NCBI RefSeq assembly: GCF_900009135.1 | Contig: NZ_LT797704.1 | Span: 116,746 to 180,745, forward strand | Reading direction: 5' to 3' | Source of the DNA: Planktothrix sp. PCC 11201 | Lineage (GTDB): Bacteria; Cyanobacteriota; Cyanobacteriia; Cyanobacteriales; Microcoleaceae | DNA length: 64,000 nucleotides | Part shown: one piece after another, positions 1 to 64,000 of the stretch | Layout of the letters: every line of letters starts with the position of its first letter | Numbering within the stretch: the stretch's first letter is position 1 | Notes under the pieces: generated by a model | Databases searched by the model: none | Told to the model about the DNA's origin: nothing | The model's input: the letters and a program-made list of their open reading frames with translations, nothing else | Program-made: the position numbers and the translations under genes

Positions 1-87
1 CACTAACATTGCCTTACCTCTAGCCTGATTTCTTATCCTATATTTTTGGGTACAAGATTGGTTGATATTGCAACAAAGGTTTACAAT

Positions 88-110
88 AAAAAGCCTAAGT
101 AGAACTTAGG
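88..110 (-). terminator. Rho-independent terminator of the S4-domain gene
   Basis: Read on the minus strand, a CCTAAG/CTTAGG stem (94-110) with a 5-base loop is followed at once by CTTTTT. It lies 5 bases beyond the stop codon of the S4-domain gene. The remaining bases 1-87 show nothing I can assign. Confidence 0.6.
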
Positions 111-114
111 GGTT

Positions 115-321
115 TTAAACCCATTTTTCCGATAAATTAACCGTTAAGGTTTTTCCATTAACCAACACTTTATCCCCTGTGACTAACTTTCGTCCCCTGC
201 GAGTTTCAACCTCACCATTGACTTCAACATCACCAAATTTAATTAGGATTTTGGCTTGTCCCCCGGTGGAGACTTCACCCATAAATTTTAGAAATTGATC
301 GAGTTTAATGGTTTCAGACAT
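115..321 (-). CDS. Small S4-domain RNA-binding protein (RlbA/YaaA type)
   Basis: A 68-residue protein that is almost entirely one S4 RNA-binding fold. The diagnostic stretch is IKLDQFLKFMGEVSTGGQAK followed by G-x-V-x-VNGEVETRRGRKL, which matches the stand-alone S4 proteins YaaA/RlbA that bind structured RNA such as the ribosome. ATG at 319-321 is the only reasonable start. It lies downstream of rpoC2 on the same strand but is separated by a repeat-filled spacer of about 230 bases, so co-transcription is uncertain. The family is recognised with good confidence; the precise RNA target is unknown. Confidence 0.8.
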   Translation of the reverse strand: MSETIKLDQFLKFMGEVSTGGQAKILIKFGDVEVNGEVETRRGRKLVTGDKVLVNGKTLTVNLSEKWV

Positions 322-331
322 AAATCAAAAT

Positions 332-553
332 CGGTAAACAGTAAACAGTTATAGCAAGAGGCAATAGGGAATAGGCAATCTCGCTATAGGTAAATACTTA
401 CTGTGAGCAGCTTTTAGCTTTCAAGAATGTCCTAATAGATGTAGAGACTGCTATATCAGTTATCAGTGTAAGATTTATCAGTGTTTACAGTTAATAAAAA
501 ATTAACTGTAAACTTCCTAACTGATAACTGTTTACTGATGACTGATAACTGAT
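332..553. repeat. Short interspersed repeats with a 12-bp-arm hairpin, downstream of rpoC2
   Basis: The spacer contains repeated variants of CAGTTATCAGT / CTGATAACTG, plus a perfect inverted repeat at 483-513 (GTTTACAGTTAA, 7-base loop, and its complement). The same units recur in every spacer of the rpo operon. The hairpin could terminate the rpo transcript, but no T-tract follows it on the minus strand. Confidence 0.75.
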
Positions 554-554
554 T

Positions 555-3500
555 TTATTCGTCTTCGTCCTCGTCGTCTTCGTATTCGTCATCAATTAAC
601 TCATCATCGAGGATAGCCGATAATAAAGGATCATCTTCACTATCTTCAAATAGGACTTTGCTGCCTTTGCCGAAACTAGAGGTTGCTGCTTTGGGTTCTG
701 GGGGTAATTCCCGTTCAAAACTGTTATAGACCCGGGCGGTTTTATCATCCAAGACCACATCCCGCAGTTCGTCCTCGTCTTCCTCATCCAAATACAACGT
801 CCCGTTATCGAAGCCATACTCGGCATTACCGGATTCCTCATAGGCATTGAATCCCGTTCCCGCCGGAATCAGGCGTCCGATAATCACGTTTTCCTTGAGA
901 CCGCGTAACCAGTCGGATTTGCCCTCAATCGCCGCTTCGGTCAAGACCCGGGTGGTTTCTTGGAAACTAGCCGCCGAGATAAAGCTATCGGTATTTAAGG
1001 AGGCTTTGGTAATCCCCAATAACACGGGGGTATATTTGGCGGGGGCACTTCCGGTAATCGACATGGCATCATTCACCTGTTCCACCTGGCGCAGTTCCAC
1101 CAATTCCCCAGGTAACATAGTCGTATCGCCCCCATCATCAATCCGCACCTTAGAGGTCATCTGACGGACAATCACCTCAATATGCTTATCGGAAATATCA
1201 ATCCCCTGGGACTGATACACCGACTGCACCTCGTTGACCAGGAACGCTTGACACTGGCGGAAACTGCCCAAAGCCGCATCATACATTCCTTCCCCCTGTT
1301 CCAGATAATGGTCATAGAACACTTCTAGGATTTCATGGGGATTGCTAGGGCCATCGGTCAGGGTTTGTCCGGCTTCTACTTTGTGACCATCGGAGACAAT
1401 TGGGGATTGACCCGAACCCAGGGGATAATCCGTAACCGTGCCATCATTTTCAATCACCCGTAGTTCGGTGACGTCATCATCCATCGTCACCTGGGCCGTT
1501 CCCGGACGTCGGGCTAAAACGCAGGCTTCCTTGGGTTTGCGGGCTTCTAATAATTCTTCAATTCGGGGCAACCCTTGAATAATATCTCCGGTTTTGGCCC
1601 GTTCAAACACCAGCAACACCAAGTTATCCCCCCGTTGTACCAAGTCTCCGTCCTTAACGTGGAGAATGGCACCGGAAGACACCCGATAGGGCCGACCCCG
1701 ACGCAGGGTAATCTGATTTCCCGTGACCGGGATAGTCCCCTGACCCACGATTTTGTCACCAACGGCAATGACTTGACCGGACTCCGATAGCTTAACCCCT
1801 TCAGCAATTTCAATCCCTTCTACCAACAGTTGACCCAATTTCACCGTCGGTTTAACGCCTTCGGGCAACTCAATGGTCATTTGGTCAATATCTCGTACCA
1901 CTAAACAACGGCGCAGAATTTCCGACCCCGACCGAATCCCCTGAATAATCCCGTCTTCCTTACACATGATTTCCGTGCGGGTGACCACGGCGCCTTTTTC
2001 TATTTCATCTCCATCCTTGACCAGTAACCGGGTGCGGGTACTGCCCTGGGTGGCATCAGCGATCACATCCCGACGAATCACCAAGGATTCCAAAATCACT
2101 AACTGTAACTTCCTGACATCGGGGTCATTCTCATCGGGAAGTAACTCAATATCGGCCGCTAACTGCGGGGCTTCGATGCCAATACTAATCACTAACTGGG
2201 TTCGTAGCAGTTCCACCCCTTCCACAGACCGTACCCGTTCCCCATCTTTATAGGTTAAACGTTGCACGGCTCGCAGGACAATAGATTCGTTCAGAGATTC
2301 CTGAGAAGGTACGGTAGGATTTTCGGGAACGCTAAACTCCACCACAGGGCGCAACAGCAAGGCTGGGCCTTCGGGAGTTTCCACATATTCCACATAATGC
2401 AAGTCCTGAGACACAATTCCCGGAATCACCTCTTGGCCGGGATTGACAATCTGGCCATCAATCGCCATCACCATTTCCGGGTCATCCACCAGATGCAGTT
2501 CCCCGGGTTTGATGACGATTTCTCGCAGAATATCATTTTTCTGAGTAACTTCAATCACCCCATTACTCTGACAGAAGATATCCTTAACCACTTCCATCCC
2601 CGCTTCCACATACTGTCCATCCTCAGTTAACAGTAGGGAAATATCCTTATTCACCTCATGGCATTCTTCGGGAATCCATAATAAAGTGCCTCCCTGGGTG
2701 ACTTCATAACCCTGTTTTCCCTTACCCCGTTTGGCGACTTCCACCCCGGCGTATTTAATAATCCCCCCGGTTTTGGTGCGGTAGCTATCATCCATCAGTT
2801 CCGCAATCACATCGTGGTTTTCCACTTTGGAACCCGGACTGACTTTGAGCATGAAGCGATGGTTACTATTGGTTTCAATAATATGTTGTTCCCGTCCCTG
2901 CATCTGTACTAAGCGAACTAAGGCTTGATCCAGCAATACCGAAGCGGTAATAATCTCAATTTCCCGAGGTAGCTCATCGGGAGCAAACTGTTCCCGAATT
3001 CGGACTAATCCCCCATGCTCAGAAACCAGTTTGGTTTGGGCGAGAACGCTTCCTGGATGCACCTGGTCACCATTTTTGACCAATGGTTCCGCCGCCGGGG
3101 GCAGGTTATACACTTCTCCTCCGAGAACCCAAATCAGCCCCCCCCGTTGGGCGATGCGGGTCATGTTCCCTTGACGGTCGGTTTTTTCTTCGGGAACTAC
3201 GTCAGCAAATTTGACTTCCCCAGCTAAGTCCGTGGCCACGTCCTTGGTGGCTTTTTCCGTGGTTTTCCGGGCTGTCCGACCCCCAGCGGCAATTTCCGCT
3301 AGGATTTCGTCAGCTTTGACCCTTTGGCCTTCTTGAACAATAATCGTTGTTCCTTGGGCGATACTGTGTTTTTCGGTGTTTTTTCCGCCACCTTCGACAA
3401 TAATCTGGCCGGTGCTTTCCACGATAAAGGCATCATCCCCGTGACGGGTACGGAAGGGACGGACTCGCAGGGATTTGGAGAACTTGACTACCCCATCAAT

Positions 3501-4586
3501 TCGAGCTCGGATCATTCCGGCGGCTTCGGCGGTGAATACCCCTCCAGTGTGGAATGTCCGCATGGTTAACTGGGTTCCGGGTTCGCCGATACTCTGGGCG
3601 GCAATAATTCCCACCGCTTCCCCCAGGTTAACGTTATGACCATGGGCTAAACTCCAGCCATAGCAATGTTGACAGACGGAACGATTGGCTTCACAGGTTA
3701 GAGGCGATCGCAATAGCACTTCCTCAACCCCGGCTTCCTGAATAGCTAGGGCTAACTCCTCACTCACGGAGTGATTTTTCACCGCCTGTTCTGACTGATA
3801 TGTGACAATTTCTCCGGTTTCCGGGTGGCGAACATCTTCCCCTAACACCCGGCCCATTAACCGATCTTTGATCGGAATTAACACCCGTTCCCCATCGGTC
3901 ATACTGCGAGTCCAAATCCCCTTGCTGGTTCCGCAGTCAATTTCCCGCAGGATCACATCCTGGGAAACGTCTACTAAACGGCGGGTTAAATACCCTGAGT
4001 CGGCGGTTCGTAGGGCCGTATCTACTAGACCTTTACGCGCCCCATAGGAGGAAATAATATATTCCGTAACGGTTAAGCCTTCCCGGAAGTTGGTTTTAAT
4101 CGGTAAATCAATAATCTCCCCTTGGGGATCGGCCATTAATCCCCGCATTCCTACTAACTGACGGACTTGGGAAATATTCCCCCGGGCGCCGGAGAAGGCC
4201 ATCATATAAACGGAGTTCAGGGGGTTACTGGCTTTAAAGTTTTCCACCACCCGATCTTTCAGGGCTTCGGACGTCCCATTCCAAGTATCAATAACTTTTT
4301 GGAACCGTTCAACTTCGGTAATTTCCCCTTTAATATAACGGCGTTCTGTATTTCTAATTTCTTCTTCCGCTTCTTCTAATAAGGCTTTTTTGGAAGGGGG
4401 AATCTGTAAGTCATCAACACTAATAGAAACCCCGGCTTTTGTGGCATAGGTAAACCCTAATTCCTTTAATTCATCGGCAATTTGGGCGGTACGAGCCGTG
4501 CCATAATTCATAAAAGCCCAGGACATGATTTTCTTTAATTGTCCTTTATCAATAACTTGATTCCGAAAGATTTTTTTGTTAGTCAT
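555..4586 (-). CDS. rpoC2: DNA-directed RNA polymerase subunit beta' (C-terminal part), RpoC2
   Basis: This 1343-residue protein is the C-terminal half of the beta' subunit, which cyanobacteria and plastids encode separately from RpoC1. The second zinc-binding site is visible near residue 296 ([11 protein letters not shown]). The trigger-loop region starts near residue 332 ([19 protein letters not shown]). About 640 residues of SI3 insertion (sandwich-barrel-hybrid repeats) follow, and the conserved core resumes near residue 1000 ([14 protein letters not shown]). The tail is a very acidic Asp/Glu stretch. It is last in rpoB-rpoC1-rpoC2 and 89 bases after rpoC1. The size fits cyanobacterial RpoC2, so the long insertion is normal and not an intein. 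Start ATG 4584-4586. Confidence 0.98.
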
Positions 4587-4596
4587 GATGTAAATC

Positions 4597-4627
4597 AGTT
4601 ATCAGTTATCAGTTATCAGTTACCAGT
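4597..4627. repeat. Tandem CAGTTAT-type heptamer repeats, rpoC1-rpoC2 spacer
   Basis: Three to four consecutive copies of the heptamer unit CAGTTAT (ATCAGTTATCAGTTATCAG) followed by a degenerate copy. The repeat is the short tandemly repeated type known from filamentous cyanobacteria. Confidence 0.8.
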
Positions 4628-4642
4628 GCAAGATTAATCAAT

Positions 4643-4670
4643 GTAGAGACGTTGCATGCAACGTCTCTAC
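4643..4670. repeat. Perfect 28-nt palindrome in the rpoC1-rpoC2 spacer
   Basis: GTAGAGACGTTGCA is followed directly by its exact reverse complement, giving 14-bp arms and no loop. A half-copy (GTAGAGAC) occurs at 440 and a diverged relative at 23778-23804, so this is a dispersed palindromic repeat and not a gene-specific operator. Confidence 0.8.
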
Positions 4671-4675
4671 ACTGA

Positions 4676-6571
4676 TTACTGTATTAGTGTGTCTTGAACG
4701 GTTTTATTGAAAATGACACGTCCCGGGGTAGTACGGATATATTGAGCTAGAATATTACCCTCGGAATCTTCTCGAACTCGTCGCATTAGTTTCCCTGTTT
4801 TTTTGCCCACATAAGTTTTAGTGATCACTCCAGTTAAGTCGTCTGTATGTTCGACTCCTATCTGTTCTGTTTCATCCGATAAAATCTCCCCATCAAATCG
4901 CACCATAACATAGGAATGTAAACCCAAAGCACCCTGTTTATAGGCTAAGATTACGTCTTCTAAATCAGCAAAATAGCGGTGACTTTGATCCTCTAATTTG
5001 GGGTTTTCTGCGGTTAAATAATAACATCCCAACACCATATCCTGACTGGGTGTCACAATCGGTCTACCCGTGGCTGGGGATAGGATATTATTCGAGGCTA
5101 ACATCAATAACCGAGCTTCAGCCTGGGATTCAATCGATAGGGGGACGTGAACAGCCATTTGGTCACCGTCAAAGTCAGCGTTAAAGGCGGGACAAACTAA
5201 CGGATGCAGTTGAATCGCCCGACCATCGACTAAAATCGGTTCAAAGGCTTGAATCCCTAAACGGTGCAAGGTTGGGGCGCGGTTTAGCATCACCGGATGT
5301 CCTTGGATGACTTCTTGTAAGACTTCCCAAATGCTGGCATCATTCCGTTGAATCAGTTTTTTCGCCGCTTTAATATTGTTCACTAATCCTTGACGAATTA
5401 GGCGGTTAATTACAAAGGGTTGGAACAATTCAATTGCCATTTCCCGTGGTAAACCGCACTGGTGCATTCTTAATTTTGGCCCCACCACGATAACCGAACG
5501 TCCAGAATAATCGACCCGTTTTCCTAATAGGTTTTGACGGAATCGTCCTTGTTTTCCTTCGATAATATCGGAGAGGGATTTTAAGGGTCGATTATTCGCC
5601 CCCACCACCGTCCGACCCCGGCGACCGTTATCAATTAAGGCATCAACAGCTTCCTGTAACATCCGTTTTTCGTTACGGATAATAATTTCTGGGGCGAGAA
5701 TTTCCTGCAACCGGGCTAACCGATTATTTCGGTTAATCACCCGACGATATAGGTCGTTTAAGTCGGAGGTGGCAAATCGACCCCCATCTAACTGCACCAT
5801 TGGCCGTAAATCGGGAGGAATGACGGGAATCACATTCAAAACCATCCAATCTGGTTTGGAACCTGTCGCCACAAAGTTATCAATTACCCGCAATCGTTTA
5901 ATTAATTTGGCGCGTTTTTGTCCCTTAGCAACGGCAATTTCTTCGCGTAATCTTTCGGCTTCTTCTTCTAAGGGAATATCTTCGAGCAAACGGGAAATGG
6001 CTTCGGCTCCAATTCCGACTTCAATTCCGGTTAAGGTGGAATCCTCACTATAAATTTGGTCTTCAATTTCTAACCAAGTATCTTCGGTTAATAACTGTTT
6101 ATAGGATAGGCCATCATAGTTACCCGGATTTAACACTACATAGGCATTAAAATAAACGACCTGTTCTACATCCCGCAATGGCATATCTAATAAAATAGCC
6201 ATATAACTAGGAATCCCTTTCAGATACCAAACATGGGTCACAGGAGCGGCTAGTTTAATAAAACCCATACGGTGACGACGAACCCGGGATTCTGTTACCT
6301 CCACCCCGCAGCGTTCACAGACAATTCCACGATGTCTTACCCGTTTATATTTCCCACAATGACATTCCCAATCCTTTGCCGGGCCAAAAATTCGTTCACA
6401 AAATAACCCGTCCATCTCCGGTTTCAGGGTTCTGTAATTGATGGTTTCAGGTTTTGTGACCTCTCCAACCACCTGACCATTCGGTAGGGCTCTTTCTCCC
6501 CACTGGCGAATGCGTTCTGGAGAAGCGATTCCAATTTTAACGTAATCAAACCGTTGTTCAATTTTAGCCAT
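4676..6571 (-). CDS. rpoC1: DNA-directed RNA polymerase subunit gamma (N-terminal beta'), RpoC1
   Basis: This 631-residue protein is the N-terminal part of beta' in the cyanobacterial split arrangement. The first zinc finger lies near residues 67-91 ([19 protein letters not shown]). The absolutely conserved catalytic Mg-binding loop [12 protein letters not shown] is near residue 463, and the rudder/lid region ([16 protein letters not shown]) is present before it. It carries the clamp and active centre, and needs RpoC2 for the bridge-side elements. It sits 178 bases after rpoB and 89 bases before rpoC2, all on the minus strand. Start ATG 6569-6571 ([18 protein letters not shown]) is the usual cyanobacterial start. 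Confidence 0.98.
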
Positions 6572-6577
6572 TTTATT

Positions 6578-6747
6578 CAGGGAATAGGGAACAGGGAACG
6601 GGGAACAGGGAATAGTAAAGAATTCAACAGTTGGTTAACTTCTCAACTGATAACTCCTCAACTGTTAACTGTTAACTGATGACTGATAACTGATAACTGT
6701 TAACTGATGACTGATAACTGTTAACTGATGACTGATGACTGATAACT
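6578..6747. repeat. Repeat-filled rpoB-rpoC1 spacer
   Basis: Two repeat types are adjacent. GGGAACAGGGAAC-like units occupy 6578-6615. A dense run of ACTGATAACTG / GTTAACTGATGACTG units occupies about 6641-6747. No coding signal is seen. The spacer is transcribed if the rpo genes are one operon. Confidence 0.8.
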
Positions 6748-6749
6748 GA

Positions 6750-9700
6750 TTACTCGTCTTCTTCGACTGAACTACTTAAATCATAAGTAGGTTTAGCGGG
6801 GGCAAAGTTATTGGAGGTGTAGGTCATCCGGGTAGCTGGAATATCAGCCATCAGGTCTACTTCCACATCTCGGCTTCCACCTTCGTCGGTGGTTTCCACT
6901 TTATGCACCGCAATATCCAAACACAACGACTGCAACTCTCGCATCAACACCTTGAAGGACTCCGGTGTCCCAGGACGGGGAATGGCTTTACCCTTAACAA
7001 TAGCGTTGAGGGCTTCGTTGCGTCCCTGCATATCGTCGGATTTGACCGTTAACAACTCCTGCAAGGTATAAGCGGCTCCGAAGGCTTCCAAGGCCCAAAC
7101 CTCCATTTCTCCAAACCGTTGTCCTCCTTGTTGGGCTTTTCCTCCCAAGGGTTGCTGAGTTACCAAAGAGTAGGGGCCAGTAGACCGGGCGTGAATCTTA
7201 TCATCAACCAAGTGAACTAGTTTCAACATATAGGCAATCCCCACGGTGACGGGTTGGTCAAAGGGTTCTCCGGTACGGCCGTCATAAACGATGCTTTTCC
7301 CAGGATAATTTTCGTTAAACAACCAATCTTTCTTGGTTTTCTCCCGGGCTTCTTTTAACTTCCCGTGCACGGTTTCCCGGGACATTTCGGGGCCGTGCAT
7401 TTCATCAAAGGGAACCACTTTGAAGCGTTTTTTCAGGTTTTGACCCGCCCACCCTAATAAACATTCAAAGATTTGGCCGACGTTCATCCGACTGGGTACA
7501 CCCAAGGGATTCAAGACAATATCCACAGCCCGACCATCGGGGAGATAGGGCATATCCTCAATCGGCAGAATCCGAGACACAATCCCTTTATTCCCGTGGC
7601 GTCCGGCCATTTTGTCCCCGACTTGGATTTTGCGTTTTTGCGCTACATAAACCCGCACCACCATATTCGCCCCAGGCGGTAACTCATCCCCCTGTTCCCG
7701 GGTGAAGACGCGCACATCCACAACCCGACCTTTTTCTCCATTGGGAACCCGCAGGGAGTTATCCCGCACATCCCGGGCTTTTTCTCCGAAAATTGCCCGC
7801 AGTAATTTTTCTTCCGGGGGTTGGTCGGATTCCCCTTTGGGGGTGACTTTCCCGACTAAAATATCCCCTGATTCCACCCAAGCCCCGACTCGAATAATCC
7901 CGTTTCCATCGAGTTGTCGTAGGGAATCTTCCCCGACGTTGGGAATTTCCCGGGTAATTTCTTCCGGGCCGAGTTTGGTTTGTCGGGCTTCAATTTCGTA
8001 TTTTTCAACGTGGATGGAGGTATAAATATCCTCTTGGACTAGACGCTCACTAATTAAAATCGCGTCTTCGTAGTTATATCCCTCCCAGGGCATATAAGTC
8101 ACCAGAATATTATGACCTAAAGCCAGTTCAGCCCCTTCGGTGGAGGAACCATCGGCTAACACCTGACCCGCTACCACCTGATCTCCTTCATAAACCAAGG
8201 GGCGCTGGTTTAAACAAGTATCTTGGTTAGAACGTTGATATTTTTGTAACTCATATTCATGTTCTTTGCCCGTGGTATCCATGACCCGGATACAAGACCC
8301 GTCAATATAGCTAACTTCCCCATCGGTACGGGAGACAATCACCATCCCGCTATCCCGGGCGGCTTGGGCTTCTAGTCCGGTTCCGACTAAGGGCCGTTGT
8401 GGACGGAGCAGGGGGACGGCTTGCCGTTGCATATTAGACCCCATCAAGGCCCGGTTGGCGTCGTCGTGTTCCAAGAAGGGAATCAAGGAGGTGGCGACGG
8501 AGACAATCTGTACCGGAGATACGGCGGCATAGTCCACCTGCATCGGAGTTGTGGTGGTGAATTCCTGGCGATAGCGCACCGGCACAATATCCCCTAAAAT
8601 TGTCCCCTCGGCATCGGTTCTAATATCCCCTGGGGCAACCCGCAGGTCGTCTTCTTCGTCGGCGGTCATGTACACCGCAGGTAAGTCCCGGCGGACTTTA
8701 CCATTTTCGACTTTATTGTAGGGGGTGGCAATAAATCCGTAGGGGTTGACCCGGGCTAAGGTTGCCAAAGACCCAATTAATCCGGCGTTTGGCCCCTCTG
8801 GGGTTTCAATCGGACAAATCCGACCGTAGTGGCTGGGGTGAATATCTCGGACAGCAAAACCAGCCCGTTCCCGGGTTAGTCCCCCGGGGCCAAGGGCGGA
8901 TAAACGGCGTTTATGGGTTAGTTCCGCTAAGGGATTGGTCTGATCCATAAACTGCGATAATTGGGAACTACCGAAGAATTCTTTAATGGCAGCCACTAGG
9001 GGTTTGGGGTTGACCAGGGAGGCCGGGGTTAAGGCATCGGCATCACTTACGGTCATCCGTTCTCGGATAATTCTTTCTAAGCGGTTTAAACCGACCCGAA
9101 TTTGGTTTTGCAGCAGTTCGCCCACTGACCGTACCCGACGATTTCCTAAGTGGTCAATATCGTCGGTTTCACCAATATCAAATTCTAGGTTAATCAAATA
9201 ATCAATCGCCGAGAGAATATCAACGGAGGTTAACACCCGGGTAGTATCGGGAATGGTGAGTCGCAGCTTTTTATTCAGTTTATAACGTCCGACCCGGCCT
9301 AGGTCATAGCGTTTGGCATCGAAGAAGCGGTTATTAAGTAACTGTTCCCCACCAGCTACCGTCGGGGGTTCCCCGGGACGGAGTTTGCGGTACAGTTCCA
9401 TTAAGGCGTCATCTTCGGTAAATTCCCCTTCCCGTTCAATGGTTTTTTCAAAGTATTCGGGGTGACGCAGGGCATCGAAAATTTCGTTATTGGTGAGTCC
9501 CAAGGCTTTTAATAAGACCTGGGCGGATAGTTTGCGGGTTTTATCAATTCTGACCCACACTAGGTCATTTTTATCGGTTTCAAATTTTAACCAGGCGCCT
9601 CGGTTGGGAATTAGGGACGCACTATACGTCCGTCGCCCGTTTTTATCAATTTCAGATTTATAATAAACCCCGGGACTTCTGACAATTTGGTTGACGATGA

Positions 9701-10064
9701 CTCGTTCAGCCCCATTGATAATAAAAGTTCCCCGTTCTGTCATTAGGGGTAAGTCCCCAATAAAGACTTCTTGTTCTTTAATTTCTCCAGTTTCTTTATT
9801 AATTAAACGAGTCGGAACGTACATTTGAACGGCATAGGTACTATCCCGTCGTTTGGCTTCATCAACGTCATATTTAGGACGTTTAAGTTTATAGTCTTTA
9901 GCTAAAAAATGCAGTTCTAGTTTCCCTGTATAGTCGGTAATAGGGGAAAAACTTTCTAATTCTTCAATCAACCCGGCTTCTAAAAACCAACGGAAACTTG
10001 ACCGTTGAATTTCAATTAAGTCAGGAAGTAAAAAAGTGGGTTCGTTATGGGTTAGACTTGCCAT
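6750..10064 (-). CDS. rpoB: DNA-directed RNA polymerase subunit beta, RpoB
   Basis: A full-length cyanobacterial beta subunit of 1104 residues. The rifampicin-pocket region is readable near residue 388 ([19 protein letters not shown]) and continues with [33 protein letters not shown] lies near residue 545 and GRHGNKG near 820. The C-terminus ends in an acidic tail. Together with RpoC1 and RpoC2 it forms the catalytic core of RNA polymerase. It follows tatD by 159 bases of repeat sequence and precedes rpoC1. Start [16 protein letters not shown] at 10062-10064 is the expected start. No anomaly is seen in the conserved blocks. Confidence 0.98.
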
Positions 10065-10223
10065 TTATCAGTTATCAGTAATCAGTTATCAGTAATCAGT
10101 GATTGAGTTAATTGTTATCAGTTATCAATAATCAGTTATCAGTCATCAGTCATCAGTTAATCGTTAAGAAGTTTACAGTTAATTTATTAACTCCTCAACT
10201 GATAACTCCTCAACTGATAACTG
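10065..10223. repeat. Repeat-filled tatD-rpoB spacer
   Basis: Nearly the whole 159-base spacer consists of variants of ATCAGTTATCAGT and its complement ACTGATAACTG, including repeated CTCCTCAACTGATAACT units at 10190-10220. No promoter or gene can be separated from the repeat background. Confidence 0.8.
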
Positions 10224-11009
10224 TTAACTGTTAACTGATAACTGAAAGAGTTGACAGGCGTTATCGGTGGTTTGTTGAGATAGGGTTTCTAGGGAAATGT
10301 CCCGTAGTCGGGCAACGGTTTCGGCAACATGGCGCACAAAGGCGGGTTCGTTCCGTTTTCCCCGTTGGGGAACAGGCGCTAGAAAAGGACAGTCCGTTTC
10401 GATTAAAATTCGATCAGACGGAACTAGACGGGCGCATTCCTGAATGGCGATCGCATTTTTAAAGGTCACGGTTCCGCTAAAGCTGATATACAGTCCCAAT
10501 TCTAAAAACGACTGTTGTTCCTCGGGAGTGCCTCCCCAACAGTGCATGACCCCGGAAACTTTGCCCCGTTGTTGCCAAAATTGCCTTAGTAGAGGAATCA
10601 TGGTTTCTGCCGCCTCCCGACAATGGATAATCACAGGTTTATGCAAACGATAGGCAATTTCTAGCTGTTCGGTAAAAACCTGGATTTGTTGATCTCGGTT
10701 ATCGGCTTTATAGAAATCCAGCCCCATTTCCCCAATCGCAACGACTCTATCATCGGATTGGGCAAGTTGGGTAATGGTTTGGGCCGAGGTAGAATCCCAG
10801 AGTTTAGCATCCAAGGGATGCAACCCAACAGCAAAGCTGAGTTCCGGGACTTGATTGGCAATTTCCTGTATTTCCTGAAATTCTCCAGGGTGAACACAGG
10901 AATGCACCAAACGGACTACTCCCGCCTCTTGCCATCTCTGCCGAATTGCGTCTAAATCCGATGCCAAGGCTTTGAAGTTAATATGGACGTGGGTATCGAT
11001 CAGTTGCAT
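10224..11009 (-). CDS. tatD: TatD-family metal-dependent hydrolase (putative DNase)
   Basis: A TIM-barrel metallohydrolase of 261 residues. All expected metal ligands are visible: DTHVHINF near the N-terminus (HxH), GEMGLDFYK (Glu), VIIHCREA and MHCWGG (two His), and [10 protein letters not shown] (Asp). Family members are 3'-5' exonucleases or DNA-repair/quality-control nucleases. I start the gene at ATG 11007-11009 (MQLIDTHVH), which has AAGGGAC just upstream; an upstream start at 11036 would add nine unlikely residues. It sits between rpsT and rpoB, a conserved cyanobacterial arrangement. Confidence 0.92.
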
Positions 11010-11021
11010 AGTCCCTTTACT

Positions 11022-11206
11022 CAGATTGATCAGCAATCAGTGATCAGGATCAAGACGTGCCGATATCGAGCCATGCTGTTAGGCGATTGGCGCGTCCGTA
11101 ATCAGTTATTGGTTTTTTCGTGCCAGCGTCCTCGCCGACTCCTTTCTATTCCTATTAGCTGTTTACTCATAACTGATTACTGATTACCGTTGACTGATCA
11201 CTGATG
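11022..11206. repeat. rpsT-tatD spacer with CAGTTATC-type units
   Basis: Degenerate ATCAGCAATCAGTGATCAG (about 11028-11046) and TAACTGATTACTGATTACCG units (about 11169-11206) flank about 100 bases of unassigned sequence. Confidence 0.55.
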
Positions 11207-11208
11207 AG

Positions 11209-11904
<696 letters not shown>

Positions 11905-13206
11905 ATGCTGCGAATTATTACTCAGTGGGTTGAAGCACAAGCTGAATTGCGACGGATCTCTGACCGTACCCATGATGACGCGATGATCCATAAAGAAGCA
12001 ACCGTGCGGGAAGTCTTGCAAACGGTTCGGCGTCAAGGGGATAAGGCACTTCTGCACTATACGGAAGAATTCGATCAAAAAATATTGACATTAGATGAGT
12101 TGCGGGTGAGTGGTTCGGAGTTGGACGCAGCTTACCAGCAAGTATCGAAGGAATTGTTGGATGCGATCCAATTTGCCCGCCAACAAATTGAAGCCTTTCA
12201 CCGCCAGCGCACACCTAAGTCCTGGGTGCAGTTTGGAGAGGATGATATTGTCCTGGGCAAACGGTTTACTCCCGTTGACCGGGCGGGTTTATATGTACCT
12301 GGGGGAAAAGCTTCGTACCCCAGTACGGTTTTGATGAATGCGGTTCCGGCTCAGGTAGCCAAGGTTCCCCGAATTGTGATGGTGACTCCCCCAGGGCCAG
12401 ATTCTAAGGTGAACCCGGCGGTGTTGGTGGCGGCTCAAGAGGCGGGAATTCAGGAGATTTATCGGGTCGGTGGGGCGCAGGCGATCGCAGCTTTGGCCTA
12501 TGGTACGGAAACGATCCCGAAGGTGGATGTGATTGCTGGCCCGGGCAATATTTATGTCACCTTGGCAAAAAAATTGGTTTATGGCACGGTGGGGATTGAT
12601 TCCCTGGCTGGGCCATCGGAAGTTCTGATTATTGCTGATGGGGTGGCGAACCCGGTTCATGTGGCGGCGGATTTATTAGCCCAGGCTGAACATGATACCC
12701 TGGCGGCGGCAATTTTATTAACAACGGATTCGGCCTTAGCCCGGCAGGTGGTGGCGGAGGTGGAACGACAGTTGGTGAACCATCCCCGACGCACGTTGAC
12801 GGAAAAAGCGATCGCCCACTATGGGGTGGTGGTGGTTGTCGATTCCTTAGAGGCCGCGGCGGAGTTGTCCAATGAGTTTGCCCCGGAACATTTGGAATTA
12901 GAAGTAGCCGAACCCTGGGACTTACTGGAGAAAATTCGCCATGCCGGGGCAATATTTTTGGGTTGTTCTACCCCAGAAGCGGTTGGGGATTATTTAGCTG
13001 GCCCTAACCATACTTTACCGACATCGGGGGCAGCCCGTTATGCCTCGGCCCTGGGGGTAGAAACGTTTATGAAACATTCGAGTTTAATTCAGTATTCCCC
13101 CACGGCTTTACAGAAGGTTGCAGGCGCTATTCAGGTGTTGACGCTGGCTGAGGGTTTACCTTCCCATGGGGACTCGGTAAGGTTGAGAACGGAACCTTCA
13201 CTGTGA
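11905..13206 (+). CDS. hisD: Histidinol dehydrogenase
   Basis: A 433-residue enzyme that performs the last two steps of histidine synthesis (L-histidinol to L-histidine, NAD-dependent, Zn enzyme). Family signatures are DRAGLYVPGGKASYPSTVLM, VGGAQAIAALAYGTETIP, DVIAGPGNIYVTLAKK, QAEHDTLAAAILLT, and NEFAPEHLEL with GPNHTLPTSGAARYAS at the C-terminal side. I choose ATG 11905 (MLRIITQWVEAQAEL); a longer frame from 11872 adds an implausible MCFLRLALRIT. Length is normal. It stands alone and not in a his operon, as is usual in cyanobacteria. Confidence 0.96.
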   Translation: MLRIITQWVEAQAELRRISDRTHDDAMIHKEATVREVLQTVRRQGDKALLHYTEEFDQKILTLDELRVSGSELDAAYQQVSKELLDAIQFARQQIEAFHRQRTPKSWVQFGEDDIVLGKRFTPVDRAGLYVPGGKASYPSTVLMNAVPAQVAKVPRIVMVTPPGPDSKVNPAVLVAAQEAGIQEIYRVGGAQAIAALAYGTETIPKVDVIAGPGNIYVTLAKKLVYGTVGIDSLAGPSEVLIIADGVANPVHVAADLLAQAEHDTLAAAILLTTDSALARQVVAEVERQLVNHPRRTLTEKAIAHYGVVVVVDSLEAAAELSNEFAPEHLELEVAEPWDLLEKIRHAGAIFLGCSTPEAVGDYLAGPNHTLPTSGAARYASALGVETFMKHSSLIQYSPTALQKVAGAIQVLTLAEGLPSHGDSVRLRTEPSL

Positions 13207-13308
13207 GTGATGGCTGTTAACTTTGAGGTCTTACCTTTAGAATAAGGGTTTGAAGTGGTAGGATTTCAAGGCGCGGTGATTTTCCAGTTGTTTAAAGGAG
13301 ACGTTTTT

Positions 13309-13734
13309 GTGCTAAATACGATTTTGGTTGCTGTGGATGATTCACCAACTGCTAAGTTTGTGATTAAGGCGCTGGGTCAACTGCAATTGCAGCCCACAAC
13401 CAACGTGATCTTCTCTCATGTTGTTCCGACGGTGGAATCGGATTTTGATCTGGTGGCGGATCGGCCCGGCCACCGGACGGATGAATTTCCCTATGGTCAT
13501 CTGGAAAAGCAACTACGGGTTTATCAAGATCAGTTAGATTGTGAGACGGAAATTGAGATCGTAGCGGGTGATCCGGCGGAAGAAATCATTCGATTGGCCA
13601 ATATTTATCAGGCGGATCTGATTATTATTGGAAATCGAGGATTAACGGGAGTCAAGCGAATCTTGGAAGGATCGGTGAGTTCTCAGGTGGTTTCAGAGGC
13701 GAATTGTTCGGTTTTGGTGGTTAAGGAAATTTAA
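13309..13734 (+). CDS. Universal stress protein (UspA family)
   Basis: A 141-residue single Usp domain beginning LNTILVAVDDSPTAKFVIKAL, with the ATP-binding loop GNRGLTGVKRILEGSVSSQV near the C-terminus (G-2x-G-9x-G-S/T pattern). Such proteins bind ATP and respond to stress in the cytoplasm. I prefer GTG 13309 because AAAGGAG lies 8 bases upstream and the Usp fold starts immediately; the frame extends to 13255 but those residues look non-family. It is about 100 bases downstream of hisD on the same strand and could be co-transcribed. Confidence 0.88.
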   Translation: MLNTILVAVDDSPTAKFVIKALGQLQLQPTTNVIFSHVVPTVESDFDLVADRPGHRTDEFPYGHLEKQLRVYQDQLDCETEIEIVAGDPAEEIIRLANIYQADLIIIGNRGLTGVKRILEGSVSSQVVSEANCSVLVVKEI

Positions 13735-13891
13735 AGTGAGTGGTAAGTTGCGATCGCCAATCAGTCTTTAAGTATCAATTTATCTAATCTAAATAAGCGC
13801 ATTAAGCCCCAAACCTGCAACGTTGGAGTTGGCTTTTTGGGCAACTTAATAATAGTAATAAATCCTATTTTAAGTAAAGTAACCAAATATA

Positions 13892-13907
13892 ACGCTAAAT
13901 ATAGCGG
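13892..13907. promoter_or_regulatory. Possible NrdR box 1 upstream of nrdA
   Basis: ACGCTAAATATAGCGG matches 12 of 16 positions of the NrdR operator consensus ACACWATATATWGTGT and is itself an imperfect palindrome (CGCTA-AATA-TAGCG). It lies about 110 bases upstream of nrdA. Assignment is by eye only. Confidence 0.4.
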
Positions 13908-13932
13908 GAAATAAGATTTTTGTCAATCCCTG

Positions 13933-13948
13933 TCACTAAATATGGAAT
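13933..13948. promoter_or_regulatory. Possible NrdR box 2 upstream of nrdA
   Basis: TCACTAAATATGGAAT repeats the core CTAAATAT of box 1 exactly 41 bases downstream (about four helical turns; known pairs are more often about three apart). It would overlap a weak -10-like TATGGA. Low confidence. Confidence 0.28.
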
Positions 13949-14003
13949 TAGAGTACAGTGGTAAGGCGTCAATTCATTATAGCATTGGGTAAAAATATTG
14001 ACT

Positions 14004-16262
14004 ATGCAATCAACATCACCATCCCTTACCATCACCCCTAATAAAAATATTAAAGTTATTAAACGAGATGGTAGTCTGGCCCCATTAGATGTCTCTAAAA
14101 TTCGAGAAGTCGTTAACTGGGCTTGTGAGGGAATGGAGGCGAATCCGATTACCCTAGAAGCGGGACTCACCACCCGTCTGCGCCATGGTGTGACCACCCG
14201 AGAAATTCAGGATAATTTAATTAATTGCGCCTTGGAGTTATGCAGCCCCTCCGACCCAAACTGGCGTTATGTGGCGGGAAGACTACAGATTTGGAGTTTA
14301 TGGAAGGATACCTTAGTCCGTCGGGGTTATGAATACGGCGACTATTGCAGAACGGTTCATAATAAAGTGGAACAGGGACAATATGACGTTCGGATTCTGA
14401 CCTACACCGCCGAGGAACTTCAAGAAGCCGGCAGTTGGATCAACCCCGAATGGGATAAGGATTATGATTATGCTGGGGCTGTTTTGTTAAATAAACGCTA
14501 TTTATTAACGGATGAATTACCCCAGGAAGCTCTATTAACCTGTGCATTGCTATTAGCAATTGTGGAAAAACCCGAAAATCGGTTATTTTGGGCTAGAAAG
14601 TTTTATCAAGCGATCGCCGGGCGGAAAGTTTCCTTAGCCACCCCAATTTTAGCAAATTTAAGGATTCCTCACGGCTCCTTAAGTAGCTGTTTTATTACGG
14701 CAATGGATGATAATTTAGAAAGTATTTTTGACACGATTAAAGATGCCGCTAGAATTTCTAAAAATGGCGGGGGTGTGGGTACAAATGTCAGCCGAGTCCG
14801 GGCAACGGGCAGTTGGGTGATGGGGAAACAAAACACCTCGGGGGGTGTGATTCCTTGGATTAAATTATTAAATGATACGGCGATCGCAGTGAATCAAGGC
14901 GGACGTCGAGCGGGGGCGATTACGGTGAGTTTAGATGTCTGGCATTTGGACGTTCCTGAATTTCTGGAAATGCAGACGGAAAATGGCGATCAACGTCGCA
15001 AAGCCTATGATATTTTTCCTCAATTAGTGATTCCTGATGAGTTCATGCGTCGGGTAATCAGTCGAGAGGATTGGACACTGGTTGATCCCTATGAAGTTAG
15101 GGAAAAACTGGGCATTGAATTGGCTACGACTTGGGGAGAATCCTTTGAAAGTGTTTATCAAAAAATAGAAGCCAACTTAGATACGGAAATCACCCTTTAT
15201 AAAAAGGTTAATGCCCGGGATTTATTTAAGTTGATTATGCGTTCCCAAGTGGAAACCGGAATGCCCTATTTATGGTTTAAGGATACCTCAAATCGGGCGA
15301 ATCCGAATCAACATGAAGGCTATATTCCCGGGGGGAATTTATGTCAGGAAAGCTGGTCAAATGTCAAGCCCGGAGAGGAAGCCCATACTTGCAATTTAGA
15401 TTCGTTAAATTTGGCAAATATTGAACAGGAAGAACTACCAGAAGTCTGTGAAATTGCGGTGCGAATGTTAGATAATACGATTGAAATTACTAACACTCCT
15501 TTTGAAGCCAGTAAAAACCATAACCAAAAATATCGGACAATTGGGGTCGGGGCGATGGGATTAGCCGATTGGTTAGCCAAAAATCGCTTAACCTATAACC
15601 ATTTAAACGAAATTAGTCATCTGTTTGAGGATATTGGTTTTTATTGCACTCAAACCTCTATGGAACTCGCTAAGGAACGGGGGTATTATCCAGCTTTTCA
15701 AGGCAGTGCTTGGAGTCAAGGAAAGTTAATTGGGGCGAAATCTGTAGAGTGGTTTTTGCAACACGCAGCCCAGAAAGAACGCTGGCAACAATTGAGTTTA
15801 GATATTCAAAAATATGGGATTCGCAATTCTCATATTACCGCGATCGCGCCTAACACATCTTCTTCCTTAGTTCAAGGATGTACCGCTAGTATTTTACCCT
15901 GTTATAGTCGTTTTTTCTATGACAAATGGGCAAAAGGAACGGTTCCCATTGCTCCGCCATTTCTTCAGGATCATTTTTGGTTTTACCCGGAAAATAAAAG
16001 CCTCAATCAACAAATTGTTGTTAAGGCGGTGGCGACGGTTCAAAAGTGGATTGATACCGGAATTTCCATGGAATTAATGTTTAATTTGAATGAGGGCGTG
16101 TATTTTCCAGATGAACCCGATCGGGCTATCAAAGCTAAGGATATTTTTGATACCTTAATCTTAGCTTGGCAAGAAGGCTGTAAGGCGGTTTATTATGTCA
16201 GAACGGTACAGCGTGATAGTTTCAAAGAAGCCGATGATGGCTGCGTTGCTTGCGCTAATTAA
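14004..16262 (+). CDS. nrdA: Ribonucleoside-diphosphate reductase class Ia, alpha subunit
   Basis: A 752-residue catalytic subunit that reduces ribonucleotides to deoxyribonucleotides. An N-terminal ATP-cone (about residues 12-100, KVIKRDGSLAPLDVSKI) indicates dATP/ATP allosteric control. The catalytic barrel includes SSCFITAMDDNLESI, NGGGVGTNVSRVRATGS, PNTSSSLVQGCTASILPCYS, and a C-terminal redox pair GCVACAN that would be re-reduced by thioredoxin/glutaredoxin. ATG 14004 is preferred over TTG 13998. No intron or intein interrupts it, in contrast to nrdB 77 bases downstream. Class Ia assignment comes from the cone, the length and the adjacent NrdB. Confidence 0.96.
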   Translation: MQSTSPSLTITPNKNIKVIKRDGSLAPLDVSKIREVVNWACEGMEANPITLEAGLTTRLRHGVTTREIQDNLINCALELCSPSDPNWRYVAGRLQIWSLWKDTLVRRGYEYGDYCRTVHNKVEQGQYDVRILTYTAEELQEAGSWINPEWDKDYDYAGAVLLNKRYLLTDELPQEALLTCALLLAIVEKPENRLFWARKFYQAIAGRKVSLATPILANLRIPHGSLSSCFITAMDDNLESIFDTIKDAARISKNGGGVGTNVSRVRATGSWVMGKQNTSGGVIPWIKLLNDTAIAVNQGGRRAGAITVSLDVWHLDVPEFLEMQTENGDQRRKAYDIFPQLVIPDEFMRRVISREDWTLVDPYEVREKLGIELATTWGESFESVYQKIEANLDTEITLYKKVNARDLFKLIMRSQVETGMPYLWFKDTSNRANPNQHEGYIPGGNLCQESWSNVKPGEEAHTCNLDSLNLANIEQEELPEVCEIAVRMLDNTIEITNTPFEASKNHNQKYRTIGVGAMGLADWLAKNRLTYNHLNEISHLFEDIGFYCTQTSMELAKERGYYPAFQGSAWSQGKLIGAKSVEWFLQHAAQKERWQQLSLDIQKYGIRNSHITAIAPNTSSSLVQGCTASILPCYSRFFYDKWAKGTVPIAPPFLQDHFWFYPENKSLNQQIVVKAVATVQKWIDTGISMELMFNLNEGVYFPDEPDRAIKAKDIFDTLILAWQEGCKAVYYVRTVQRDSFKEADDGCVACAN

Positions 16263-16339
16263 AGGCTAACAGGCTAACTTTATAGAACTATGTCATACTG
16301 GTGGAGGAAAGTTATCTTAAATTCCTTGACTTTACGAGT

Positions 16340-16552
16340 ATGACTTTAGACTTTGCTTCATCCCCAGCCCGGGACAAAAATGGGCATAAAAAGCCCTTAA
16401 CGATGCCGATCAATCCGATTTTCAATCCGAATGGAAATGATGATATTAATCATCGTTCTATTTGGTTTGGGGAAACCACAAATTTAATGCAGTTAAATGA
16501 TGTGCGTTATTCCTGGGCCGTGGGTTTGTATAAACAAATGCGCGAGAATTTC
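16340..16552 (+). CDS. nrdB: nrdB exon 1
   Basis: 71 codons ending VGLYKQMRENF. The last bases carry IBS2 (GCGCGA, 16540-16545) and IBS1 (AATTTC, 16547-16552), recognised by intron 1. Unspliced reading continues only seven codons (VRLVLA-stop) into the intron. Confidence 0.92.
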
Positions 16553-19500
16553 GTGCGACTCGTTTTAGCCTAAAGATGCTCAAACCCTTGTGTTATAAAG
16601 CATCGGGACGGTTAGTTCCTGAATAGTTTAGGAATAACTTTTGTATCCATCTAGGTGAGCTTAATTTAAGCAAGTCCTAGCCTCTGAGTGCAAGAGGAAA
16701 CGCCCTGACATATCCATCTTGGATAGCCCCTACTAAGGCGACTGATTATCAATTTAGTAAAGCGGGGACAGTTTCAAAACTGATAATTGCTGAAAACAGT
16801 TAAGAAGTGGCAGGAACGTCATGGGTAGAACAAACGAAGTACCGTTGAGCCATCGTTATCGCGCAGCAGGGAATATAAGCTTGTGTTATGGACACGCCCT
16901 GCGTCGGAAATAACCGACAAGAGTAGAGAAATCCGATATCGAAATTTTCTGGATTTGCACTTCTCATACCTCCGGTGGAAAGGTACGCCCTAAAACGTTC
17001 AAACCAATGGATACAAAGGAACGAGATAACCCAATTTCAAGCTCTTAATATCAGGTCGAAATATTAAGAAGTCAGTCAAGACAAAAATCTAGGAAACTAG
17101 GCTGAAATTGGGAAGGATGGGATAAGAAGCAAACGCTCACCATGAATTGACATGGAATGCCTAAAAAGGGATGGGGTAATGCCCGAGATAAGCAGACGTA
17201 TCTCGCAATATGCTGATAGCTAGATTTTGGAAGTAGTAGGTTAAATGTCTAATTCACATTCGGAAATTAAACCCAATAGTGAGGAATGGAGAAACATCGA
17301 TTGGCGTAAAGTCGAGAGATATGTCTTCCGCTTACAAAAACGAATCTACGCAGCTTCACGAGATGGCGATGTGAAAAAAGTCCGCCAGTTTCAAAGAACA
17401 CTCATGAGGTCATGGTCAAGCCGAGTCTTAGCGGTACGACGGGTTACTCAAGATAATCAAGGGAAGAAAACAGCAGAAGTGGATGGAGTTAAATCTTTAT
17501 CCCCAGAAGCTCGTTTACACCTTGCAGGACGACTTCAGATGACAGGGAAAGCCAAACCAACAAAAAGAGTATGGATACCCAAAAGGAATCAAAAAGAAAA
17601 ACGTCCGTTAGGAATACCCACAATGTACGACCGCGCAGCACAAGCATTGGTTAAATTAGCCCTAGAACCCGAATGGGAGGCGAAATTTGAACCCAATAGC
17701 TATGGCTTTAGACCAGGACGTTCTTGTCACGATGCGATGTGTCAAATTAAAAATCACCTAAAGCATGAAGCTAAATATGTACTAGATGCAGATATAGCCA
17801 AATGCTTCGATAAAATTGACCATCAAAAATTACTCAATAAACTTGGCATGAAAGGTAAAGTCAAGCATCAAATTAAAGCTTGGCTGAAATCTGGAGTTCT
17901 CGATAACAGAAAATTTCATGAAACCATTGAAGGAACACCACAAGGGGGAGTTATATCGCCCTTACTGGCTAATATCGCCCTTCATGGATTAGAGGAACGA
18001 CTAAACGAATATATCAAAACTGTTCCTCTAAAGGACTGGAATCAGACGCAAAATAAATGGCTTGTAAAAAGCAAAGAAAGAAGGATAAGTTCATTGGGAT
18101 TTATCCGATATGCCGATGATTTTGTAGTTCTTCATAAGGAAAAGTTTGTCATTGAGAAATGCCAAGAAATTATTATTGAGTGGCTGAGTGACATTGGTTT
18201 AGAACTCAAACCTGAAAAAACCAGTATTTCTCATAGTTTAGAGACAAATTTATTCTCTAATGGGAAAGCTGGGTTTGATTTCCTTGGCTACCATGTACAA
18301 CAGTACAAAGTTGGTAAACATCATCAACATAAAGCCGGAAATAAAAAGGTTGAATTTAAAACCTACCTGACTCCAACCCAAGACAATCTCAAAGCTCATC
18401 AAGAAAAAATCAAGTCAATTATCCTTAAACATGAAAGTAGCCCCCAATCCGTCTTAATTAAAGAATTAAATCCTGTAATTATCGGATGGAGTCGCTATTA
18501 TTCATTTTCCGATGCTCAAACATTAGGAATTTTTAAAGGGCAAGATAATTTGACTTATCTAAAACTTAGAAGATGGGCTAAGAAAAGATGTAAAACGATA
18601 GGGAAGGCTTCAAGAAAATATTGGAAAAGAGATGGCACAAGAAATTGGGTGTTTATATCCAATGAAGCTAAATTATTTTTCCATGTTGACTTTGAAACCA
18701 CAAGCAATCCTTTAGTTTACAACAAAGTCAAGGGTGATAAAAGTCCTTATGACGGAGATTGGGCTTACTGGAGCGCAAAATTAGGTAAAAACCCTAACGT
18801 ACCTCAAAGATTAGCAAAAATCTTAAAGTATCAAAAGGGTAAATGTAACCATTGCGGACATTATTTTTACGATGAAGATGTGATTGAAATTGACCATATT
18901 ACACCTAAATCACAAGGCGGAAAAGATGAATATAAAAATCTTCAAGCCCTTCATCGCCATTGCCATCATCAGAAGACAAGATTGGATAAACAATCTTGTC
19001 AGGAAGTCTGATATTTCAGTAAGCGTATTGAGTAGCCGTGTGAGGTGAAAGTCTCATGCACGGTTTCGGAGGAGAGATGGTTAATGGCAACATTACCATC
19101 GACTCTAACTGGGTACCTGAAAAATTAGATATTACTCAGGATGTCGTGGATGTGCGATTCGTTTAACCTAAAATAAGCTGAAAGGTTTATGGGACGGTTA
19201 ACCCAGTTGTTAAAACTGGTGATAACTGATTACATTTGTGGGTGAAATTCCGTGAATTAAGTCCCACCCCTCAAGTGCTGAGGTGAAAGCATAACCCCTA
19301 GTTTGACTGGGTAGCAACCAACAGATTAAAGCGGGGTTAAAAGGTAGAACTACTGGAAGCCAAATCTGGTAACTATCGAGCAAGAAGTCCATGCGTAGCG
19401 CAAGCAAAGATGTGTCTAAACCATCGTTACATCTAATGGTGTAATGGCTAAATCAAGACAAAACTTGATTAACACCAAGCCAAAAGGCAAGAATAAGGCA

Positions 19501-22500
19501 TAAGCGATTATCTACTCGACTTATAAGCACCGCCAATAAATCCGGTGGAAAGCATCACGCTAAAGACCTCAAACAAATGTGTAATCGGAACGAAGTAACC
19601 CCTATATATCTCTGGAAAAAGGTCGAAAATCCAGTAAGTAGCTAACGAATGATATGTAGGGAAGGGATGGTGTCAAAAGCGAATGCCTTGTTGTAATGAC
19701 AAGGATATGCTGACAGATGCTCGGTAATTCCAAAGAAATAGAACAAGTAGCAATTTATATGTCTAAAACGCAGAACAATCTGACGGTGGAATGGAACCAA
19801 ATCAATTGGCGTAAAGCTGAAAGATTGACGTTCAAGTTGCAAAAGCGAATATTTCAAGCGAGTAAACGAGGCGATGTTAAAGCAGTTCGTAAACTTCAAA
19901 AGACCCTGATTAGGTCTTGGTCGGCAAAATGTATCGCGGTACGTCGGGTAACACAAGATAACCAAGGTAAAAATACGGCGGGTGTGGACGGAGTAAAATC
20001 TCTGAACCCGAAGCAACGTATAAACCTGGTAGGAAAGTTGAAGTTAACCAATAAGGTAAAACCAACTCGTAGAGTTAATATCCCCAAACCTGGAGCAACG
20101 GAAACTAGACCACTAGGAATACCCACAATCAACGACCGCGCATTGCAAGCGTTAGTTAAACTAGCGTTAGAACCAGAATGGGAGGCGCTCTTTGAGCCAA
20201 ACAGTTATGGTTTCAGACCAGGACGTTCCTGTCACGATGCAATCGAAGCAATATATGTCAGTATCAATAAAAAAGCCAAATATGTGCTTGATGCTGATAT
20301 CTCAAAATGTTTCGATAAAATCAATCACAAAGCATTAATTTCAAAAATACACACATACCCTACATTAAGCCGTTTAGTAAAAACATGGCTCAAGGCAGGG
20401 TACTGTGACGGAAAAGAACTTTTTCCTACCCATGATGGTACACCACAAGGAGGGGTAATTTCACCCTTACTTGCGAATATTGCCTTACATGGTATGGAAG
20501 AAAGAGTCATGCAATATGCAGAAACTCTGAAAGGGTCAAAAGTAAAAAATCGTCAAGCCCTTAGTTTAATCCGTTACGCTGATGACTTCGTAATAATCCA
20601 TGAGGATTTAAACGTTGTCAAAAAGTGTCAAGAGATAATCGTTGATTGGTTAAGTGATATGGGATTGGAATTAAAACCAAGTAAAACAAAATTAACCCAC
20701 ACACTCAATGAAATTGATGGAAAAGTCGGGTTTGAGTTCTTAGGATTCTATATACAGCAGTACAAAGTAGGAAACTACAGAGGTGCTTATAGTGCATACG
20801 GAATACCACTAGGTTTTAAAACATTAATCACACCCTCTAAAGTCAAAATCAAAACACATCTTGCCAAAATAGCTGAAGTAATAGATACCCATAAAAATGC
20901 ACCTCAAGCGGCTTTAATTAACAAGCTGAATCCAATTATTAGAGGTTGGTCAAACTATTACTCAACTAAAGTTAGTAAGGAGACTTTCTCAAGAGTTGAC
21001 CATCTAACTTATGACAAGTTGAGAGCTTGGGCAAGAACGAGGGGGAAAGGGGACATCAATAAAGACAAATACTGGAGAACAGTAGGCGACAAAAATTGGT
21101 GTTTCAGTACAGAAGATGGAATAGAACTAATCAAACACGCCAGTACGCCAATCATCAGGCATACAAAGGTTAAAGGTGAAGCTAGTCCATTTGATGGTAA
21201 CTGGATTTATTGGAGTAAACGAAGAGGCGAATATCCTGAAACTCCTAACAGAGTTTCTAAATTAATCAAAAAACAAAAGGGTATTTGTCCCCACTGTGGT
21301 TTGTATTTCACAAGTACAGACATTGTAGAAGTTGACCATATTAAACCAACATCATTAGGTGGTAAAGACATCTATGATAATTTACAACTTCTACACAAAC
21401 ATTGCCACGACATAAAAACGGCTCATGATGGTTCTTTAACGAAAAATAAGCAATTACCAATAGTTGAGAACTATGACAAGAGTCCGTTTTGAATCGTATC
21501 CATAACAAGGATGGAATTATCAAGGAGCCGTGTGAGGCGAAAGTTTCATGCACGGTTCTGAAGGAGAGGTCGGAGTGGTAACGCTCCTATCGACTCTAAC
21601 TATGTTAACTTAACTCCCGATGAACGTTGGGCATTTGATGGAATTTTAAGTTATTTAACCTTCTTAGATTCTGTTCAAACCTGCAATATTCCTCATCTGA
21701 AAAGTTGTGTAACTGCTCCAGAAATCAGTCTTTGTATGGCGGAACAAACTTCTCAGGAGGCGATGCACAATCAAAGTTATCAATACATGATTGAAACGAT
21801 TATTCCATCTGATCGGAGAACCTTTGTTTATGAATTTTGGAAAACCGATAGTGTCTTGCGCGATCGCTGTGAATTCATTGCCGGGATTTATCAACAATAT
21901 ATGGATAATCCCACCCTGGAAAATTACTTTATTTCCCTGTTAGCAGACTATATGTTAGAAGGGATTTACTTCTACAATGGGTTAAATTAGTGGCCCCCTA
22001 GCACCGCGAGATGTTAGTGAAAACTCATCAAATTGCTGGAACCCCCTAAAGCCTTTATACCAAAGCGAAATTAGAAATGATTAGCGCGCCAGGTGCGAGA
22101 GCAGAAAAAAGTTAAAGGATTGATTGGAAGCCGCAAGGGATCTAATCTTTACAATGGGCAATCAGCAGCCAAGCTCCTCATAAAAGGAGAAGGTTCAACG
22201 AACAGAGGGTGAGTATCTTTAACCGACTTGACCATAAGGGGATTGACTTTTATAATGGATGTATCATCTGATTTAATAGTGATCTGTATGGCAAGTTTAA
22301 CAGGTGTTGTCTATCAGATTAAAAATCTTAAAAACGGCAAGATTTATATCGGTTGCACAACGATTAATTTTGGCAATAGACTGGCGCAACATATCCGTAG
22401 TATAGGGCAAATTAAAACAGACCTATATGATGATATGAAAAAAGACATTAAGGATTTTTCTTTTTGTGTTATTGAAGATAACATCCCCTGTCGTGATTTG

Positions 22501-23771
22501 AGAAAAAGAGAGTCACACTGGATTCATTTTTTTCAATCTACAGTCAATGGCTATAATCAAGTCATTTTTAATGGAAATGAGAAACTAACGGAACACAATA
22601 TTTGGGAGATTAAAGATTTAATTATCAGTACAAATCTTAAATTCCTAGAAATTGCTGATATGTACAGTATCTCACCTGATGCAATCGCTGATATAAATCT
22701 TGGTCGCGCATGGCTAGATGAATCTGCCGAGTATCCCTTGAGAAAGCGGACTATTAAAAGGAAAAAACTTTCTGAGAATGATATTCACCAGATTTATGAA
22801 TTGCTGCGTGATCAGACACTATCTTTTAAACAAATTACTGAAAGATATGGGTGGTCAAGTGAAGCCGTTTTAAGAAAAATTAATAATGGTACATACAACA
22901 TCAGTCCATTACCTAAAGAATGTTATCCGATTAGATCGGTTGATTCTCGGAAAGGGCACAAGGTTAAAGATAATGGTATGTTCTAGCCCCTACTGAAAGG
23001 ATGGGTAGTAGCGTTATCTACTTCTACAATTTAGCTTCACGGATGTTAATGCCGGGATCTGCTGATATTTTCAAAATGATTAACCGTTAAATTCATAGCG
23101 GCTTTTCACGGTAACGTGGATCGAAAACCCCTCTAATTCAGGGAAACTCTCAATTGAGACAATCCTGAGCCAAGTAGAAAAATTAACTTTCCCCTGTCAT
23201 TTGGATTGATGCTTGGGAAGTTATTGATTCTAAAGGTGCAACGACTAGCAATAAAAGCGTAGGTTCAAGTGAACCGAAACGGGGGGCTTCCTATTAGGAA
23301 GATGATATAGTCTATTCTGAAAGGTAACTTTCAGCAGTTCTTAAGAGAACGGGCAAGGAGTAACGACCCTTGTTGAATATTAAGGATGAACTTTCTCATG
23401 TTCGGTTATTCCAAAAATTAATTCCTGAAGCCATGGAAGTGTTTACCCACTCCGTTGATCAGATTTATGAAATGTTCAATACCGCCGTTGAACATGAATG
23501 TAAATGGACGAATCATATTGTCGGAAATAATATCTTGGGAATCACGGAATATAGTACGGAACAATACACCAAATATCTAGCCAATATTCGGTTACGGTCT
23601 ATCGGTTTAGAGCCCCTTTATCCCGATAAAAAGTACAGTAAAAGTCCCTATACCCATTTAGAACGCTTCTCGGATACCAAAAAAGAAGCCCATACTAAAG
23701 CTAACTTCTTTGAAGCCAGCGTCACCAGCTATGTGATGTCTTCTGGGGTCAGTGGTTGGGACGAAATCTAA
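16340..23771 (+). CDS. nrdB: Ribonucleoside-diphosphate reductase class Ia, beta subunit, split by four introns (join 16340-16552, 19110-19151, 21601-21982, 23014-23087, 23385-23771)
   Basis: Joining five exons gives a 365-residue NrdB, the radical-generating subunit partner of NrdA. All diiron ligands and the radical tyrosine are present after splicing: Asp in FLDSVQ, Glu/His/Tyr in QEAMHNQSY, Glu in LEGIYFY, and Glu/His in RDELSH. Every junction restores the frame and the family consensus: ENF|WVPEKLD, DVVD|YVNLTPDE, YNG|FIYFYN, INR|DELSHV. Introns 1 and 2 are group II, introns 3 and 4 group I. ATG 16340 (MTLDFASSPARDKNG) is chosen; GTG 16301 in the same frame is possible. Without splicing the longest products would be short fragments. 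Exon coding and conserved residues look under selection, so I regard it as functional and not a pseudogene. Confidence 0.93.
16553..19109 (+). mobile_element. Group II intron 1 of nrdB (CL-type), 2557 nt, with RT-maturase ORF
   Basis: It begins GTGCGACTCG, the canonical group II 5' end, and ends CGACTCTAAC. Domain V is readable at about 19034-19065 (AGCCGTGTGAGG, GTGAAAG tetraloop area, then TCTCATGCACGGTT), followed by domain VI with the branch region. EBS1 GAAATT (16941-16946) pairs perfectly with IBS1 AATTTC; EBS2 TCGCGC (16859-16864) pairs perfectly with IBS2 GCGCGA. This fixes the 5' splice site without relying on protein homology. The encoded protein (17245-19011) occupies domain IV. 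Excision joins ENF to WVPEK in frame. Confidence 0.93.
17245..19011 (+). CDS. Group II intron-encoded protein 1: reverse transcriptase-maturase-HNH endonuclease
   Basis: 588 residues with the full domain order of a mobile group II intron protein. An N-terminal RT-0/RT-1 region (VERYVFRLQKRIYAASRDGD, then VRRVTQDNQGK) is followed by RT core FEPNSYGFRPGRSCHDA and GTPQGGVISPLLANIALHG, and the catalytic YADD near residue 288 (IRYADDFVVLH). Maturase domain X follows (LNPVIIGWSRYYS). The C-terminal HNH nuclease has paired CxxC near residue 534 (CNHCGHYF), IDHITPKSQGGKDEYKNLQ and a second H/C pair (HRHCHH). It would assist splicing and retrohoming of intron 1. All catalytic residues are intact, suggesting an active element. 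ATG 17245 fits the family start. Confidence 0.95.
   Translation: MSNSHSEIKPNSEEWRNIDWRKVERYVFRLQKRIYAASRDGDVKKVRQFQRTLMRSWSSRVLAVRRVTQDNQGKKTAEVDGVKSLSPEARLHLAGRLQMTGKAKPTKRVWIPKRNQKEKRPLGIPTMYDRAAQALVKLALEPEWEAKFEPNSYGFRPGRSCHDAMCQIKNHLKHEAKYVLDADIAKCFDKIDHQKLLNKLGMKGKVKHQIKAWLKSGVLDNRKFHETIEGTPQGGVISPLLANIALHGLEERLNEYIKTVPLKDWNQTQNKWLVKSKERRISSLGFIRYADDFVVLHKEKFVIEKCQEIIIEWLSDIGLELKPEKTSISHSLETNLFSNGKAGFDFLGYHVQQYKVGKHHQHKAGNKKVEFKTYLTPTQDNLKAHQEKIKSIILKHESSPQSVLIKELNPVIIGWSRYYSFSDAQTLGIFKGQDNLTYLKLRRWAKKRCKTIGKASRKYWKRDGTRNWVFISNEAKLFFHVDFETTSNPLVYNKVKGDKSPYDGDWAYWSAKLGKNPNVPQRLAKILKYQKGKCNHCGHYFYDEDVIEIDHITPKSQGGKDEYKNLQALHRHCHHQKTRLDKQSCQEV
19110..19151 (+). CDS. nrdB: nrdB exon 2 (14-codon micro-exon between two group II introns)
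   Basis: 42 bases encoding WVPEKLDITQDVVD. Its 3' end supplies IBS2 (GGATGT, 19139-19144) and IBS1 (GTGGAT, 19146-19151) for intron 2. The sequence is a strongly conserved NrdB block, so its isolation between introns is certain from both the RNA and protein sides. Confidence 0.92.
19152..21600 (+). mobile_element. Group II intron 2 of nrdB (CL-type), 2449 nt, with RT-maturase ORF
   Basis: It starts GTGCGATTCG and ends CGACTCTAAC, the same 3' end as intron 1. Domain V is at about 21526-21559 (AGCCGTGTGAGG, GCGAAAG, TTTCATGCACGGTTCT). EBS1 ATCTAC (19510-19515) pairs with IBS1 GTGGAT (one G-U); EBS2 ACATCT (19429-19434) pairs with IBS2 GGATGT (one G-U). These guides sit at positions homologous to those of intron 1 but differ completely in sequence, so the two related introns recognise different targets. 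Excision joins DVVD to YVNLTPDE in frame. Confidence 0.93.
19759..21492 (+). CDS. Group II intron-encoded protein 2: reverse transcriptase-maturase-HNH endonuclease
   Basis: 577 residues from ATG 19759 (MSKTQNNLTVEWNQINW); the frame is open back to 19717 but those residues are not family-like. Order: RT-0/RT-1 (ERLTFKLQKRIFQASKRGD), RT core (FEPNSYGFRPGRSCHDA; GTPQGGVISPLLANIALHG), YADD near residue 273, domain X (KLNPIIRGWSNYYS), and HNH with CPHCG near residue 511 and VDHIKPTSLGGKD. It is clearly homologous to the protein in intron 1, but differences are scattered along its whole length, so this is an old divergence and not a recent tandem copy. All catalytic motifs are intact. Confidence 0.95.
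   Translation: MSKTQNNLTVEWNQINWRKAERLTFKLQKRIFQASKRGDVKAVRKLQKTLIRSWSAKCIAVRRVTQDNQGKNTAGVDGVKSLNPKQRINLVGKLKLTNKVKPTRRVNIPKPGATETRPLGIPTINDRALQALVKLALEPEWEALFEPNSYGFRPGRSCHDAIEAIYVSINKKAKYVLDADISKCFDKINHKALISKIHTYPTLSRLVKTWLKAGYCDGKELFPTHDGTPQGGVISPLLANIALHGMEERVMQYAETLKGSKVKNRQALSLIRYADDFVIIHEDLNVVKKCQEIIVDWLSDMGLELKPSKTKLTHTLNEIDGKVGFEFLGFYIQQYKVGNYRGAYSAYGIPLGFKTLITPSKVKIKTHLAKIAEVIDTHKNAPQAALINKLNPIIRGWSNYYSTKVSKETFSRVDHLTYDKLRAWARTRGKGDINKDKYWRTVGDKNWCFSTEDGIELIKHASTPIIRHTKVKGEASPFDGNWIYWSKRRGEYPETPNRVSKLIKKQKGICPHCGLYFTSTDIVEVDHIKPTSLGGKDIYDNLQLLHKHCHDIKTAHDGSLTKNKQLPIVENYDKSPF
21601..21982 (+). CDS. nrdB: nrdB exon 3
   Basis: 127 codons plus one base. It carries most of the diiron site: Asp (FLDSVQ), Glu-x-x-His and the radical Tyr (QEAMHNQSY), and the Glu of LEGIYFY. 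It ends AATGGGT, with the terminal U required at a group I 5' splice site. Confidence 0.92.
21983..23013 (+). mobile_element. Group I intron 3 of nrdB, 1031 nt, with GIY-YIG endonuclease ORF
   Basis: The intron follows a U (AATGGGT|TAAATT) and ends in G (GTAGTAGCG|TTATCT), as group I introns do. An internal guide GCCC within TGGCCCCCTAG at about 21990-22000 can pair with exon GGGU, placing a U-G pair at the splice site. Core elements by eye: P (AAATTGCTGGAACC, about 22029-22042), Q (AATCAGCAGCCAAGC, 22160-22174), R (GTTCAACGAACAG, about 22193-22205), and S/P7 3' strand (ATGTTCTAG, about 22978-22986). GAAC of R pairs with GTTC of S. The ORF therefore sits in the P8/P3 loop region. Splicing restores YNGFIYFYN. 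Confidence 0.85.
22288..22986 (+). CDS. GIY-YIG homing endonuclease in group I intron 3
   Basis: About 232 residues from ATG 22288 (MASLTGVVYQIKN; an in-frame ATG at 22255 is the alternative). The GIY-YIG module is at the N-terminus: VVYQIKN, KIYIG, the catalytic Arg in NRLAQHI, and Glu/Asn in KRESHWIHFFQSTVNGYNQV. The C-terminal half contains two related helical DNA-binding repeats, LTEHNIWEIKDLI...IADINLGRAW and LSENDIHQIYELL...LRKINNGTYN, like the NUMOD/HTH modules of homing enzymes. It is expected to cut intronless nrdB alleles and drive intron homing. Its stop codon (TAG 22984-22986) lies inside the intron core P7 strand. Confidence 0.85.
   Translation: MASLTGVVYQIKNLKNGKIYIGCTTINFGNRLAQHIRSIGQIKTDLYDDMKKDIKDFSFCVIEDNIPCRDLRKRESHWIHFFQSTVNGYNQVIFNGNEKLTEHNIWEIKDLIISTNLKFLEIADMYSISPDAIADINLGRAWLDESAEYPLRKRTIKRKKLSENDIHQIYELLRDQTLSFKQITERYGWSSEAVLRKINNGTYNISPLPKECYPIRSVDSRKGHKVKDNGMF
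23014..23087 (+). CDS. nrdB: nrdB exon 4
   Basis: 74 bases; with the last base of exon 3 they encode FIYFYNLASRMLMPGSAD and then IFKMINR. The exon ends AACCGT, again with U at the group I splice site. Confidence 0.9.
23088..23384 (+). mobile_element. Group I intron 4 of nrdB, 297 nt, ORF-less
   Basis: A compact group I ribozyme, similar in size to cyanobacterial tRNA introns. The 5' site follows U (AACCGT|TAAATT); the internal guide GCGG (about 23098-23101) pairs CCGU with U-G at the junction. Core: P TAATTCAGGGAAAC (about 23134-23147), Q AATCCTGAGCCAAG (about 23161-23174), R GGTGCAACGACTAGCAA (about 23235-23250), S AAGATGATATAGTCT (about 23299-23313). GACTA of R pairs with TAGTC of S to make P7. 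It ends ATTAAG, with the required terminal G. No ORF, so it is not independently mobile. Confidence 0.92.
23385..23771 (+). CDS. nrdB: nrdB exon 5
   Basis: 128 codons plus TAA, starting DELSHVRLFQKL, which contains the last Glu and His iron ligands. It ends YVMSSGVSGWDEI, the expected NrdB C-terminus that docks into NrdA. Confidence 0.92.
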   Translation, partial: DELSHVRLFQKLIPEAMEVFTHSVDQIYEMFNTAVEHECKWTNHIVGNNILGITEYSTEQYTKYLANIRLRSIGLEPLYPDKKYSKSPYTHLERFSDTKKEAHTKANFFEASVTSYVMSSGVSGWDEI

Positions 23772-23777
23772 CCCATC

Positions 23778-23804
23778 GTAGAGACGTGCCATGGCGCGTC
23801 TCTC
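23778..23804. repeat. Imperfect palindrome after nrdB
   Basis: GTAGAGACG-TGCCATGGCG-CGTCTCTC is a near-palindrome starting 6 bases after the nrdB stop. It shares GTAGAGACG/CGTCTC arms with the perfect palindrome at 4643-4670. It may act as a transcription terminator. Confidence 0.6.
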
Positions 23805-23895
23805 TTGTGGCTCTGTTGCATTTCTCTACCCCAATCCTAAAATTTGTGTCACCATAGAGAAAATAGCTTTCTAATGGTTTTTGCTCAAACTCCGT

Positions 23896-24804
23896 ATGAA
23901 TACTATCCGTCCCACAACCGCTGCTCTAATTCCGATAGAAAGACTCAAACATTTAATTAATCAATCCATTACCACCCTAGAAACCCTACTTCAAGACCCA
24001 GCAGTTTCTCCGACTGAACGAGCGAATATTGCCTTAAAAATATTAGAAATGTCGGGATGTTCTTCCGTTACTCCCCTGCAAGTTCCACACTCTCCATCCT
24101 TACTAGCTTCATCCACAAATTTTAACGCTTCTTCTATTTCCCAACCCGCTACAACCACCATTGAACTTCTCCCTCCTTCCGCCCCAATTGTAGCGGAGAA
24201 CAATCTGGAAATTTTACCTGCCAATTATGTGCAGATTGAAAATTTTTTAAAACCTCAAGAACACAAAGAAGCCTTAAAAATTGCTTTCAAACAACCGGAT
24301 AAATTTGTGGGTTCTAAAACAACTACTCAAGCCAGTAATTATCGAAAATCTTCCATTCTATATGCCACTTTGTTTCCTGATTTCTATGAATTACTGCGTA
24401 AAAAACTAATTGCTACAATTCCTTCTATTCTGACTCAGTTAAACCTTTCGCCCTTTACCGTTTCTCAGGTGGAAATGCAACTAACCGCCCATAATGACGG
24501 GTGTTTTTATAAAATTCATAATGATTCGGGTAGTCCCGAAACCAATACTCGCATAATTACTTATGTCTATTATTTTTATCAAGAACCTAAAAACTTTTCG
24601 GGGGGAAATTTAAGACTGTATGCTACGGAATGGCAAAATGGTTATGCCTTGAATGAAGGGGAATTTATTGATATTGAACCCCATAATAATAGTATTGTTT
24701 TTTTTGATAGTCGTTGCAAACATGAGGTCATGCCTGTTAGTTGTCCCTCCCAACGGTTTGAGGATGGACGCTTCACCCTCAATGGTTGGTTTCGGGCAGG
24801 CTAA
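23896..24804 (+). CDS. 2-oxoglutarate/Fe(II)-dependent oxygenase-like protein
   Basis: 302 residues from ATG 23896. The first 100 residues are Ser/Thr/Pro-rich and of unknown role. From about residue 105 a prolyl-4-hydroxylase-type double-stranded beta-helix follows: YVQIENFLKPQEHKEAL, the facial triad His-x-Asp in YKIHNDSGS, the distal His in CKHEVMPV, and the 2-oxoglutarate-binding Arg in GRFTLNGW. Such enzymes hydroxylate protein or small-molecule substrates using Fe(II), O2 and 2-oxoglutarate; the substrate here is unknown. The gene stands alone between nrdB and a convergent SH3-like gene. Confidence 0.8.
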   Translation: MNTIRPTTAALIPIERLKHLINQSITTLETLLQDPAVSPTERANIALKILEMSGCSSVTPLQVPHSPSLLASSTNFNASSISQPATTTIELLPPSAPIVAENNLEILPANYVQIENFLKPQEHKEALKIAFKQPDKFVGSKTTTQASNYRKSSILYATLFPDFYELLRKKLIATIPSILTQLNLSPFTVSQVEMQLTAHNDGCFYKIHNDSGSPETNTRIITYVYYFYQEPKNFSGGNLRLYATEWQNGYALNEGEFIDIEPHNNSIVFFDSRCKHEVMPVSCPSQRFEDGRFTLNGWFRAG

Positions 24805-24898
24805 CTCAATATTAGATAGTCGCAAAAAGCGATCGCCTAATTTAAAGACTGACCGCTTTTTAAGCCTAGATTGAAAATTGGATTAATTAGGAAAACCA

Positions 24899-25378
24899 CT
24901 ACAGCGAACACCCTTCTGGAGTATAAAGGTTTAAATATTTTCCTGATATCCAACCATAGGCTTTTTTATCATCACCTAACGGTTTTCCTAACCACCATAA
25001 TTGCTGATTAAAGCAACATTCAATTAATTCGACATCAACATGATTTGGGATTTTATAAATTATATTATCAGAAACAGCATTGGGAGATGAACGTACATTA
25101 AGATTGGTGTCCGTTGACAAACTAACAGTTGCAAATTCTCGATCAGAAAGTAGAACTAAGGCGTGGGGTTTATAGACATACCAAACCATACTTTTATCTT
25201 TGCCACTTCCTAATGATGCAACTAATGTAAGTTTGTAATGATCGGGGTTGTGATCTTCGTAACTACTTAGAATTAAGCGACTCCCGAGCGGAAAATTGAT
25301 TTTTTGAGCCTCTGTTAAGGTTGAGGAATCAACAGGATGCAATTTTAACAGGGTTGTGTGAGTAATAATTAATCGCAT
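24899..25378 (-). CDS. Bacterial SH3-like domain protein
   Basis: A 159-residue protein with no signal peptide. The C-terminal half is a bacterial SH3 domain: LNVRSSPNAVSDNIIYKIPNHVDVELIE, then WWLGKPLGDDKKAYGWISGKYL. Such domains usually bind cell-wall peptides or proteins. The N-terminal half (MRLIITHTTLLKLHPVDSSTL, and repeated hydrophobic strands) may be a second diverged SH3-type fold. Function unknown. A short remnant reading frame immediately upstream (25381-25450) suggests it was once the second gene of a pair. Confidence 0.6.
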   Translation of the reverse strand: MRLIITHTTLLKLHPVDSSTLTEAQKINFPLGSRLILSSYEDHNPDHYKLTLVASLGSGKDKSMVWYVYKPHALVLLSDREFATVSLSTDTNLNVRSSPNAVSDNIIYKIPNHVDVELIECCFNQQLWWLGKPLGDDKKAYGWISGKYLNLYTPEGCSL

Positions 25379-26006
25379 TTTTATTCGGGGTGTAATTTGA
25401 TTTTGACTTCACCGACGGTTTCATAAATTCGGGAGAATTCTGAGATCCAGATGCTCCATTAATTGAGTTTATGACTTTTAATTATTTTGCTATTCTAGCA
25501 CGCAGGAAAAAGAATACTTAATCCTTGATCTCAAAAACATACATAGTTATTTGATTTTGTCAATATAAATTACAAATATTTACATTTTGTAATAATCAAA
25601 AATATTTCACGAGGGGGATTAAGCCCGGAGTTTTTTGGCAGAAATGCTGCCTAAACTCAGCATAAAATTGCTTAAATCAACAATAAATTGGGATTTGTAG
25701 CCACTATTTTGTATTTTTTACATAAAAAACGCATTATGGTATCTTGACAAAAATTCTACATCTTCGGGCTCAACCTGTCAACCCCCTAATTTTTGGTCAA
25801 AAATATGAGAATTATTCTCAATAATTTGGCAGTTTACAGTTGTTTACAATTCTGAGTGTTTGAAATTTTAAAATCATCTGTACAGATTTATTATTTTTAC
25901 TTATTTGTTTTTCCTTGGGGATGGGAGATAATAGAGTTAAAAATAATAGTCGATAATTGAATGTCCGTTTCAAGCTAAAGTAAGAGACGTTGCTCTAGCG
26001 GTCAGC
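25379..26006. other. AT-rich intergenic region upstream of the Gld-type ABC cassette
   Basis: 628 bases. On the minus strand 25381-25450 reads ISEFSRIYETVGEVKIKLHPE-stop without a start, apparently the tail of a lost gene. The rest (25450-26000) is very AT-rich with stop codons in all frames. Several TTGACA-like hexamers (e.g. 25745) could be promoters, but none has a convincing partner. Confidence 0.4.
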
Positions 26007-27110
26007 ATGATTGAAGTCGAAAAGTTGTGTAAAACCTACGGTTCTACTGTAGCGCTGCGGGATGTTTCCTTTGCGGTGGAACCTGGGGCAATCTTGGGAT
26101 TTTTAGGGCCGAATGGGGCGGGAAAAACCACCACCCTGAGAATTTTATCGGCTTATCTTCCGGCGACCAGTGGAACGGCGAGAATTGCCGGGTTTGATGT
26201 GCATGAAAAATCCATGGATGTGCGACAACGGATTGGTTATTTGCCGGAAAATCCGCCGTTGTATCCCGATATGACCGTGGAAAGTTATTTGTATTTTGTG
26301 GCCCAGATTAAACGAGTTTCGGCGGGCGATCGCCAAACCAATGTAGAAACGGCGATGAGAAAATGCGGATTATGGGACAGGCGAAAATCCCTGATTAAAA
26401 AATTATCGAAAGGCTACCGTCAACGGGTGGGAATTGCTCAAGCCATTGTCCATGATCCACCTGTAATTGTATTAGATGAACCCACGGTCGGGTTAGACCC
26501 GCGACAAATTATTGAAGTCCGAAATTTAATTAAGAGTTTAGCCGGGAATCATACGATTATTTTGTCAACTCATATTTTACCTGAAGTGAGTATGACCTGT
26601 AGCCAAGTGGCGATTATTAATCGAGGTGAAATTGTGGCAACGGGGACACCGGAAACCCTGATGGAACAGTTGACAGGAGGTTCGGGATATGAAGTAGAAC
26701 TCGACGCAGAAATAGAGGCGGAAAAATTAGCCAGGTTGAAACAGATATCGGGGGTAAAGGTTATTGAAAAAGTGGGTGATTTAGGGGAGTCAAACCGAGG
26801 GATATGGCGATTGGGTTGTGAACTCGATCAAGAACCGGCGCCGGAAATTTTAGCGATGTTACTGGCATCGGATTTGAAAGTGTATGAACTGCGGCGGACT
26901 CGTGCGAGTTTGGAAGATGTATTTTTAGAGTTAACCACCCAAACTCAGCCCGAAAAAACAGAGGTGATCACAACAGCAGATTCCCAGACCCTAGAGGATA
27001 TAGAAACCGAGAAAAATATTAGTTCAGAATTGGGGAATGAGGAATCTAAAAATAGAGAAGATCCTGATTCTCAACCTAAAAATTCCACATTAGATCGGGA
27101 GGAAGAATAA
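26007..27110 (+). CDS. ABC transporter ATP-binding protein (GldA-like)
   Basis: 367 residues with one nucleotide-binding domain (about 1-230): Walker A GPNGAGKTTTLR, Q-loop GYLPENPPLYPDMTV, signature LSKGYRQRVGIAQA, Walker B VIVLDEPTVGLDP and the switch His in LSTHILPE. A regulatory domain follows (about 231-310), ending RTRASLEDVFLELT. The last 55 residues are an unusual acidic, low-complexity tail. It is the first gene of a three-gene operon: the permease begins 2 bases after its stop and the auxiliary protein follows. Similar cassettes (GldA-GldF-GldG) are ABC-2 exporters; the substrate is unknown. Confidence 0.9.
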   Translation: MIEVEKLCKTYGSTVALRDVSFAVEPGAILGFLGPNGAGKTTTLRILSAYLPATSGTARIAGFDVHEKSMDVRQRIGYLPENPPLYPDMTVESYLYFVAQIKRVSAGDRQTNVETAMRKCGLWDRRKSLIKKLSKGYRQRVGIAQAIVHDPPVIVLDEPTVGLDPRQIIEVRNLIKSLAGNHTIILSTHILPEVSMTCSQVAIINRGEIVATGTPETLMEQLTGGSGYEVELDAEIEAEKLARLKQISGVKVIEKVGDLGESNRGIWRLGCELDQEPAPEILAMLLASDLKVYELRRTRASLEDVFLELTTQTQPEKTEVITTADSQTLEDIETEKNISSELGNEESKNREDPDSQPKNSTLDREEE

Positions 27111-27112
27111 TT

Positions 27113-27913
27113 ATGCTAATAATTTTGAACAATATTATGGCAATTTATCGTAAGGAATTACAGGGGTATTTTGCCTCTCCCTTGGCCTATGCCATTGCTG
27201 GAGTGTTTTGGCTAATTACCGGATACTTTTTTATTGAGATTTTATTAGGGCCAGAGGGGTTAATTCAACAGGTTGCCTACCGAGATCAGATGGGAATAAC
27301 CGAACCTCCCATTGATTTACCCTATGAATTTTTACAAGTTTATTTGCGCTTGATTGGCACCTTATCGTTATTTGTGTTACCGATGTTGTCCATGGGTTTA
27401 TATGCAGAAGAACGGAAACTGGGAACTTTAGAATTGTTAGCCACTTCTCCGATCACAAATTGGGCGATCGCCACGGGAAAATTGTTAGGGGTACTGACGT
27501 TTTATATCACAATGATTTTACCCTTAATGGGATTGCAAGCCTTAGCATTCAGCGCATCTCAACCCCCGGTTTCTCCTGGGTTATTTTTATTAGCTCATTT
27601 AGGGTTAATTTTATTGGCGGCGGGAATTTTATCCCTGGGGATGTTTATTTCTTCCCTGACCGATAGTACAATTTTGTCGGCGGTATTTACCTTCGCGCTG
27701 GTTTTATTTCTCTGGGTAATTGACCTAATTGGTGGAAGTCTGGGAGGAGTATTAGGAGAGGGGTTAAAACAATTATCTCTAATTTCTAGTTACACTAACT
27801 TTATCCGAGGAATTGTGGATAGTAGTAGTATAGTCCTGTTAGCCAGTTATATTATTTTAGGAGTATTTCTAACAGCACAGTCCATTGATGCTTTACGTTT
27901 CCAACGTTCTTAA
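27113..27913 (+). CDS. ABC-2 type permease (GldF-like)
   Basis: 266 residues with six predicted membrane segments. The N-terminus AIYRKELQGYFASPLAYAI is typical of GldF/ABC-2 permeases, followed by a periplasmic loop with LPYEFLQVYLR and the conserved MGLYAEERKLGTLELLATSPI loop. It forms the membrane channel for the ATPase just upstream. GAGGAAG 8 bases before ATG 27113 decides the start; the internal ATG at 27137 lacks such a site. The next gene begins 8 bases downstream. Confidence 0.9.
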   Translation: MLIILNNIMAIYRKELQGYFASPLAYAIAGVFWLITGYFFIEILLGPEGLIQQVAYRDQMGITEPPIDLPYEFLQVYLRLIGTLSLFVLPMLSMGLYAEERKLGTLELLATSPITNWAIATGKLLGVLTFYITMILPLMGLQALAFSASQPPVSPGLFLLAHLGLILLAAGILSLGMFISSLTDSTILSAVFTFALVLFLWVIDLIGGSLGGVLGEGLKQLSLISSYTNFIRGIVDSSSIVLLASYIILGVFLTAQSIDALRFQRS

Positions 27914-27921
27914 TAATAAAT

Positions 27922-29529
27922 ATGATCAAAACCCAATTTAAACTCAATCGTCAATTTATACAATTCCTATTCTGGCTTGGCCCTAGTTTAATCGTCATGG
28001 GATTATCTGCGGGGGTCGTGATCGGAAGTTGGGAACCAATTCCTTTAATCTTAATTATTACCGGAGTTGTAATTTTAGGATTATGGTTTTTATTCCAAGC
28101 CTATTTTAAACCCCAGGATCAGTCTCAAACTCCCTACTGGACTCGCCGATCTACCCAAGCTGGAACTAATGCTTTAGCTTCTACGGTTTCTGTATTCCTA
28201 ATTTTAGGATTAATTAATTTTGTCGCCATTAGAAATAACTTCCGCATTGATTTAACCGAAAATCAACAATTTACCCTATCTCCCCAAACTCAAAACTTAG
28301 TTAAAACCGTTGAACAACCTGTAAAAGTTTGGGTTTTTGATCGAGGAAAAAATCCCCAAATTCAAGAATTATTAACCAACTATCAACGCATTGGCGGTAA
28401 AAATTTTCAGTATGAATTTATAGACCCCCAAGCTCAACCCGGACTGGCGCAACAATTTGGGGTGAAAGAGTTTGGCGAAATCTATTTAGAGTCAGGAAAA
28501 AAACGACAACGGGTCAGGAAAGAAGCCTTAGAACCTTTAACCGAATTAAAACTGACCAATAATATTGAACAATTATTCAGTAACCGGACTCCCAAACTTT
28601 ACTTTATCCAAGGTCATGGAGAACGACCCTTAACCGAGGGACAGGGAGGATTATCAGAGGCAATAAAAAGTTTAACCGAAAAGAATTTTATCGCCGAACC
28701 TTTAAATTTAGCCGAACAAACGGCTGTTCCAGCAGATGCGGATGTGATTATTCTGGCTAGTCCCCAACGTAAATTATTTGAAGGAGAAGTTAAGGCCCTA
28801 GAAACCTATTTGGATCAAGGGGGTAGTGTTTTATTATTATTAGACCCGCAAACTAATCATGGTTTAGATGAACTCCTAGAAAAATGGGGAGTTAAGGTTG
28901 ATCCGCGCCTAGCTATTGATGGGTCGGGGGGTGGCCGTTTAGTGGGGTTAGGGCCGACAGTTCCGATTGTGCGAGAATATGGTAAACATCCGATTACTCA
29001 AGATTTTGGTAATGGAATTTCGATTTATCCCTACGCTAGTCCGGTGGAAACCCGCACCATTGATGGGATTACCGAGAGTCCGTTAATTTGGACAAATGAT
29101 CAAACCTGGGCGGAAAGCGATCTCAAAAGTCCTGAACTCAAGCTTAACCCGCAAGTAGACCGACCAGGCCCCCTATCCCTGGGAGTTGCCTTGAGTCGTC
29201 CCCAGAAACAGGCTGAAAAGTCGCCAACGAAACCATCCTCCCAACCCTCTCCAGAGAAACCCGAAGCCCGGTTAGTGGTGTTCGGAAATTCGCAATTTGC
29301 CACCAATGGATGGTTTGGTCAGCAACTGAATGCCGATGTGTTTCTTAATTCTGTCAGTTGGTTGAGTCAGTCCGACCAAGAAACTTTATCTATTCGTCCG
29401 AAATTAGCCACCAGTCGCCGAATTGCTATGACCCCAACTTTAGGACAAACTTTGAGTTGGTTGGCGTTATTGGTTTTACCGATATTTGGGTTTGGGATGG
29501 CGGTGTTTGTGTGGTGGAAAAGACGTTAG
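27922..29529 (+). CDS. ABC transporter auxiliary protein, GldG family
   Basis: 535 residues. Two to three N-terminal membrane segments (about 15-55 and 90-115) are followed by a large periplasmic domain with the GldG/ABC-aux pattern FRIDLTENQQFTLSPQT, YEFIDPQAQPGLAQQFGV, FIQGHGERPLTEGQGG and LLLLDPQ, plus a DxG-rich segment. A C-terminal membrane helix ends in FVWWKRR. It resembles the DUF4350/Gld_G module that associates with ABC-2 exporters. In gliding bacteria these proteins support gliding; here they may support motility or envelope export, but that is inference. Third gene of the operon. Confidence 0.88.
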   Translation: MIKTQFKLNRQFIQFLFWLGPSLIVMGLSAGVVIGSWEPIPLILIITGVVILGLWFLFQAYFKPQDQSQTPYWTRRSTQAGTNALASTVSVFLILGLINFVAIRNNFRIDLTENQQFTLSPQTQNLVKTVEQPVKVWVFDRGKNPQIQELLTNYQRIGGKNFQYEFIDPQAQPGLAQQFGVKEFGEIYLESGKKRQRVRKEALEPLTELKLTNNIEQLFSNRTPKLYFIQGHGERPLTEGQGGLSEAIKSLTEKNFIAEPLNLAEQTAVPADADVIILASPQRKLFEGEVKALETYLDQGGSVLLLLDPQTNHGLDELLEKWGVKVDPRLAIDGSGGGRLVGLGPTVPIVREYGKHPITQDFGNGISIYPYASPVETRTIDGITESPLIWTNDQTWAESDLKSPELKLNPQVDRPGPLSLGVALSRPQKQAEKSPTKPSSQPSPEKPEARLVVFGNSQFATNGWFGQQLNADVFLNSVSWLSQSDQETLSIRPKLATSRRIAMTPTLGQTLSWLALLVLPIFGFGMAVFVWWKRR

Positions 29530-29745
29530 TTGGAATTAATTGTTGTTTTTACGGGGGGAAGCCTGATATAAACACAAAGACACAAAGACACGAATAATGA
29601 TAATATACTTCCATGAGTTGACTCCACCATTTTCGACCTGCTACCCAACAACCACACATCTTTCAACGTCTGAAAAGACTGATAGACTTTGGTAACATTT
29701 TATCAGCCTATTGTTGTATATTTCATTTTAATTCCAGGGGGAAAT

Positions 29746-30885
29746 ATGGGTATAGGCAAACTAATCTTGGGAGGATTAGGTATTTTGGGTGTGGGTGCAT
29801 TTTTAGGGATGCAATGGATTAACTCCCAACAACAAGAAGCTATTGCTCAAGTCCAAACTCAAATCTCTGAACTTGAATCCAGAAAAGTGTCGGATTTGAA
29901 TACTTTAAAGGCTAAAAAAAATCAACTAGAAGCGGTGAATATTCGTTTAGATAATATACCCAATTTACCGATTTTTCCCGAACCCTTTGAACTGCAAACC
30001 CTGGATTCAAAGTTAGAAAAAATTGCAGCACAGTTGAAACCAGAAACCCAGGCATTAGAGAATTTAGAATCGGCTCAAAAATTAGCCATGTCAGCTTCTG
30101 TGCTGGTTCAAAATCCCCCTCACCCCACCCAAGTTTGGCTAGATGCTCAACAACAATGGGAGCAAGCCATTAATTTATTAAAGGGGATTTCTAAGAATAC
30201 CTATGCTTACCTTGAAGCTCAAAAAAAAATGATCAGTTATGGGGAAAATTATGAGATTATTAGTATGCGAGCTACACAAGCAAATCAAGCTGTTCAACTT
30301 AATAATAAAGCTCTAAAACAAATAGAATTGGGTGCATATCAACAGGCGATTCAAACTTTAAACCAAGCCACAAAAATCAATCCAGGGTTAATCGAATCCT
30401 ATTTGAATCGAGGTGCTGTTTATGTTCGATTAAATAGTCATCAATCTGCGATCGCTAATTTTGATCAAGCCCTTAAAATTAATCCTGAAAGTCCAGAAGC
30501 CTATTTATTGAGAGGAGAACAATATTTAGGAATGGGAGATTATGGCCTGGCGTTATGGGACTATAATCAAGTGATTAAATTGAATCCTAATCATACCAAT
30601 GCTTATTTAGATCGGGGTTATATTTATCGAGAATTAAATCAGCCAGAAAAGGCTATTGCTGACTTTAAAAAAGCCTCAGAATTATTGGGAAATGATGGGG
30701 ATATTAAAACACAACAATTAACCCTATCTATTGTCCAAGAATTAGAAGCCTCTCGTCCGGTCATAGTTGTAGAAACAGAGGATAACAATGATTATCAAAG
30801 GTTAAGACGGAAGAAAAATAATTATTCTAGTTATTCTGGGAGTTCTAGGAGTTCGAGTCGCAGTCGTAGCCGAAAAAGACGATAA
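29746..30885 (+). CDS. Membrane-anchored TPR-repeat protein
   Basis: 379 residues from ATG 29746, which has CAGGGGGAA just upstream. One N-terminal membrane helix (LILGGLGILGVGAFLGMQW) is followed by a coiled coil (QVQTQISELESRKVSDLNTL) and four TPR-like repeats from about residue 190 (AYQQAIQTLNQATKINPGLIE, then ANFDQALKINPESPEA and WDYNQVIKLNPNHTNA). A Ser/Arg-rich basic tail (SSYSGSSRSSSRSRSRKRR) closes it. TPRs form protein-binding scaffolds; the partner is unknown. It lies 216 bases after the ABC cassette, possibly under its own promoter. Confidence 0.75.
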   Translation: MGIGKLILGGLGILGVGAFLGMQWINSQQQEAIAQVQTQISELESRKVSDLNTLKAKKNQLEAVNIRLDNIPNLPIFPEPFELQTLDSKLEKIAAQLKPETQALENLESAQKLAMSASVLVQNPPHPTQVWLDAQQQWEQAINLLKGISKNTYAYLEAQKKMISYGENYEIISMRATQANQAVQLNNKALKQIELGAYQQAIQTLNQATKINPGLIESYLNRGAVYVRLNSHQSAIANFDQALKINPESPEAYLLRGEQYLGMGDYGLALWDYNQVIKLNPNHTNAYLDRGYIYRELNQPEKAIADFKKASELLGNDGDIKTQQLTLSIVQELEASRPVIVVETEDNNDYQRLRRKKNNYSSYSGSSRSSSRSRSRKRR

Positions 30886-30904
30886 TAGACCCAAACTATA
30901 AATG

Positions 30905-30931
30905 GTAGGGGGAATTAATGAATTCCCCTAC
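30905..30931. terminator. Hairpin between convergent TPR and GUN4 genes
   Basis: GTAGGGGG-AATT / AATT-CCCCTAC arms with a 4-base loop and one bulged G, positioned between two converging genes. It probably serves as a bidirectional terminator. No T-tract follows. Confidence 0.5.
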
Positions 30932-30973
30932 ATCTGGGGTGAAATCCCCAAATTCCCGTCAGTCCCGTTAAAT

Positions 30974-31987
30974 CTAAAACCCACAATCAGGGTTAATGGA
31001 AAGTCGCCAAGTTCGGTCAAAACCTGAACCAAAGGTATCATAACTGTAACCTAAACGATAGGGAAAATGTCCCAAGGGCATCGTTTTAGGATTACCTTTC
31101 TCATAAATCATTTCCCGAGGATCAATACCCCAGCCCACCGCTTTTTCAAACCTTTGATAACGGTCTTCGAGTTTCTCCGAGGAATTACCCATGGCTTTAA
31201 AAATCTTGCCCTGAACACTCAAACCAAACCGCCCACCGGAGTATTTTACCCATAACCGATCAACCCCCTGGAGTTCTGAACAGGGAATCTCAGAAATTAC
31301 CAGGGGCGCCGGAACATGAGGGCGATTTTCCATCGGAATTCGATAGGCTTCAAAGAGTTCCAGAGTTTTCCAGTCCGCTTTGATCCATTGACCCGTCGCT
31401 AACGCATCAATCACCGCACAATATTTAACCCGATGGGTGATGGAGGCGACCCCATTCCACACCCCCCCACTCACCCCGTTGCCCGTGGTGGCGGGTAAAT
31501 GTCCTTGGGGGGCGCGGGGGGAAAAATTCAGTTGTTCATATTTTAGCCACTGGCCCCCTTTGCGCCAACCGACGCGATCGCCAAATTTCTCAGCTATATC
31601 GGGGGTATACTCACCGATTATCCCCCCCAGAGATGTCCAAATTTTTTCCTGTTGGCTAAATCCAAAACGACCATCACTATAGTAATTCCACAAGCGATTA
31701 ATTGTTTGTAAATCCTCACAGGCTAAACCCGACCCATCCTTTTTTCCCAACCAACCTTCTGCTTGTCGGTTACTCAATTTAAGTAAAATCTGAAAGGTTT
31801 CTTGATCGGCTTCTTTCCAGCGATTTTCAGTTAACAACTGTTTTAGGGGTTGATAGTTTATATTGGTATAGGAGGTCAAATTAAAGACTGGATCGGGTTT
31901 AGGCTGTTGACCCCCAAACTGACAAGCCTGAAAACTCCAAAAGCCTATCAATACCATCAATCGCCAAGTTAAAGATTTTTGTAACAT
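30974..31987 (-). CDS. Protein with two GUN4-like domains and a putative lipoprotein signal
   Basis: 337 residues from ATG 31987 (MLQKSLTWRLMVLIGFWS). The N-terminus is a short hydrophobic segment followed by FQACQFGG, an imperfect lipobox, so export as a lipoprotein is possible. Two GUN4-type domains follow: about residues 40-165 (LKQLLTENRWKEADQETFQ, RLWNYYSDGRFGFSQQEKIW) and about 185-320 (IDALATGQWIKADWKTLEL, RLWVKYSGGRFGLSVQGKIF). GUN4 binds protoporphyrin and Mg-protoporphyrin and stimulates Mg-chelatase, normally in the cytosol or at membranes. Many cyanobacterial GUN4-domain paralogues have unknown roles, so the tetrapyrrole-binding function here is inferred only. A start at 32026 is possible but would bury the signal. 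Confidence 0.78.
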   Translation of the reverse strand: MLQKSLTWRLMVLIGFWSFQACQFGGQQPKPDPVFNLTSYTNINYQPLKQLLTENRWKEADQETFQILLKLSNRQAEGWLGKKDGSGLACEDLQTINRLWNYYSDGRFGFSQQEKIWTSLGGIIGEYTPDIAEKFGDRVGWRKGGQWLKYEQLNFSPRAPQGHLPATTGNGVSGGVWNGVASITHRVKYCAVIDALATGQWIKADWKTLELFEAYRIPMENRPHVPAPLVISEIPCSELQGVDRLWVKYSGGRFGLSVQGKIFKAMGNSSEKLEDRYQRFEKAVGWGIDPREMIYEKGNPKTMPLGHFPYRLGYSYDTFGSGFDRTWRLSINPDCGF

Positions 31988-32026
31988 CTTAAGAGTGGTT
32001 GTTTGAGGAAGACTAGCTAAAATCAA

Positions 32027-32345
32027 TTCTATAAATTGCGAAAATCATGATATTATTCTAATAATATTGCGGTTTTATATATTATTAGTTAATCCTTGAA
32101 AAACCCATAATTTAACTTCCCTCCTAACTCGGATAGAACCTAGCACAGCTTAATCGCAGTCCCAGCGTCGTTGGGTTATTCTTTCCTGGGGTTTCTCTGG
32201 TTCTTGCTATCTTTTTTGTTACAATAACTGGGCAGCTTCAATCCAATTTCCCATAAAATATAATGTTATCATGTTTTCACATTCATGATTTTTATTACCC
32301 AAAACCCAAAACCCAAAACCCAAAACCCATTACCCCTTAACCCTT
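32027..32345. other. Intergenic region before the M48 protease
   Basis: 319 bases between divergent genes. Contains a tandem ACCCAAA heptamer (about 4.7 units, 32297-32329). Otherwise AT-rich with no gene. Promoters for both flanking genes must lie here but could not be placed. Confidence 0.5.
32297..32329. repeat. ACCCAAA heptamer tandem repeat
   Basis: Four complete ACCCAAA units plus ACCCA. A typical short tandem repeat just upstream (about 15 bases) of the M48 protease start. Confidence 0.85.
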
Positions 32346-33221
32346 ATGACATTTTCTCCGATTCCTTTAATTGGGCTGCGGGCTGATCATTTCCGTCATC
32401 CTTTGGATTTACAAGCCACGAATACCTTAAAACAATTTCCGGGTTTAGATTTGTTAGTGCGACAATTGTTAGGAGGTCTGGGAGAACAGTTTTTTTATTT
32501 AGAAAATATTGCTTCCAGTATTTTGGTGAGTGAAAAACAGTTACCTCATTTGCATCAATTATTATTAGACGCTTGCAAAATATTGGATTTAGAACCTCCG
32601 CAACTGTATATTCGCCAAAATCCTGTTCCCAATGCCTATACCTTTGCCATGCGGGGAAAACAGCCGTTTATTGTAATTCATACCTCCTTAATTGAATTAT
32701 TAACCCCAGATGAAATTCAAGCGGTGATTGCCCATGAGTTGGGACATTTAAAGTGTGAACATGGGGTTTATTTAACCCTGGCGAATTTAGTGATATTAGC
32801 GGCTAATCAATTATCTCCCTGGGGAACAATGTTGACCCAGGGTTTACAGACCCAGTTAATGGAATGGGTACGTTGTGCAGAATTTACTTGTGATCGGGCG
32901 GCATTACTGGCTACCCAAAATCCTAGAATAGTCATGTCGGTATTAATGAAACTATCGGGAGGCTCTCCCAGTTTAGCCCCGCAACTCAACTTAGATGCCT
33001 TTGTCGCCCAAGCTAGAACCTATGATCAAATTAGTAGTACGGAACTGGGAGAACTGCTTAAACAAGCCCAAACAGCCCAATTAAGCCATCCCCTGCCAGT
33101 GCTACGGGCGAGGGAAATTGATCGTTGGTCAAGTAGTCCGAATTATCAGGACTTGCTAAAAAGAAAGTTTATGGTGTATGATGGTGAAGCCAACCGAAAG
33201 GGCGGGTGGCGGAATTGGTAG
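32346..33221 (+). CDS. M48-family zinc metalloprotease
   Basis: 291 residues with the zinc-binding HELGH near residue 130 (VIAHELGHLKCEHGVYLTL) and the third-ligand Glu region CAEFTCDRAALLA about 55 residues later. HtpX/M48 enzymes cleave membrane or unfolded proteins. Hydrophobic segments are weak (LVILAANQL), so it may be only membrane-associated. The N-terminus (IGLRADHFRHPLDLQATNTLK) matches cyanobacterial M48 proteins. Its last seven codons and stop lie inside the tRNA-Leu gene: TAG 33219-33221 is the D-loop of the tRNA, a 22-base same-strand overlap. Confidence 0.9.
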   Translation: MTFSPIPLIGLRADHFRHPLDLQATNTLKQFPGLDLLVRQLLGGLGEQFFYLENIASSILVSEKQLPHLHQLLLDACKILDLEPPQLYIRQNPVPNAYTFAMRGKQPFIVIHTSLIELLTPDEIQAVIAHELGHLKCEHGVYLTLANLVILAANQLSPWGTMLTQGLQTQLMEWVRCAEFTCDRAALLATQNPRIVMSVLMKLSGGSPSLAPQLNLDAFVAQARTYDQISSTELGELLKQAQTAQLSHPLPVLRAREIDRWSSSPNYQDLLKRKFMVYDGEANRKGGWRNW

Positions 33222-33281
33222 ACGCACCGCACTCAAAATGCGGCGGCTTCGGTCATAAGAGTTCAAGTCTCTTCCCGCCCA
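33200..33281 (+). tRNA. tRNA-Leu (anticodon CAA)
   Basis: A complete 82-base class II tRNA. The acceptor stem is GGGCGGG/CCCGCCC with discriminator A at 33281. The D arm is GCG-GAATTGGTAGA-CGC. The anticodon arm is CCGCA-CTCAAAA-TGCGG, with anticodon CAA reading UUG. A long variable arm (CGGCTTCGGTCAT) and T arm AAGAG-TTCAAGT-CTCTT follow. CCA is not encoded. No intron. It overlaps the end of the M48 protease gene. Confidence 0.95.
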
Positions 33282-33314
33282 CTTCAAAGCCTTAAAGAGC
33301 TTCACTCTCGTAGT

Positions 33315-33331
33315 AAGCCCTTTAGGGCTTT
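33315..33331 (+). terminator. Hairpin downstream of tRNA-Leu
   Basis: AAGCCC-TTTA-GGGCTT stem-loop 34 bases after the tRNA, followed by TATCATTATTT. A probable terminator; a similar AGCCCTTTAGGGCT element recurs at 46443. Confidence 0.55.
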
Positions 33332-33386
33332 ATCATTATTTAAAGGTTTTTGTATCCCAATCACCCCATATTAAAATTATTTAAAC

Positions 33387-33857
33387 ATGGACATCACCCT
33401 AAATCCCGGTGACTTAGCCCCGGACTTTGTTCTACCCGATAGCGATGGCAACCCCGTGGGTCTGAGTGATTTTCGCGGGAAAACGGTGGTTTTATACTTT
33501 TACCCCCGGGATAATACCCCGGGATGTACAAAAGAAGCCTGTGGGTTTCGGGATAATTACGGAGAATACCAAGAAAAAAATATAATTGTTTTAGGGATTA
33601 GTACGGATAATTCGGCTGCCCATCGTAAATTTATTAATAAATATCAGTTACCCTTTCCTCTATTAGTTGATGAAGGAGGAAAAGTAGCAACTGAATATGG
33701 CAGTTACGGACTGAAAAAATTTATGGGGAAAGAATTTATGGGGGTATTTCGTCATACTTTTGTGATTGATACTGAAGGTCTGATAAAAACTATTTATCGC
33801 AAAGTTAAACCAGAAACCCATAGCCTAGAAATTCTGCAAACCCTTGATAAACCATAG
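33387..33857 (+). CDS. Peroxiredoxin, BCP/PrxQ type
   Basis: 156 residues with a thioredoxin fold. The peroxidatic Cys is in DNTPGCTKEACGFRD near residue 47, with the BCP-type resolving Cys five residues later (C-TKEA-C). LYFYPRDNTPG and the conserved Arg in VFRHTFVID support the family. It reduces H2O2 and organic peroxides with thioredoxin as donor. Start ATG 33387 follows the tRNA terminator, so it has its own promoter. Length normal. Confidence 0.94.
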   Translation: MDITLNPGDLAPDFVLPDSDGNPVGLSDFRGKTVVLYFYPRDNTPGCTKEACGFRDNYGEYQEKNIIVLGISTDNSAAHRKFINKYQLPFPLLVDEGGKVATEYGSYGLKKFMGKEFMGVFRHTFVIDTEGLIKTIYRKVKPETHSLEILQTLDKP

Positions 33858-33954
33858 GATTTTCCTGATTTTGTACTTATGATAGGGATAGGCTGGTTAG
33901 TGGCAAAAACTTAAAAACGCCCATATTCTTTGAATTAGAGGAGAAAAAAACACT

Positions 33955-34422
33955 TTGGTTGTATCATTTGCCAAATATGTTTGGAAGTTTGGACAAACGG
34001 TATTAGGGATTATTTTTCGTCATCCTATTCCCGGAACCAGTATTATCCCAATTCTACCCGATGGCAAAATTGTGCTGGTGCGCCGTCGAGATAATGGCAA
34101 ATGGGCCTTACCCGGAGGCATGGTAGATTGGGGTGAAGATATCCCCACCACAATTAAACGAGAACTGGCAGAGGAAACTGGGTTAGAATTGGTTAAAATT
34201 CGCCGTCTAGTGGGGGTCTATTCTGCACCTGATCGAGATCCGCGAGTTCATTCTATTTGTGTTGTCGTCGAAGCGGATGTTCAAGGTAACTTTCAAGTTC
34301 AGGACATCCAGGAAATTACGGAGGTCAAAGCCTTTCCTATTACATCTCTCCCCTCCGGTTTCAGCCATGACTGTGAACGACATCTTCAGGACTATTTACA
34401 GGGTTTAACCACCTTAGCGTAA
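33955..34422 (+). CDS. Nudix hydrolase
   Basis: 155 residues with a clear Nudix box near residue 57: GGMVDWGEDIPTTIKRELAEE then TG (G-5x-E-7x-RE-U-x-EE-x-G). A hydrophobic, basic N-terminus (VVSFAKYVWKFGQTVLG) precedes the fold, and the C-terminus is FSHDCERHLQDYLQ. It hydrolyses nucleoside-diphosphate-linked substrates; the exact one is not predictable (ADP-ribose-like or oxidised nucleotides). No ATG is available; TTG 33955 with AGAGGAG about 11 bases upstream is the best start. It is followed 29 bases later by a hydrolase-fold gene. Confidence 0.88.
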   Translation: MVVSFAKYVWKFGQTVLGIIFRHPIPGTSIIPILPDGKIVLVRRRDNGKWALPGGMVDWGEDIPTTIKRELAEETGLELVKIRRLVGVYSAPDRDPRVHSICVVVEADVQGNFQVQDIQEITEVKAFPITSLPSGFSHDCERHLQDYLQGLTTLA

Positions 34423-34451
34423 GGTTTTGTCCACGATATTAAAAATTTAGG

Positions 34452-35351
34452 ATGTATCAATTATTTCATCACTTCCGAATTCAAGTGTCCCAGGGACAGA
34501 TTTTCTGGCGTGAAGTCGGTGATGGCCCAGCAATTATTTTTCTCCATGGGTCTTGGACGGATAGCAGTCAATGGGTGCCGTTGATGCAGCATTTAAGCCT
34601 GGATCATCATTGTTTTGCACCGGATACCTTGGGATCTGGAGAGTCTCGAACGGTTACAAAAATTCACCCTTCGATTAATTTAGAAGTTGAGTGTTTAGCT
34701 GAATATATTCAAACCCTCAAAATTAAAGAAGTTTGTTTAGTCGGTAATGGGTTGGGGGCTTGGATAGCAACCCGTTATGCCTTGAAATATCCCGAAACGG
34801 TTAAGGGTTTAGTGGTAATTGCCCCGGAGGGAATAACCTTTAAAAACTATAAAAAAGAATGGGGATGGAAGCGACAATTAGCTGCTCATTTTTCCCCGTT
34901 ATTTTTGTTTTTGAAACTGATTTATCCCCTAGGGTTTCTATTGGGACAAGGCAAAAAAATGAAGGCTTGGTTTAGCGATCGCCAAATTATGCGGGAGTGG
35001 CCGGTTGCCAGTAAACTCTTGTACTGTCGTCGATGGAAGGAAATTCAAGAGGAAATGTTGAATCAACCTCTGGAATGGTTGAAGTTGCCCACTTTGGTTT
35101 TACAAGGAGATGAGGATACCGCCACCGCCTTGAACCAGAGTAAAACTTTCTCCGAGATCGCACCGATGGCTCAATATCAGATGATTGAGGGGGGAAAACC
35201 GAATTTACCCCTACAAATGCCGGAGGTTATCGCCCAATATATTCGGGAATTTATTACCCATCAGGTTCAGTTTTCAGAGCCGCCATCCCCCGAAATATTA
35301 GATCAGGGTCAGCCACAGGATGAATACCCCTATCGGGAAACTGCTTGGTAA
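34452..35351 (+). CDS. Alpha/beta-hydrolase-fold protein lacking the usual Ser and His
   Basis: 299 residues with the hydrolase fold: oxyanion region IIFLHGSWTDSSQW, FAPDTLGSGES, and nucleophile-elbow region CLVGNGLGAWIATRYAL. The elbow reads G-N-G-L-G, where the family has G-x-S-x-G, and the usual catalytic His segment reads GGKPNLPLQMPE where HxPxxxxPE is expected. The acid LVLQGDEDT is present. So the gene product is probably a non-catalytic or divergent member. The last 98 bases overlap coaX tail to tail. Seen directly in sequence; functional inference tentative. Confidence 0.8.
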   Translation: MYQLFHHFRIQVSQGQIFWREVGDGPAIIFLHGSWTDSSQWVPLMQHLSLDHHCFAPDTLGSGESRTVTKIHPSINLEVECLAEYIQTLKIKEVCLVGNGLGAWIATRYALKYPETVKGLVVIAPEGITFKNYKKEWGWKRQLAAHFSPLFLFLKLIYPLGFLLGQGKKMKAWFSDRQIMREWPVASKLLYCRRWKEIQEEMLNQPLEWLKLPTLVLQGDEDTATALNQSKTFSEIAPMAQYQMIEGGKPNLPLQMPEVIAQYIREFITHQVQFSEPPSPEILDQGQPQDEYPYRETAW

Positions 35352-36000
35352 AGTAGGAAAGTAACAAATTGCGATCGCCTCCGGTGATCACCATCGCCCC
35401 CTGGGGATATTGTTTTTGCCAGGCTTCGATAAAATCGCGTATTCCCGCCAACAGGGTATAAATAATTCCGCTCTGAATTGCCTCTGGGGTTTCCGTAGCC
35501 CAGCGTGGTGGCAGTTCGGGGGGAAATTCAATTCCAGGTAAGGCGGCGGTTTTCTGAACCAGGGAAGACCGTTGTAGCCCTAAACCGGGTAAGATAGCCC
35601 CTCCCACTAACTTTTGATCGGCATCGGCGGCGGTGAAGGTCAGGGCAGTCCCGGCATCAATCACTAAAATTGGCCATCCATACTTTATTCCCGCTCCTAA
35701 GACCGCTAAGGCGCGATCAATACCTAGGGTTGAGTACATTCCGTTCAGGGGAATATCAGCTAAGGTCAAAACCCGAACTTGGGGGAATGTTGCCAAATAT
35801 TCGGTGGGTTCGCAGACCACTGAAGCAACAATTAAAGGCAAATCATCTTTGAGGGTGGGGAGTGGCTCGGTATTGTCCTCATCCCAAGTCTCTAATACCG
35901 TTTTACCTGATAACTTAGCCCAATGTCGCCGAGAATTTCCCAGCATTAACCCTAACCAGGGACGATTTCGGAATGAGTATAATTGAGGGGATTGACACAT
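35254..36000 (-). CDS. coaX: Type III pantothenate kinase
   Basis: 248 residues of the ASKHA fold. Motifs: WLGLMLGNSRRHWAKL (phosphate-1 loop of the cyanobacterial form), ILVIDAGTALTFTAAD, VGGAILPGLGLQRSSL and MVITGGDRNLLL. It phosphorylates pantothenate, the first step of coenzyme A synthesis, and does not use the type I/II kinase fold. The start is MCQSPQLYSFRN at 35998-36000. The C-terminal 98 bases overlap the hydrolase-like gene from the other strand. The 222-base gap to the kinase at 36222 holds the promoter. Confidence 0.9.
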   Translation of the reverse strand: MCQSPQLYSFRNRPWLGLMLGNSRRHWAKLSGKTVLETWDEDNTEPLPTLKDDLPLIVASVVCEPTEYLATFPQVRVLTLADIPLNGMYSTLGIDRALAVLGAGIKYGWPILVIDAGTALTFTAADADQKLVGGAILPGLGLQRSSLVQKTAALPGIEFPPELPPRWATETPEAIQSGIIYTLLAGIRDFIEAWQKQYPQGAMVITGGDRNLLLSYFTKQFPDRGIHPVADPDLIFRGMAALKTEPDG

Positions 36001-36221
36001 CTATCTTTAGGAATACTTTCAATTTTATCGAGAATATTGTAAAATATCTTTACATTCAGGTTTCAGGGTTGACAGTGCATCTGCAAACTCTATTTTCATG
36101 GATCAGTGACCATCCTGATATTAACCCGCTTAACCCAAAACTTTTTCTTCGCCTCAAGCTAAGAAATATCTGATTTATAAAGTTGATCAAATTTTATTGA
36201 ATAGTTATTGGGTACAATTTT

Positions 36222-38255
36222 ATGTCTATACTTGATTTAGATTCTCCATACTGTTCATTACCTAAAAATTCTCTTTTTAGCAATTCTGAAAACTTATCAT
36301 CAGTTACCGCCTCTGAAGGGGATACAGAAGCACACCGGATGCAGTTTTATGATCTAGTCAATCAGATTAATAAAGAAATTATTAGTACGTTGGATTTAGA
36401 TCAGGTATTGAGTTCTGCTTGTCAACATTTGGGGCGAATTATTAACTGTAGTCGAGTCAGTATTTTAGTTAAAGAATCTCATTCTGACCATGAATTTACC
36501 ACTAAAAATGAATATAATCAAGGTGAATATTTAAGTCAGTTAGGGATTAAACTCAATGTTGATGATAACCCCCATTTACAAGCCTTATTATCTCAATCTC
36601 AACCTTTAGCAGTAACAAAATTTCAAGAATTTCCTGGTTTTGGGGAAACGATAAAAGCCTTAATTGATCAATTAGATATTAAATCTATGTTAGCGGTGGC
36701 TGTGCGCTATCAAGGGGAAGTCAAAGGGATTATTGGACTGCATCAATGCAATCATGAACGGGAATGGCAGGACTGGGAAATTCAACTTTTAGAGGGTATT
36801 GCTTCTTCCTTAGCGATCGCAATTCATCATGCACAACTCTATCAAGAAAGCCGTGCTAAGGGGGAACAAGAAGCATTATTAAGATTAGTGATTAATCAAA
36901 TTCGGAGTAGTTTAGATTTGACGGCAATTTTAAACACCGCAGTGGCGGGAGTTCGGCAAGTTCTGAATACAGATCGAGTTGTGATTTATCAGTTTATTAA
37001 TGGTTGGGAAGGAGAAATTAAAGTAGAGAATTATCGAGTCCCTTGGCCATCAATTTTTGGAGATAAAATTACCGATAATTGCTTTCCCGAACAACATGGG
37101 CAACTCTATAAAAATGGACGAGTTCGGGCAATTGATGATATTCATAAATCTGATTTAGATCCCTGTCATCTGAATTTCTTAGATATGTTACAAGTTCGAG
37201 CCAATTTAGTTGTCCCGATTATCATGGGAGCAGAAATAGAAGATCATCAACCGCAGATAGATGGTCAACTTTGGGGATTATTAATTGCTCATGAATGCAG
37301 TAATCCTCGTTCTTGGAAAAACTGGGAAATTGATGGATTAAAACAACTTGCTGATCAATTAGCGATCGCCATTAAACAAGCACAACTTTATACACAAGTT
37401 AAAGAAACAGCTTGCCAATATCAACTCCAAACTCAAGAGTTACAAACCACATTAAAAGAATTAAAAACCACCCAAATTCAATTAATTCAAAGTGAAAAAC
37501 TATCAAGTTTAGGTCAAATGGTAGCCGGAATTGCCCATGAAATTAATAATCCCAATAACTTTATTTATGCTAACATTTCCCATGCCAGAAATTACGTTCA
37601 AAACTTGCTAGAAGTTGTGAACAAATGTCGAGAGTTTAGCCCAGAAGTAGGAGAGTTTTTAAATCAAATTGGTGAGGAAATAGAACTAGATTTTATTAGA
37701 GAAGACTTTCCCCAGTTAATTGATTCTATGGAACAGGGAAGTGTGAGAATTCGTTCTATTGTTGACAGCTTAAAAGATTTCTCCCATTTAAACGAATCTG
37801 AATGGAAATCCGTTGATTTAACCGAAGGTTTGGACAGTAGTTTGGCTTTGTTGGAACATCGAATGAGTCAAGTTAAAGTTAATAAAAATTATCAAACTAT
37901 TCCCAAAATTAATTGTTTCCCTAGTCAAATTAATCAAGTATTTTTCCAGATTTTAAGTAATGCCATTGATGCGGTTAAATATTCTACTGAAGGTGGACAA
38001 GTGACCCTAACTACAGAAGATCACAGTCCAGATTTTATCAGAATTAAAATTAAGGATAATGGATTGGGAATTCCCGATGAAATTAAATCCCGAATTTTTG
38101 ATCCATTCTTTACAACAAAACCCGTGGGTCAAGGGACAGGAATGGGACTGGCAATTTGTTATCAAGTGATTGTTAAAGCTCATGGTGGCAAACTAGAAGT
38201 TAATAGCAAAGAAAAGCAAGGAACAGAGTTTATTATTGAAATTCCTTGTCCATAA
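36222..38255 (+). CDS. GAF-GAF sensor histidine kinase
   Basis: 677 cytoplasmic residues: GAF 1 (about 45-205), GAF 2 (about 225-390), coiled coil, then HisKA with His in VAGIAHEINNPNNFIYAN near residue 438. The ATPase domain has ILSNAIDAV (N box), DNGLGIPDE (G1), PFFTTKPVGQGTGMGL (F/G2) and a terminal EIPCP. The GAF domains contain LQVRANLVVPI and WGLLIAHECS. In GAF 2, SDLDPCHLNFLDM has a Cys-His where phytochrome-like GAFs attach bilin, so chromophore binding is possible but unproven. Partner regulator not adjacent; the hybrid kinase 38 bases downstream is likely co-transcribed. Confidence 0.9.
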   Translation: MSILDLDSPYCSLPKNSLFSNSENLSSVTASEGDTEAHRMQFYDLVNQINKEIISTLDLDQVLSSACQHLGRIINCSRVSILVKESHSDHEFTTKNEYNQGEYLSQLGIKLNVDDNPHLQALLSQSQPLAVTKFQEFPGFGETIKALIDQLDIKSMLAVAVRYQGEVKGIIGLHQCNHEREWQDWEIQLLEGIASSLAIAIHHAQLYQESRAKGEQEALLRLVINQIRSSLDLTAILNTAVAGVRQVLNTDRVVIYQFINGWEGEIKVENYRVPWPSIFGDKITDNCFPEQHGQLYKNGRVRAIDDIHKSDLDPCHLNFLDMLQVRANLVVPIIMGAEIEDHQPQIDGQLWGLLIAHECSNPRSWKNWEIDGLKQLADQLAIAIKQAQLYTQVKETACQYQLQTQELQTTLKELKTTQIQLIQSEKLSSLGQMVAGIAHEINNPNNFIYANISHARNYVQNLLEVVNKCREFSPEVGEFLNQIGEEIELDFIREDFPQLIDSMEQGSVRIRSIVDSLKDFSHLNESEWKSVDLTEGLDSSLALLEHRMSQVKVNKNYQTIPKINCFPSQINQVFFQILSNAIDAVKYSTEGGQVTLTTEDHSPDFIRIKIKDNGLGIPDEIKSRIFDPFFTTKPVGQGTGMGLAICYQVIVKAHGGKLEVNSKEKQGTEFIIEIPCP

Positions 38256-38293
38256 CATGATACCATCAGAGGAATCCCCCATGAGGGCTAACC

Positions 38294-41056
38294 ATGAACT
38301 ATTTGAAATATTATATCAGGCATCTATCTAAAAAAGTACGGTTGCAAACAGTTTTGATTATTCCATTTTTGCTGCAAATTATTCTTGCCGTCGGATTAAC
38401 CGGGTATTTATCTTATCAGAATGGACAGCAAGCAATTAATGATTTAGTCGCGCAATTACAAGCAGAAATTGCTCATCGAATTAAAGAACGTTTAGATAAC
38501 TATTTAGCCAGACCTTATTTTTTAAATCAAATTAATGTAGAAGCCATTGAAATGGGGCTTTTGGATCCAAACAACCCGGAAGATTTAGAGCGACATTTTT
38601 TTAAACAAATTCAATTATTGAAGTCAGTCCAAGGGATTTATTTTACTAATCCTCAAGGAGAAATTATTTTAGTCCATCACAGTCCTTCTCAGGGGTTTCT
38701 TACCTTGATTAGTGAAGATTTCCCCAAACGAGCAGTTTATAAATTAGATCAAAATGGGAATCGAACTAAACGAATTGAAACGGATTTTTATGATGCTAAA
38801 ATTCGACCTTGGTATCAAAAAGCTATGGAAGCTAATCACACGCAATGGAGTGATATTTATACTTTTTCCAGAGGGGATGTCGGAATTACTTTAATTACTC
38901 GTATTTATTATGATAATGGAGAATTTCAAGGATTTATAGGTATTGATTTACTATTAGAATTAATCAGTAATTTTTTACAAAATATTAAGATTAGTCCTGC
39001 CACTCAGACTTTTATTTTAGATGCGTCAGGGCAATTAGTTGCGACTTCAACTGGAGAAAAACCCTATATTGAACAAGGAAAAAATAAATTTAGAAAATCG
39101 TTAAAAGCCGTTGAAAGTTCTAATAAATTAACTCAATTAACGGTAAAATACTTAATGCAAACTTTTGGTCAATTTAATCAAATTCAGAAGTTAGAGCAAT
39201 TAGAATTTAATTGGAATGGACAAAAATATTTTGTGCAAGTGCTTCCCTATAAAGATGATTATGGTCTAAGTTGGTTCGTGGTGGTAGTAATTCCTGAATC
39301 GGATTTTATGGAACAGATTCATGGCAATAATCGGACGACTATTTTATTATGTTTAGGTGCTTTAGGATTAGCTACTATTTTTGGAATAATTACCAGTCGT
39401 TGGGTAACTAAACCTATTTTTGAACTAAGTCAATCCGCGAATGAATTATCTAAAGGAAACTGGGGAACACCAGTTAAGTGCGAACCAATTTATGAATTAA
39501 GAACTTTGGCAAAAGCATTTAATCAAATGCGAATTCAGTTAAAAAAATCTTATCAACAATTAGAAGAATATTCCAAAAGTTTGGAACATAAAGTGGCAGA
39601 AAGAACCCATGAATTAGAAGAAGCAAGAGAAGCTGCTGATGCTGCTAATCTGGCTAAGAGTACCTTTTTAGCTAATATAAGTCATGAGTTAAGAACGCCA
39701 TTACATTCAATTTTAGGATTTAGTCAATTAATGTCACGCGACCCTATTTTTATCAAAAGTTATCAAGAGTTAGGGATTATTAATCGCAGTGCTGAACATC
39801 TATTAGAACTGATTAATGATATTTTAGATTTGTCCAAAATAGAAGCGGGTAAAATTATATTAAATGAACAAAGTTTTGACTTTTATCAATTCTTAGACAA
39901 CTTGGAGGCAATGTTAAAAATTAAGGCGACTTCCAAGGGAATTCAGTTTATTATTCAGCATGATGATGAGGTTCCTCAATTTATTATTAGCGATGAGAAA
40001 AAATTACGTCAAGTATTAATTAATTTGCTGGGAAATGCTATTAAATTTACGACAAAAGGTCGAGTCATTTTACGAATAAAAACCATACCACTTTTAGAAA
40101 ATAAAACAGTTGAAACTACTAAATCTAAACTAGATCTTAATTTTGAAGTAGAAGATACAGGCATAGGAATAAAAACAGAGGAAATTCAGGATTTATTTAA
40201 CCCGTTTGTCCAAACTGAATCAGGAAAAAAAACTCAACAGGGTACTGGTTTAGGGTTAGCTATTAGTCAAAAAATCGTGCATATACTAGGAGGAAATATC
40301 ACCGTTAATAGTATCTTTGAAAAGGGGAGTATTTTTCAGTTCACAATAGTAACAACTAAGGCAGAATCTTCTGAAATTTCACACCAACAACCTTTAGGAA
40401 AAGTTATTGGTTTATTCCCTAATCAAACTGCTTATAAAATATTAGTAGTCGATAAAGTTTTTGAAAATCGTTTATTAATAAAACAATTGTTAAACTCCAT
40501 AGGATTTGAAGTTTTTGAAGCCGAAAATGGTTTAGAAGCGATTCAAGTTTGGGAACAATATCAACCTGATTTAATTTGGATGGATATGCGAATGCCTGTG
40601 ATGGATGGATATACAGCAACTCGCCAGATTAAAGAAAAACCCAAAGGTAAAAATACAGTGATTATTGCTTTAACCGCTAATGTGTTACAGGAGGAAGAAC
40701 ATATTATTTTTGAAGCTGGATGTGACGATATCCTTAGAAAGCCGTTTAAAGAGGCTCAATTGTTTAGTAAAATGGCTAAATATTTGGGGATTAAATATGT
40801 TTATGAAAACGAAAATATTCAGGATTCCTCACCTATAAACCCAACTCAATCCTTGACACCAGAAAATTTTAAAGAAATGCCCTTAGCATGGGTAAAACAA
40901 TTGCATCAGATGGCGCTAAGTGGAGATGATGCCAAGGTAAAAGAGTTGATTCAACAAATCCCTGATTCTCAAGTAGAACTAGCAGAAATTCTGAACATAT
41001 TAGTCAATGAATTTCGATTAGATACCATTAGTAATATCACAAAAATTATAATTTAA
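38294..41056 (+). CDS. Hybrid sensor kinase: dCache-HAMP-HisKA-HATPase-REC
   Basis: 920 residues. Membrane helix about 18-40, a large extracytoplasmic dCache-type sensor to about 345 (GIYFTNPQGEIILVHH, WYQKAMEANHTQWSDIYTFS), a second helix about 350-370, HAMP, coiled coil, then HisKA with His in NISHELRTPLHSILGF near residue 464. HATPase: LINLLGNAIKFT, EDTGIGI, GTGLGLAIS. The REC domain has the phosphoacceptor Asp in LIWMDMRMPVMDG and the Lys in LRKPF. Its acidic pair reads VVDKVFEN instead of VVDD, so phosphorylation chemistry may be altered. A C-terminal helical tail of about 70 residues follows. The gene lies just behind the GAF kinase. Confidence 0.9.
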   Translation: MNYLKYYIRHLSKKVRLQTVLIIPFLLQIILAVGLTGYLSYQNGQQAINDLVAQLQAEIAHRIKERLDNYLARPYFLNQINVEAIEMGLLDPNNPEDLERHFFKQIQLLKSVQGIYFTNPQGEIILVHHSPSQGFLTLISEDFPKRAVYKLDQNGNRTKRIETDFYDAKIRPWYQKAMEANHTQWSDIYTFSRGDVGITLITRIYYDNGEFQGFIGIDLLLELISNFLQNIKISPATQTFILDASGQLVATSTGEKPYIEQGKNKFRKSLKAVESSNKLTQLTVKYLMQTFGQFNQIQKLEQLEFNWNGQKYFVQVLPYKDDYGLSWFVVVVIPESDFMEQIHGNNRTTILLCLGALGLATIFGIITSRWVTKPIFELSQSANELSKGNWGTPVKCEPIYELRTLAKAFNQMRIQLKKSYQQLEEYSKSLEHKVAERTHELEEAREAADAANLAKSTFLANISHELRTPLHSILGFSQLMSRDPIFIKSYQELGIINRSAEHLLELINDILDLSKIEAGKIILNEQSFDFYQFLDNLEAMLKIKATSKGIQFIIQHDDEVPQFIISDEKKLRQVLINLLGNAIKFTTKGRVILRIKTIPLLENKTVETTKSKLDLNFEVEDTGIGIKTEEIQDLFNPFVQTESGKKTQQGTGLGLAISQKIVHILGGNITVNSIFEKGSIFQFTIVTTKAESSEISHQQPLGKVIGLFPNQTAYKILVVDKVFENRLLIKQLLNSIGFEVFEAENGLEAIQVWEQYQPDLIWMDMRMPVMDGYTATRQIKEKPKGKNTVIIALTANVLQEEEHIIFEAGCDDILRKPFKEAQLFSKMAKYLGIKYVYENENIQDSSPINPTQSLTPENFKEMPLAWVKQLHQMALSGDDAKVKELIQQIPDSQVELAEILNILVNEFRLDTISNITKIII

Positions 41057-41118
41057 TCCCCTTTATTTGTGACAAGAGTATTTTTGTGTTTCCCTATTTC
41101 TGGTCGCTTTAAATCTAA

Positions 41119-42750
41119 TTAAATTCGTTTAAAAACTAATACACCATTCTTTTGATATGATAATTTAAAATTGGGTTTTGCTTTTAATTGAGTGGCATAT
41201 TTTTCCCCTAAATCTTTCGTATCTGGCCAAGGATGACGTAAATTTAAAATCACATAATCAAATTCTCTTAAATTAAAGTCTGGTGACACTTGATTGAGTA
41301 ATTTAATAGTTTTACGATGGGTAAAATGGGGGGCAAGTCGGTTATCGGTTAGAACTCCTCCCTTGGTGTGAATTTGGCTGACAGCTTTTTGGGTTGCTGA
41401 CCAATTATTAATTCTAGTAAAATAGCCTAAAACTTGTGTATGATCTGCCCATAATAAGAATACTAAACTTGACCAAAGTATGATCCATTTCGGTAGTTTT
41501 TGATGGGGAATTGTAAATAGATGAGAAGAAGACCCCCCCCGTTCCTCCTTTGCTAAGGGGGGGTGAAAAGATGAAGACTGGTAATCAATTTCTTCCGAGG
41601 GTAAAGAGGAGTCAGAGGATACATTTTCACCTGCTTCTTTCCCCTCCATTAGCAAGGGGGGGACGGTGGGGGTCTGAAATTTATTCCATAAACCCCATAA
41701 ACTATTAGCAAGTCCTGGCTTTTCTGCTGCTAAAGTTTGAATCATAACTAATAATAAAAATGGTAACGCCGGGAGAGAATATTGATAGATTAAACTGCGT
41801 TGCATGGGGTCAATGGATAATATATTGAGTAATAAAGTAGGGATGGCGGGAACTAATACAATAAACTTTTGAGGATTTAACCACCAAATCACCCCCACAC
41901 TAAATTCCAGCAGATAAACAAAGGTATTGATAGAAAATAGTTTCCCTAAAATTAATTGGGGTTTAATAATTGTATTGAAAATCACCCCGAAAACCGAATC
42001 CCCTAAATAATCATATCGAGATACTCCGGCGGCTTCTTGACCACTATAAAGAGGAATCATAACCTGAGTTGCAATTAAAAACCAGGTGATTCCTAGCGCT
42101 ATTGCTATCATTCCATAGAGACGCCGTTGTTCAAAAAATATCAACCAAAATCCAATCGCAATCACAGTTAAAGCTAAAACTGCTTTACAGGCTAATATCC
42201 AAATAATTGCTATAATAAACCAGATGATTTTTTTCTGTTTTGCTGCTAAAACTGCTCCAAAAATAGCGGGAACGGCTAAAACATCGGGATGGAAATCAAA
42301 TAAATTAATATTAAAAATTTCAGGGTAGAGTAGATAAGCGATCGCAACTGCCAAAGATAACCGTTGGTTTAATCCAGCTAATTGAGCTAATTTCCAAGTC
42401 AATCCGGCGGCGGAACTCAAACAAATTGCTTGGACTAAAAACAACCAATAAACAGTAGGATAAATCTTATATAATAATGATAAAGGATAAATAGCGATCG
42501 CGGCATGATCTCCCAAAAAATGAAACCCTAAAAAAGAAGAAATAGGTTGCCTTCCTATACTAATTAAGTATATAATTTGGTCATAAATGCCTAAGTCATA
42601 GGCAGTAGACTGAAATAAAAAATGACGTAAACTACTATAAAAAAATAAAATAACTGTGCCAATTCCCATAACTCTCCAGATAGAAACGGAAAATAGGCTG
42701 TTAGTCTCTATCGATGTTGAAGGTTCGGGATGGTCTGGATGGGTTTGCAT
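41119..42750 (-). CDS. DUF2079 multi-spanning membrane protein
   Basis: 543 residues from ATG 42750 (MQTHPDHPEPSTSIETN). About ten membrane helices follow, with the DUF2079 N-terminal pattern RHFLFQSTAYDLGIYDQIIYLI and FLGFHFLGDHAAIAIYPLSL. The soluble C-terminus (GGVLTDNRLAPHFTHRKTIKLL, FDYVILNLRHPWPD) is typical. The fold is glycosyltransferase-like; function unknown. Between the last helices lies an in-frame low-complexity insertion (about residues 360-407) made of intergenic-type repeats (41533-41675). An in-frame TTG 42759 is an alternative start. Stands alone, convergent with the hybrid kinase and divergent from dxr. Confidence 0.85.
   Translation of the reverse strand: MQTHPDHPEPSTSIETNSLFSVSIWRVMGIGTVILFFYSSLRHFLFQSTAYDLGIYDQIIYLISIGRQPISSFLGFHFLGDHAAIAIYPLSLLYKIYPTVYWLFLVQAICLSSAAGLTWKLAQLAGLNQRLSLAVAIAYLLYPEIFNINLFDFHPDVLAVPAIFGAVLAAKQKKIIWFIIAIIWILACKAVLALTVIAIGFWLIFFEQRRLYGMIAIALGITWFLIATQVMIPLYSGQEAAGVSRYDYLGDSVFGVIFNTIIKPQLILGKLFSINTFVYLLEFSVGVIWWLNPQKFIVLVPAIPTLLLNILSIDPMQRSLIYQYSLPALPFLLLVMIQTLAAEKPGLANSLWGLWNKFQTPTVPPLLMEGKEAGENVSSDSSLPSEEIDYQSSSFHPPLAKEERGGSSSHLFTIPHQKLPKWIILWSSLVFLLWADHTQVLGYFTRINNWSATQKAVSQIHTKGGVLTDNRLAPHFTHRKTIKLLNQVSPDFNLREFDYVILNLRHPWPDTKDLGEKYATQLKAKPNFKLSYQKNGVLVFKRI
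41533..41675. repeat. In-frame repeat insertion inside the DUF2079 gene
   Basis: Two G/C-tract repeats, CCCCCCCC-GTTCCTCCTTTGCTAAGGGGGG (41533-41563) and CCCCTCCATTAGCAAGGGGG with flank (41628-41675), are translated on the minus strand as PPLAKEERGGS and VPPLLMEGKE. Such repeats are usually intergenic in cyanobacteria. They bracket a 65-base Ser/Glu-rich segment and keep the frame. Confidence 0.75.
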
Positions 42751-42932
42751 TTTGTTCAATACTCACAACAAAATTCAGTCTACCTGAGTGTGAATCTTAT
42801 GAACAGTCGAATCTTTGATTGCACCCGAATCTTTTAACTCATAGATGACATTCCCAAACCGATTTGAGCAGGAATTGGGCAATGGGGATCAACCATCGTA
42901 CTATGGTTATATCAAATAGTTCTTAAGAAAAG

Positions 42933-44117
42933 ATGAAAGCAATTACACTTCTGGGTTCTACAGGTTCCATCGGGACTCAAACCTTGGACATTGTAGCAGA
43001 ATATCCCGAACAGTTTCGGATTGTGGGGTTAACCGCCGGACGGAATATTACCCTGTTAGCCCAACAAATTCGCGCCTTTAACCCCAGTATTGTTGCTATT
43101 TCTAATCCCGACCAGTTACCCGAATTGAAAGCCCTGATTGCCGACATTGACCCCCAACCAATTTTAATCGCGGGAGAGCAAGGAATTATCGAAGTTGCAC
43201 GCTATGGGGACTCAGAAGTTGTTGTTACCGGAATCGTCGGTTGTGCGGGATTATTACCCACCATTGCTGCGATTGAAGCCGGAAAAGATATCGCTCTGGC
43301 TAATAAAGAAACCTTAATTGCTGGGGGGCCGGTTGTCAACCCTTTAATTGAAAAACATGGAGTTAAATTATTACCTGCGGACTCGGAACATTCAGCTATT
43401 TTTCAATGTTTACAAGGAGTTCCCCAAGCGGGATTAAGACGAATTATTCTAACAGCTTCTGGGGGTGCTTTTAGAGATTGGCCTGTCGAAAAATTAAAAG
43501 AAGTCAAAGTAGCCGATGCCATTACCCATCCTAACTGGTCAATGGGCAAAAAAATCACCGTTGATTCAGCCACAATGATGAACAAAGGTTTAGAAGTAAT
43601 TGAAGCGCATTTCTTGTTTGGATTAGATTATGATGATATAGAAATTGTGATTCATCCCCAGAGTATTATTCATTCTTTAATTGAATTACAAGATACGTCT
43701 GTTTTAGCGCAATTAGGTTGGCCGGATATGCGTTTACCGATTTTATATGCCATGTCTTGGCCAGAACGAATTTATACGAGTTGGGAACGTTTGGATCTGG
43801 TTAAAGCCGGAAGTTTAACGTTTAAAGCACCGGATGATCAAAAATATCCTTGTATGTCTTTAGCCTATGCAGCAGGACGGGCAGGAGGTTCAATGCCTGC
43901 GGTTTTAAATGCGGCAAATGAACAAGCTGTTGCTTTATTTTTAGAAGAAAAAATTGAGTTTTTAGATATTCCCAAGGTTATAGAATCAACTTGCGATCGC
44001 CATCAAATTGATAATCGTCAAGATCCTACATTAGAAAATATTATAGAAGCAGATCGTTGGTCAAGACAAGAAGTAATTGCAGCCTCTGAAAAACTCAGCC
44101 AAAAAGTTGCAGTTTAA
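42933..44117 (+). CDS. dxr: 1-deoxy-D-xylulose-5-phosphate reductoisomerase
   Basis: 394 residues. NADPH-binding N-terminus [18 protein letters not shown], then [12 protein letters not shown], active-site region [15 protein letters not shown] and [27 protein letters not shown] and [10 protein letters not shown]. It converts DXP to MEP in the isoprenoid (MEP) pathway, needed for carotenoids, chlorophyll tails and quinones. All substrate-binding segments are intact and the length is standard. Start ATG 42933. The 182-base gap to the divergent DUF2079 gene carries its promoter. Confidence 0.97.
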
Positions 44118-44186
44118 GTTTTAATAAAAGGGTTAACCCAATAAAATTTGAATCGCTTTTATCAATTTCCTAAGATCACAAAAACT

Positions 44187-44214
44187 GTAGGGTCGAGGCA
44201 CGCCTTGCCCCTAC
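44187..44214. repeat. Inverted repeat downstream of dxr
   Basis: GTAGGGTCGAGGCACGCC then TTGCCCCTAC, with nested stems GTAGGG/CCCTAC and AGGC/GCCT. A dispersed-repeat type element that may terminate dxr. Confidence 0.5.
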
Positions 44215-44266
44215 AAATGATCTGGGTATTTTTTGAGATTTTACTCATTTTTATGTTCCAAATATT

Positions 44267-44529
44267 ATGAATAATAAACTCATTAGTGCGCTCTTGCAAA
44301 TTATTGAAACATTAACTCCAGAAGAATATCTGATTTTATCCCTCTTCTGTCACTCTCCGAATTAAGCAAGTAGTAAATCAACTAAATTATCCAGAAGAAT
44401 AAAAGGGTTTAAATCCATTCATGGCACTAATGAGACGATTGAATCCCAGCAATAAATCGGAATTGGGAAAAATATCTAGCCAGGGATAAATTAACCAAAA
44501 TAGCAACAGTGGTTGGACAATGTCGCTAA
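44267..44529 (+). pseudogene. Decayed small gene remnant
   Basis: A short frame MNNKLISALLQIIETLTPEEY (44267-44365) with protein-like composition ends early. A frameshifted continuation reads RIKQVVNQLNYPEE, and a further piece (44473-44529) reads YLARDKLTKIATVVGQCR-stop in another frame. Such pieces separated by frame changes look like one or two broken small genes. I do not recognise the family. Confidence 0.4.
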
Positions 44530-44537
44530 ATAGAGGG

Positions 44538-44603
44538 ATAACAGTTAACTCCTAACAGTTAACTGTTAACTCCTAACTGTTAACTGTTAACTGATGACTG
44601 ATT
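44538..44603. repeat. GTTAACTCCTAACTG repeats downstream of the Crp-family gene
   Basis: AACAGTTAACTCCT-AACAGTTAACTG-TTAACTCCTAACTG-type tandem units ending at the stop codon of the minus-strand regulator gene. Same repeat family as in the rpo operon spacers. Confidence 0.75.
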
Positions 44604-44604
44604 A

Positions 44605-45366
44605 TTATTCTTCCTCAAAGCCTGATTCTGCTGTTAAATCTGGGGTTTGATTGTCGGTTTCCGGGTCAATGGGGATACAAATGAAGTTATCATCCTGAGT
44701 ATAAATCAGGTTTTGTTGACGGAGTTTTCCCATCAGCCGGGTTACCGTAACCCGTGTAGTCCCGATCGCACTACCAATTTGAGAGTGAGTTAATGACCAA
44801 GGGAGACGGTAACCCTTAAACCCATCTTCTCCATCGCCACTGGTATAATATTCGCCGTATTCTTCAATCAGTAAGGTTAAAAATCCCAGAAGTCGGTCAA
44901 TGGTACGTCGTTGACCCAATGTACTTAACCACAGTAATTTCCGTTGATGCTGGTAACGAAAGGCATCAAGGACTTCCCGACGAAAATGGGGCCAGTTATC
45001 CAAGTCATGCCAATACATCCATAAAACCGTTGTATCATCGGCGTGACTATAGGCTTGCAAGCTAAAAGGCGACTGGGCAATCAATTCAAAGGGTTGACCC
45101 GCACCCACAAAACCCAAAAAGGCTTCGTCTAAATTGCGATTACGCGGTCTGGATTTGGGTCTGCTCTCGGCATATTGGAGTTCAGCGCTACCCACTAACC
45201 GGACAGCCCCTCGTTGCACTAAATACAGTAACCCAGGACGGGCTGGAATCCGTTCATCTTTAGTGAAACTACGACAACGGTAATGTTCCTGAGCCCAGTC
45301 GGTAATCCGTTGCCAGGTTAAAAACGGTCGGTTAGAATCGGTTGGAATCGGGGAAGACTGCATCAT
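44605..45366 (-). CDS. Crp/Fnr-family transcriptional regulator
   Basis: 253 residues. A diverged cyclic-nucleotide-type beta-barrel (about 20-125) is followed by the dimer helix and an NtcA-like helix-turn-helix near residue 195-225 (SLTHSQIGSAIGTTRVTVTRLMGKL). The recognition helix TTRVTVTRL is like that of NtcA, so target sites may resemble NtcA/Crp boxes. It lacks an obvious cAMP-binding Arg/Ser motif, and an acidic tail (TPDLTAESGFEEE) is unusual. This is not NtcA itself (too long, different barrel). Start at 45364-45366 (MMQSSP) or 45361-45363. The 258-base gap upstream is shared with a divergent gene. Confidence 0.85.
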   Translation of the reverse strand: MMQSSPIPTDSNRPFLTWQRITDWAQEHYRCRSFTKDERIPARPGLLYLVQRGAVRLVGSAELQYAESRPKSRPRNRNLDEAFLGFVGAGQPFELIAQSPFSLQAYSHADDTTVLWMYWHDLDNWPHFRREVLDAFRYQHQRKLLWLSTLGQRRTIDRLLGFLTLLIEEYGEYYTSGDGEDGFKGYRLPWSLTHSQIGSAIGTTRVTVTRLMGKLRQQNLIYTQDDNFICIPIDPETDNQTPDLTAESGFEEE

Positions 45367-45624
45367 TAGATCGGGTAATTAGAAATTTTCAATCAAAATC
45401 AAAGGCGAGAGGGCGGTTAAGACACCTAGGGGTTAAACGGTGTATTTGGTGCTTGAGGTAAACGGGTTTAAGATATTTTAACCAATGTAGCAAAAAACAC
45501 ATCCCTTTGGGAATCAATAATCAATTCTTTTCAAAAATAAATTTCAAAAAATTGGGATCGTGCTTTGACCGGGTGTGCTGGTAATATCAGATTTGAGCAA
45601 CTTGCCAAGGTCGTTTGATCACTC

Positions 45625-46440
45625 ATGCTAACTCTAGCAGGTAGGTTAAGGGTACAACTGAGACGAACTTTAGATTCTTTAGGAATTGATACGGCGGACT
45701 CTCAGGAAATTCTCGTAAATTGGATTAAAAATAATACCAGGGTAATCTATGGATCGGCGATCGCCCTGAAATTAGCCTCCCGTTTGCATCAATCCCCTTT
45801 GGATCTGGCCACGTCCATCGGTCTGAAGTTCCAAACCCTCAACTTGGGTAAATTACCGGATGTCACGATTCGGGTATTACCCTCGGGACTATTGCAGTTT
45901 GAGTTCACCGATCTCGGAATTGCCGCTTGGTTAGAACAAATGATCCGCCATCCCTGGACACCCACTCCGATTCAGGAGCGGCAAATTCTGCCCGATCTAT
46001 TTGGGATTCAATATAGTCATGCTCGCTGTTGTTCCTTATTGCGTTTAGGCGATCGCGATCAGTTAATTACCCTAGAATCATCTAATTTAATTGCTACATT
46101 ACCCTTGAAAATTAATCCCAATTCTCCGCCGATTCCCTGGTTAAATCCCCAAGGAAAACTACACTTTACCCAAAGTTATGAATATCAATTATTGACCCAA
46201 TCGGTGAATCTGGTCGATCTTCTATTCTGTTCAGCTATTCCTCAAAATTGGCAAAAAATTGCTGAACAATTTAGCCAACATTTTCAACAATTTTATCGTT
46301 ATTGTCAAATTTGGGGAGAAGTCAAACAAAGCCAACCTGAGTTAGCTCAAGCCAGACTAGGTTTGGTTTTGATTACCCAAGTTCTCCTCAAAATTTTATT
46401 AGAAGAAAAACTAGGAATAATGCCTCCCCTAGACCTGTAG
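45625..46440 (+). CDS. DALR anticodon-binding-domain-like protein
   Basis: 271 residues with no synthetase catalytic core. The C-terminal segment QPELAQARLGLVLITQVLLKILLEEKLGI resembles the last helices of the DALR anticodon-binding domain of arginyl-tRNA synthetase, and the N-terminus (LAGRLRVQLRRTLDSLGI) is similarly helical. A stand-alone DALR protein of this type is found in cyanobacteria; its role is unknown, perhaps tRNA or RNA binding. Start ATG 45625. It lies divergent from the Crp-family gene and converges with a ribbon-helix-helix-like gene. Confidence 0.6.
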   Translation: MLTLAGRLRVQLRRTLDSLGIDTADSQEILVNWIKNNTRVIYGSAIALKLASRLHQSPLDLATSIGLKFQTLNLGKLPDVTIRVLPSGLLQFEFTDLGIAAWLEQMIRHPWTPTPIQERQILPDLFGIQYSHARCCSLLRLGDRDQLITLESSNLIATLPLKINPNSPPIPWLNPQGKLHFTQSYEYQLLTQSVNLVDLLFCSAIPQNWQKIAEQFSQHFQQFYRYCQIWGEVKQSQPELAQARLGLVLITQVLLKILLEEKLGIMPPLDL

Positions 46441-46442
46441 TC

Positions 46443-46456
46443 AGCCCTTTAGGGCT
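46443..46456. terminator. Small hairpin between convergent genes
   Basis: AGCCCTTTAGGGCT is a perfect inverted repeat placed 2 bases after one stop codon and 2 bases before the convergent one. Probably a bidirectional terminator; similar to 33315-33331. Confidence 0.5.
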
Positions 46457-46458
46457 AA

Positions 46459-46857
46459 CTAATCCACTAAAAAATCCGTCAGAACTTCATCCGGCTCATC
46501 CTGATCATTGTCATCGGTTAACAGTTGGGAAAAAGTAGAACTAGGGGAAAGCGAAAGTTCCGGGATAACTATTTTTTCCAGAGCGACTATTTTGGCTTCT
46601 AACTTGGCAACTTTATTTAATAATGGTTTTAAAGATTCAACTTTTCCCTGTAAATCTAATAATTCTTTTTGGAGATTAAAATATTCCAAATCGACGGACT
46701 GACTACTCAAAAAAACTCGGGTTTTATCTAAATACTGACCAATGGCTTCTTGAACTAATTCTTCTAAGGAATGTCCGGTTTCCAGGGATAATTGATGGAG
46801 TTGTTCGGCCCATTCTGAAGAAACAGTTGTTTCTATTTTTGTATTATTTAAGCTCAT
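46459..46857 (-). CDS. Small protein with ribbon-helix-helix-like N-terminus and coiled coil
   Basis: 132 residues. Residues 6-45 (KIETTVSSEWAEQLHQLSLETG, HSLEELVQEAIGQYL) look like an RHH DNA-binding or antitoxin-type fold. A leucine-rich coiled coil follows (about 60-100, LQKELLDLQGKVESLKPLLNKV) and the tail is acidic. No toxin gene is adjacent. Function unknown; a DNA-binding dimer is the simplest reading. Start ATG 46855-46857. Confidence 0.6.
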   Translation of the reverse strand: MSLNNTKIETTVSSEWAEQLHQLSLETGHSLEELVQEAIGQYLDKTRVFLSSQSVDLEYFNLQKELLDLQGKVESLKPLLNKVAKLEAKIVALEKIVIPELSLSPSSTFSQLLTDDNDQDEPDEVLTDFLVD

Positions 46858-47030
46858 GAATATTCAGGATTTTAACAAAGAACGGTCGGTCAAGTTTGGA
46901 GAAATTTAGGGGAATTTACTCTAGGATAAAAACACCCATTTAAGGTGAATAGGGACGAGGTAATGGTCAATAGGAAAGTATTTTATTGCCTATTGCCCAT
47001 TCCCCATTCCCCATAGAAAATAATTGACCG

Positions 47031-47213
47031 TTAATTATGATCGGAATTCGGAAAAGTCCGCTTAAATTCTTCGATTAATTCGTCAATTTCTTCTAAGGCT
47101 TGATTAACGTCTATTCTAAGAGTTCCTAAATTGGGTTTTTCCAATAGCTTAACGAGGGATTCTCGTTTACCTTCAATTAAAGCAACTCTTTCTCTAATAG
47201 TATTGGCATCCAT
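47031..47213 (-). CDS. Small hypothetical helical protein
   Basis: 60 residues, highly charged and predicted to be helical throughout (MDANTIRERVALIEGKRESL, then VNQALEEIDELIEEFKRTF). Start ATG at 47211-47213 with a purine-rich GAGAGGAAA upstream. No family recognised. Its composition is protein-like and the codons are similar to its neighbours. Confidence 0.5.
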   Translation of the reverse strand: MDANTIRERVALIEGKRESLVKLLEKPNLGTLRIDVNQALEEIDELIEEFKRTFPNSDHN

Positions 47214-47407
47214 GTTTTTTTCCTCTCTCAGTAAATCAGTTATTAATTTAACATCCCACCGTCAACTATTCCAATATTAGATAACAGAGGATTTAAGTTA
47301 GAAAAACCCTGGGTCGGGAAGGAGAACTCCTCCTACTCTGGGTTATAAATTTATTATACCCTATGGAGATGATCAAATTGAATATAGAACCCCAAAAATA
47401 AAGTAGC

Positions 47408-48595
47408 CTATTCAAGTTCTTTGAGACGATCTAACACCTCTTGATAGGCAGCTTTTCGACCTAATTTATCATAAAGTTCAGCTGCTTTTTGAAAATCCGA
47501 TCTCGCGTTAATTTTATTCTTCAATTTCAGATAAGCCAAAGCTCGATTATAATAGGCATCCGCAAAACCAGGATTTAAACGAATGGCTTCGGTATAATCC
47601 TCAATTGGATTAAGGCCACGAGTGGGTTCACCAATATTAGTGGCTAAAAGAGTCCGGGCAATTCCCCGATTAAAATAGGCTTCAGGAGTGTTAGGATTTA
47701 ATTCAATCGCATGATTGAAAGCATAAATCGCATCCCAGGTTTCACCTTGATCTAATAAAGTTAAACCTTGAAAATAAAACGCCTGATAGGTTCGGGGAAA
47801 ATCCAAGGAAACTGGGTTAGCTTCCGGTAGTTTTTCATCAATGACTAAATCCGATGATTTTAAGCCTGTTTCTAATAGTTTTGCGATAAATAAATTAATG
47901 GGAATAGCCGCATTGAATCCCGTTTTAATCGGAGCTACATCACCAGAACTGGTTTGGGCAAAGCCAAATTCCCCCTGGCCATGTAACCCCACTACCCGGC
48001 CTTCAGAATCGAAAACCGGCCCCCCACTCATGCCACTCCAAGTCACCGCTTGATAGCGTAAATTATAGCCTTCTGGACGACTTTTCGGGCGACTGGTAAC
48101 TAATCCCGGGGATAATTCCGGTTCCCTTTCCACTCCAGTTAATCCCCCGGTTGCCGGATATCCATAAACATAAATCTGAGCACCAATAACCGCCTGTTCA
48201 GAATTACCTAATGTGGCAATTGGGTAGTTTTGAGAACTTTCAAATTGAATAATAGCTAAATCCGGTTCTTTATCATCATTTTGTAGCCGAACAATTTTTA
48301 TCTGCGGATGACTATTTCCATCGGAGGTTCGCACACTATATTTAACATTTGGATCTTCTACAACATGATTCACCGTCAAAACCGTATAAACCCTGTTATT
48401 TTTAGCAATAATGACCCCAGACCCATCCCCTAACGGACTATTAATTTGTACGGTAATGGGTTCGGCGATTTCTGCCACCTGTTGCGCCGTTTTTGCCAGG
48501 ACAATTGCAGATTGACTCACCACCAGGGTGACAACCGTTGCTGTGCCCGTTAGCAGATAAAGAAGGGAATCAGATGAAAACGACCCTAAACCCAT
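47408..48595 (-). CDS. Trypsin-like serine protease with TPR repeats
   Basis: 395 residues. N-terminal signal/anchor helix (about 9-33), then a HtrA-like trypsin fold: His in VLTVNHVVEDP, Asp in EPDLAIIQF, Ser in SGMSGGPVFDSEG. No PDZ domain follows; instead the C-terminus has three TPR units (FYFQGLTLLDQGETWDAIYAF, AYFNRGIARTLL, AYYNRALAYLKLKNKINARS). Cyanobacteria have many such trypsin-TPR proteins; the TPRs probably dock partners in the periplasm. Start ATG 48593-48595. Confidence 0.85.
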   Translation of the reverse strand: MGLGSFSSDSLLYLLTGTATVVTLVVSQSAIVLAKTAQQVAEIAEPITVQINSPLGDGSGVIIAKNNRVYTVLTVNHVVEDPNVKYSVRTSDGNSHPQIKIVRLQNDDKEPDLAIIQFESSQNYPIATLGNSEQAVIGAQIYVYGYPATGGLTGVEREPELSPGLVTSRPKSRPEGYNLRYQAVTWSGMSGGPVFDSEGRVVGLHGQGEFGFAQTSSGDVAPIKTGFNAAIPINLFIAKLLETGLKSSDLVIDEKLPEANPVSLDFPRTYQAFYFQGLTLLDQGETWDAIYAFNHAIELNPNTPEAYFNRGIARTLLATNIGEPTRGLNPIEDYTEAIRLNPGFADAYYNRALAYLKLKNKINARSDFQKAAELYDKLGRKAAYQEVLDRLKELE

Positions 48596-48832
48596 AATTT
48601 AACTCCTAGATATAAATTCCCTTGATTTGCCATTACCCGTTACCCGTTAAAAACTGGGACAAAATTCATCAGAGGACAATTTGATCAATAGACGCAAATT
48701 CACTGGATTTTGTTCATCATTTTTTTGACTTCTATCTTAAGTTAATCCCAATTAGACGAGCTTGCAAGTCGGGAAAAGATTACCTCAAAGGAGAATCACC
48801 CACTTGCTCAAAATTCCTAAATCAAAAAATAC

Positions 48833-49036
48833 TTACCAAATTGTTTTGACAAATGGATAATTAAGAATCTTAGCATCGCAGGTGACAAGGGAAATTTCAT
48901 AGCGTCGTGCGATCGCTACTAAAATTCTATCGGCTGGATCTTTGTGAAAAACCTCTGGTAGTTGTGTACTCGCTATGGCATCTATGGGTGATAAAGGTTC
49001 GATCACAACCCCCGAATGAGTTTGTGCTAACTGATC
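48833..49036 (-). pseudogene. Truncated PIN-domain (VapC-like) toxin
   Basis: The frame 49036-48833 has no start and encodes only the C-terminal half of a PIN toxin: PLSPIDAIASTQLPEVFHKD, then PADRILVAIARRYEISLVTCDAKI and YPFVKTIW-stop. Intact relatives have about 60 more N-terminal residues with the first catalytic Asp. An upstream stop (49037-49039) shows the missing part was deleted. It lies directly behind the antitoxin gene, overlapping its last codons. Confidence 0.7.
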
Positions 49037-49245
49037 TCAGGCATAGGTTCATCAAAATCACTGGCAATAGTAATTGGTTTTCCCCTAAGTGGATAATGTT
49101 TTGTTATCGGTGTAGTTTGACAGGGGACAATTCTAACAATGGGTAAACCATCGCGAGTAATTACAACTTCAGATTGGTTTGTCGTCACCTCGTCAACAAT
49201 CGTATTTAGGGAGAGATCAATTTCCTGTATATTGAGATATTTCAT
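49027..49245 (-). CDS. Phd/YefM-family antitoxin
   Basis: 72 residues: MKYLNIQEIDLSLNTIVDEV, then QSEVVITRDGLPIVRIVPC, which is the Phd/YefM fold, and a short acidic tail. It would bind DNA and neutralise a toxin encoded immediately downstream. Here the toxin frame is truncated, so the antitoxin is probably orphaned. Start ATG 49243-49245. Confidence 0.8.
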   Translation of the reverse strand: MKYLNIQEIDLSLNTIVDEVTTNQSEVVITRDGLPIVRIVPCQTTPITKHYPLRGKPITIASDFDEPMPEIS

Positions 49246-49347
49246 ATCAGTAGCTATTCTCTAATAGATCTATCATTCTCCAAACTTCTGAAAACTATTT
49301 TATCCTAATTTGTCTCAAAAGTGGAATTACTCAACAGGAATTAACGA

Positions 49348-50946
49348 CTAATCAGTCAATTTTAATTGAAATAGGGACAAGTGATTAATAATTGCTTGAG
49401 TTAATCCTTCTAGGGTATATTCTCGCGCTTCGATGTCTACCCGTCCCAACAGATTCATGCAGCTTTTAGAGGTTTGGGGGCCAATCGAAGCAATACAAAT
49501 TGTATCTAAATAATCCGGGGTTAAAGCTTGTTCCGGTAGGGCTTGAATCAGTTGACAGAAATTCTTAACGGTTTTGGAACTGGCAAAAGTAATCACATCA
49601 ATTTTTTGAGTTTGTAATGCCTCTAAAACTTCAGGCGAAATCCTCTCAGGACAACCGGATTCATAGGCAGCAACTTCTGTAATAATTGCTCCTTTTGCCG
49701 TTAATTCCTGTACTAAAATTTCCCGTCCTCCGGTTTCAACTCGGGGGAATAAAATTCTTTTTCCTGCTAGGGAATCGGGGAAATATTCAACTAGGGAATC
49801 CGCAATAAAATCCGGCGGAATAAAATCAGGTTTTAAATAACGTTCTTGTAAACTAGCGGCGGTTTTTTTACCGACTACGGCGATTTTGGTTTGACCTAAA
49901 CTGCGGGTATCTTTCCCCAAGGCAATTAAGCGGTTAAAAAAGTATTCTACTCCATTAGAAGATGTCAAAATTAACCAATCAAAACTATTTTCTAATTGTT
50001 CAATCGCTTGATCTAAACTCTCCCAACTCGACGGAGGGGTAATCACTAAAGCGGGCATTTCAATAACAATTGCTCCTTGAGCTTTTAATAAGTCACTTTG
50101 GAGACTGGATTGTTCGACGGAACGAGTTAATAATATAGTTTTACCAAATAGGGGTTGGTTCATAGTAGCCGAATTTAAAATAGAATTTTGAGGCAGTTTT
50201 TCCCGTTGCCAAGGGTATTGATCCGGGTTGATAAAATCGCGTAAACGGACGACTTCACCCACCACAATCACACAGGGAGATAGGGATTGATTGGCTGTTA
50301 TTTCTACAATATCATTTAATCTGCCAACCCAAACTTTTTGTTGTGGACAACCGCCGGATTGAATAATAGCAATTGGGGTTTGAGGGAGTCGTTCATGGCG
50401 TAAGAGTTGATGAACAATTTCAGCTAAATTCCGTCCTCCCATTAGAATAACTAGGGTTTCTATCTGAGAAACAATTTGCCAATCTAAGGCTTCTAAATCA
50501 TGGGCAGTTAGGACGGCAAAACAACGACTCATTACCTGGTCAGTTAGGGGAATATGGGCGAGGGTTGGAGCCGCCAAAGCCGAAGAAAGTCCGGGGATTA
50601 CTTCAAATTTACATTCCGATTCAATTAAGGCTTGAATTTCCGATGTTGTTCGTCCAAAAATAAAAGGATCACCTCCTTTTAAACGAATTACTTGTTTTCC
50701 TAATTGACAATATTGAACTAATAATTGATTGATTTCAGTTTGGAGAGTGCTGGGTTTCCCACCTCGTTTTCCGACTTCTAATTTCAAACAATTTGCCGGA
50801 ACTAAAGTTAAAATAGAATCATCGACTAAAGCATCATAAATTATGACTTCTGCTTGGGAAAGTAATTGTTGTGCTTGTAGGGTAAGATAGGCAATTTCCC
50901 CTAGCCCAGCCCCCATTAAATAAACTTTTCCAGTTGGGTTAATCAT
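49348..50946 (-). CDS. Bifunctional uroporphyrinogen-III C-methyltransferase / uroporphyrinogen-III synthase
   Basis: 532 residues fused from two enzymes. CobA-type methyltransferase (about 1-245): VYLMGAGLGEIAYLTLQAQQL, KRGGKPSTLQTEINQLLV, VIRLKGGDPFIFGR, VIPGLSSALAAPTLAHIPLT. HemD-type synthase (about 265-525): LFGKTILLTRSVEQSSLQSD, DWLILTSSNGVEYFF, VITFASSKTVKNFCQ, IASIGPQTS. The synthase makes uroporphyrinogen III for all tetrapyrroles and the methyltransferase directs it to sirohaem/B12. An in-frame ATG (MNQPLFGKT, near 50161) begins the HemD part and could also initiate a separate product. Start ATG 50944-50946. Confidence 0.92.
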   Translation of the reverse strand: MINPTGKVYLMGAGLGEIAYLTLQAQQLLSQAEVIIYDALVDDSILTLVPANCLKLEVGKRGGKPSTLQTEINQLLVQYCQLGKQVIRLKGGDPFIFGRTTSEIQALIESECKFEVIPGLSSALAAPTLAHIPLTDQVMSRCFAVLTAHDLEALDWQIVSQIETLVILMGGRNLAEIVHQLLRHERLPQTPIAIIQSGGCPQQKVWVGRLNDIVEITANQSLSPCVIVVGEVVRLRDFINPDQYPWQREKLPQNSILNSATMNQPLFGKTILLTRSVEQSSLQSDLLKAQGAIVIEMPALVITPPSSWESLDQAIEQLENSFDWLILTSSNGVEYFFNRLIALGKDTRSLGQTKIAVVGKKTAASLQERYLKPDFIPPDFIADSLVEYFPDSLAGKRILFPRVETGGREILVQELTAKGAIITEVAAYESGCPERISPEVLEALQTQKIDVITFASSKTVKNFCQLIQALPEQALTPDYLDTICIASIGPQTSKSCMNLLGRVDIEAREYTLEGLTQAIINHLSLFQLKLTD

Positions 50947-51191
50947 TGATAAATTTCATAAAAATTTGGGTTCAAATCTAATTTTATCCTAATTTCAGGG
51001 TGTGAAACTTTAAGAAGTGTCACAGGGGCGATCGCGATCTGAATATTTTTATCCATAATCGGGATTAAAAGAGAACAGGGAAATCCGACTTTTAAATAGA
51101 AAGCGCAAATAGGGTTGGGTCTTCCAAACCCTGCGGGTTGTTATCACAAATCCTATACGGATTGCCATATCATTAATTAGGATTAATCATC

Positions 51192-51968
51192 ATGAGAGTT
51201 CAGTTTAATTATGGTTTTTTTGGTTTGGGATTAACCATCCTTTTGTTAATTTTGTTTAGTGTGTTACAATGGTTGCAAATTTCGGCGGGAACCTTTTTAG
51301 ATTGGGTGATTGCCTGTGCCATTTTTTGGTGGTTATTATTAATTGTAACCGTTCCTTGGAATATTCATTTTGAAGCTAAAGAAGTTTTAGCCGAAGCCGA
51401 GGAATCGAAAAAAAAAGGGATTCCCGTTGAACCGAAACAAGTGGAATATGTCACCCAGTTAGCCCGACGTTCCCTGGGAGTGGCTTTGGGTTTACATTTG
51501 ATATCTACTTTAGGACTTTATGGGTTAGCTTGGTCGGGAATTAGTCTGGTAGGTTATTTGGGTGCGGGGGCGGCTTTATTATTAACTATTTTACGGCCAT
51601 CGGTGCGAGCTTACCAATATTTATCAATCCGATTATCCATGGTTCGCCGTCAAATTTCCTATCCCCGCGAGGACGTGGTAGAACTGCGAAATCGCTTTGA
51701 AACTGTAGAATTAACCTTGAAAGAATTACAAAGCCAATTGAATCTTAAATATGCGGATTCTTGGGCTTCTCAACAGGAACAAAGATGGCAAGCAACTCGT
51801 CAAGATTTCACCCGACTAACGGCGAATTTAGAATCCTTAAAATCCACTAATTTATCCGAACATGAGCGTTTAGAAAAAGAGGCTAAAAATGCGATCGCTC
51901 AATTAACCACCGATGGACAATTCCTTAATCATGTTAGAGAAATTATTCGATTTGTAAAAGAAGCCTAA
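51192..51968 (+). CDS. Membrane protein with coiled-coil C-terminus, unknown function
   Basis: 258 residues: two helices at about 9-30 and 36-55 (LTILLLILFSVLQWL, WVIACAIFWWLLLIV), a short acidic loop, two more helices near 95-140, then a charged coiled coil (about 150-250, VVELRNRFETVELTLKELQSQL). I do not recognise a family. It resembles conserved cyanobacterial hypothetical membrane proteins. It has its own strong terminator at 51978-52012, so it is probably monocistronic. Confidence 0.65.
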   Translation: MRVQFNYGFFGLGLTILLLILFSVLQWLQISAGTFLDWVIACAIFWWLLLIVTVPWNIHFEAKEVLAEAEESKKKGIPVEPKQVEYVTQLARRSLGVALGLHLISTLGLYGLAWSGISLVGYLGAGAALLLTILRPSVRAYQYLSIRLSMVRRQISYPREDVVELRNRFETVELTLKELQSQLNLKYADSWASQQEQRWQATRQDFTRLTANLESLKSTNLSEHERLEKEAKNAIAQLTTDGQFLNHVREIIRFVKEA

Positions 51969-51977
51969 AGATTGAGG

Positions 51978-52012
51978 GGAGAAAGGAAAATAATCAACCT
52001 TCTCCTTTTTTT
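51978..52012 (+). terminator. Rho-independent terminator
   Basis: GGAGAAAGG pairs with CCTTCTCC (one bulged A) across an 11-base loop and is followed by seven T. A clear terminator for the membrane-protein gene upstream. Confidence 0.8.
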
Positions 52013-52028
52013 GTGTCTTTGTATTTCC

Positions 52029-53381
52029 TTAAATTTCATACAGTCTTCTTAGCAAGGCTAAAATTTGATCGCCGTAGGTGGAATCATCTGACCATCTCCC
52101 GCTTAATTGCTGAACAAAAGGAGCAATTCCTCGGGTAACAAATTCAAAGCGAGGATCAACAATATCTTGGACTAAAGGTTCATAACTTGCATAAGCTTTT
52201 AGATGTTGAATATGGGCTCTAACTCCGATTTGAATTGTCTGGAAAGAAGCACTTTCGGCAGATCCACCCAAACTTCCTAAACCTCCAAAATTATTTTGTT
52301 CGGGTTTGAGAGTGCCGCCAAATTGTAGAAAGTTAGTTTCCAAACACATTTGAGAGAACGCAATATCATGATTCACACCTTCTATAGCCGCTTCTTCTCG
52401 ATAAAATTTAGCAATTTCAGGCACGGTATTAAGCATCTGATAATCTTGAGTTTTGATAAACATAATTAGTTGAACTTCTGTGGTTAAACCATTGCCCATA
52501 ATCTGATCCATTTGACTATTATAGGGACGAATATTAGAACGAAAAACCACACTTCGATTGGGATTATCCCAGCCCACAGAAATTCCAAAACTCTTGAAAT
52601 CAACAGCCCGAATATAAACAATATTATTATATCTAATTCTTCTTACCCGAGCAGAAATTTGTGATAAATTCAATCCAAATTTATCGACTATATCAATGGG
52701 AATATAAGCATTTCCATTGACTAAAATTCCATTTTCCCCATAGCGACGACCATTAATATTAATCCCAATAGAACCATAAACTGGTGTACCTGGGGGAACG
52801 GTTGGAATAGGATTTGTTGAACTATTTCCTAACCAATCTGTCAGTCCATTAGCAATGCCAATCGCCATATCTTGACGTCGAGTTTGAATCAAAGCCCGAT
52901 CGGTGGGATTGGTTAGAAATCCCAATTCCAGATAGAGGGAAGGAATAGCAATCCAACGGCAAAAAATTAAACTTCCTAAGCCAGTTTCGGTGTCCGGTTT
53001 TGTCCCTCGGTTGGGGAGTTGAGGCACTTGTTGAAGCAGGGATAATAATAGGGATTCGGCGTCTTGTTTTCGAGATTGATTGTTGGCAATATAAAAAGCT
53101 GTAGCCCCTCGAATTAGAGGGTTTGATGAGCCTCCCATTTGCAATTCTAAAGCCCTATCTCCAGAGCGGGAATGGGTATTAATCCAATCAATGGTTTGAG
53201 TTTGACTCAAATCATCAGGAACCGCAATCACTTGTACACCCCGAGAGCGCAATTCACCGATGACTAAATCCCGAATCCGAATCATTTCTTGGGCTTCGGT
53301 TGTCCCCCCGGCAATTGTACCTGGGTCTCTTACACCATTTTCAAATCCTCCATGACCTGCGGATAAAAAAATTCTTGTCAT
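52029..53381 (-). CDS. N-acetylmuramoyl-L-alanine amidase with stalk and glucosaminidase-like domains
   Basis: 450 residues without an obvious signal peptide. An Amidase_3 domain (about 1-190) has His in SAGHGG, Glu in GGTTEAQEMI and Glu in LYLELGFLTNP. The segment that usually carries the second zinc His (pattern H-A-x-x-x-NPSVRG) reads ELQMGGSSNPLIRG, so a ligand appears replaced. A CuAO/stalk-like domain (about 205-285) and a C-terminal glucosaminidase-type domain follow (EIAKFYREEAAIEGVNHDIA, MCLETNFLQFGGT). It would cut or bind peptidoglycan. Overall homology is clear; amidase activity is uncertain. Confidence 0.82.
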   Translation of the reverse strand: MTRIFLSAGHGGFENGVRDPGTIAGGTTEAQEMIRIRDLVIGELRSRGVQVIAVPDDLSQTQTIDWINTHSRSGDRALELQMGGSSNPLIRGATAFYIANNQSRKQDAESLLLSLLQQVPQLPNRGTKPDTETGLGSLIFCRWIAIPSLYLELGFLTNPTDRALIQTRRQDMAIGIANGLTDWLGNSSTNPIPTVPPGTPVYGSIGININGRRYGENGILVNGNAYIPIDIVDKFGLNLSQISARVRRIRYNNIVYIRAVDFKSFGISVGWDNPNRSVVFRSNIRPYNSQMDQIMGNGLTTEVQLIMFIKTQDYQMLNTVPEIAKFYREEAAIEGVNHDIAFSQMCLETNFLQFGGTLKPEQNNFGGLGSLGGSAESASFQTIQIGVRAHIQHLKAYASYEPLVQDIVDPRFEFVTRGIAPFVQQLSGRWSDDSTYGDQILALLRRLYEI

Positions 53382-53438
53382 TAGTTTATGCTCTCAATTT
53401 TAAGTTTAATATTAAGGTTAAATATTTTAATTCCCTTT

Positions 53439-53807
53439 ATGGTTTTACACTGTAATCAGGTATTTGTCACCCTCGGTGATCCAAAAATGGAAATTTTGGT
53501 TGAGTTTTATGCTCAATTGTTGGGAATACAACCGTTAAATTATATTCCTAATCGTTATGCAGAATTTCAGTTACCGAGTTTGAAATTAGGAATTTTTCAA
53601 CCTAAAGCCACCGATATTTCTGAATTTTCTCCGACGGGTAAAACTGGGATGAGTTTGTGTTTAGAAGTCCTAGATTTAGAACAAGCGATCGCCCATTTAA
53701 AAAATCTGGGATATCCGCCCCCGGGAGAAATCATCACGGCTGCCCATGGTCGAGAAATTTATGCTTATGATCCCATGGGAAACCGTTTAATTTTATATCA
53801 AATTTAG
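53439..53807 (+). CDS. VOC-family (glyoxalase-like) protein
   Basis: 122 residues from ATG 53439 (MVLHCNQVFVTLGDPK); a frame opening at 53388 adds only hydrophobic residues. One glyoxalase/bleomycin-resistance/dioxygenase domain: FYAQLLGIQPLNYIPNRYAEF, then LCLEVLDLEQAIAHLKNLG and GREIYAYDPMGNRLILYQ. Likely metal-binding or ligand-binding; the substrate is unknown. The gene is head-to-head with the amidase gene. Confidence 0.82.
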   Translation: MVLHCNQVFVTLGDPKMEILVEFYAQLLGIQPLNYIPNRYAEFQLPSLKLGIFQPKATDISEFSPTGKTGMSLCLEVLDLEQAIAHLKNLGYPPPGEIITAAHGREIYAYDPMGNRLILYQI

Positions 53808-53816
53808 GCGAATTAT

Positions 53817-54110
53817 TCACCCAATTAAATCCAAGAGGGTGTAAAGGCTCAGAATTAACAATAATATTGCCAGTTTTTGGGTGAGTTGTATACTGGAGGA
53901 AGGAATCATCGCTTCCCTCACTAAAATCGAAGTAGATGATCCCGCGACATAACTCATGGACAGCACCAAATAGGGCCATTGTTGATTTCCCATCCAAATC
54001 AAGAGTAAAAAAAACCCTAATATTAACATTAGTAACTCAATAAATTGAGGGGGGTTATATTGGGTTGATAACACTAAAGTTTGCCACCAAAAATTCCAAC
54101 GTCTGATCAT
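53817..54110 (-). CDS. Small membrane protein, unknown function
   Basis: 97 residues with three predicted membrane helices (IELLMLILGFFLLLIWMG, PYLVLSMSYVAGSSTSIL, AILLLILSLYTLLDLIG). The end of the gene converges with the VOC gene. Upstream it is 9 bases behind the phosphoribosyltransferase, with which it is probably co-transcribed. No family recognised beyond conserved cyanobacterial small membrane proteins. Confidence 0.6.
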   Translation of the reverse strand: MIRRWNFWWQTLVLSTQYNPPQFIELLMLILGFFLLLIWMGNQQWPYLVLSMSYVAGSSTSILVREAMIPSSSIQLTQKLAILLLILSLYTLLDLIG

Positions 54111-54119
54111 GATTAATAA

Positions 54120-54782
54120 TTATCTGAGCCAGGTTTGTTTTTGTAAATCGGATAAAGCTGTTTCTGTCTCTACCTGTTCAAATTGTTGATAAAACCGACT
54201 AACATTAAAAAAAGGATGGGGAGTTTCTAAGACAATAACGCGATCGCCCCATAGCTGCATAGAGGGAATTAATTCTAGCGGCGCCACGGGAACACAAATC
54301 CAAATTGCCAGGGGGTGATGAGCTTTCAATGCCTTTGCCGCCACGGCCATGGTCATTCCCGTGGCAATACCATCATCGACAATCAGGGCTAAAGCTCCAT
54401 GGGGGTTAATCTCAGGACAGGCCGGAGAAAGCCGTTCCCACCCCTGCTGGGCTTTGGTCTGAGCCTGTTCCAACATCCTCTGTTGAAGCTCCAGATCCAG
54501 GGGTTTGCGTTTCGACCATAACACATGGCCATCGGAGGTGACCGCACCCAAGGCCAATTCGGGGTTATCGGGAAAGGTGATTTTTTTGGCCACAATCACA
54601 CTCAAAGGAGCGTGCAACCCTTGAGCAATAGGCACAGCCACGGGTACACCCCCACGGGGTAAGGCATAGACAACAATTCTTATGTCCCGACTCGGATGTT
54701 CTAAACTCATCTGTAACAAAATTTCTTTTGCCAGTTCCTCACCCGCTTGAGTCCGATCTTTAAATATTGGTGTGAATAACAT
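54120..54782 (-). CDS. Phosphoribosyltransferase
   Basis: 220 residues from ATG 54782 (MLFTPIFKDRTQAGEELAKE); the frame is open up to 54860 but the family begins FxDRxxAG. It has YALPRGGVPVAVPIAQGL, KKITFPDNPELALGAVTSDG, and the PRPP loop LIVDDGIATGMTM. This type of predicted PRTase is widespread and of unknown exact substrate. It is followed 9 bases later by a small membrane-protein gene, probably the same transcript. Confidence 0.85.
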   Translation of the reverse strand: MLFTPIFKDRTQAGEELAKEILLQMSLEHPSRDIRIVVYALPRGGVPVAVPIAQGLHAPLSVIVAKKITFPDNPELALGAVTSDGHVLWSKRKPLDLELQQRMLEQAQTKAQQGWERLSPACPEINPHGALALIVDDGIATGMTMAVAAKALKAHHPLAIWICVPVAPLELIPSMQLWGDRVIVLETPHPFFNVSRFYQQFEQVETETALSDLQKQTWLR

Positions 54783-54929
54783 GATCTGCTTGCCCCCGAC
54801 CATCGCATCATCTCTATGATGACTGTTGCCGTTGAGAGTTGCAACTTGAGAAATTCCCACGGGATGGAAAATAGTTGTAAATTGGGTATCGGTTAATCGT
54901 CAATACTCTAAATCCTACTCCCTTTAATT

Positions 54930-55631
54930 ATGTCTGATCACGAACAATTGAGTTTATTTGATTTTAAAAATACTGAACCTGCTGCTCCGTCAACAAATTT
55001 GAATCGAGATTTAATTCCGACTGATGCCAAAATTGCGATTCCTGTAGGAACTTATCAAACCTTAGAAGAAATTGCTAACCATTGTAATCATTGTTATCGA
55101 TGTGAATTAGGACAAAATCGTACCCATGCGGTCATTGGTCGAGGCAATATTCAAGCGCCAATTATGATTATTGGAGAAGCACCCGGGCAAAATGAAGATG
55201 AACAGGGTTTGCCCTTTGTCGGTCGGTCGGGACAACTATTAGAAAAAATTTTGGAATCCGTGGGTTTGAGTACAGAAAAAGAGGTTTATATTTCTAATGC
55301 CATTCGCTGTCGTCCGCCCAATAATCGCACCCCAACCCCAGCAGAAATCGAAGCCTGTAAACCGTATTTATTAGAACAAATTCGTTTAGTTAATCCTAAA
55401 ATTATTTTATTAACTGGAGCAACGGCGGTTAAATCCTTGTTAGGAGATAAACGGGGTATCACTAAAATCAGGGGGCAATGGATGGAGTGGGAAGGGCGAT
55501 TATGTATGCCCATTTTTCACCCGGCTTATTTATTAAGAAATCCTGCTAAGGAACCCGGATCTCCGAAATGGTTAATGTGGCAAGATATTCAGAAAGTTAA
55601 TCATAAATTGAATGAATTAATCAATGGGTAA
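54930..55631 (+). CDS. Uracil-DNA glycosylase, type 4 (Fe-S family)
   Basis: 233 residues. The Fe-S cysteines are visible: CNHCYRCELGQNR near residue 50 (C-x2-C-x2-C), a Cys in NAIRCRPPNNRTP, and EACKPYL. Active site GEAPGQNEDEQGLPFVGRSG and the C-terminal motif PIFHPAYLLRNPA complete the family. The enzyme removes uracil from DNA to start base-excision repair. A hydrophilic N-terminal leader of about 40 residues is extra. Start ATG 54930. Divergent from the phosphoribosyltransferase. Confidence 0.92.
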   Translation: MSDHEQLSLFDFKNTEPAAPSTNLNRDLIPTDAKIAIPVGTYQTLEEIANHCNHCYRCELGQNRTHAVIGRGNIQAPIMIIGEAPGQNEDEQGLPFVGRSGQLLEKILESVGLSTEKEVYISNAIRCRPPNNRTPTPAEIEACKPYLLEQIRLVNPKIILLTGATAVKSLLGDKRGITKIRGQWMEWEGRLCMPIFHPAYLLRNPAKEPGSPKWLMWQDIQKVNHKLNELING

Positions 55632-55641
55632 TAATCGTAGT

Positions 55642-55657
55642 GAGGCGTTTACGCCTC
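55642..55657. repeat. GAGGCGT/ACGCCTC inverted repeat
   Basis: A 7-bp perfect stem with a 2-base loop after the UDG stop, preceded by CGTAGT. It is part of the larger element at 61051-61099, so this is a dispersed repeat; it may also terminate the UDG transcript. Confidence 0.6.
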
Positions 55658-55695
55658 TATTAGATCGTTGATTTAGCAGTTGGATAAACAACATC

Positions 55696-56883
55696 ATGGG
55701 TCTTTCTATTCTAAGTTTAATTCGGTTAAGTTGCAGTTCCTTATTAGGTAATCCCGTTCGTTCTTTTCTATCGGGAATCGGGGTATTTATGGGGGTAGCG
55801 GCGGTGAGTGCAACCTTGCAGGTTAAAAATATTAGCACGGCGGTGATTAAGCAACAATTAGATGAACGAGATGCACCACAAATCGAAATATATACACCCT
55901 GGAGCCCGATTACAAAAGATCAGGCAAAAGTCGGTTTAGAAGATCTGACAGTTTTGCAAAAACAGTTGAAAGGGTTAAAATCTATCAGTGCCAATAATTG
56001 GATAGGTTCCCTATCAGTTTCTTTTGAAAATCAGCAAGCTAATCCTTTTTCTTTCGCTACAACTATAGATTTTTTAAACACATTAGGACGTAAATTAATT
56101 GCTGGAAGATCTTTTAATTCCAGTGACTTTGAAACCTATCAACCCGTAGTCATTATTGATCAATTTTTAGCCGATAAACTCTTTGGAAGTATAGATCCTT
56201 TAGGAAAAACTATTTATATTAATTTTAGGCCCTATGTTGTGGTTGGAATTGTTGTGACTAAACCGCTATGGAATGGGCAAGAACCCACAGGTGTTGTTTA
56301 TCTTCCCATGGCTATTTATAGTGCAGTTACAGGACAAAAAGGAATTGATAGTTTACTTTTACGTCCTTCTAAAATTGAAAATTTAGACCCGATGGGTAAA
56401 CAGGCTAAAAAAATATTAGAAAAAAGGTTTATCGGCTATGAATTTGATTTTTTAAAGACGGCTGAAGACATTTTAGAACGGCAAAAAACCCTAGATTCTG
56501 TTTCTAAAGCGTTATTAGTAGTCGGTGCAATTTCTTTAATTGTGGGTGGAGTTGGAATTGCTAATATTACCATCGCCTCGGTAATAGAACGTACCCCAGA
56601 AATTGGACTGAGGCGGGCGGTGGGTGCGACCCAATTAGATATTATGTTACAGTTTATTTTAGAAGCAGCTATTTTGAGTTTTGTGGGAGGAACTATTGCG
56701 ATTATTACGGTTCATGGCGCGACAGTTGTTGTGGCTAAACAATTTAAGTTGCCCTATGAATTTGAACAGAAAACGGCAGCACTGGCTCTAAGTTCCGCGA
56801 TATTAGTTGGGGTAGGAGCCGGATTTTTCCCCGCTTTACGCGCCAGTCAACTTGACCCGGTAAAAGCGTTAAGAGGAGAATAA
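55696..56883 (+). CDS. ABC transporter permease, MacB/FtsX type (copy 1)
   Basis: 395 residues. A first helix near residues 20-40 (LSGIGVFMGVAAVSATL), a long periplasmic domain (about 45-255), then three C-terminal helices (GAISLIVGGVGIANITIASV with EIGLRRAVGATQ, FILEAAILSFVGGTIAII, and ALSSAILVGVGAGFFPALRAS) ending QLDPVKALRGE, the MacB_PCD pattern. It couples to an ATPase at EIGLRRAVGA. The ATPase and the membrane-fusion partner are not nearby. A near-identical second copy follows 23 bases downstream, and a TolC-like gene after that. Probably export of an antibiotic, lipid or peptide; substrate unknown. Confidence 0.9.
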   Translation: MGLSILSLIRLSCSSLLGNPVRSFLSGIGVFMGVAAVSATLQVKNISTAVIKQQLDERDAPQIEIYTPWSPITKDQAKVGLEDLTVLQKQLKGLKSISANNWIGSLSVSFENQQANPFSFATTIDFLNTLGRKLIAGRSFNSSDFETYQPVVIIDQFLADKLFGSIDPLGKTIYINFRPYVVVGIVVTKPLWNGQEPTGVVYLPMAIYSAVTGQKGIDSLLLRPSKIENLDPMGKQAKKILEKRFIGYEFDFLKTAEDILERQKTLDSVSKALLVVGAISLIVGGVGIANITIASVIERTPEIGLRRAVGATQLDIMLQFILEAAILSFVGGTIAIITVHGATVVVAKQFKLPYEFEQKTAALALSSAILVGVGAGFFPALRASQLDPVKALRGE

Positions 56884-56906
56884 AAAACTATTAGAAACAC
56901 CGCATT

Positions 56907-58091
56907 ATGAGTCTTTCTGGTCTAAGTTTAATTAAATTAAGTTGTAGTTCCTTGTTAGGGAGTCCAGTCCGTTCTTTTCTATCAGGAATTGGGGTATTTA
57001 TGGGGGTAGCTGCGGTGAGTGCAACCTTGCAAGTTAAAAATATTAGCACTGCGGTGATTGAGCAACAATTAGCTGAACGAGATGCTCCGCGAATTCTCAT
57101 ATTTCCAATGTGGAACCCAATCACAAAAACTTCCGCCAAACTGAGTTTAGATGACCTTACTGCTTTAAAAAAACAGTTAAAAGGGTTGAAATCCATTAGT
57201 GGTATGAGTTGGATGGATTCCTCGCAGATTGTTTTCCAGAATCAAGACGCTAGTCCTTCTGTTAGAGCTACAACTATCGATTTTTTAAATACATCAGGAC
57301 GTAAATTAATTGCTGGACGTTCTTTTACCACCAATGATTTTGAAACCTATCAACCTGTCATTATTATTGACAAAGTTTTAAGGGATAAACTATTTGAGGA
57401 AATCAAGCCAATAGGAAAAACTGTTTATCTTGATTTCAGGCCTTATATTGTGATTGGAATTATTGAAAGTCAAGAAACTCAACAGGAAGAACCAAAAGGT
57501 GAAGTTTATCTTCCCATGGCAATTTATAGTGCAATTACAGGGGTAAAAAACATCAATAATTTGTGGTTACGCCCCTATAAAATTGAAGATTTAGAGCCTA
57601 TGGGTAAACAATCTAAAAAAATATTAGAACAACGGTTTACCGGAGAAAAATTTTATGTTGCTAACACGGTTAGGAGAATTTTAGAACAGCAAAAAACCCT
57701 AGATTCTGTTTCTAAAGCGTTATTAGTTGTAGGTGCAATTTCTTTAATTGTAGGAGGAGTTGGTATTGCCAATATTACTATTGCTTCGGTGATAGAACGT
57801 ACCCCAGAAATTGGATTAAGACGGGCGGTGGGTGCGACTCAATTAGATATTTTGTTGCAATTTATTTTAGAAGCCGCTATTTTAAGTTTTGTTGGGGGAA
57901 CTATTGCTATTGTCACCGTTCATGGTGCAACAGTTGTTGTAGCTAAACAATTTAAGTTACCCTATGAATTTGAAAATAGAACGGCTATACTGGCTCTGAG
58001 TTCAGCTATATTAGTCGGGGTAGGAGCCGGATTTTTCCCTGCTTTACGCGCCAGTCAACTTGACCCCGTAAAAGCCTTAAAAGGAGAATAG
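56907..58091 (+). CDS. ABC transporter permease, MacB/FtsX type (copy 2)
   Basis: 394 residues, paralogous to copy 1. The last 128 residues (SVSKALLVVGAISLIVGGVG to the end) differ at about six positions, and the first 60 are nearly identical, whereas the central periplasmic domain (about 65-260) has diverged strongly (FPMWNPITKTSAKLSL versus YTPWSPITKDQAKVGL). The conserved ends suggest gene conversion or strong constraint, and the middle suggests different cargo or partner recognition. The two may work as a heterodimer. Followed 42 bases later by the TolC-like gene. Confidence 0.9.
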   Translation: MSLSGLSLIKLSCSSLLGSPVRSFLSGIGVFMGVAAVSATLQVKNISTAVIEQQLAERDAPRILIFPMWNPITKTSAKLSLDDLTALKKQLKGLKSISGMSWMDSSQIVFQNQDASPSVRATTIDFLNTSGRKLIAGRSFTTNDFETYQPVIIIDKVLRDKLFEEIKPIGKTVYLDFRPYIVIGIIESQETQQEEPKGEVYLPMAIYSAITGVKNINNLWLRPYKIEDLEPMGKQSKKILEQRFTGEKFYVANTVRRILEQQKTLDSVSKALLVVGAISLIVGGVGIANITIASVIERTPEIGLRRAVGATQLDILLQFILEAAILSFVGGTIAIVTVHGATVVVAKQFKLPYEFENRTAILALSSAILVGVGAGFFPALRASQLDPVKALKGE

Positions 58092-58133
58092 GTAAGAATT
58101 AACAATTGAACACAAAATCAGGGATTAAGGGTT

Positions 58134-60104
58134 ATGGAAGAACAGCATAATTTCGAGTTTGAGTCAGCAGTTAACTCGGAAAATTTAACTGAATCTGAAT
58201 CGTTCAATTTTTTGCCTTTAGGAATTATTATAACTTTAATCTCCGGTGTAGGTGGGATAATTTTTATGGCCCTTCCCTCTCAACCGATTAATAATTCATC
58301 CTCTACAAAGTTAGAATTATTCTCTCCTCTAATTCCTTTGGTGCAACCTCCAACTAATTTTAATCCTGTTCCTCCCCCTGCTCCGATTAATTTTACCACA
58401 GGAAATTTAATGGCTCCACCTTCTATCAAATCTAACGATATTTTTGGAATTTTAGAAAATATCAACCCGAATAATAATTCAGTTATTGAATCAAAGAATT
58501 TGGAACAAAATATATATTTAACTCCTGATCCTGAATCTTTCAATATAGATAATTATTCGTTTAAAGTTGAGCCAGAGGAACCAAATCCTAGGGAAATGAT
58601 AGAAAATAGTATGACCTCTCTAAATTTAACCGCTAATCGTCCCCAATATCAGAGGATAACTCAACAACCTCCAGAGGTTCAACCTTCCCCCCTGGTTCCG
58701 GTTGTTACTGAAACTGATGGCGTTGAATTGACCTTAAATGATGTGATTATTTTGGGTTTAGAAAATAACCGGACGATTAAAAATCAATATTTAGAACGCA
58801 TTGTCCAACGTCAGGATTTAATCGTGGCTGAGGATAAATTTAATCCGAATTTTACTCCGAGTTTATCAATTAACTGGAGTGATATTAGTCAAAGAAATTC
58901 AACCGTGATGAGCAATGGTTTAAGGTTGTCAGCAGGATTAGTAATTAAAATTCCCACGGGGGGAGAGTTGAATATGGGTTGGGTTGGACAGCGACAACAA
59001 CAAAATTATCAAGGTTCAGGAGGTTCGGATCGAGATGTTTTAAGACAAAATTTAGAATTAACTTTTAAACAACCTTTATTAAGGGGAGCTGGTCAAAGGG
59101 TTAACCGTGCTGATATTGAAATTGCCCGCATAACAGAAACCATTAATTTACTGGATTTAAAATTTACTTTGATTAATAAAATCACCGAAATAATTATATC
59201 CTATCGTAGTGTATTACAAGCTCAAGAACAAGTTAAAATTGCTTTGCAATCTTTAATAAATGCTAAAAAAGAAGTCGAAAATACTCAGGTTTTTATTGAT
59301 GCTGGACGCAAACCCAGAGCCGATTTAATTACGGTAGAATCTCAGGTTGCTGATCGAGAAATAGCTTTATTAAGTTCTCGAAATAATTTAAAGCAACGAC
59401 GACTGGATTTATTGGAATTATTAGATATTGATGAAGATGTTAATATCATGGCATCTGCAAACTTGGAAATTCAGCCCCCAACCTTAGATATTGATCGGAT
59501 TAGACAGTCTATTTTTGAGCATCAACCCATTTATTTAAAAGCAAAATTGAATTTGGAAAATGCAAAAACACTATCGATTGTTGCTGAAAATAACCGCCGT
59601 TGGAATATTGATTTAGAAACAGTGGTTAGACATGATCCTGCACCAAATATTATTGATAATAGAACGGAATTAAGTGCCGGATTGACTTTTAGTAAAGCTC
59701 TGGGCGATCGAAGTATAGAGCGTGATTTTCAACGAAGTCGAGTTAACGTTTTAAAAGCAGAAAACGATTTAAAAGAAACTATCCAAAACGTTAATACTGA
59801 GGTGACTAAAAATTTACAAGATATTGAATTGAACCTTAAACAAGTTGAATTATATCAACGGGCAAAAGAGTTAGCTCAACAGCAACTGTTGAACCAAGTA
59901 GAGAAAATTAAGTTGGGTGTAGAGGGGGCGACACTTTTAGATCTCGTCCGGTTTCAAACTGACTTAGATGCAGCCAAAAATAACGAATTAAATGCTAAAA
60001 TAGAGTATCTGAATGCCTTGACCAATTTAGAAAAAAACTTGGGAATCACCTTAGATACCTTGGGGATTATCCTAGAACAACAACCTGAACAAAATAATGA
60101 ATGA
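58134..60104 (+). CDS. TolC-family outer-membrane efflux protein with long N-terminal extension
   Basis: 656 residues. An N-terminal hydrophobic helix (about 26-50, FLPLGIIITLISGVGGIIF) could be a signal anchor. A Pro/Asn/Ser-rich linker extends to about residue 195. The TolC domain then starts (VELTLNDVIILGLENNRTIKN), with two OEP repeats of long helices and the tail LTNLEKNLGITLD. It would form the outer-membrane exit duct for the two permeases upstream. The stop overlaps the rluD start by 8 bases (ATG 60097). Extension unusual for TolC. Confidence 0.85.
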   Translation: MEEQHNFEFESAVNSENLTESESFNFLPLGIIITLISGVGGIIFMALPSQPINNSSSTKLELFSPLIPLVQPPTNFNPVPPPAPINFTTGNLMAPPSIKSNDIFGILENINPNNNSVIESKNLEQNIYLTPDPESFNIDNYSFKVEPEEPNPREMIENSMTSLNLTANRPQYQRITQQPPEVQPSPLVPVVTETDGVELTLNDVIILGLENNRTIKNQYLERIVQRQDLIVAEDKFNPNFTPSLSINWSDISQRNSTVMSNGLRLSAGLVIKIPTGGELNMGWVGQRQQQNYQGSGGSDRDVLRQNLELTFKQPLLRGAGQRVNRADIEIARITETINLLDLKFTLINKITEIIISYRSVLQAQEQVKIALQSLINAKKEVENTQVFIDAGRKPRADLITVESQVADREIALLSSRNNLKQRRLDLLELLDIDEDVNIMASANLEIQPPTLDIDRIRQSIFEHQPIYLKAKLNLENAKTLSIVAENNRRWNIDLETVVRHDPAPNIIDNRTELSAGLTFSKALGDRSIERDFQRSRVNVLKAENDLKETIQNVNTEVTKNLQDIELNLKQVELYQRAKELAQQQLLNQVEKIKLGVEGATLLDLVRFQTDLDAAKNNELNAKIEYLNALTNLEKNLGITLDTLGIILEQQPEQNNE

Positions 60105-61047
60105 TTCCGCTCTGATTGAGTTAACCGTAGACAAGGAAAATTTACCCCAGGATAAACAGCATCGACGGTTAGATGTGTGGTTATCTCAACAGATTCCTGA
60201 TCTATCTCGATCGCGGATTCAAACTTTAATTGGTGCTGGATGGGTAAAAATTAATCAACAGGTTTGTACCACTAAAAAAGTATCTGTGCAAGGTGGCGAT
60301 CGCTTAGAAATTATTCTCCCACCCCCGGAACCCTTAGACTTAGAAGCAGTAGATATTCCCCTGGATATTTTATATGAAGATGATTGTCTGTTAATTCTGA
60401 ATAAACCTGCGGGATTAGTCGTTCATCCCTCACCAGGACATCAGAATGATACCCTCGTTAATCGTTTATTAGCCCATTGTGATCACTTATCAGGAATTGG
60501 CGGGGTACAAAGACCCGGAATTGTGCATCGTTTAGATAAGGATACCACCGGGGCAATAGTGGTGGCTAAAACGGATTTTGCCCTGCAAAGTTTACAAGCT
60601 CAAATTAAATCTAAAACCGCCCGTCGGCAATATTTAGGGGTGGTTTATGGGGTTCCTAAAACCGAATCAGGAACCATTAATCAACCCATTGGTCGCCATC
60701 CGATTGATCGCAAAAAAATGGCAATTGTTCCCATAGAAAATAGTGGTCGGGAAGCGATTACCCATTGGCAAATACAAGAACGAATTGGGAACTATACGTT
60801 AATGTTATTTACCTTAGAAACCGGGCGCACCCATCAAATTCGGGTGCATAGTGCTTTCATGGGAAATCCGATTGTGGGCGACCCTGAATATAGTCGCGGA
60901 AAAGCGATTGGTGTGAATTTACCCGGACAGGCGCTTCATGCTTGGAAACTGACCTTAAACCATCCGATTTCAGGAGAAATAATTGAAGCGATCGCCCCGA
61001 TGCCCCATTCCTTAAAAACCCTTTTAGAAATTTTACGCCGTCGTTAA
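60097..61047 (+). CDS. RluA-family 23S rRNA pseudouridine synthase
   Basis: 316 residues. An S4 domain is at the N-terminus (RRLDVWLSQQIPDLSRSRIQTLI, VKINQQVC). The pseudouridine synthase catalytic domain follows: NKPAGLVVHPSPGHQNDTLV, catalytic Asp in GIVHRLDKDTTGAIVVAK, and GRTHQIRVHSAFMGNPIVGD. The exact target (RluD-like sites in 23S helix 69) is inferred. It is translationally coupled to the TolC-like gene by an 8-base overlap, though functionally unrelated. Normal length. Confidence 0.92.
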   Translation: MNDSALIELTVDKENLPQDKQHRRLDVWLSQQIPDLSRSRIQTLIGAGWVKINQQVCTTKKVSVQGGDRLEIILPPPEPLDLEAVDIPLDILYEDDCLLILNKPAGLVVHPSPGHQNDTLVNRLLAHCDHLSGIGGVQRPGIVHRLDKDTTGAIVVAKTDFALQSLQAQIKSKTARRQYLGVVYGVPKTESGTINQPIGRHPIDRKKMAIVPIENSGREAITHWQIQERIGNYTLMLFTLETGRTHQIRVHSAFMGNPIVGDPEYSRGKAIGVNLPGQALHAWKLTLNHPISGEIIEAIAPMPHSLKTLLEILRRR

Positions 61048-61050
61048 AAC

Positions 61051-61099
61051 CGTAGTGAGGCGTTCACGCCTCTGTGAGAGTCCTAAAGGACTCACTACG
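61051..61099. repeat. Three-stem (cloverleaf-like) inverted repeat
   Basis: The outer stem CGTAGTGAG/CTCACTACG (9 bp) encloses two hairpins: GAGGCG-TTCA-CGCCTC and GAGTCC-TAAA-GGACTC. It lies between convergent genes, so it may be a bidirectional terminator, and is related to 55642-55657. Confidence 0.75.
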
Positions 61100-61115
61100 T
61101 TAAAAAAATTAGGGT

Positions 61116-62207
61116 CTACAAAGGCAAAATTACGGTAAATATTGTTCCCTCTCCTGGTTCACTTTTAACTGTGATTTTACCTTGATGTAAATCAACAGAT
61201 TGTTTAACAATTGATAATCCTAACCCCGTCCCTTTAATATTTCCTACGTTACTAGCGCGTTCAAATTGTTGAAATAGTTTATTTTGATAATCTTTTGGTA
61301 AACCAATTCCTTGATCAGCCACTTCACACCGGACAAATTGACCCTCTTGGTGAATTGTCAGGCTAATTTTACCCCCATCAGGAGAATATTTGATCGCATT
61401 AGATAACAAATTTAATAAAATATGACGCAGTAAATGTTTATCTAAATTTCCCCGAATAACGTCTGGAGAAGTGATTAATACCAGAGGATTTGTAGTATTA
61501 GCAATAGGTTTAATTTCTTCGATAATGGCTTGACAAAATTCAACAATTTCTAAGGGTTCAGGACTAAAGATTAGTTTCCCAGATTCCGCCTGACTTAATA
61601 TTAACAAATCCTCTAAAAGATTGTTCATATTCTGCACCGAGGTTTGAATCCTATCTAAATGTTTTTGCTTTTTATCTTCCGGCCATTTATCACTATAATC
61701 TTTCAACATTCCGGCGGACATTTGAATCGCTGTTAATGGGGTTTTTAAATCATGGGAAGCAATGGAGAAAAACCGCGATTTATCATCGTTAACCGATTGG
61801 GCTTCTTCCAAAGAATGCTGCATTTGTAAGGAGGCTTGATGCTTTTTTAAGGCAATTTTAATCGCGGCATGAACTTCTCGCTCCTTAAACGGTTTCAGAA
61901 TATATCCATAGGATTGCGTTTTTTCAGCCCGTTCTAAGGTTTCATCATCAGCATAAGCTGTTACATAGATCACCGGAATATTAAACTTTTCTTGAATAAT
62001 TTTTGCCGTTTCAATTCCATCTAAATCCCCCTTAATTACAATATCCATTAAAATTAAATCCGGTTGGGTTTCTGTCACTTTTTGTAATGCCGATACACTA
62101 GAGGACGCAATCCCCACCACCACATATTCTAGTTTTTCTAATTTTCTTGCCAATCCTTTAGCAATAATCAATTCATCTTCGACAATTAAAATTTTAATGG
62201 CTGCCAT
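61116..62207 (-). CDS. Response regulator-histidine kinase fusion (REC-HisKA-HATPase)
   Basis: 363 residues. REC (about 1-120): acidic pair in IVEDELIIAKGLARKL, phosphoacceptor Asp in LILMDIVIKGDLDG, Lys in YILKPFKEREV. HisKA: His in FFSIASHDLKTPLTAIQMS near residue 154. HATPase: NLLSNAIKYSPDGG, DQGIGLPKDY, KGTGLGLSIV, and SEPGEGTIFTVILPL. No membrane segment, so it is a soluble receiver-kinase of a phosphorelay. It is on the same strand as the kinase that begins upstream, 122 bases apart, so they probably form a signalling pair. Start ATG 62205-62207. Confidence 0.92.
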   Translation of the reverse strand: MAAIKILIVEDELIIAKGLARKLEKLEYVVVGIASSSVSALQKVTETQPDLILMDIVIKGDLDGIETAKIIQEKFNIPVIYVTAYADDETLERAEKTQSYGYILKPFKEREVHAAIKIALKKHQASLQMQHSLEEAQSVNDDKSRFFSIASHDLKTPLTAIQMSAGMLKDYSDKWPEDKKQKHLDRIQTSVQNMNNLLEDLLILSQAESGKLIFSPEPLEIVEFCQAIIEEIKPIANTTNPLVLITSPDVIRGNLDKHLLRHILLNLLSNAIKYSPDGGKISLTIHQEGQFVRCEVADQGIGLPKDYQNKLFQQFERASNVGNIKGTGLGLSIVKQSVDLHQGKITVKSEPGEGTIFTVILPL

Positions 62208-62329
62208 TGTTCTCCCTCCTTTCCCTATTAACTATATTAACATTTTTTTATTTGATCCAGTTTAGCTGTATACAAATCATCTGTGGGTGACGGGGAGTAG
62301 CTATACAGGCCCTCGAAAATTGCTTCCGA

Positions 62330-64000
62330 TTAAAACCGATGTCGATATTGAAGTTCGGAAAAACTAACGGTAAATAAGGTTCCGTTTTCTCGGTTGAGGG
62401 TGATAGTTCCTTCAAGTTGCTCGGTGAGAGTGCAAACTAATTCCATTCCCAAGGATTCAACATTTCTAAAGTCTACTCCAGCGGGAAAACCGATGCCATT
62501 ATCTCGAACCGTTAGAATAATTTTATCTTCGGGGTTTTGATGTAGTCCCAGATAAACAATGCCTGAGCGACCATTGGGAAAGGCGTGTTTTAAGGTATTA
62601 GATACTAATTCATTCACAATTAAACCGCAGGGTTGAGCAGTTTCAATATTCAAACCCACGGGTTCAATATCGAGTTCAAACTCAATTCGACCAGCTTGGA
62701 TATTATAAGATTCAAATAAATTATCAATTAAATCTTCTAAATAATCTCCAAAATTAATTTTTTCTAAATTAGTTGAACGATAGAGTTTTTCATGAATTAA
62801 AGCCATGGAATAGATCCGATTGCGGCTATCGTCCAAAACCTTAATTAATCCGGGTTCCTGAATATAATCCGATTGAAATTCTAAAAGATTAGAAACCACC
62901 AGCAAGTTATTTTTGACCCGGTGGTGAATTTCTTTGAGTAAAACTTCTTTTTCTCGCAATGATGTCACCAGGGTATCTTCTGCTTTTTTGCGTTCAGTAA
63001 CGTCTCGATACATCCACAAATGACCTTGAGAGACTCCTTGAATGATAATCGGAACATAATCTCGTTCAAAAGTCCGTCCATCAACTAAAGAGATTTCTTC
63101 ATTCGTGATCACTCGCTTTCTGCCCATGACTTCTTTATTTCTAATAATAAATTGTGCGGGATCGCTAAAGAGATTTTGATATTCAATGGAAAATGTTTTG
63201 CCATCTATACCGATCAGTTGATCGGAGGATTCTTTAATCTTAAATAAATCGCAAAAGGCTTGATTAATTAATACAATTCTCTGAAATTCATCCTTAACTA
63301 AAACCCCTAATTGTAAATTCTCAATCAATGTGCTTAACCGGGATGTAGTTGCCCATAATTGTTCTTCAATTCTTTTGCGATCGCTAATATCAATCCAATA
63401 TCCAACTATTTCTAAAGGATTTCCTTGGGCATCGAGGATTAATTTGGCTTGATCATACATCCAACGATAGCTACCATCCCGGTGTTGAAAACGATATTCA
63501 TAACTACAATATCCTTGCTCAAACAACGGAGATAACGGAGATAATTGATTTATAATTTTCTCAATATCCTCTGGATGAATATGACTTAACCAAAATCCAG
63601 GTTGAGTAAATTCGGAAACATCATATCCTAAAAGAGTCTTGATATTATCACTAATAAATGTGGTTTGATAGTCTCCTCCTGGTTTGGCACTATAAATAAT
63701 TCCTGGGCTAGAAAATAGCAAATATTTTAATCGTTCTTGACTGACTAATAAAGATTGTTGAGCGAGAGATCTTTCTTTTAATTCTGTTTGTAATTGTTCA
63801 TAAAGTTCAGATTGTTGAATCGCAATGGCGAGTTGACTGGTAATTTGTTCTAGTAGGGAAATTTCCAATTCTTCCCATTGTCGAGTTTGACTGCATTGAT
63901 GGGCAATTAATAAACCCCATAACGTCCCATTTTCAACAATAGGAACCGCTAGTTTAGCTTGCACTTGAAATCGAGTTAAAAATTCAACTAAACAGGGTAA
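62330..64000 (-). CDS. GAF-PAS-PAS sensor histidine kinase (partial, continues past the window edge)
   Basis: The frame is open through base 64000, so the N-terminus is outside the window. Visible order: GAF C-terminal part (PIVENGTLWGLLIAHQCSQTRQ), two PAS domains (about YLLFSSPGIIYSAKPGGDYQ; FRHRDGS-type YRFQHRDGSYRWMYDQAKL), and a HisKA_2-type dimerisation region with His in LLKEIHHRVKNNLLVVSNLL, then HATPase (NELVSNTLKHAF, DNGIGFPAG, and ESLGMELVCTLTEQL). HisKA_2 kinases often receive light or chemical cues; the stimulus is unknown. It lies upstream of the REC-kinase on the same strand. Confidence 0.9.
   Translation of the reverse strand, partial: LPCLVEFLTRFQVQAKLAVPIVENGTLWGLLIAHQCSQTRQWEELEISLLEQITSQLAIAIQQSELYEQLQTELKERSLAQQSLLVSQERLKYLLFSSPGIIYSAKPGGDYQTTFISDNIKTLLGYDVSEFTQPGFWLSHIHPEDIEKIINQLSPLSPLFEQGYCSYEYRFQHRDGSYRWMYDQAKLILDAQGNPLEIVGYWIDISDRKRIEEQLWATTSRLSTLIENLQLGVLVKDEFQRIVLINQAFCDLFKIKESSDQLIGIDGKTFSIEYQNLFSDPAQFIIRNKEVMGRKRVITNEEISLVDGRTFERDYVPIIIQGVSQGHLWMYRDVTERKKAEDTLVTSLREKEVLLKEIHHRVKNNLLVVSNLLEFQSDYIQEPGLIKVLDDSRNRIYSMALIHEKLYRSTNLEKINFGDYLEDLIDNLFESYNIQAGRIEFELDIEPVGLNIETAQPCGLIVNELVSNTLKHAFPNGRSGIVYLGLHQNPEDKIILTVRDNGIGFPAGVDFRNVESLGMELVCTLTEQLEGTITLNRENGTLFTVSFSELQYRHRF

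Follow-up and report, generated by a model that had tools for sequence, protein, structure and literature searches.

The nrdB locus and its exon structure

All positions given below for the studied genome refer to the analysed window, a stretch of 64,000 nucleotides from Planktothrix sp. PCC 11201, and the reductase genes with all their parts lie on its forward strand. An uninterrupted open reading frame at 13998–16262, the single match to PF02867 in this genome, corresponds to nrdA, the gene of the large subunit, and directly downstream of it begins nrdB. The latter is divided into five exons by four introns, two of group II and two of group I, which have sizes of 2557, 2449, 1031 and 297 nt and occupy 6334 of the 7432 nt of its span (~85%). 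Exon 1 (16340–16552) encodes residues 1–71 and the short exon 2 (42 nt, 19110–19151) residues 72–85; exon 3 (21601–21982) extends from residue 86 to the first base of codon 213, exon 4 (23014–23087) from the remainder of this codon to residue 237, and exon 5 (23385–23771) contains residues 238–365 and the stop codon. In the unspliced form in-frame stops come after each exon. Being joined, the five exons give 365 codons and a stop with no internal stops, that is an intact NrdB of 365 aa. Some uncertainty concerns the start codon of exon 1, since there is an in-frame GTG at 16301 and distant homologues begin at residue 22. The same arrangement had been proposed by a sequence-only reading of this DNA, and both the Rfam models and the open joined frame agree with it; the only coordinates which that reading gave, the outer borders 16340–23771, turned out to be correct. 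Automatic annotation will report a fragmented nrdB in such genomes. Elsewhere in the window, at 33200–33281, the Rfam model RF00005 registered a tRNA with a long variable arm and without an intron.

Group II introns 1 and 2

Intron 1 (16553–19109, 2557 nt) and intron 2 (19152–21600, 2449 nt) both start with GUGCG and end with AAC (GTGCG...AAC in DNA), as the end rule of group II introns prescribes (5′ GUGYG, 3′ AY). Their domains 5/6 were recognized by RF00029 above its gathering score, at 19031–19109 with 54.6 bits and at 21523–21600 with 63.6 bits, respectively. Each intron contains an uninterrupted frame for a protein with reverse transcriptase, maturase and HNH domains (588 aa at 17245–19011 and 591 aa at 19717–21492), where RVT_1, GIIM and HNH all score over the cut-off, and both presumably belong to the chloroplast-like (“CL”) type of group II introns with an RT-maturase-HNH protein. 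Since both encode maturases, proteins probably assist their splicing in the cell. The former idea of four sequential self-splicing events is not supported by the anatomy either, as it imposes no order on four separate introns.

The 5′ junctions of both introns were compared with their guide sequences. The exon elements of intron 1 (16540–16552; IBS2 at 16540–16545 and IBS1 at 16547–16552) pair in six of six positions with EBS2 (16859–16864) and EBS1 (16941–16946), respectively. The EBS1 hexamer is present in this intron seven times, and it is the copy at 16941–16946 that falls in the expected region. For intron 2 the corresponding elements are located at 19139–19151 (IBS2, 19139–19144; IBS1, 19146–19151), 19429–19434 (EBS2) and 19510–19515 (EBS1). 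In both introns each of the two pairings is complete (6/6) with the own exon and reaches only 0–3/6 with the exon of the other intron, and the guide pairings invoked earlier in support of these junctions were thereby confirmed. In five introns of the intron 2 family, occupying sites 85, 187 and 268, EBS2 covaries with IBS2, giving 25 of 25 possible pairs, while the next-best column gives 18/25. EBS1 of this family lies in one and the same loop and fits at sites 85 and 268, but seems to pair only imperfectly in the two introns of site 187.

Intron 2 occupies the same site in Planktothrix genome G009 (90% identity), is 85–87% identical to introns found at nrdB sites 187 and 268 of G001 and G007, and has three long relatives (86%) elsewhere in its own genome. 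A near-full-length second copy of intron 1 is absent from the own genome, where only partial matches with 64–80% identity were found, and none of the other genomes in the mapped set of 23 carries a group II intron at its site 71.

Group I introns 3 and 4

Intron 3 (21983–23013, 1031 nt) matches RF00028 with 45.2 bits (E 4.9e-10), which is below the 50-bit gathering score of this model; ORF-less cores of congeners, 98–99% identical to it, reach up to 71.5 bits. For intron 4 (23088–23384, 297 nt), in which no ORF reaches 80 aa, the match to the same model at 23078–23334 has 102.6 bits and exceeds the gathering score. Both introns possess a U·G pair at the 5′ splice site and a terminal G. The P1 helix folds in both of them, at 21979–21996 with the pair U21982·G and at 23084–23101 with U23087·G, in line with the U·G splice-site pairs that the sequence-only reading had named for both introns; in comparison with shuffled sequences this fold is more stable for intron 4 (z −3.45), but not for intron 3 (z −0.03). 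The junction of intron 3 was placed at 21982/23014 on the basis of the 3′ terminal G rule and of alleles without this intron, which, as judged by pattern, run straight through GF-I in six of the seven loci tried (L033 gave no match). The same empty-site alleles rule out an alternative junction that yields 366 aa, one residue too many.

Intron 3 encodes a predicted GIY-YIG homing endonuclease (22288–22986; PF01541, 36.2 bits with a cut-off of 22.6, E 7.4e-9). Its frame is open from 22228, and the start at 22288 was set by comparison with G125 and G174. This protein matches 19 phage records, all with less than 60% identity, the best being a reductase gene of a Vibrio phage (34%), and the DNA of introns 3–4 matches 658 phage records, where the top ones cover 14% of the query; such matches demonstrate a shared core, and not the source of the introns. 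At the same site intron 3 is 99% identical to its counterpart in G005 and 97% identical to that in G002, while intron 4 shares 96% identity with the core of the ORF-bearing intron that G006 has at its site.

Introns in nrdB of congeners

Interrupted nrdB was found in all ten Planktothrix genomes (the studied one and nine others), with 1–5 introns in each. Four introns, two of each class, are present in the own genome (G000), and four in G001 and G009, where three belong to group I and one to group II. Three introns, all of group I, reside in G002 and G006; two, one of each class, in G003 and G008; a single group I intron in G004, whose locus L022 is identical to L085 from Planktothrix sp. UBA8402; and five, three of group I and two of group II, in G007. 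One intron of each class was registered in G005, where the group II intron, located on a different contig, borders with its end directly on the exon at residue 304. Thus, the two classes are mixed in seven of the ten genomes, the richest combination being the 3 + 2 of G007, which rules out the uniqueness of a mixed-class nrdB. Of the earlier opinion that a mixed 2 + 2 combination is unusual only the narrow part survives: this exact set was observed only here. Not one intron is shared by all ten genomes. Judging by the identities of introns 1–4 across genomes and sites, the intron sets turn over while the NrdB protein hardly does, and nrdB seems to be a hotspot for introns and not an isolated case.

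Insertion sites across the order

Insertion sites were mapped in 23 genomes, including ten Planktothrix and 13 other members of the order chosen because their nrdB is split. All 42 group I introns reside at four positions only, after 72.67, 144, 212.33 or 237 residues. Their class was assigned by end motifs, and 38 of them also have an Rfam group I match with E of 0.001 or better; the remaining ones (L019 at 72.67, L116 and L122 at 237, L123 at 144) resemble their site-mates. The 14 mapped group II introns, each with a match to RF00029 (14/14), are dispersed over ten positions. Introns of one group I site are alike across genera, as expected of homing, and exist with and without an ORF. At site 237 the encoded endonucleases may even differ: an HNH_3 protein was found in G001 (L019:6275-7257) and a LAGLIDADG protein in G009 (L028:5690-6646, reversed), though the intron cores are 96% identical over 317 nt. 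A separate observation concerns the introns of site 72.67 in G001 (L019:2219-3000) and G002 (L020:2222-3003), which encode a Cys/His-rich protein of 177 aa having no Pfam match over the cut-off; it may be a homing endonuclease of a type not yet described.

The protein stretches around group I sites are somewhat more conserved than those around random positions (four sites, p 0.024, with 72.67 only at the 57th percentile), which is not the case for group II sites (p 0.20). Three of the four group I sites are located no more than 2 nt from a catalytic codon, for which 6.5% of positions qualify, and the fourth is 22 nt away, but the nine-residue list used for this estimate was drawn up after the sites had been seen. 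To assess how widely split genes occur, 388 genomes of the order, an even sample of a larger group, were screened. An NrdB match was registered in 171 of them, and 57 of the 171 contain at least two NrdB-matching stretches, which is an upper bound for split genes, as contig breaks and paralogues may be included; G286, G313 and G369, for instance, have a full-length NrdB copy and a second match. Genomes with a single partial match may have a split gene, too. In G213 (G213:C1:4635861-4636505) the NrdB match leaps from residue 157 to residue 256 with no gap in DNA, as in a shortened or rearranged nrdB.

A peculiar configuration was found at the codon-213 address of locus L118 (genome G265). A group II intron (1788–4334) is followed there by a group I intron (4335–4807) with zero bases between them, so that the former sits exactly at the 5′ splice junction of the latter. 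In the sister locus L117 (G138) a group II intron alone occupies the same nucleotide (4015–6565). By its layout the L118 pair is a mixed-class, twintron-like arrangement, and the group II intron would have to exit before P1 of the group I intron can form. In 2015 a passage of PMC4649490 described a group II twintron of Trichodesmium as the sole twintron of bacteria known from a protein-coding gene.

Possible contribution of introns to regulation

The distribution described allows one to imagine nrdB as a standing community of mobile ribozymes, composed of four group I lineages, each tied to a single address at radical-site codons or close to them, and of several group II lineages able to land anywhere, including the L118 junction. 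If, nrdB belonging to the sole reductase, the number and kind of introns kinetically limited dNTP supply, they would act as a heritable and fast-changing dial on growth or DNA replication. We consider this extended picture improbable. Somewhat less probable still is that the introns were recruited as a regulatory gate, where the rate of splicing sets the level of NrdB. Group I introns need a guanosine cofactor, and all introns of these kinds need Mg2+. The location in the gene of the cell's only reductase and the persistence of introns in 10/10 congeners fit such a gate, but the sets differ between close congeners with near-identical NrdB and have no common member, which speaks for selfish elements rather than for one conserved switch.

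Probable functionality of the gene

Insertions that take ~85% of the gene and leave in-frame stops after each exon may also be perceived as signs of a decaying copy, interrupted beyond repair in a cell that obtains its dNTPs from elsewhere. However, the genome (a draft of 103 contigs, 99.71% complete) contains one NrdB, whose pieces are exactly these exons, and one NrdA, the product of the adjoining gene; a second NrdB, a second PF02867 protein (NrdJ-type) and NrdD were searched for in it, and none was found. An intact nrdB elsewhere, named earlier as the observation that would speak against a working gene, is thus absent from the available contigs; that it was missed in such a draft is unlikely but possible. 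With one NrdA, one NrdB and no NrdD, the removal of introns should be essential, and the dependence of the reductase on it, assumed before, is in line with this single set of genes.

The frame obtained by joining the exons differs from those of G001, G006, G007 and G009 in 1, 0, 1 and 0 non-synonymous and in 24, 29, 26 and 25 synonymous positions, respectively (345 codons). For G002, G003, G004, G008 and G018 the dN/dS values are 0.05–0.06, while for G032 and G013 dS estimated by NG86 is saturated. Joined frames are stop-free in all nine Planktothrix genomes where they were assembled; G005, whose gene spans two contigs, is not among them. Such a pattern of substitutions indicates strong purifying selection on the spliced frame, and the disproportion of 0–1 non-synonymous to 24–29 synonymous differences rejects the decay of nrdB, which is very unlikely in our opinion. 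Residues W72, D108, E138, H141, Y145, E205, D238, E239 and H242 are all kept after joining and are invariant in 73 intact relatives; by analogy with R2 of E. coli we take them to be metal ligands or members of the radical path.

Just as doubtful is another reading of the same exons. The length of exon 2, a multiple of three, and the separation of introns 1 and 2 by these 42 nt only, suggest that it may be skipped, giving two NrdB isoforms, or that the two introns exit as one unit. EBS1 and EBS2 of intron 2, however, fit exon 1 in just 0/6 and 3/6 positions, and since exon 2 carries W72, which does not vary among the 73 intact relatives, the skipped product should be inactive. An assembly artefact, in which short reads wrongly joined mobile introns into nrdB, is hardly credible: related group II copies elsewhere in the genome can mislead assembly, but the precise junctions agree with the exon-guide pairing, intron 2 occupies the same nucleotide in G009, and introns 3 and 4 are present in several congeners.

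Most plausible scenario

By far the most probable explanation is that nrdB is a working gene colonised by mobile introns and spliced to a 365-aa NrdB. Matches to Rfam models, the open joined frame, complete pairing of guides with their own exons and covariation of EBS2 argue for that, as do alleles lacking intron 3, few non-synonymous changes despite other intron sets, homologous introns at the same sites, and the fact that no other NrdB, second PF02867 protein or NrdD was found. The anatomy of the introns, their classes and junctions, the conserved exons and the variation among relatives are directly observed; from them we infer splicing in the cell, help of maturases and present-day mobility. 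According to this scenario at least three intron lineages independently entered the gene, which encodes the subunit of class I ribonucleotide reductase that bears the radical. Introns 1 and 2 would be group II retroelements, each encoding a reverse transcriptase/maturase/HNH protein; of the group I pair one member would have kept its GIY-YIG homing endonuclease, while the other is without it. Each of the four would be removed from the pre-mRNA by its own ribozyme, in the case of group II probably with the aid of maturases, and the five exons would then be joined into the 365-aa NrdB. At the level of DNA group I introns may home into four fixed addresses of nrdB, while group II introns would arrive by retrohoming at many addresses, having EBS sequences fitted to each of them.

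Relation to known systems

Reductase genes are known as refuges of introns and inteins, as stated in PMC3653736, PMC3984707 and PMC12702839. A cyanobacterial reductase gene described in 2003, as cited in PMC4649490, likewise contains numerous self-splicing intervening sequences that belong to two kinds, one of them being group II introns, but the second kind is represented there by inteins, and here, in the small-subunit gene nrdB, by group I introns. Group I introns in nrdE-type genes of Nostoc punctiforme (Meng et al. 2007) and Arthrospira platensis (Fujisawa et al. 2010) are mentioned in excerpts of the reviews PMC12702839 and PMC3984707; these are cyanobacterial reductase genes as well, but for the large subunit, whereas in our case nrdB is affected, at several sites and with group II introns alongside. 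Among phages, nrdE of Brochothrix phage A9 has three introns and an intein-encoded endonuclease and nrdE of Twort has two introns. Together with nrdB of T4 they exemplify reductase genes repeatedly hit, as here, by group I introns with GIY-YIG or HNH endonucleases; the sections of PMC3653736 concerned report no group II introns in these phage genes, while the gene studied here is bacterial and has them. Both ribozyme classes in one bacterial gene, as in nrdB, are described in an excerpt of PMC4853749 for 16S rRNA genes of Thiomargarita, which contain group IA3, ID and IC1 introns and a group II intron; the latter, however, has a LAGLIDADG protein, and the host is an rRNA gene rather than a protein-coding one. 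Among the matches listed from the open-licence PMC literature there was no report of introns in Planktothrix nrdB and none of both ribozyme classes within a single protein-coding gene of a bacterium, which does not establish that either is absent from print.

Each intron taken separately is of a known kind, and what is new is a hotspot where introns of both classes are quickly reshuffled while the protein stays nearly the same. Ten congeneric genomes with near-identical NrdB and 1–5 introns of two classes, located at ten mapped sites or contig breaks, make up a natural comparative experiment, which includes four group I addresses in empty and occupied states, ORF-bearing and ORF-less states of one intron, as well as endonucleases of different families in one intron core. 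It thereby becomes possible to test directly what introns cost an essential gene, how the homing cycle proceeds and how introns of both classes are spliced from a single mRNA of a bacterium.
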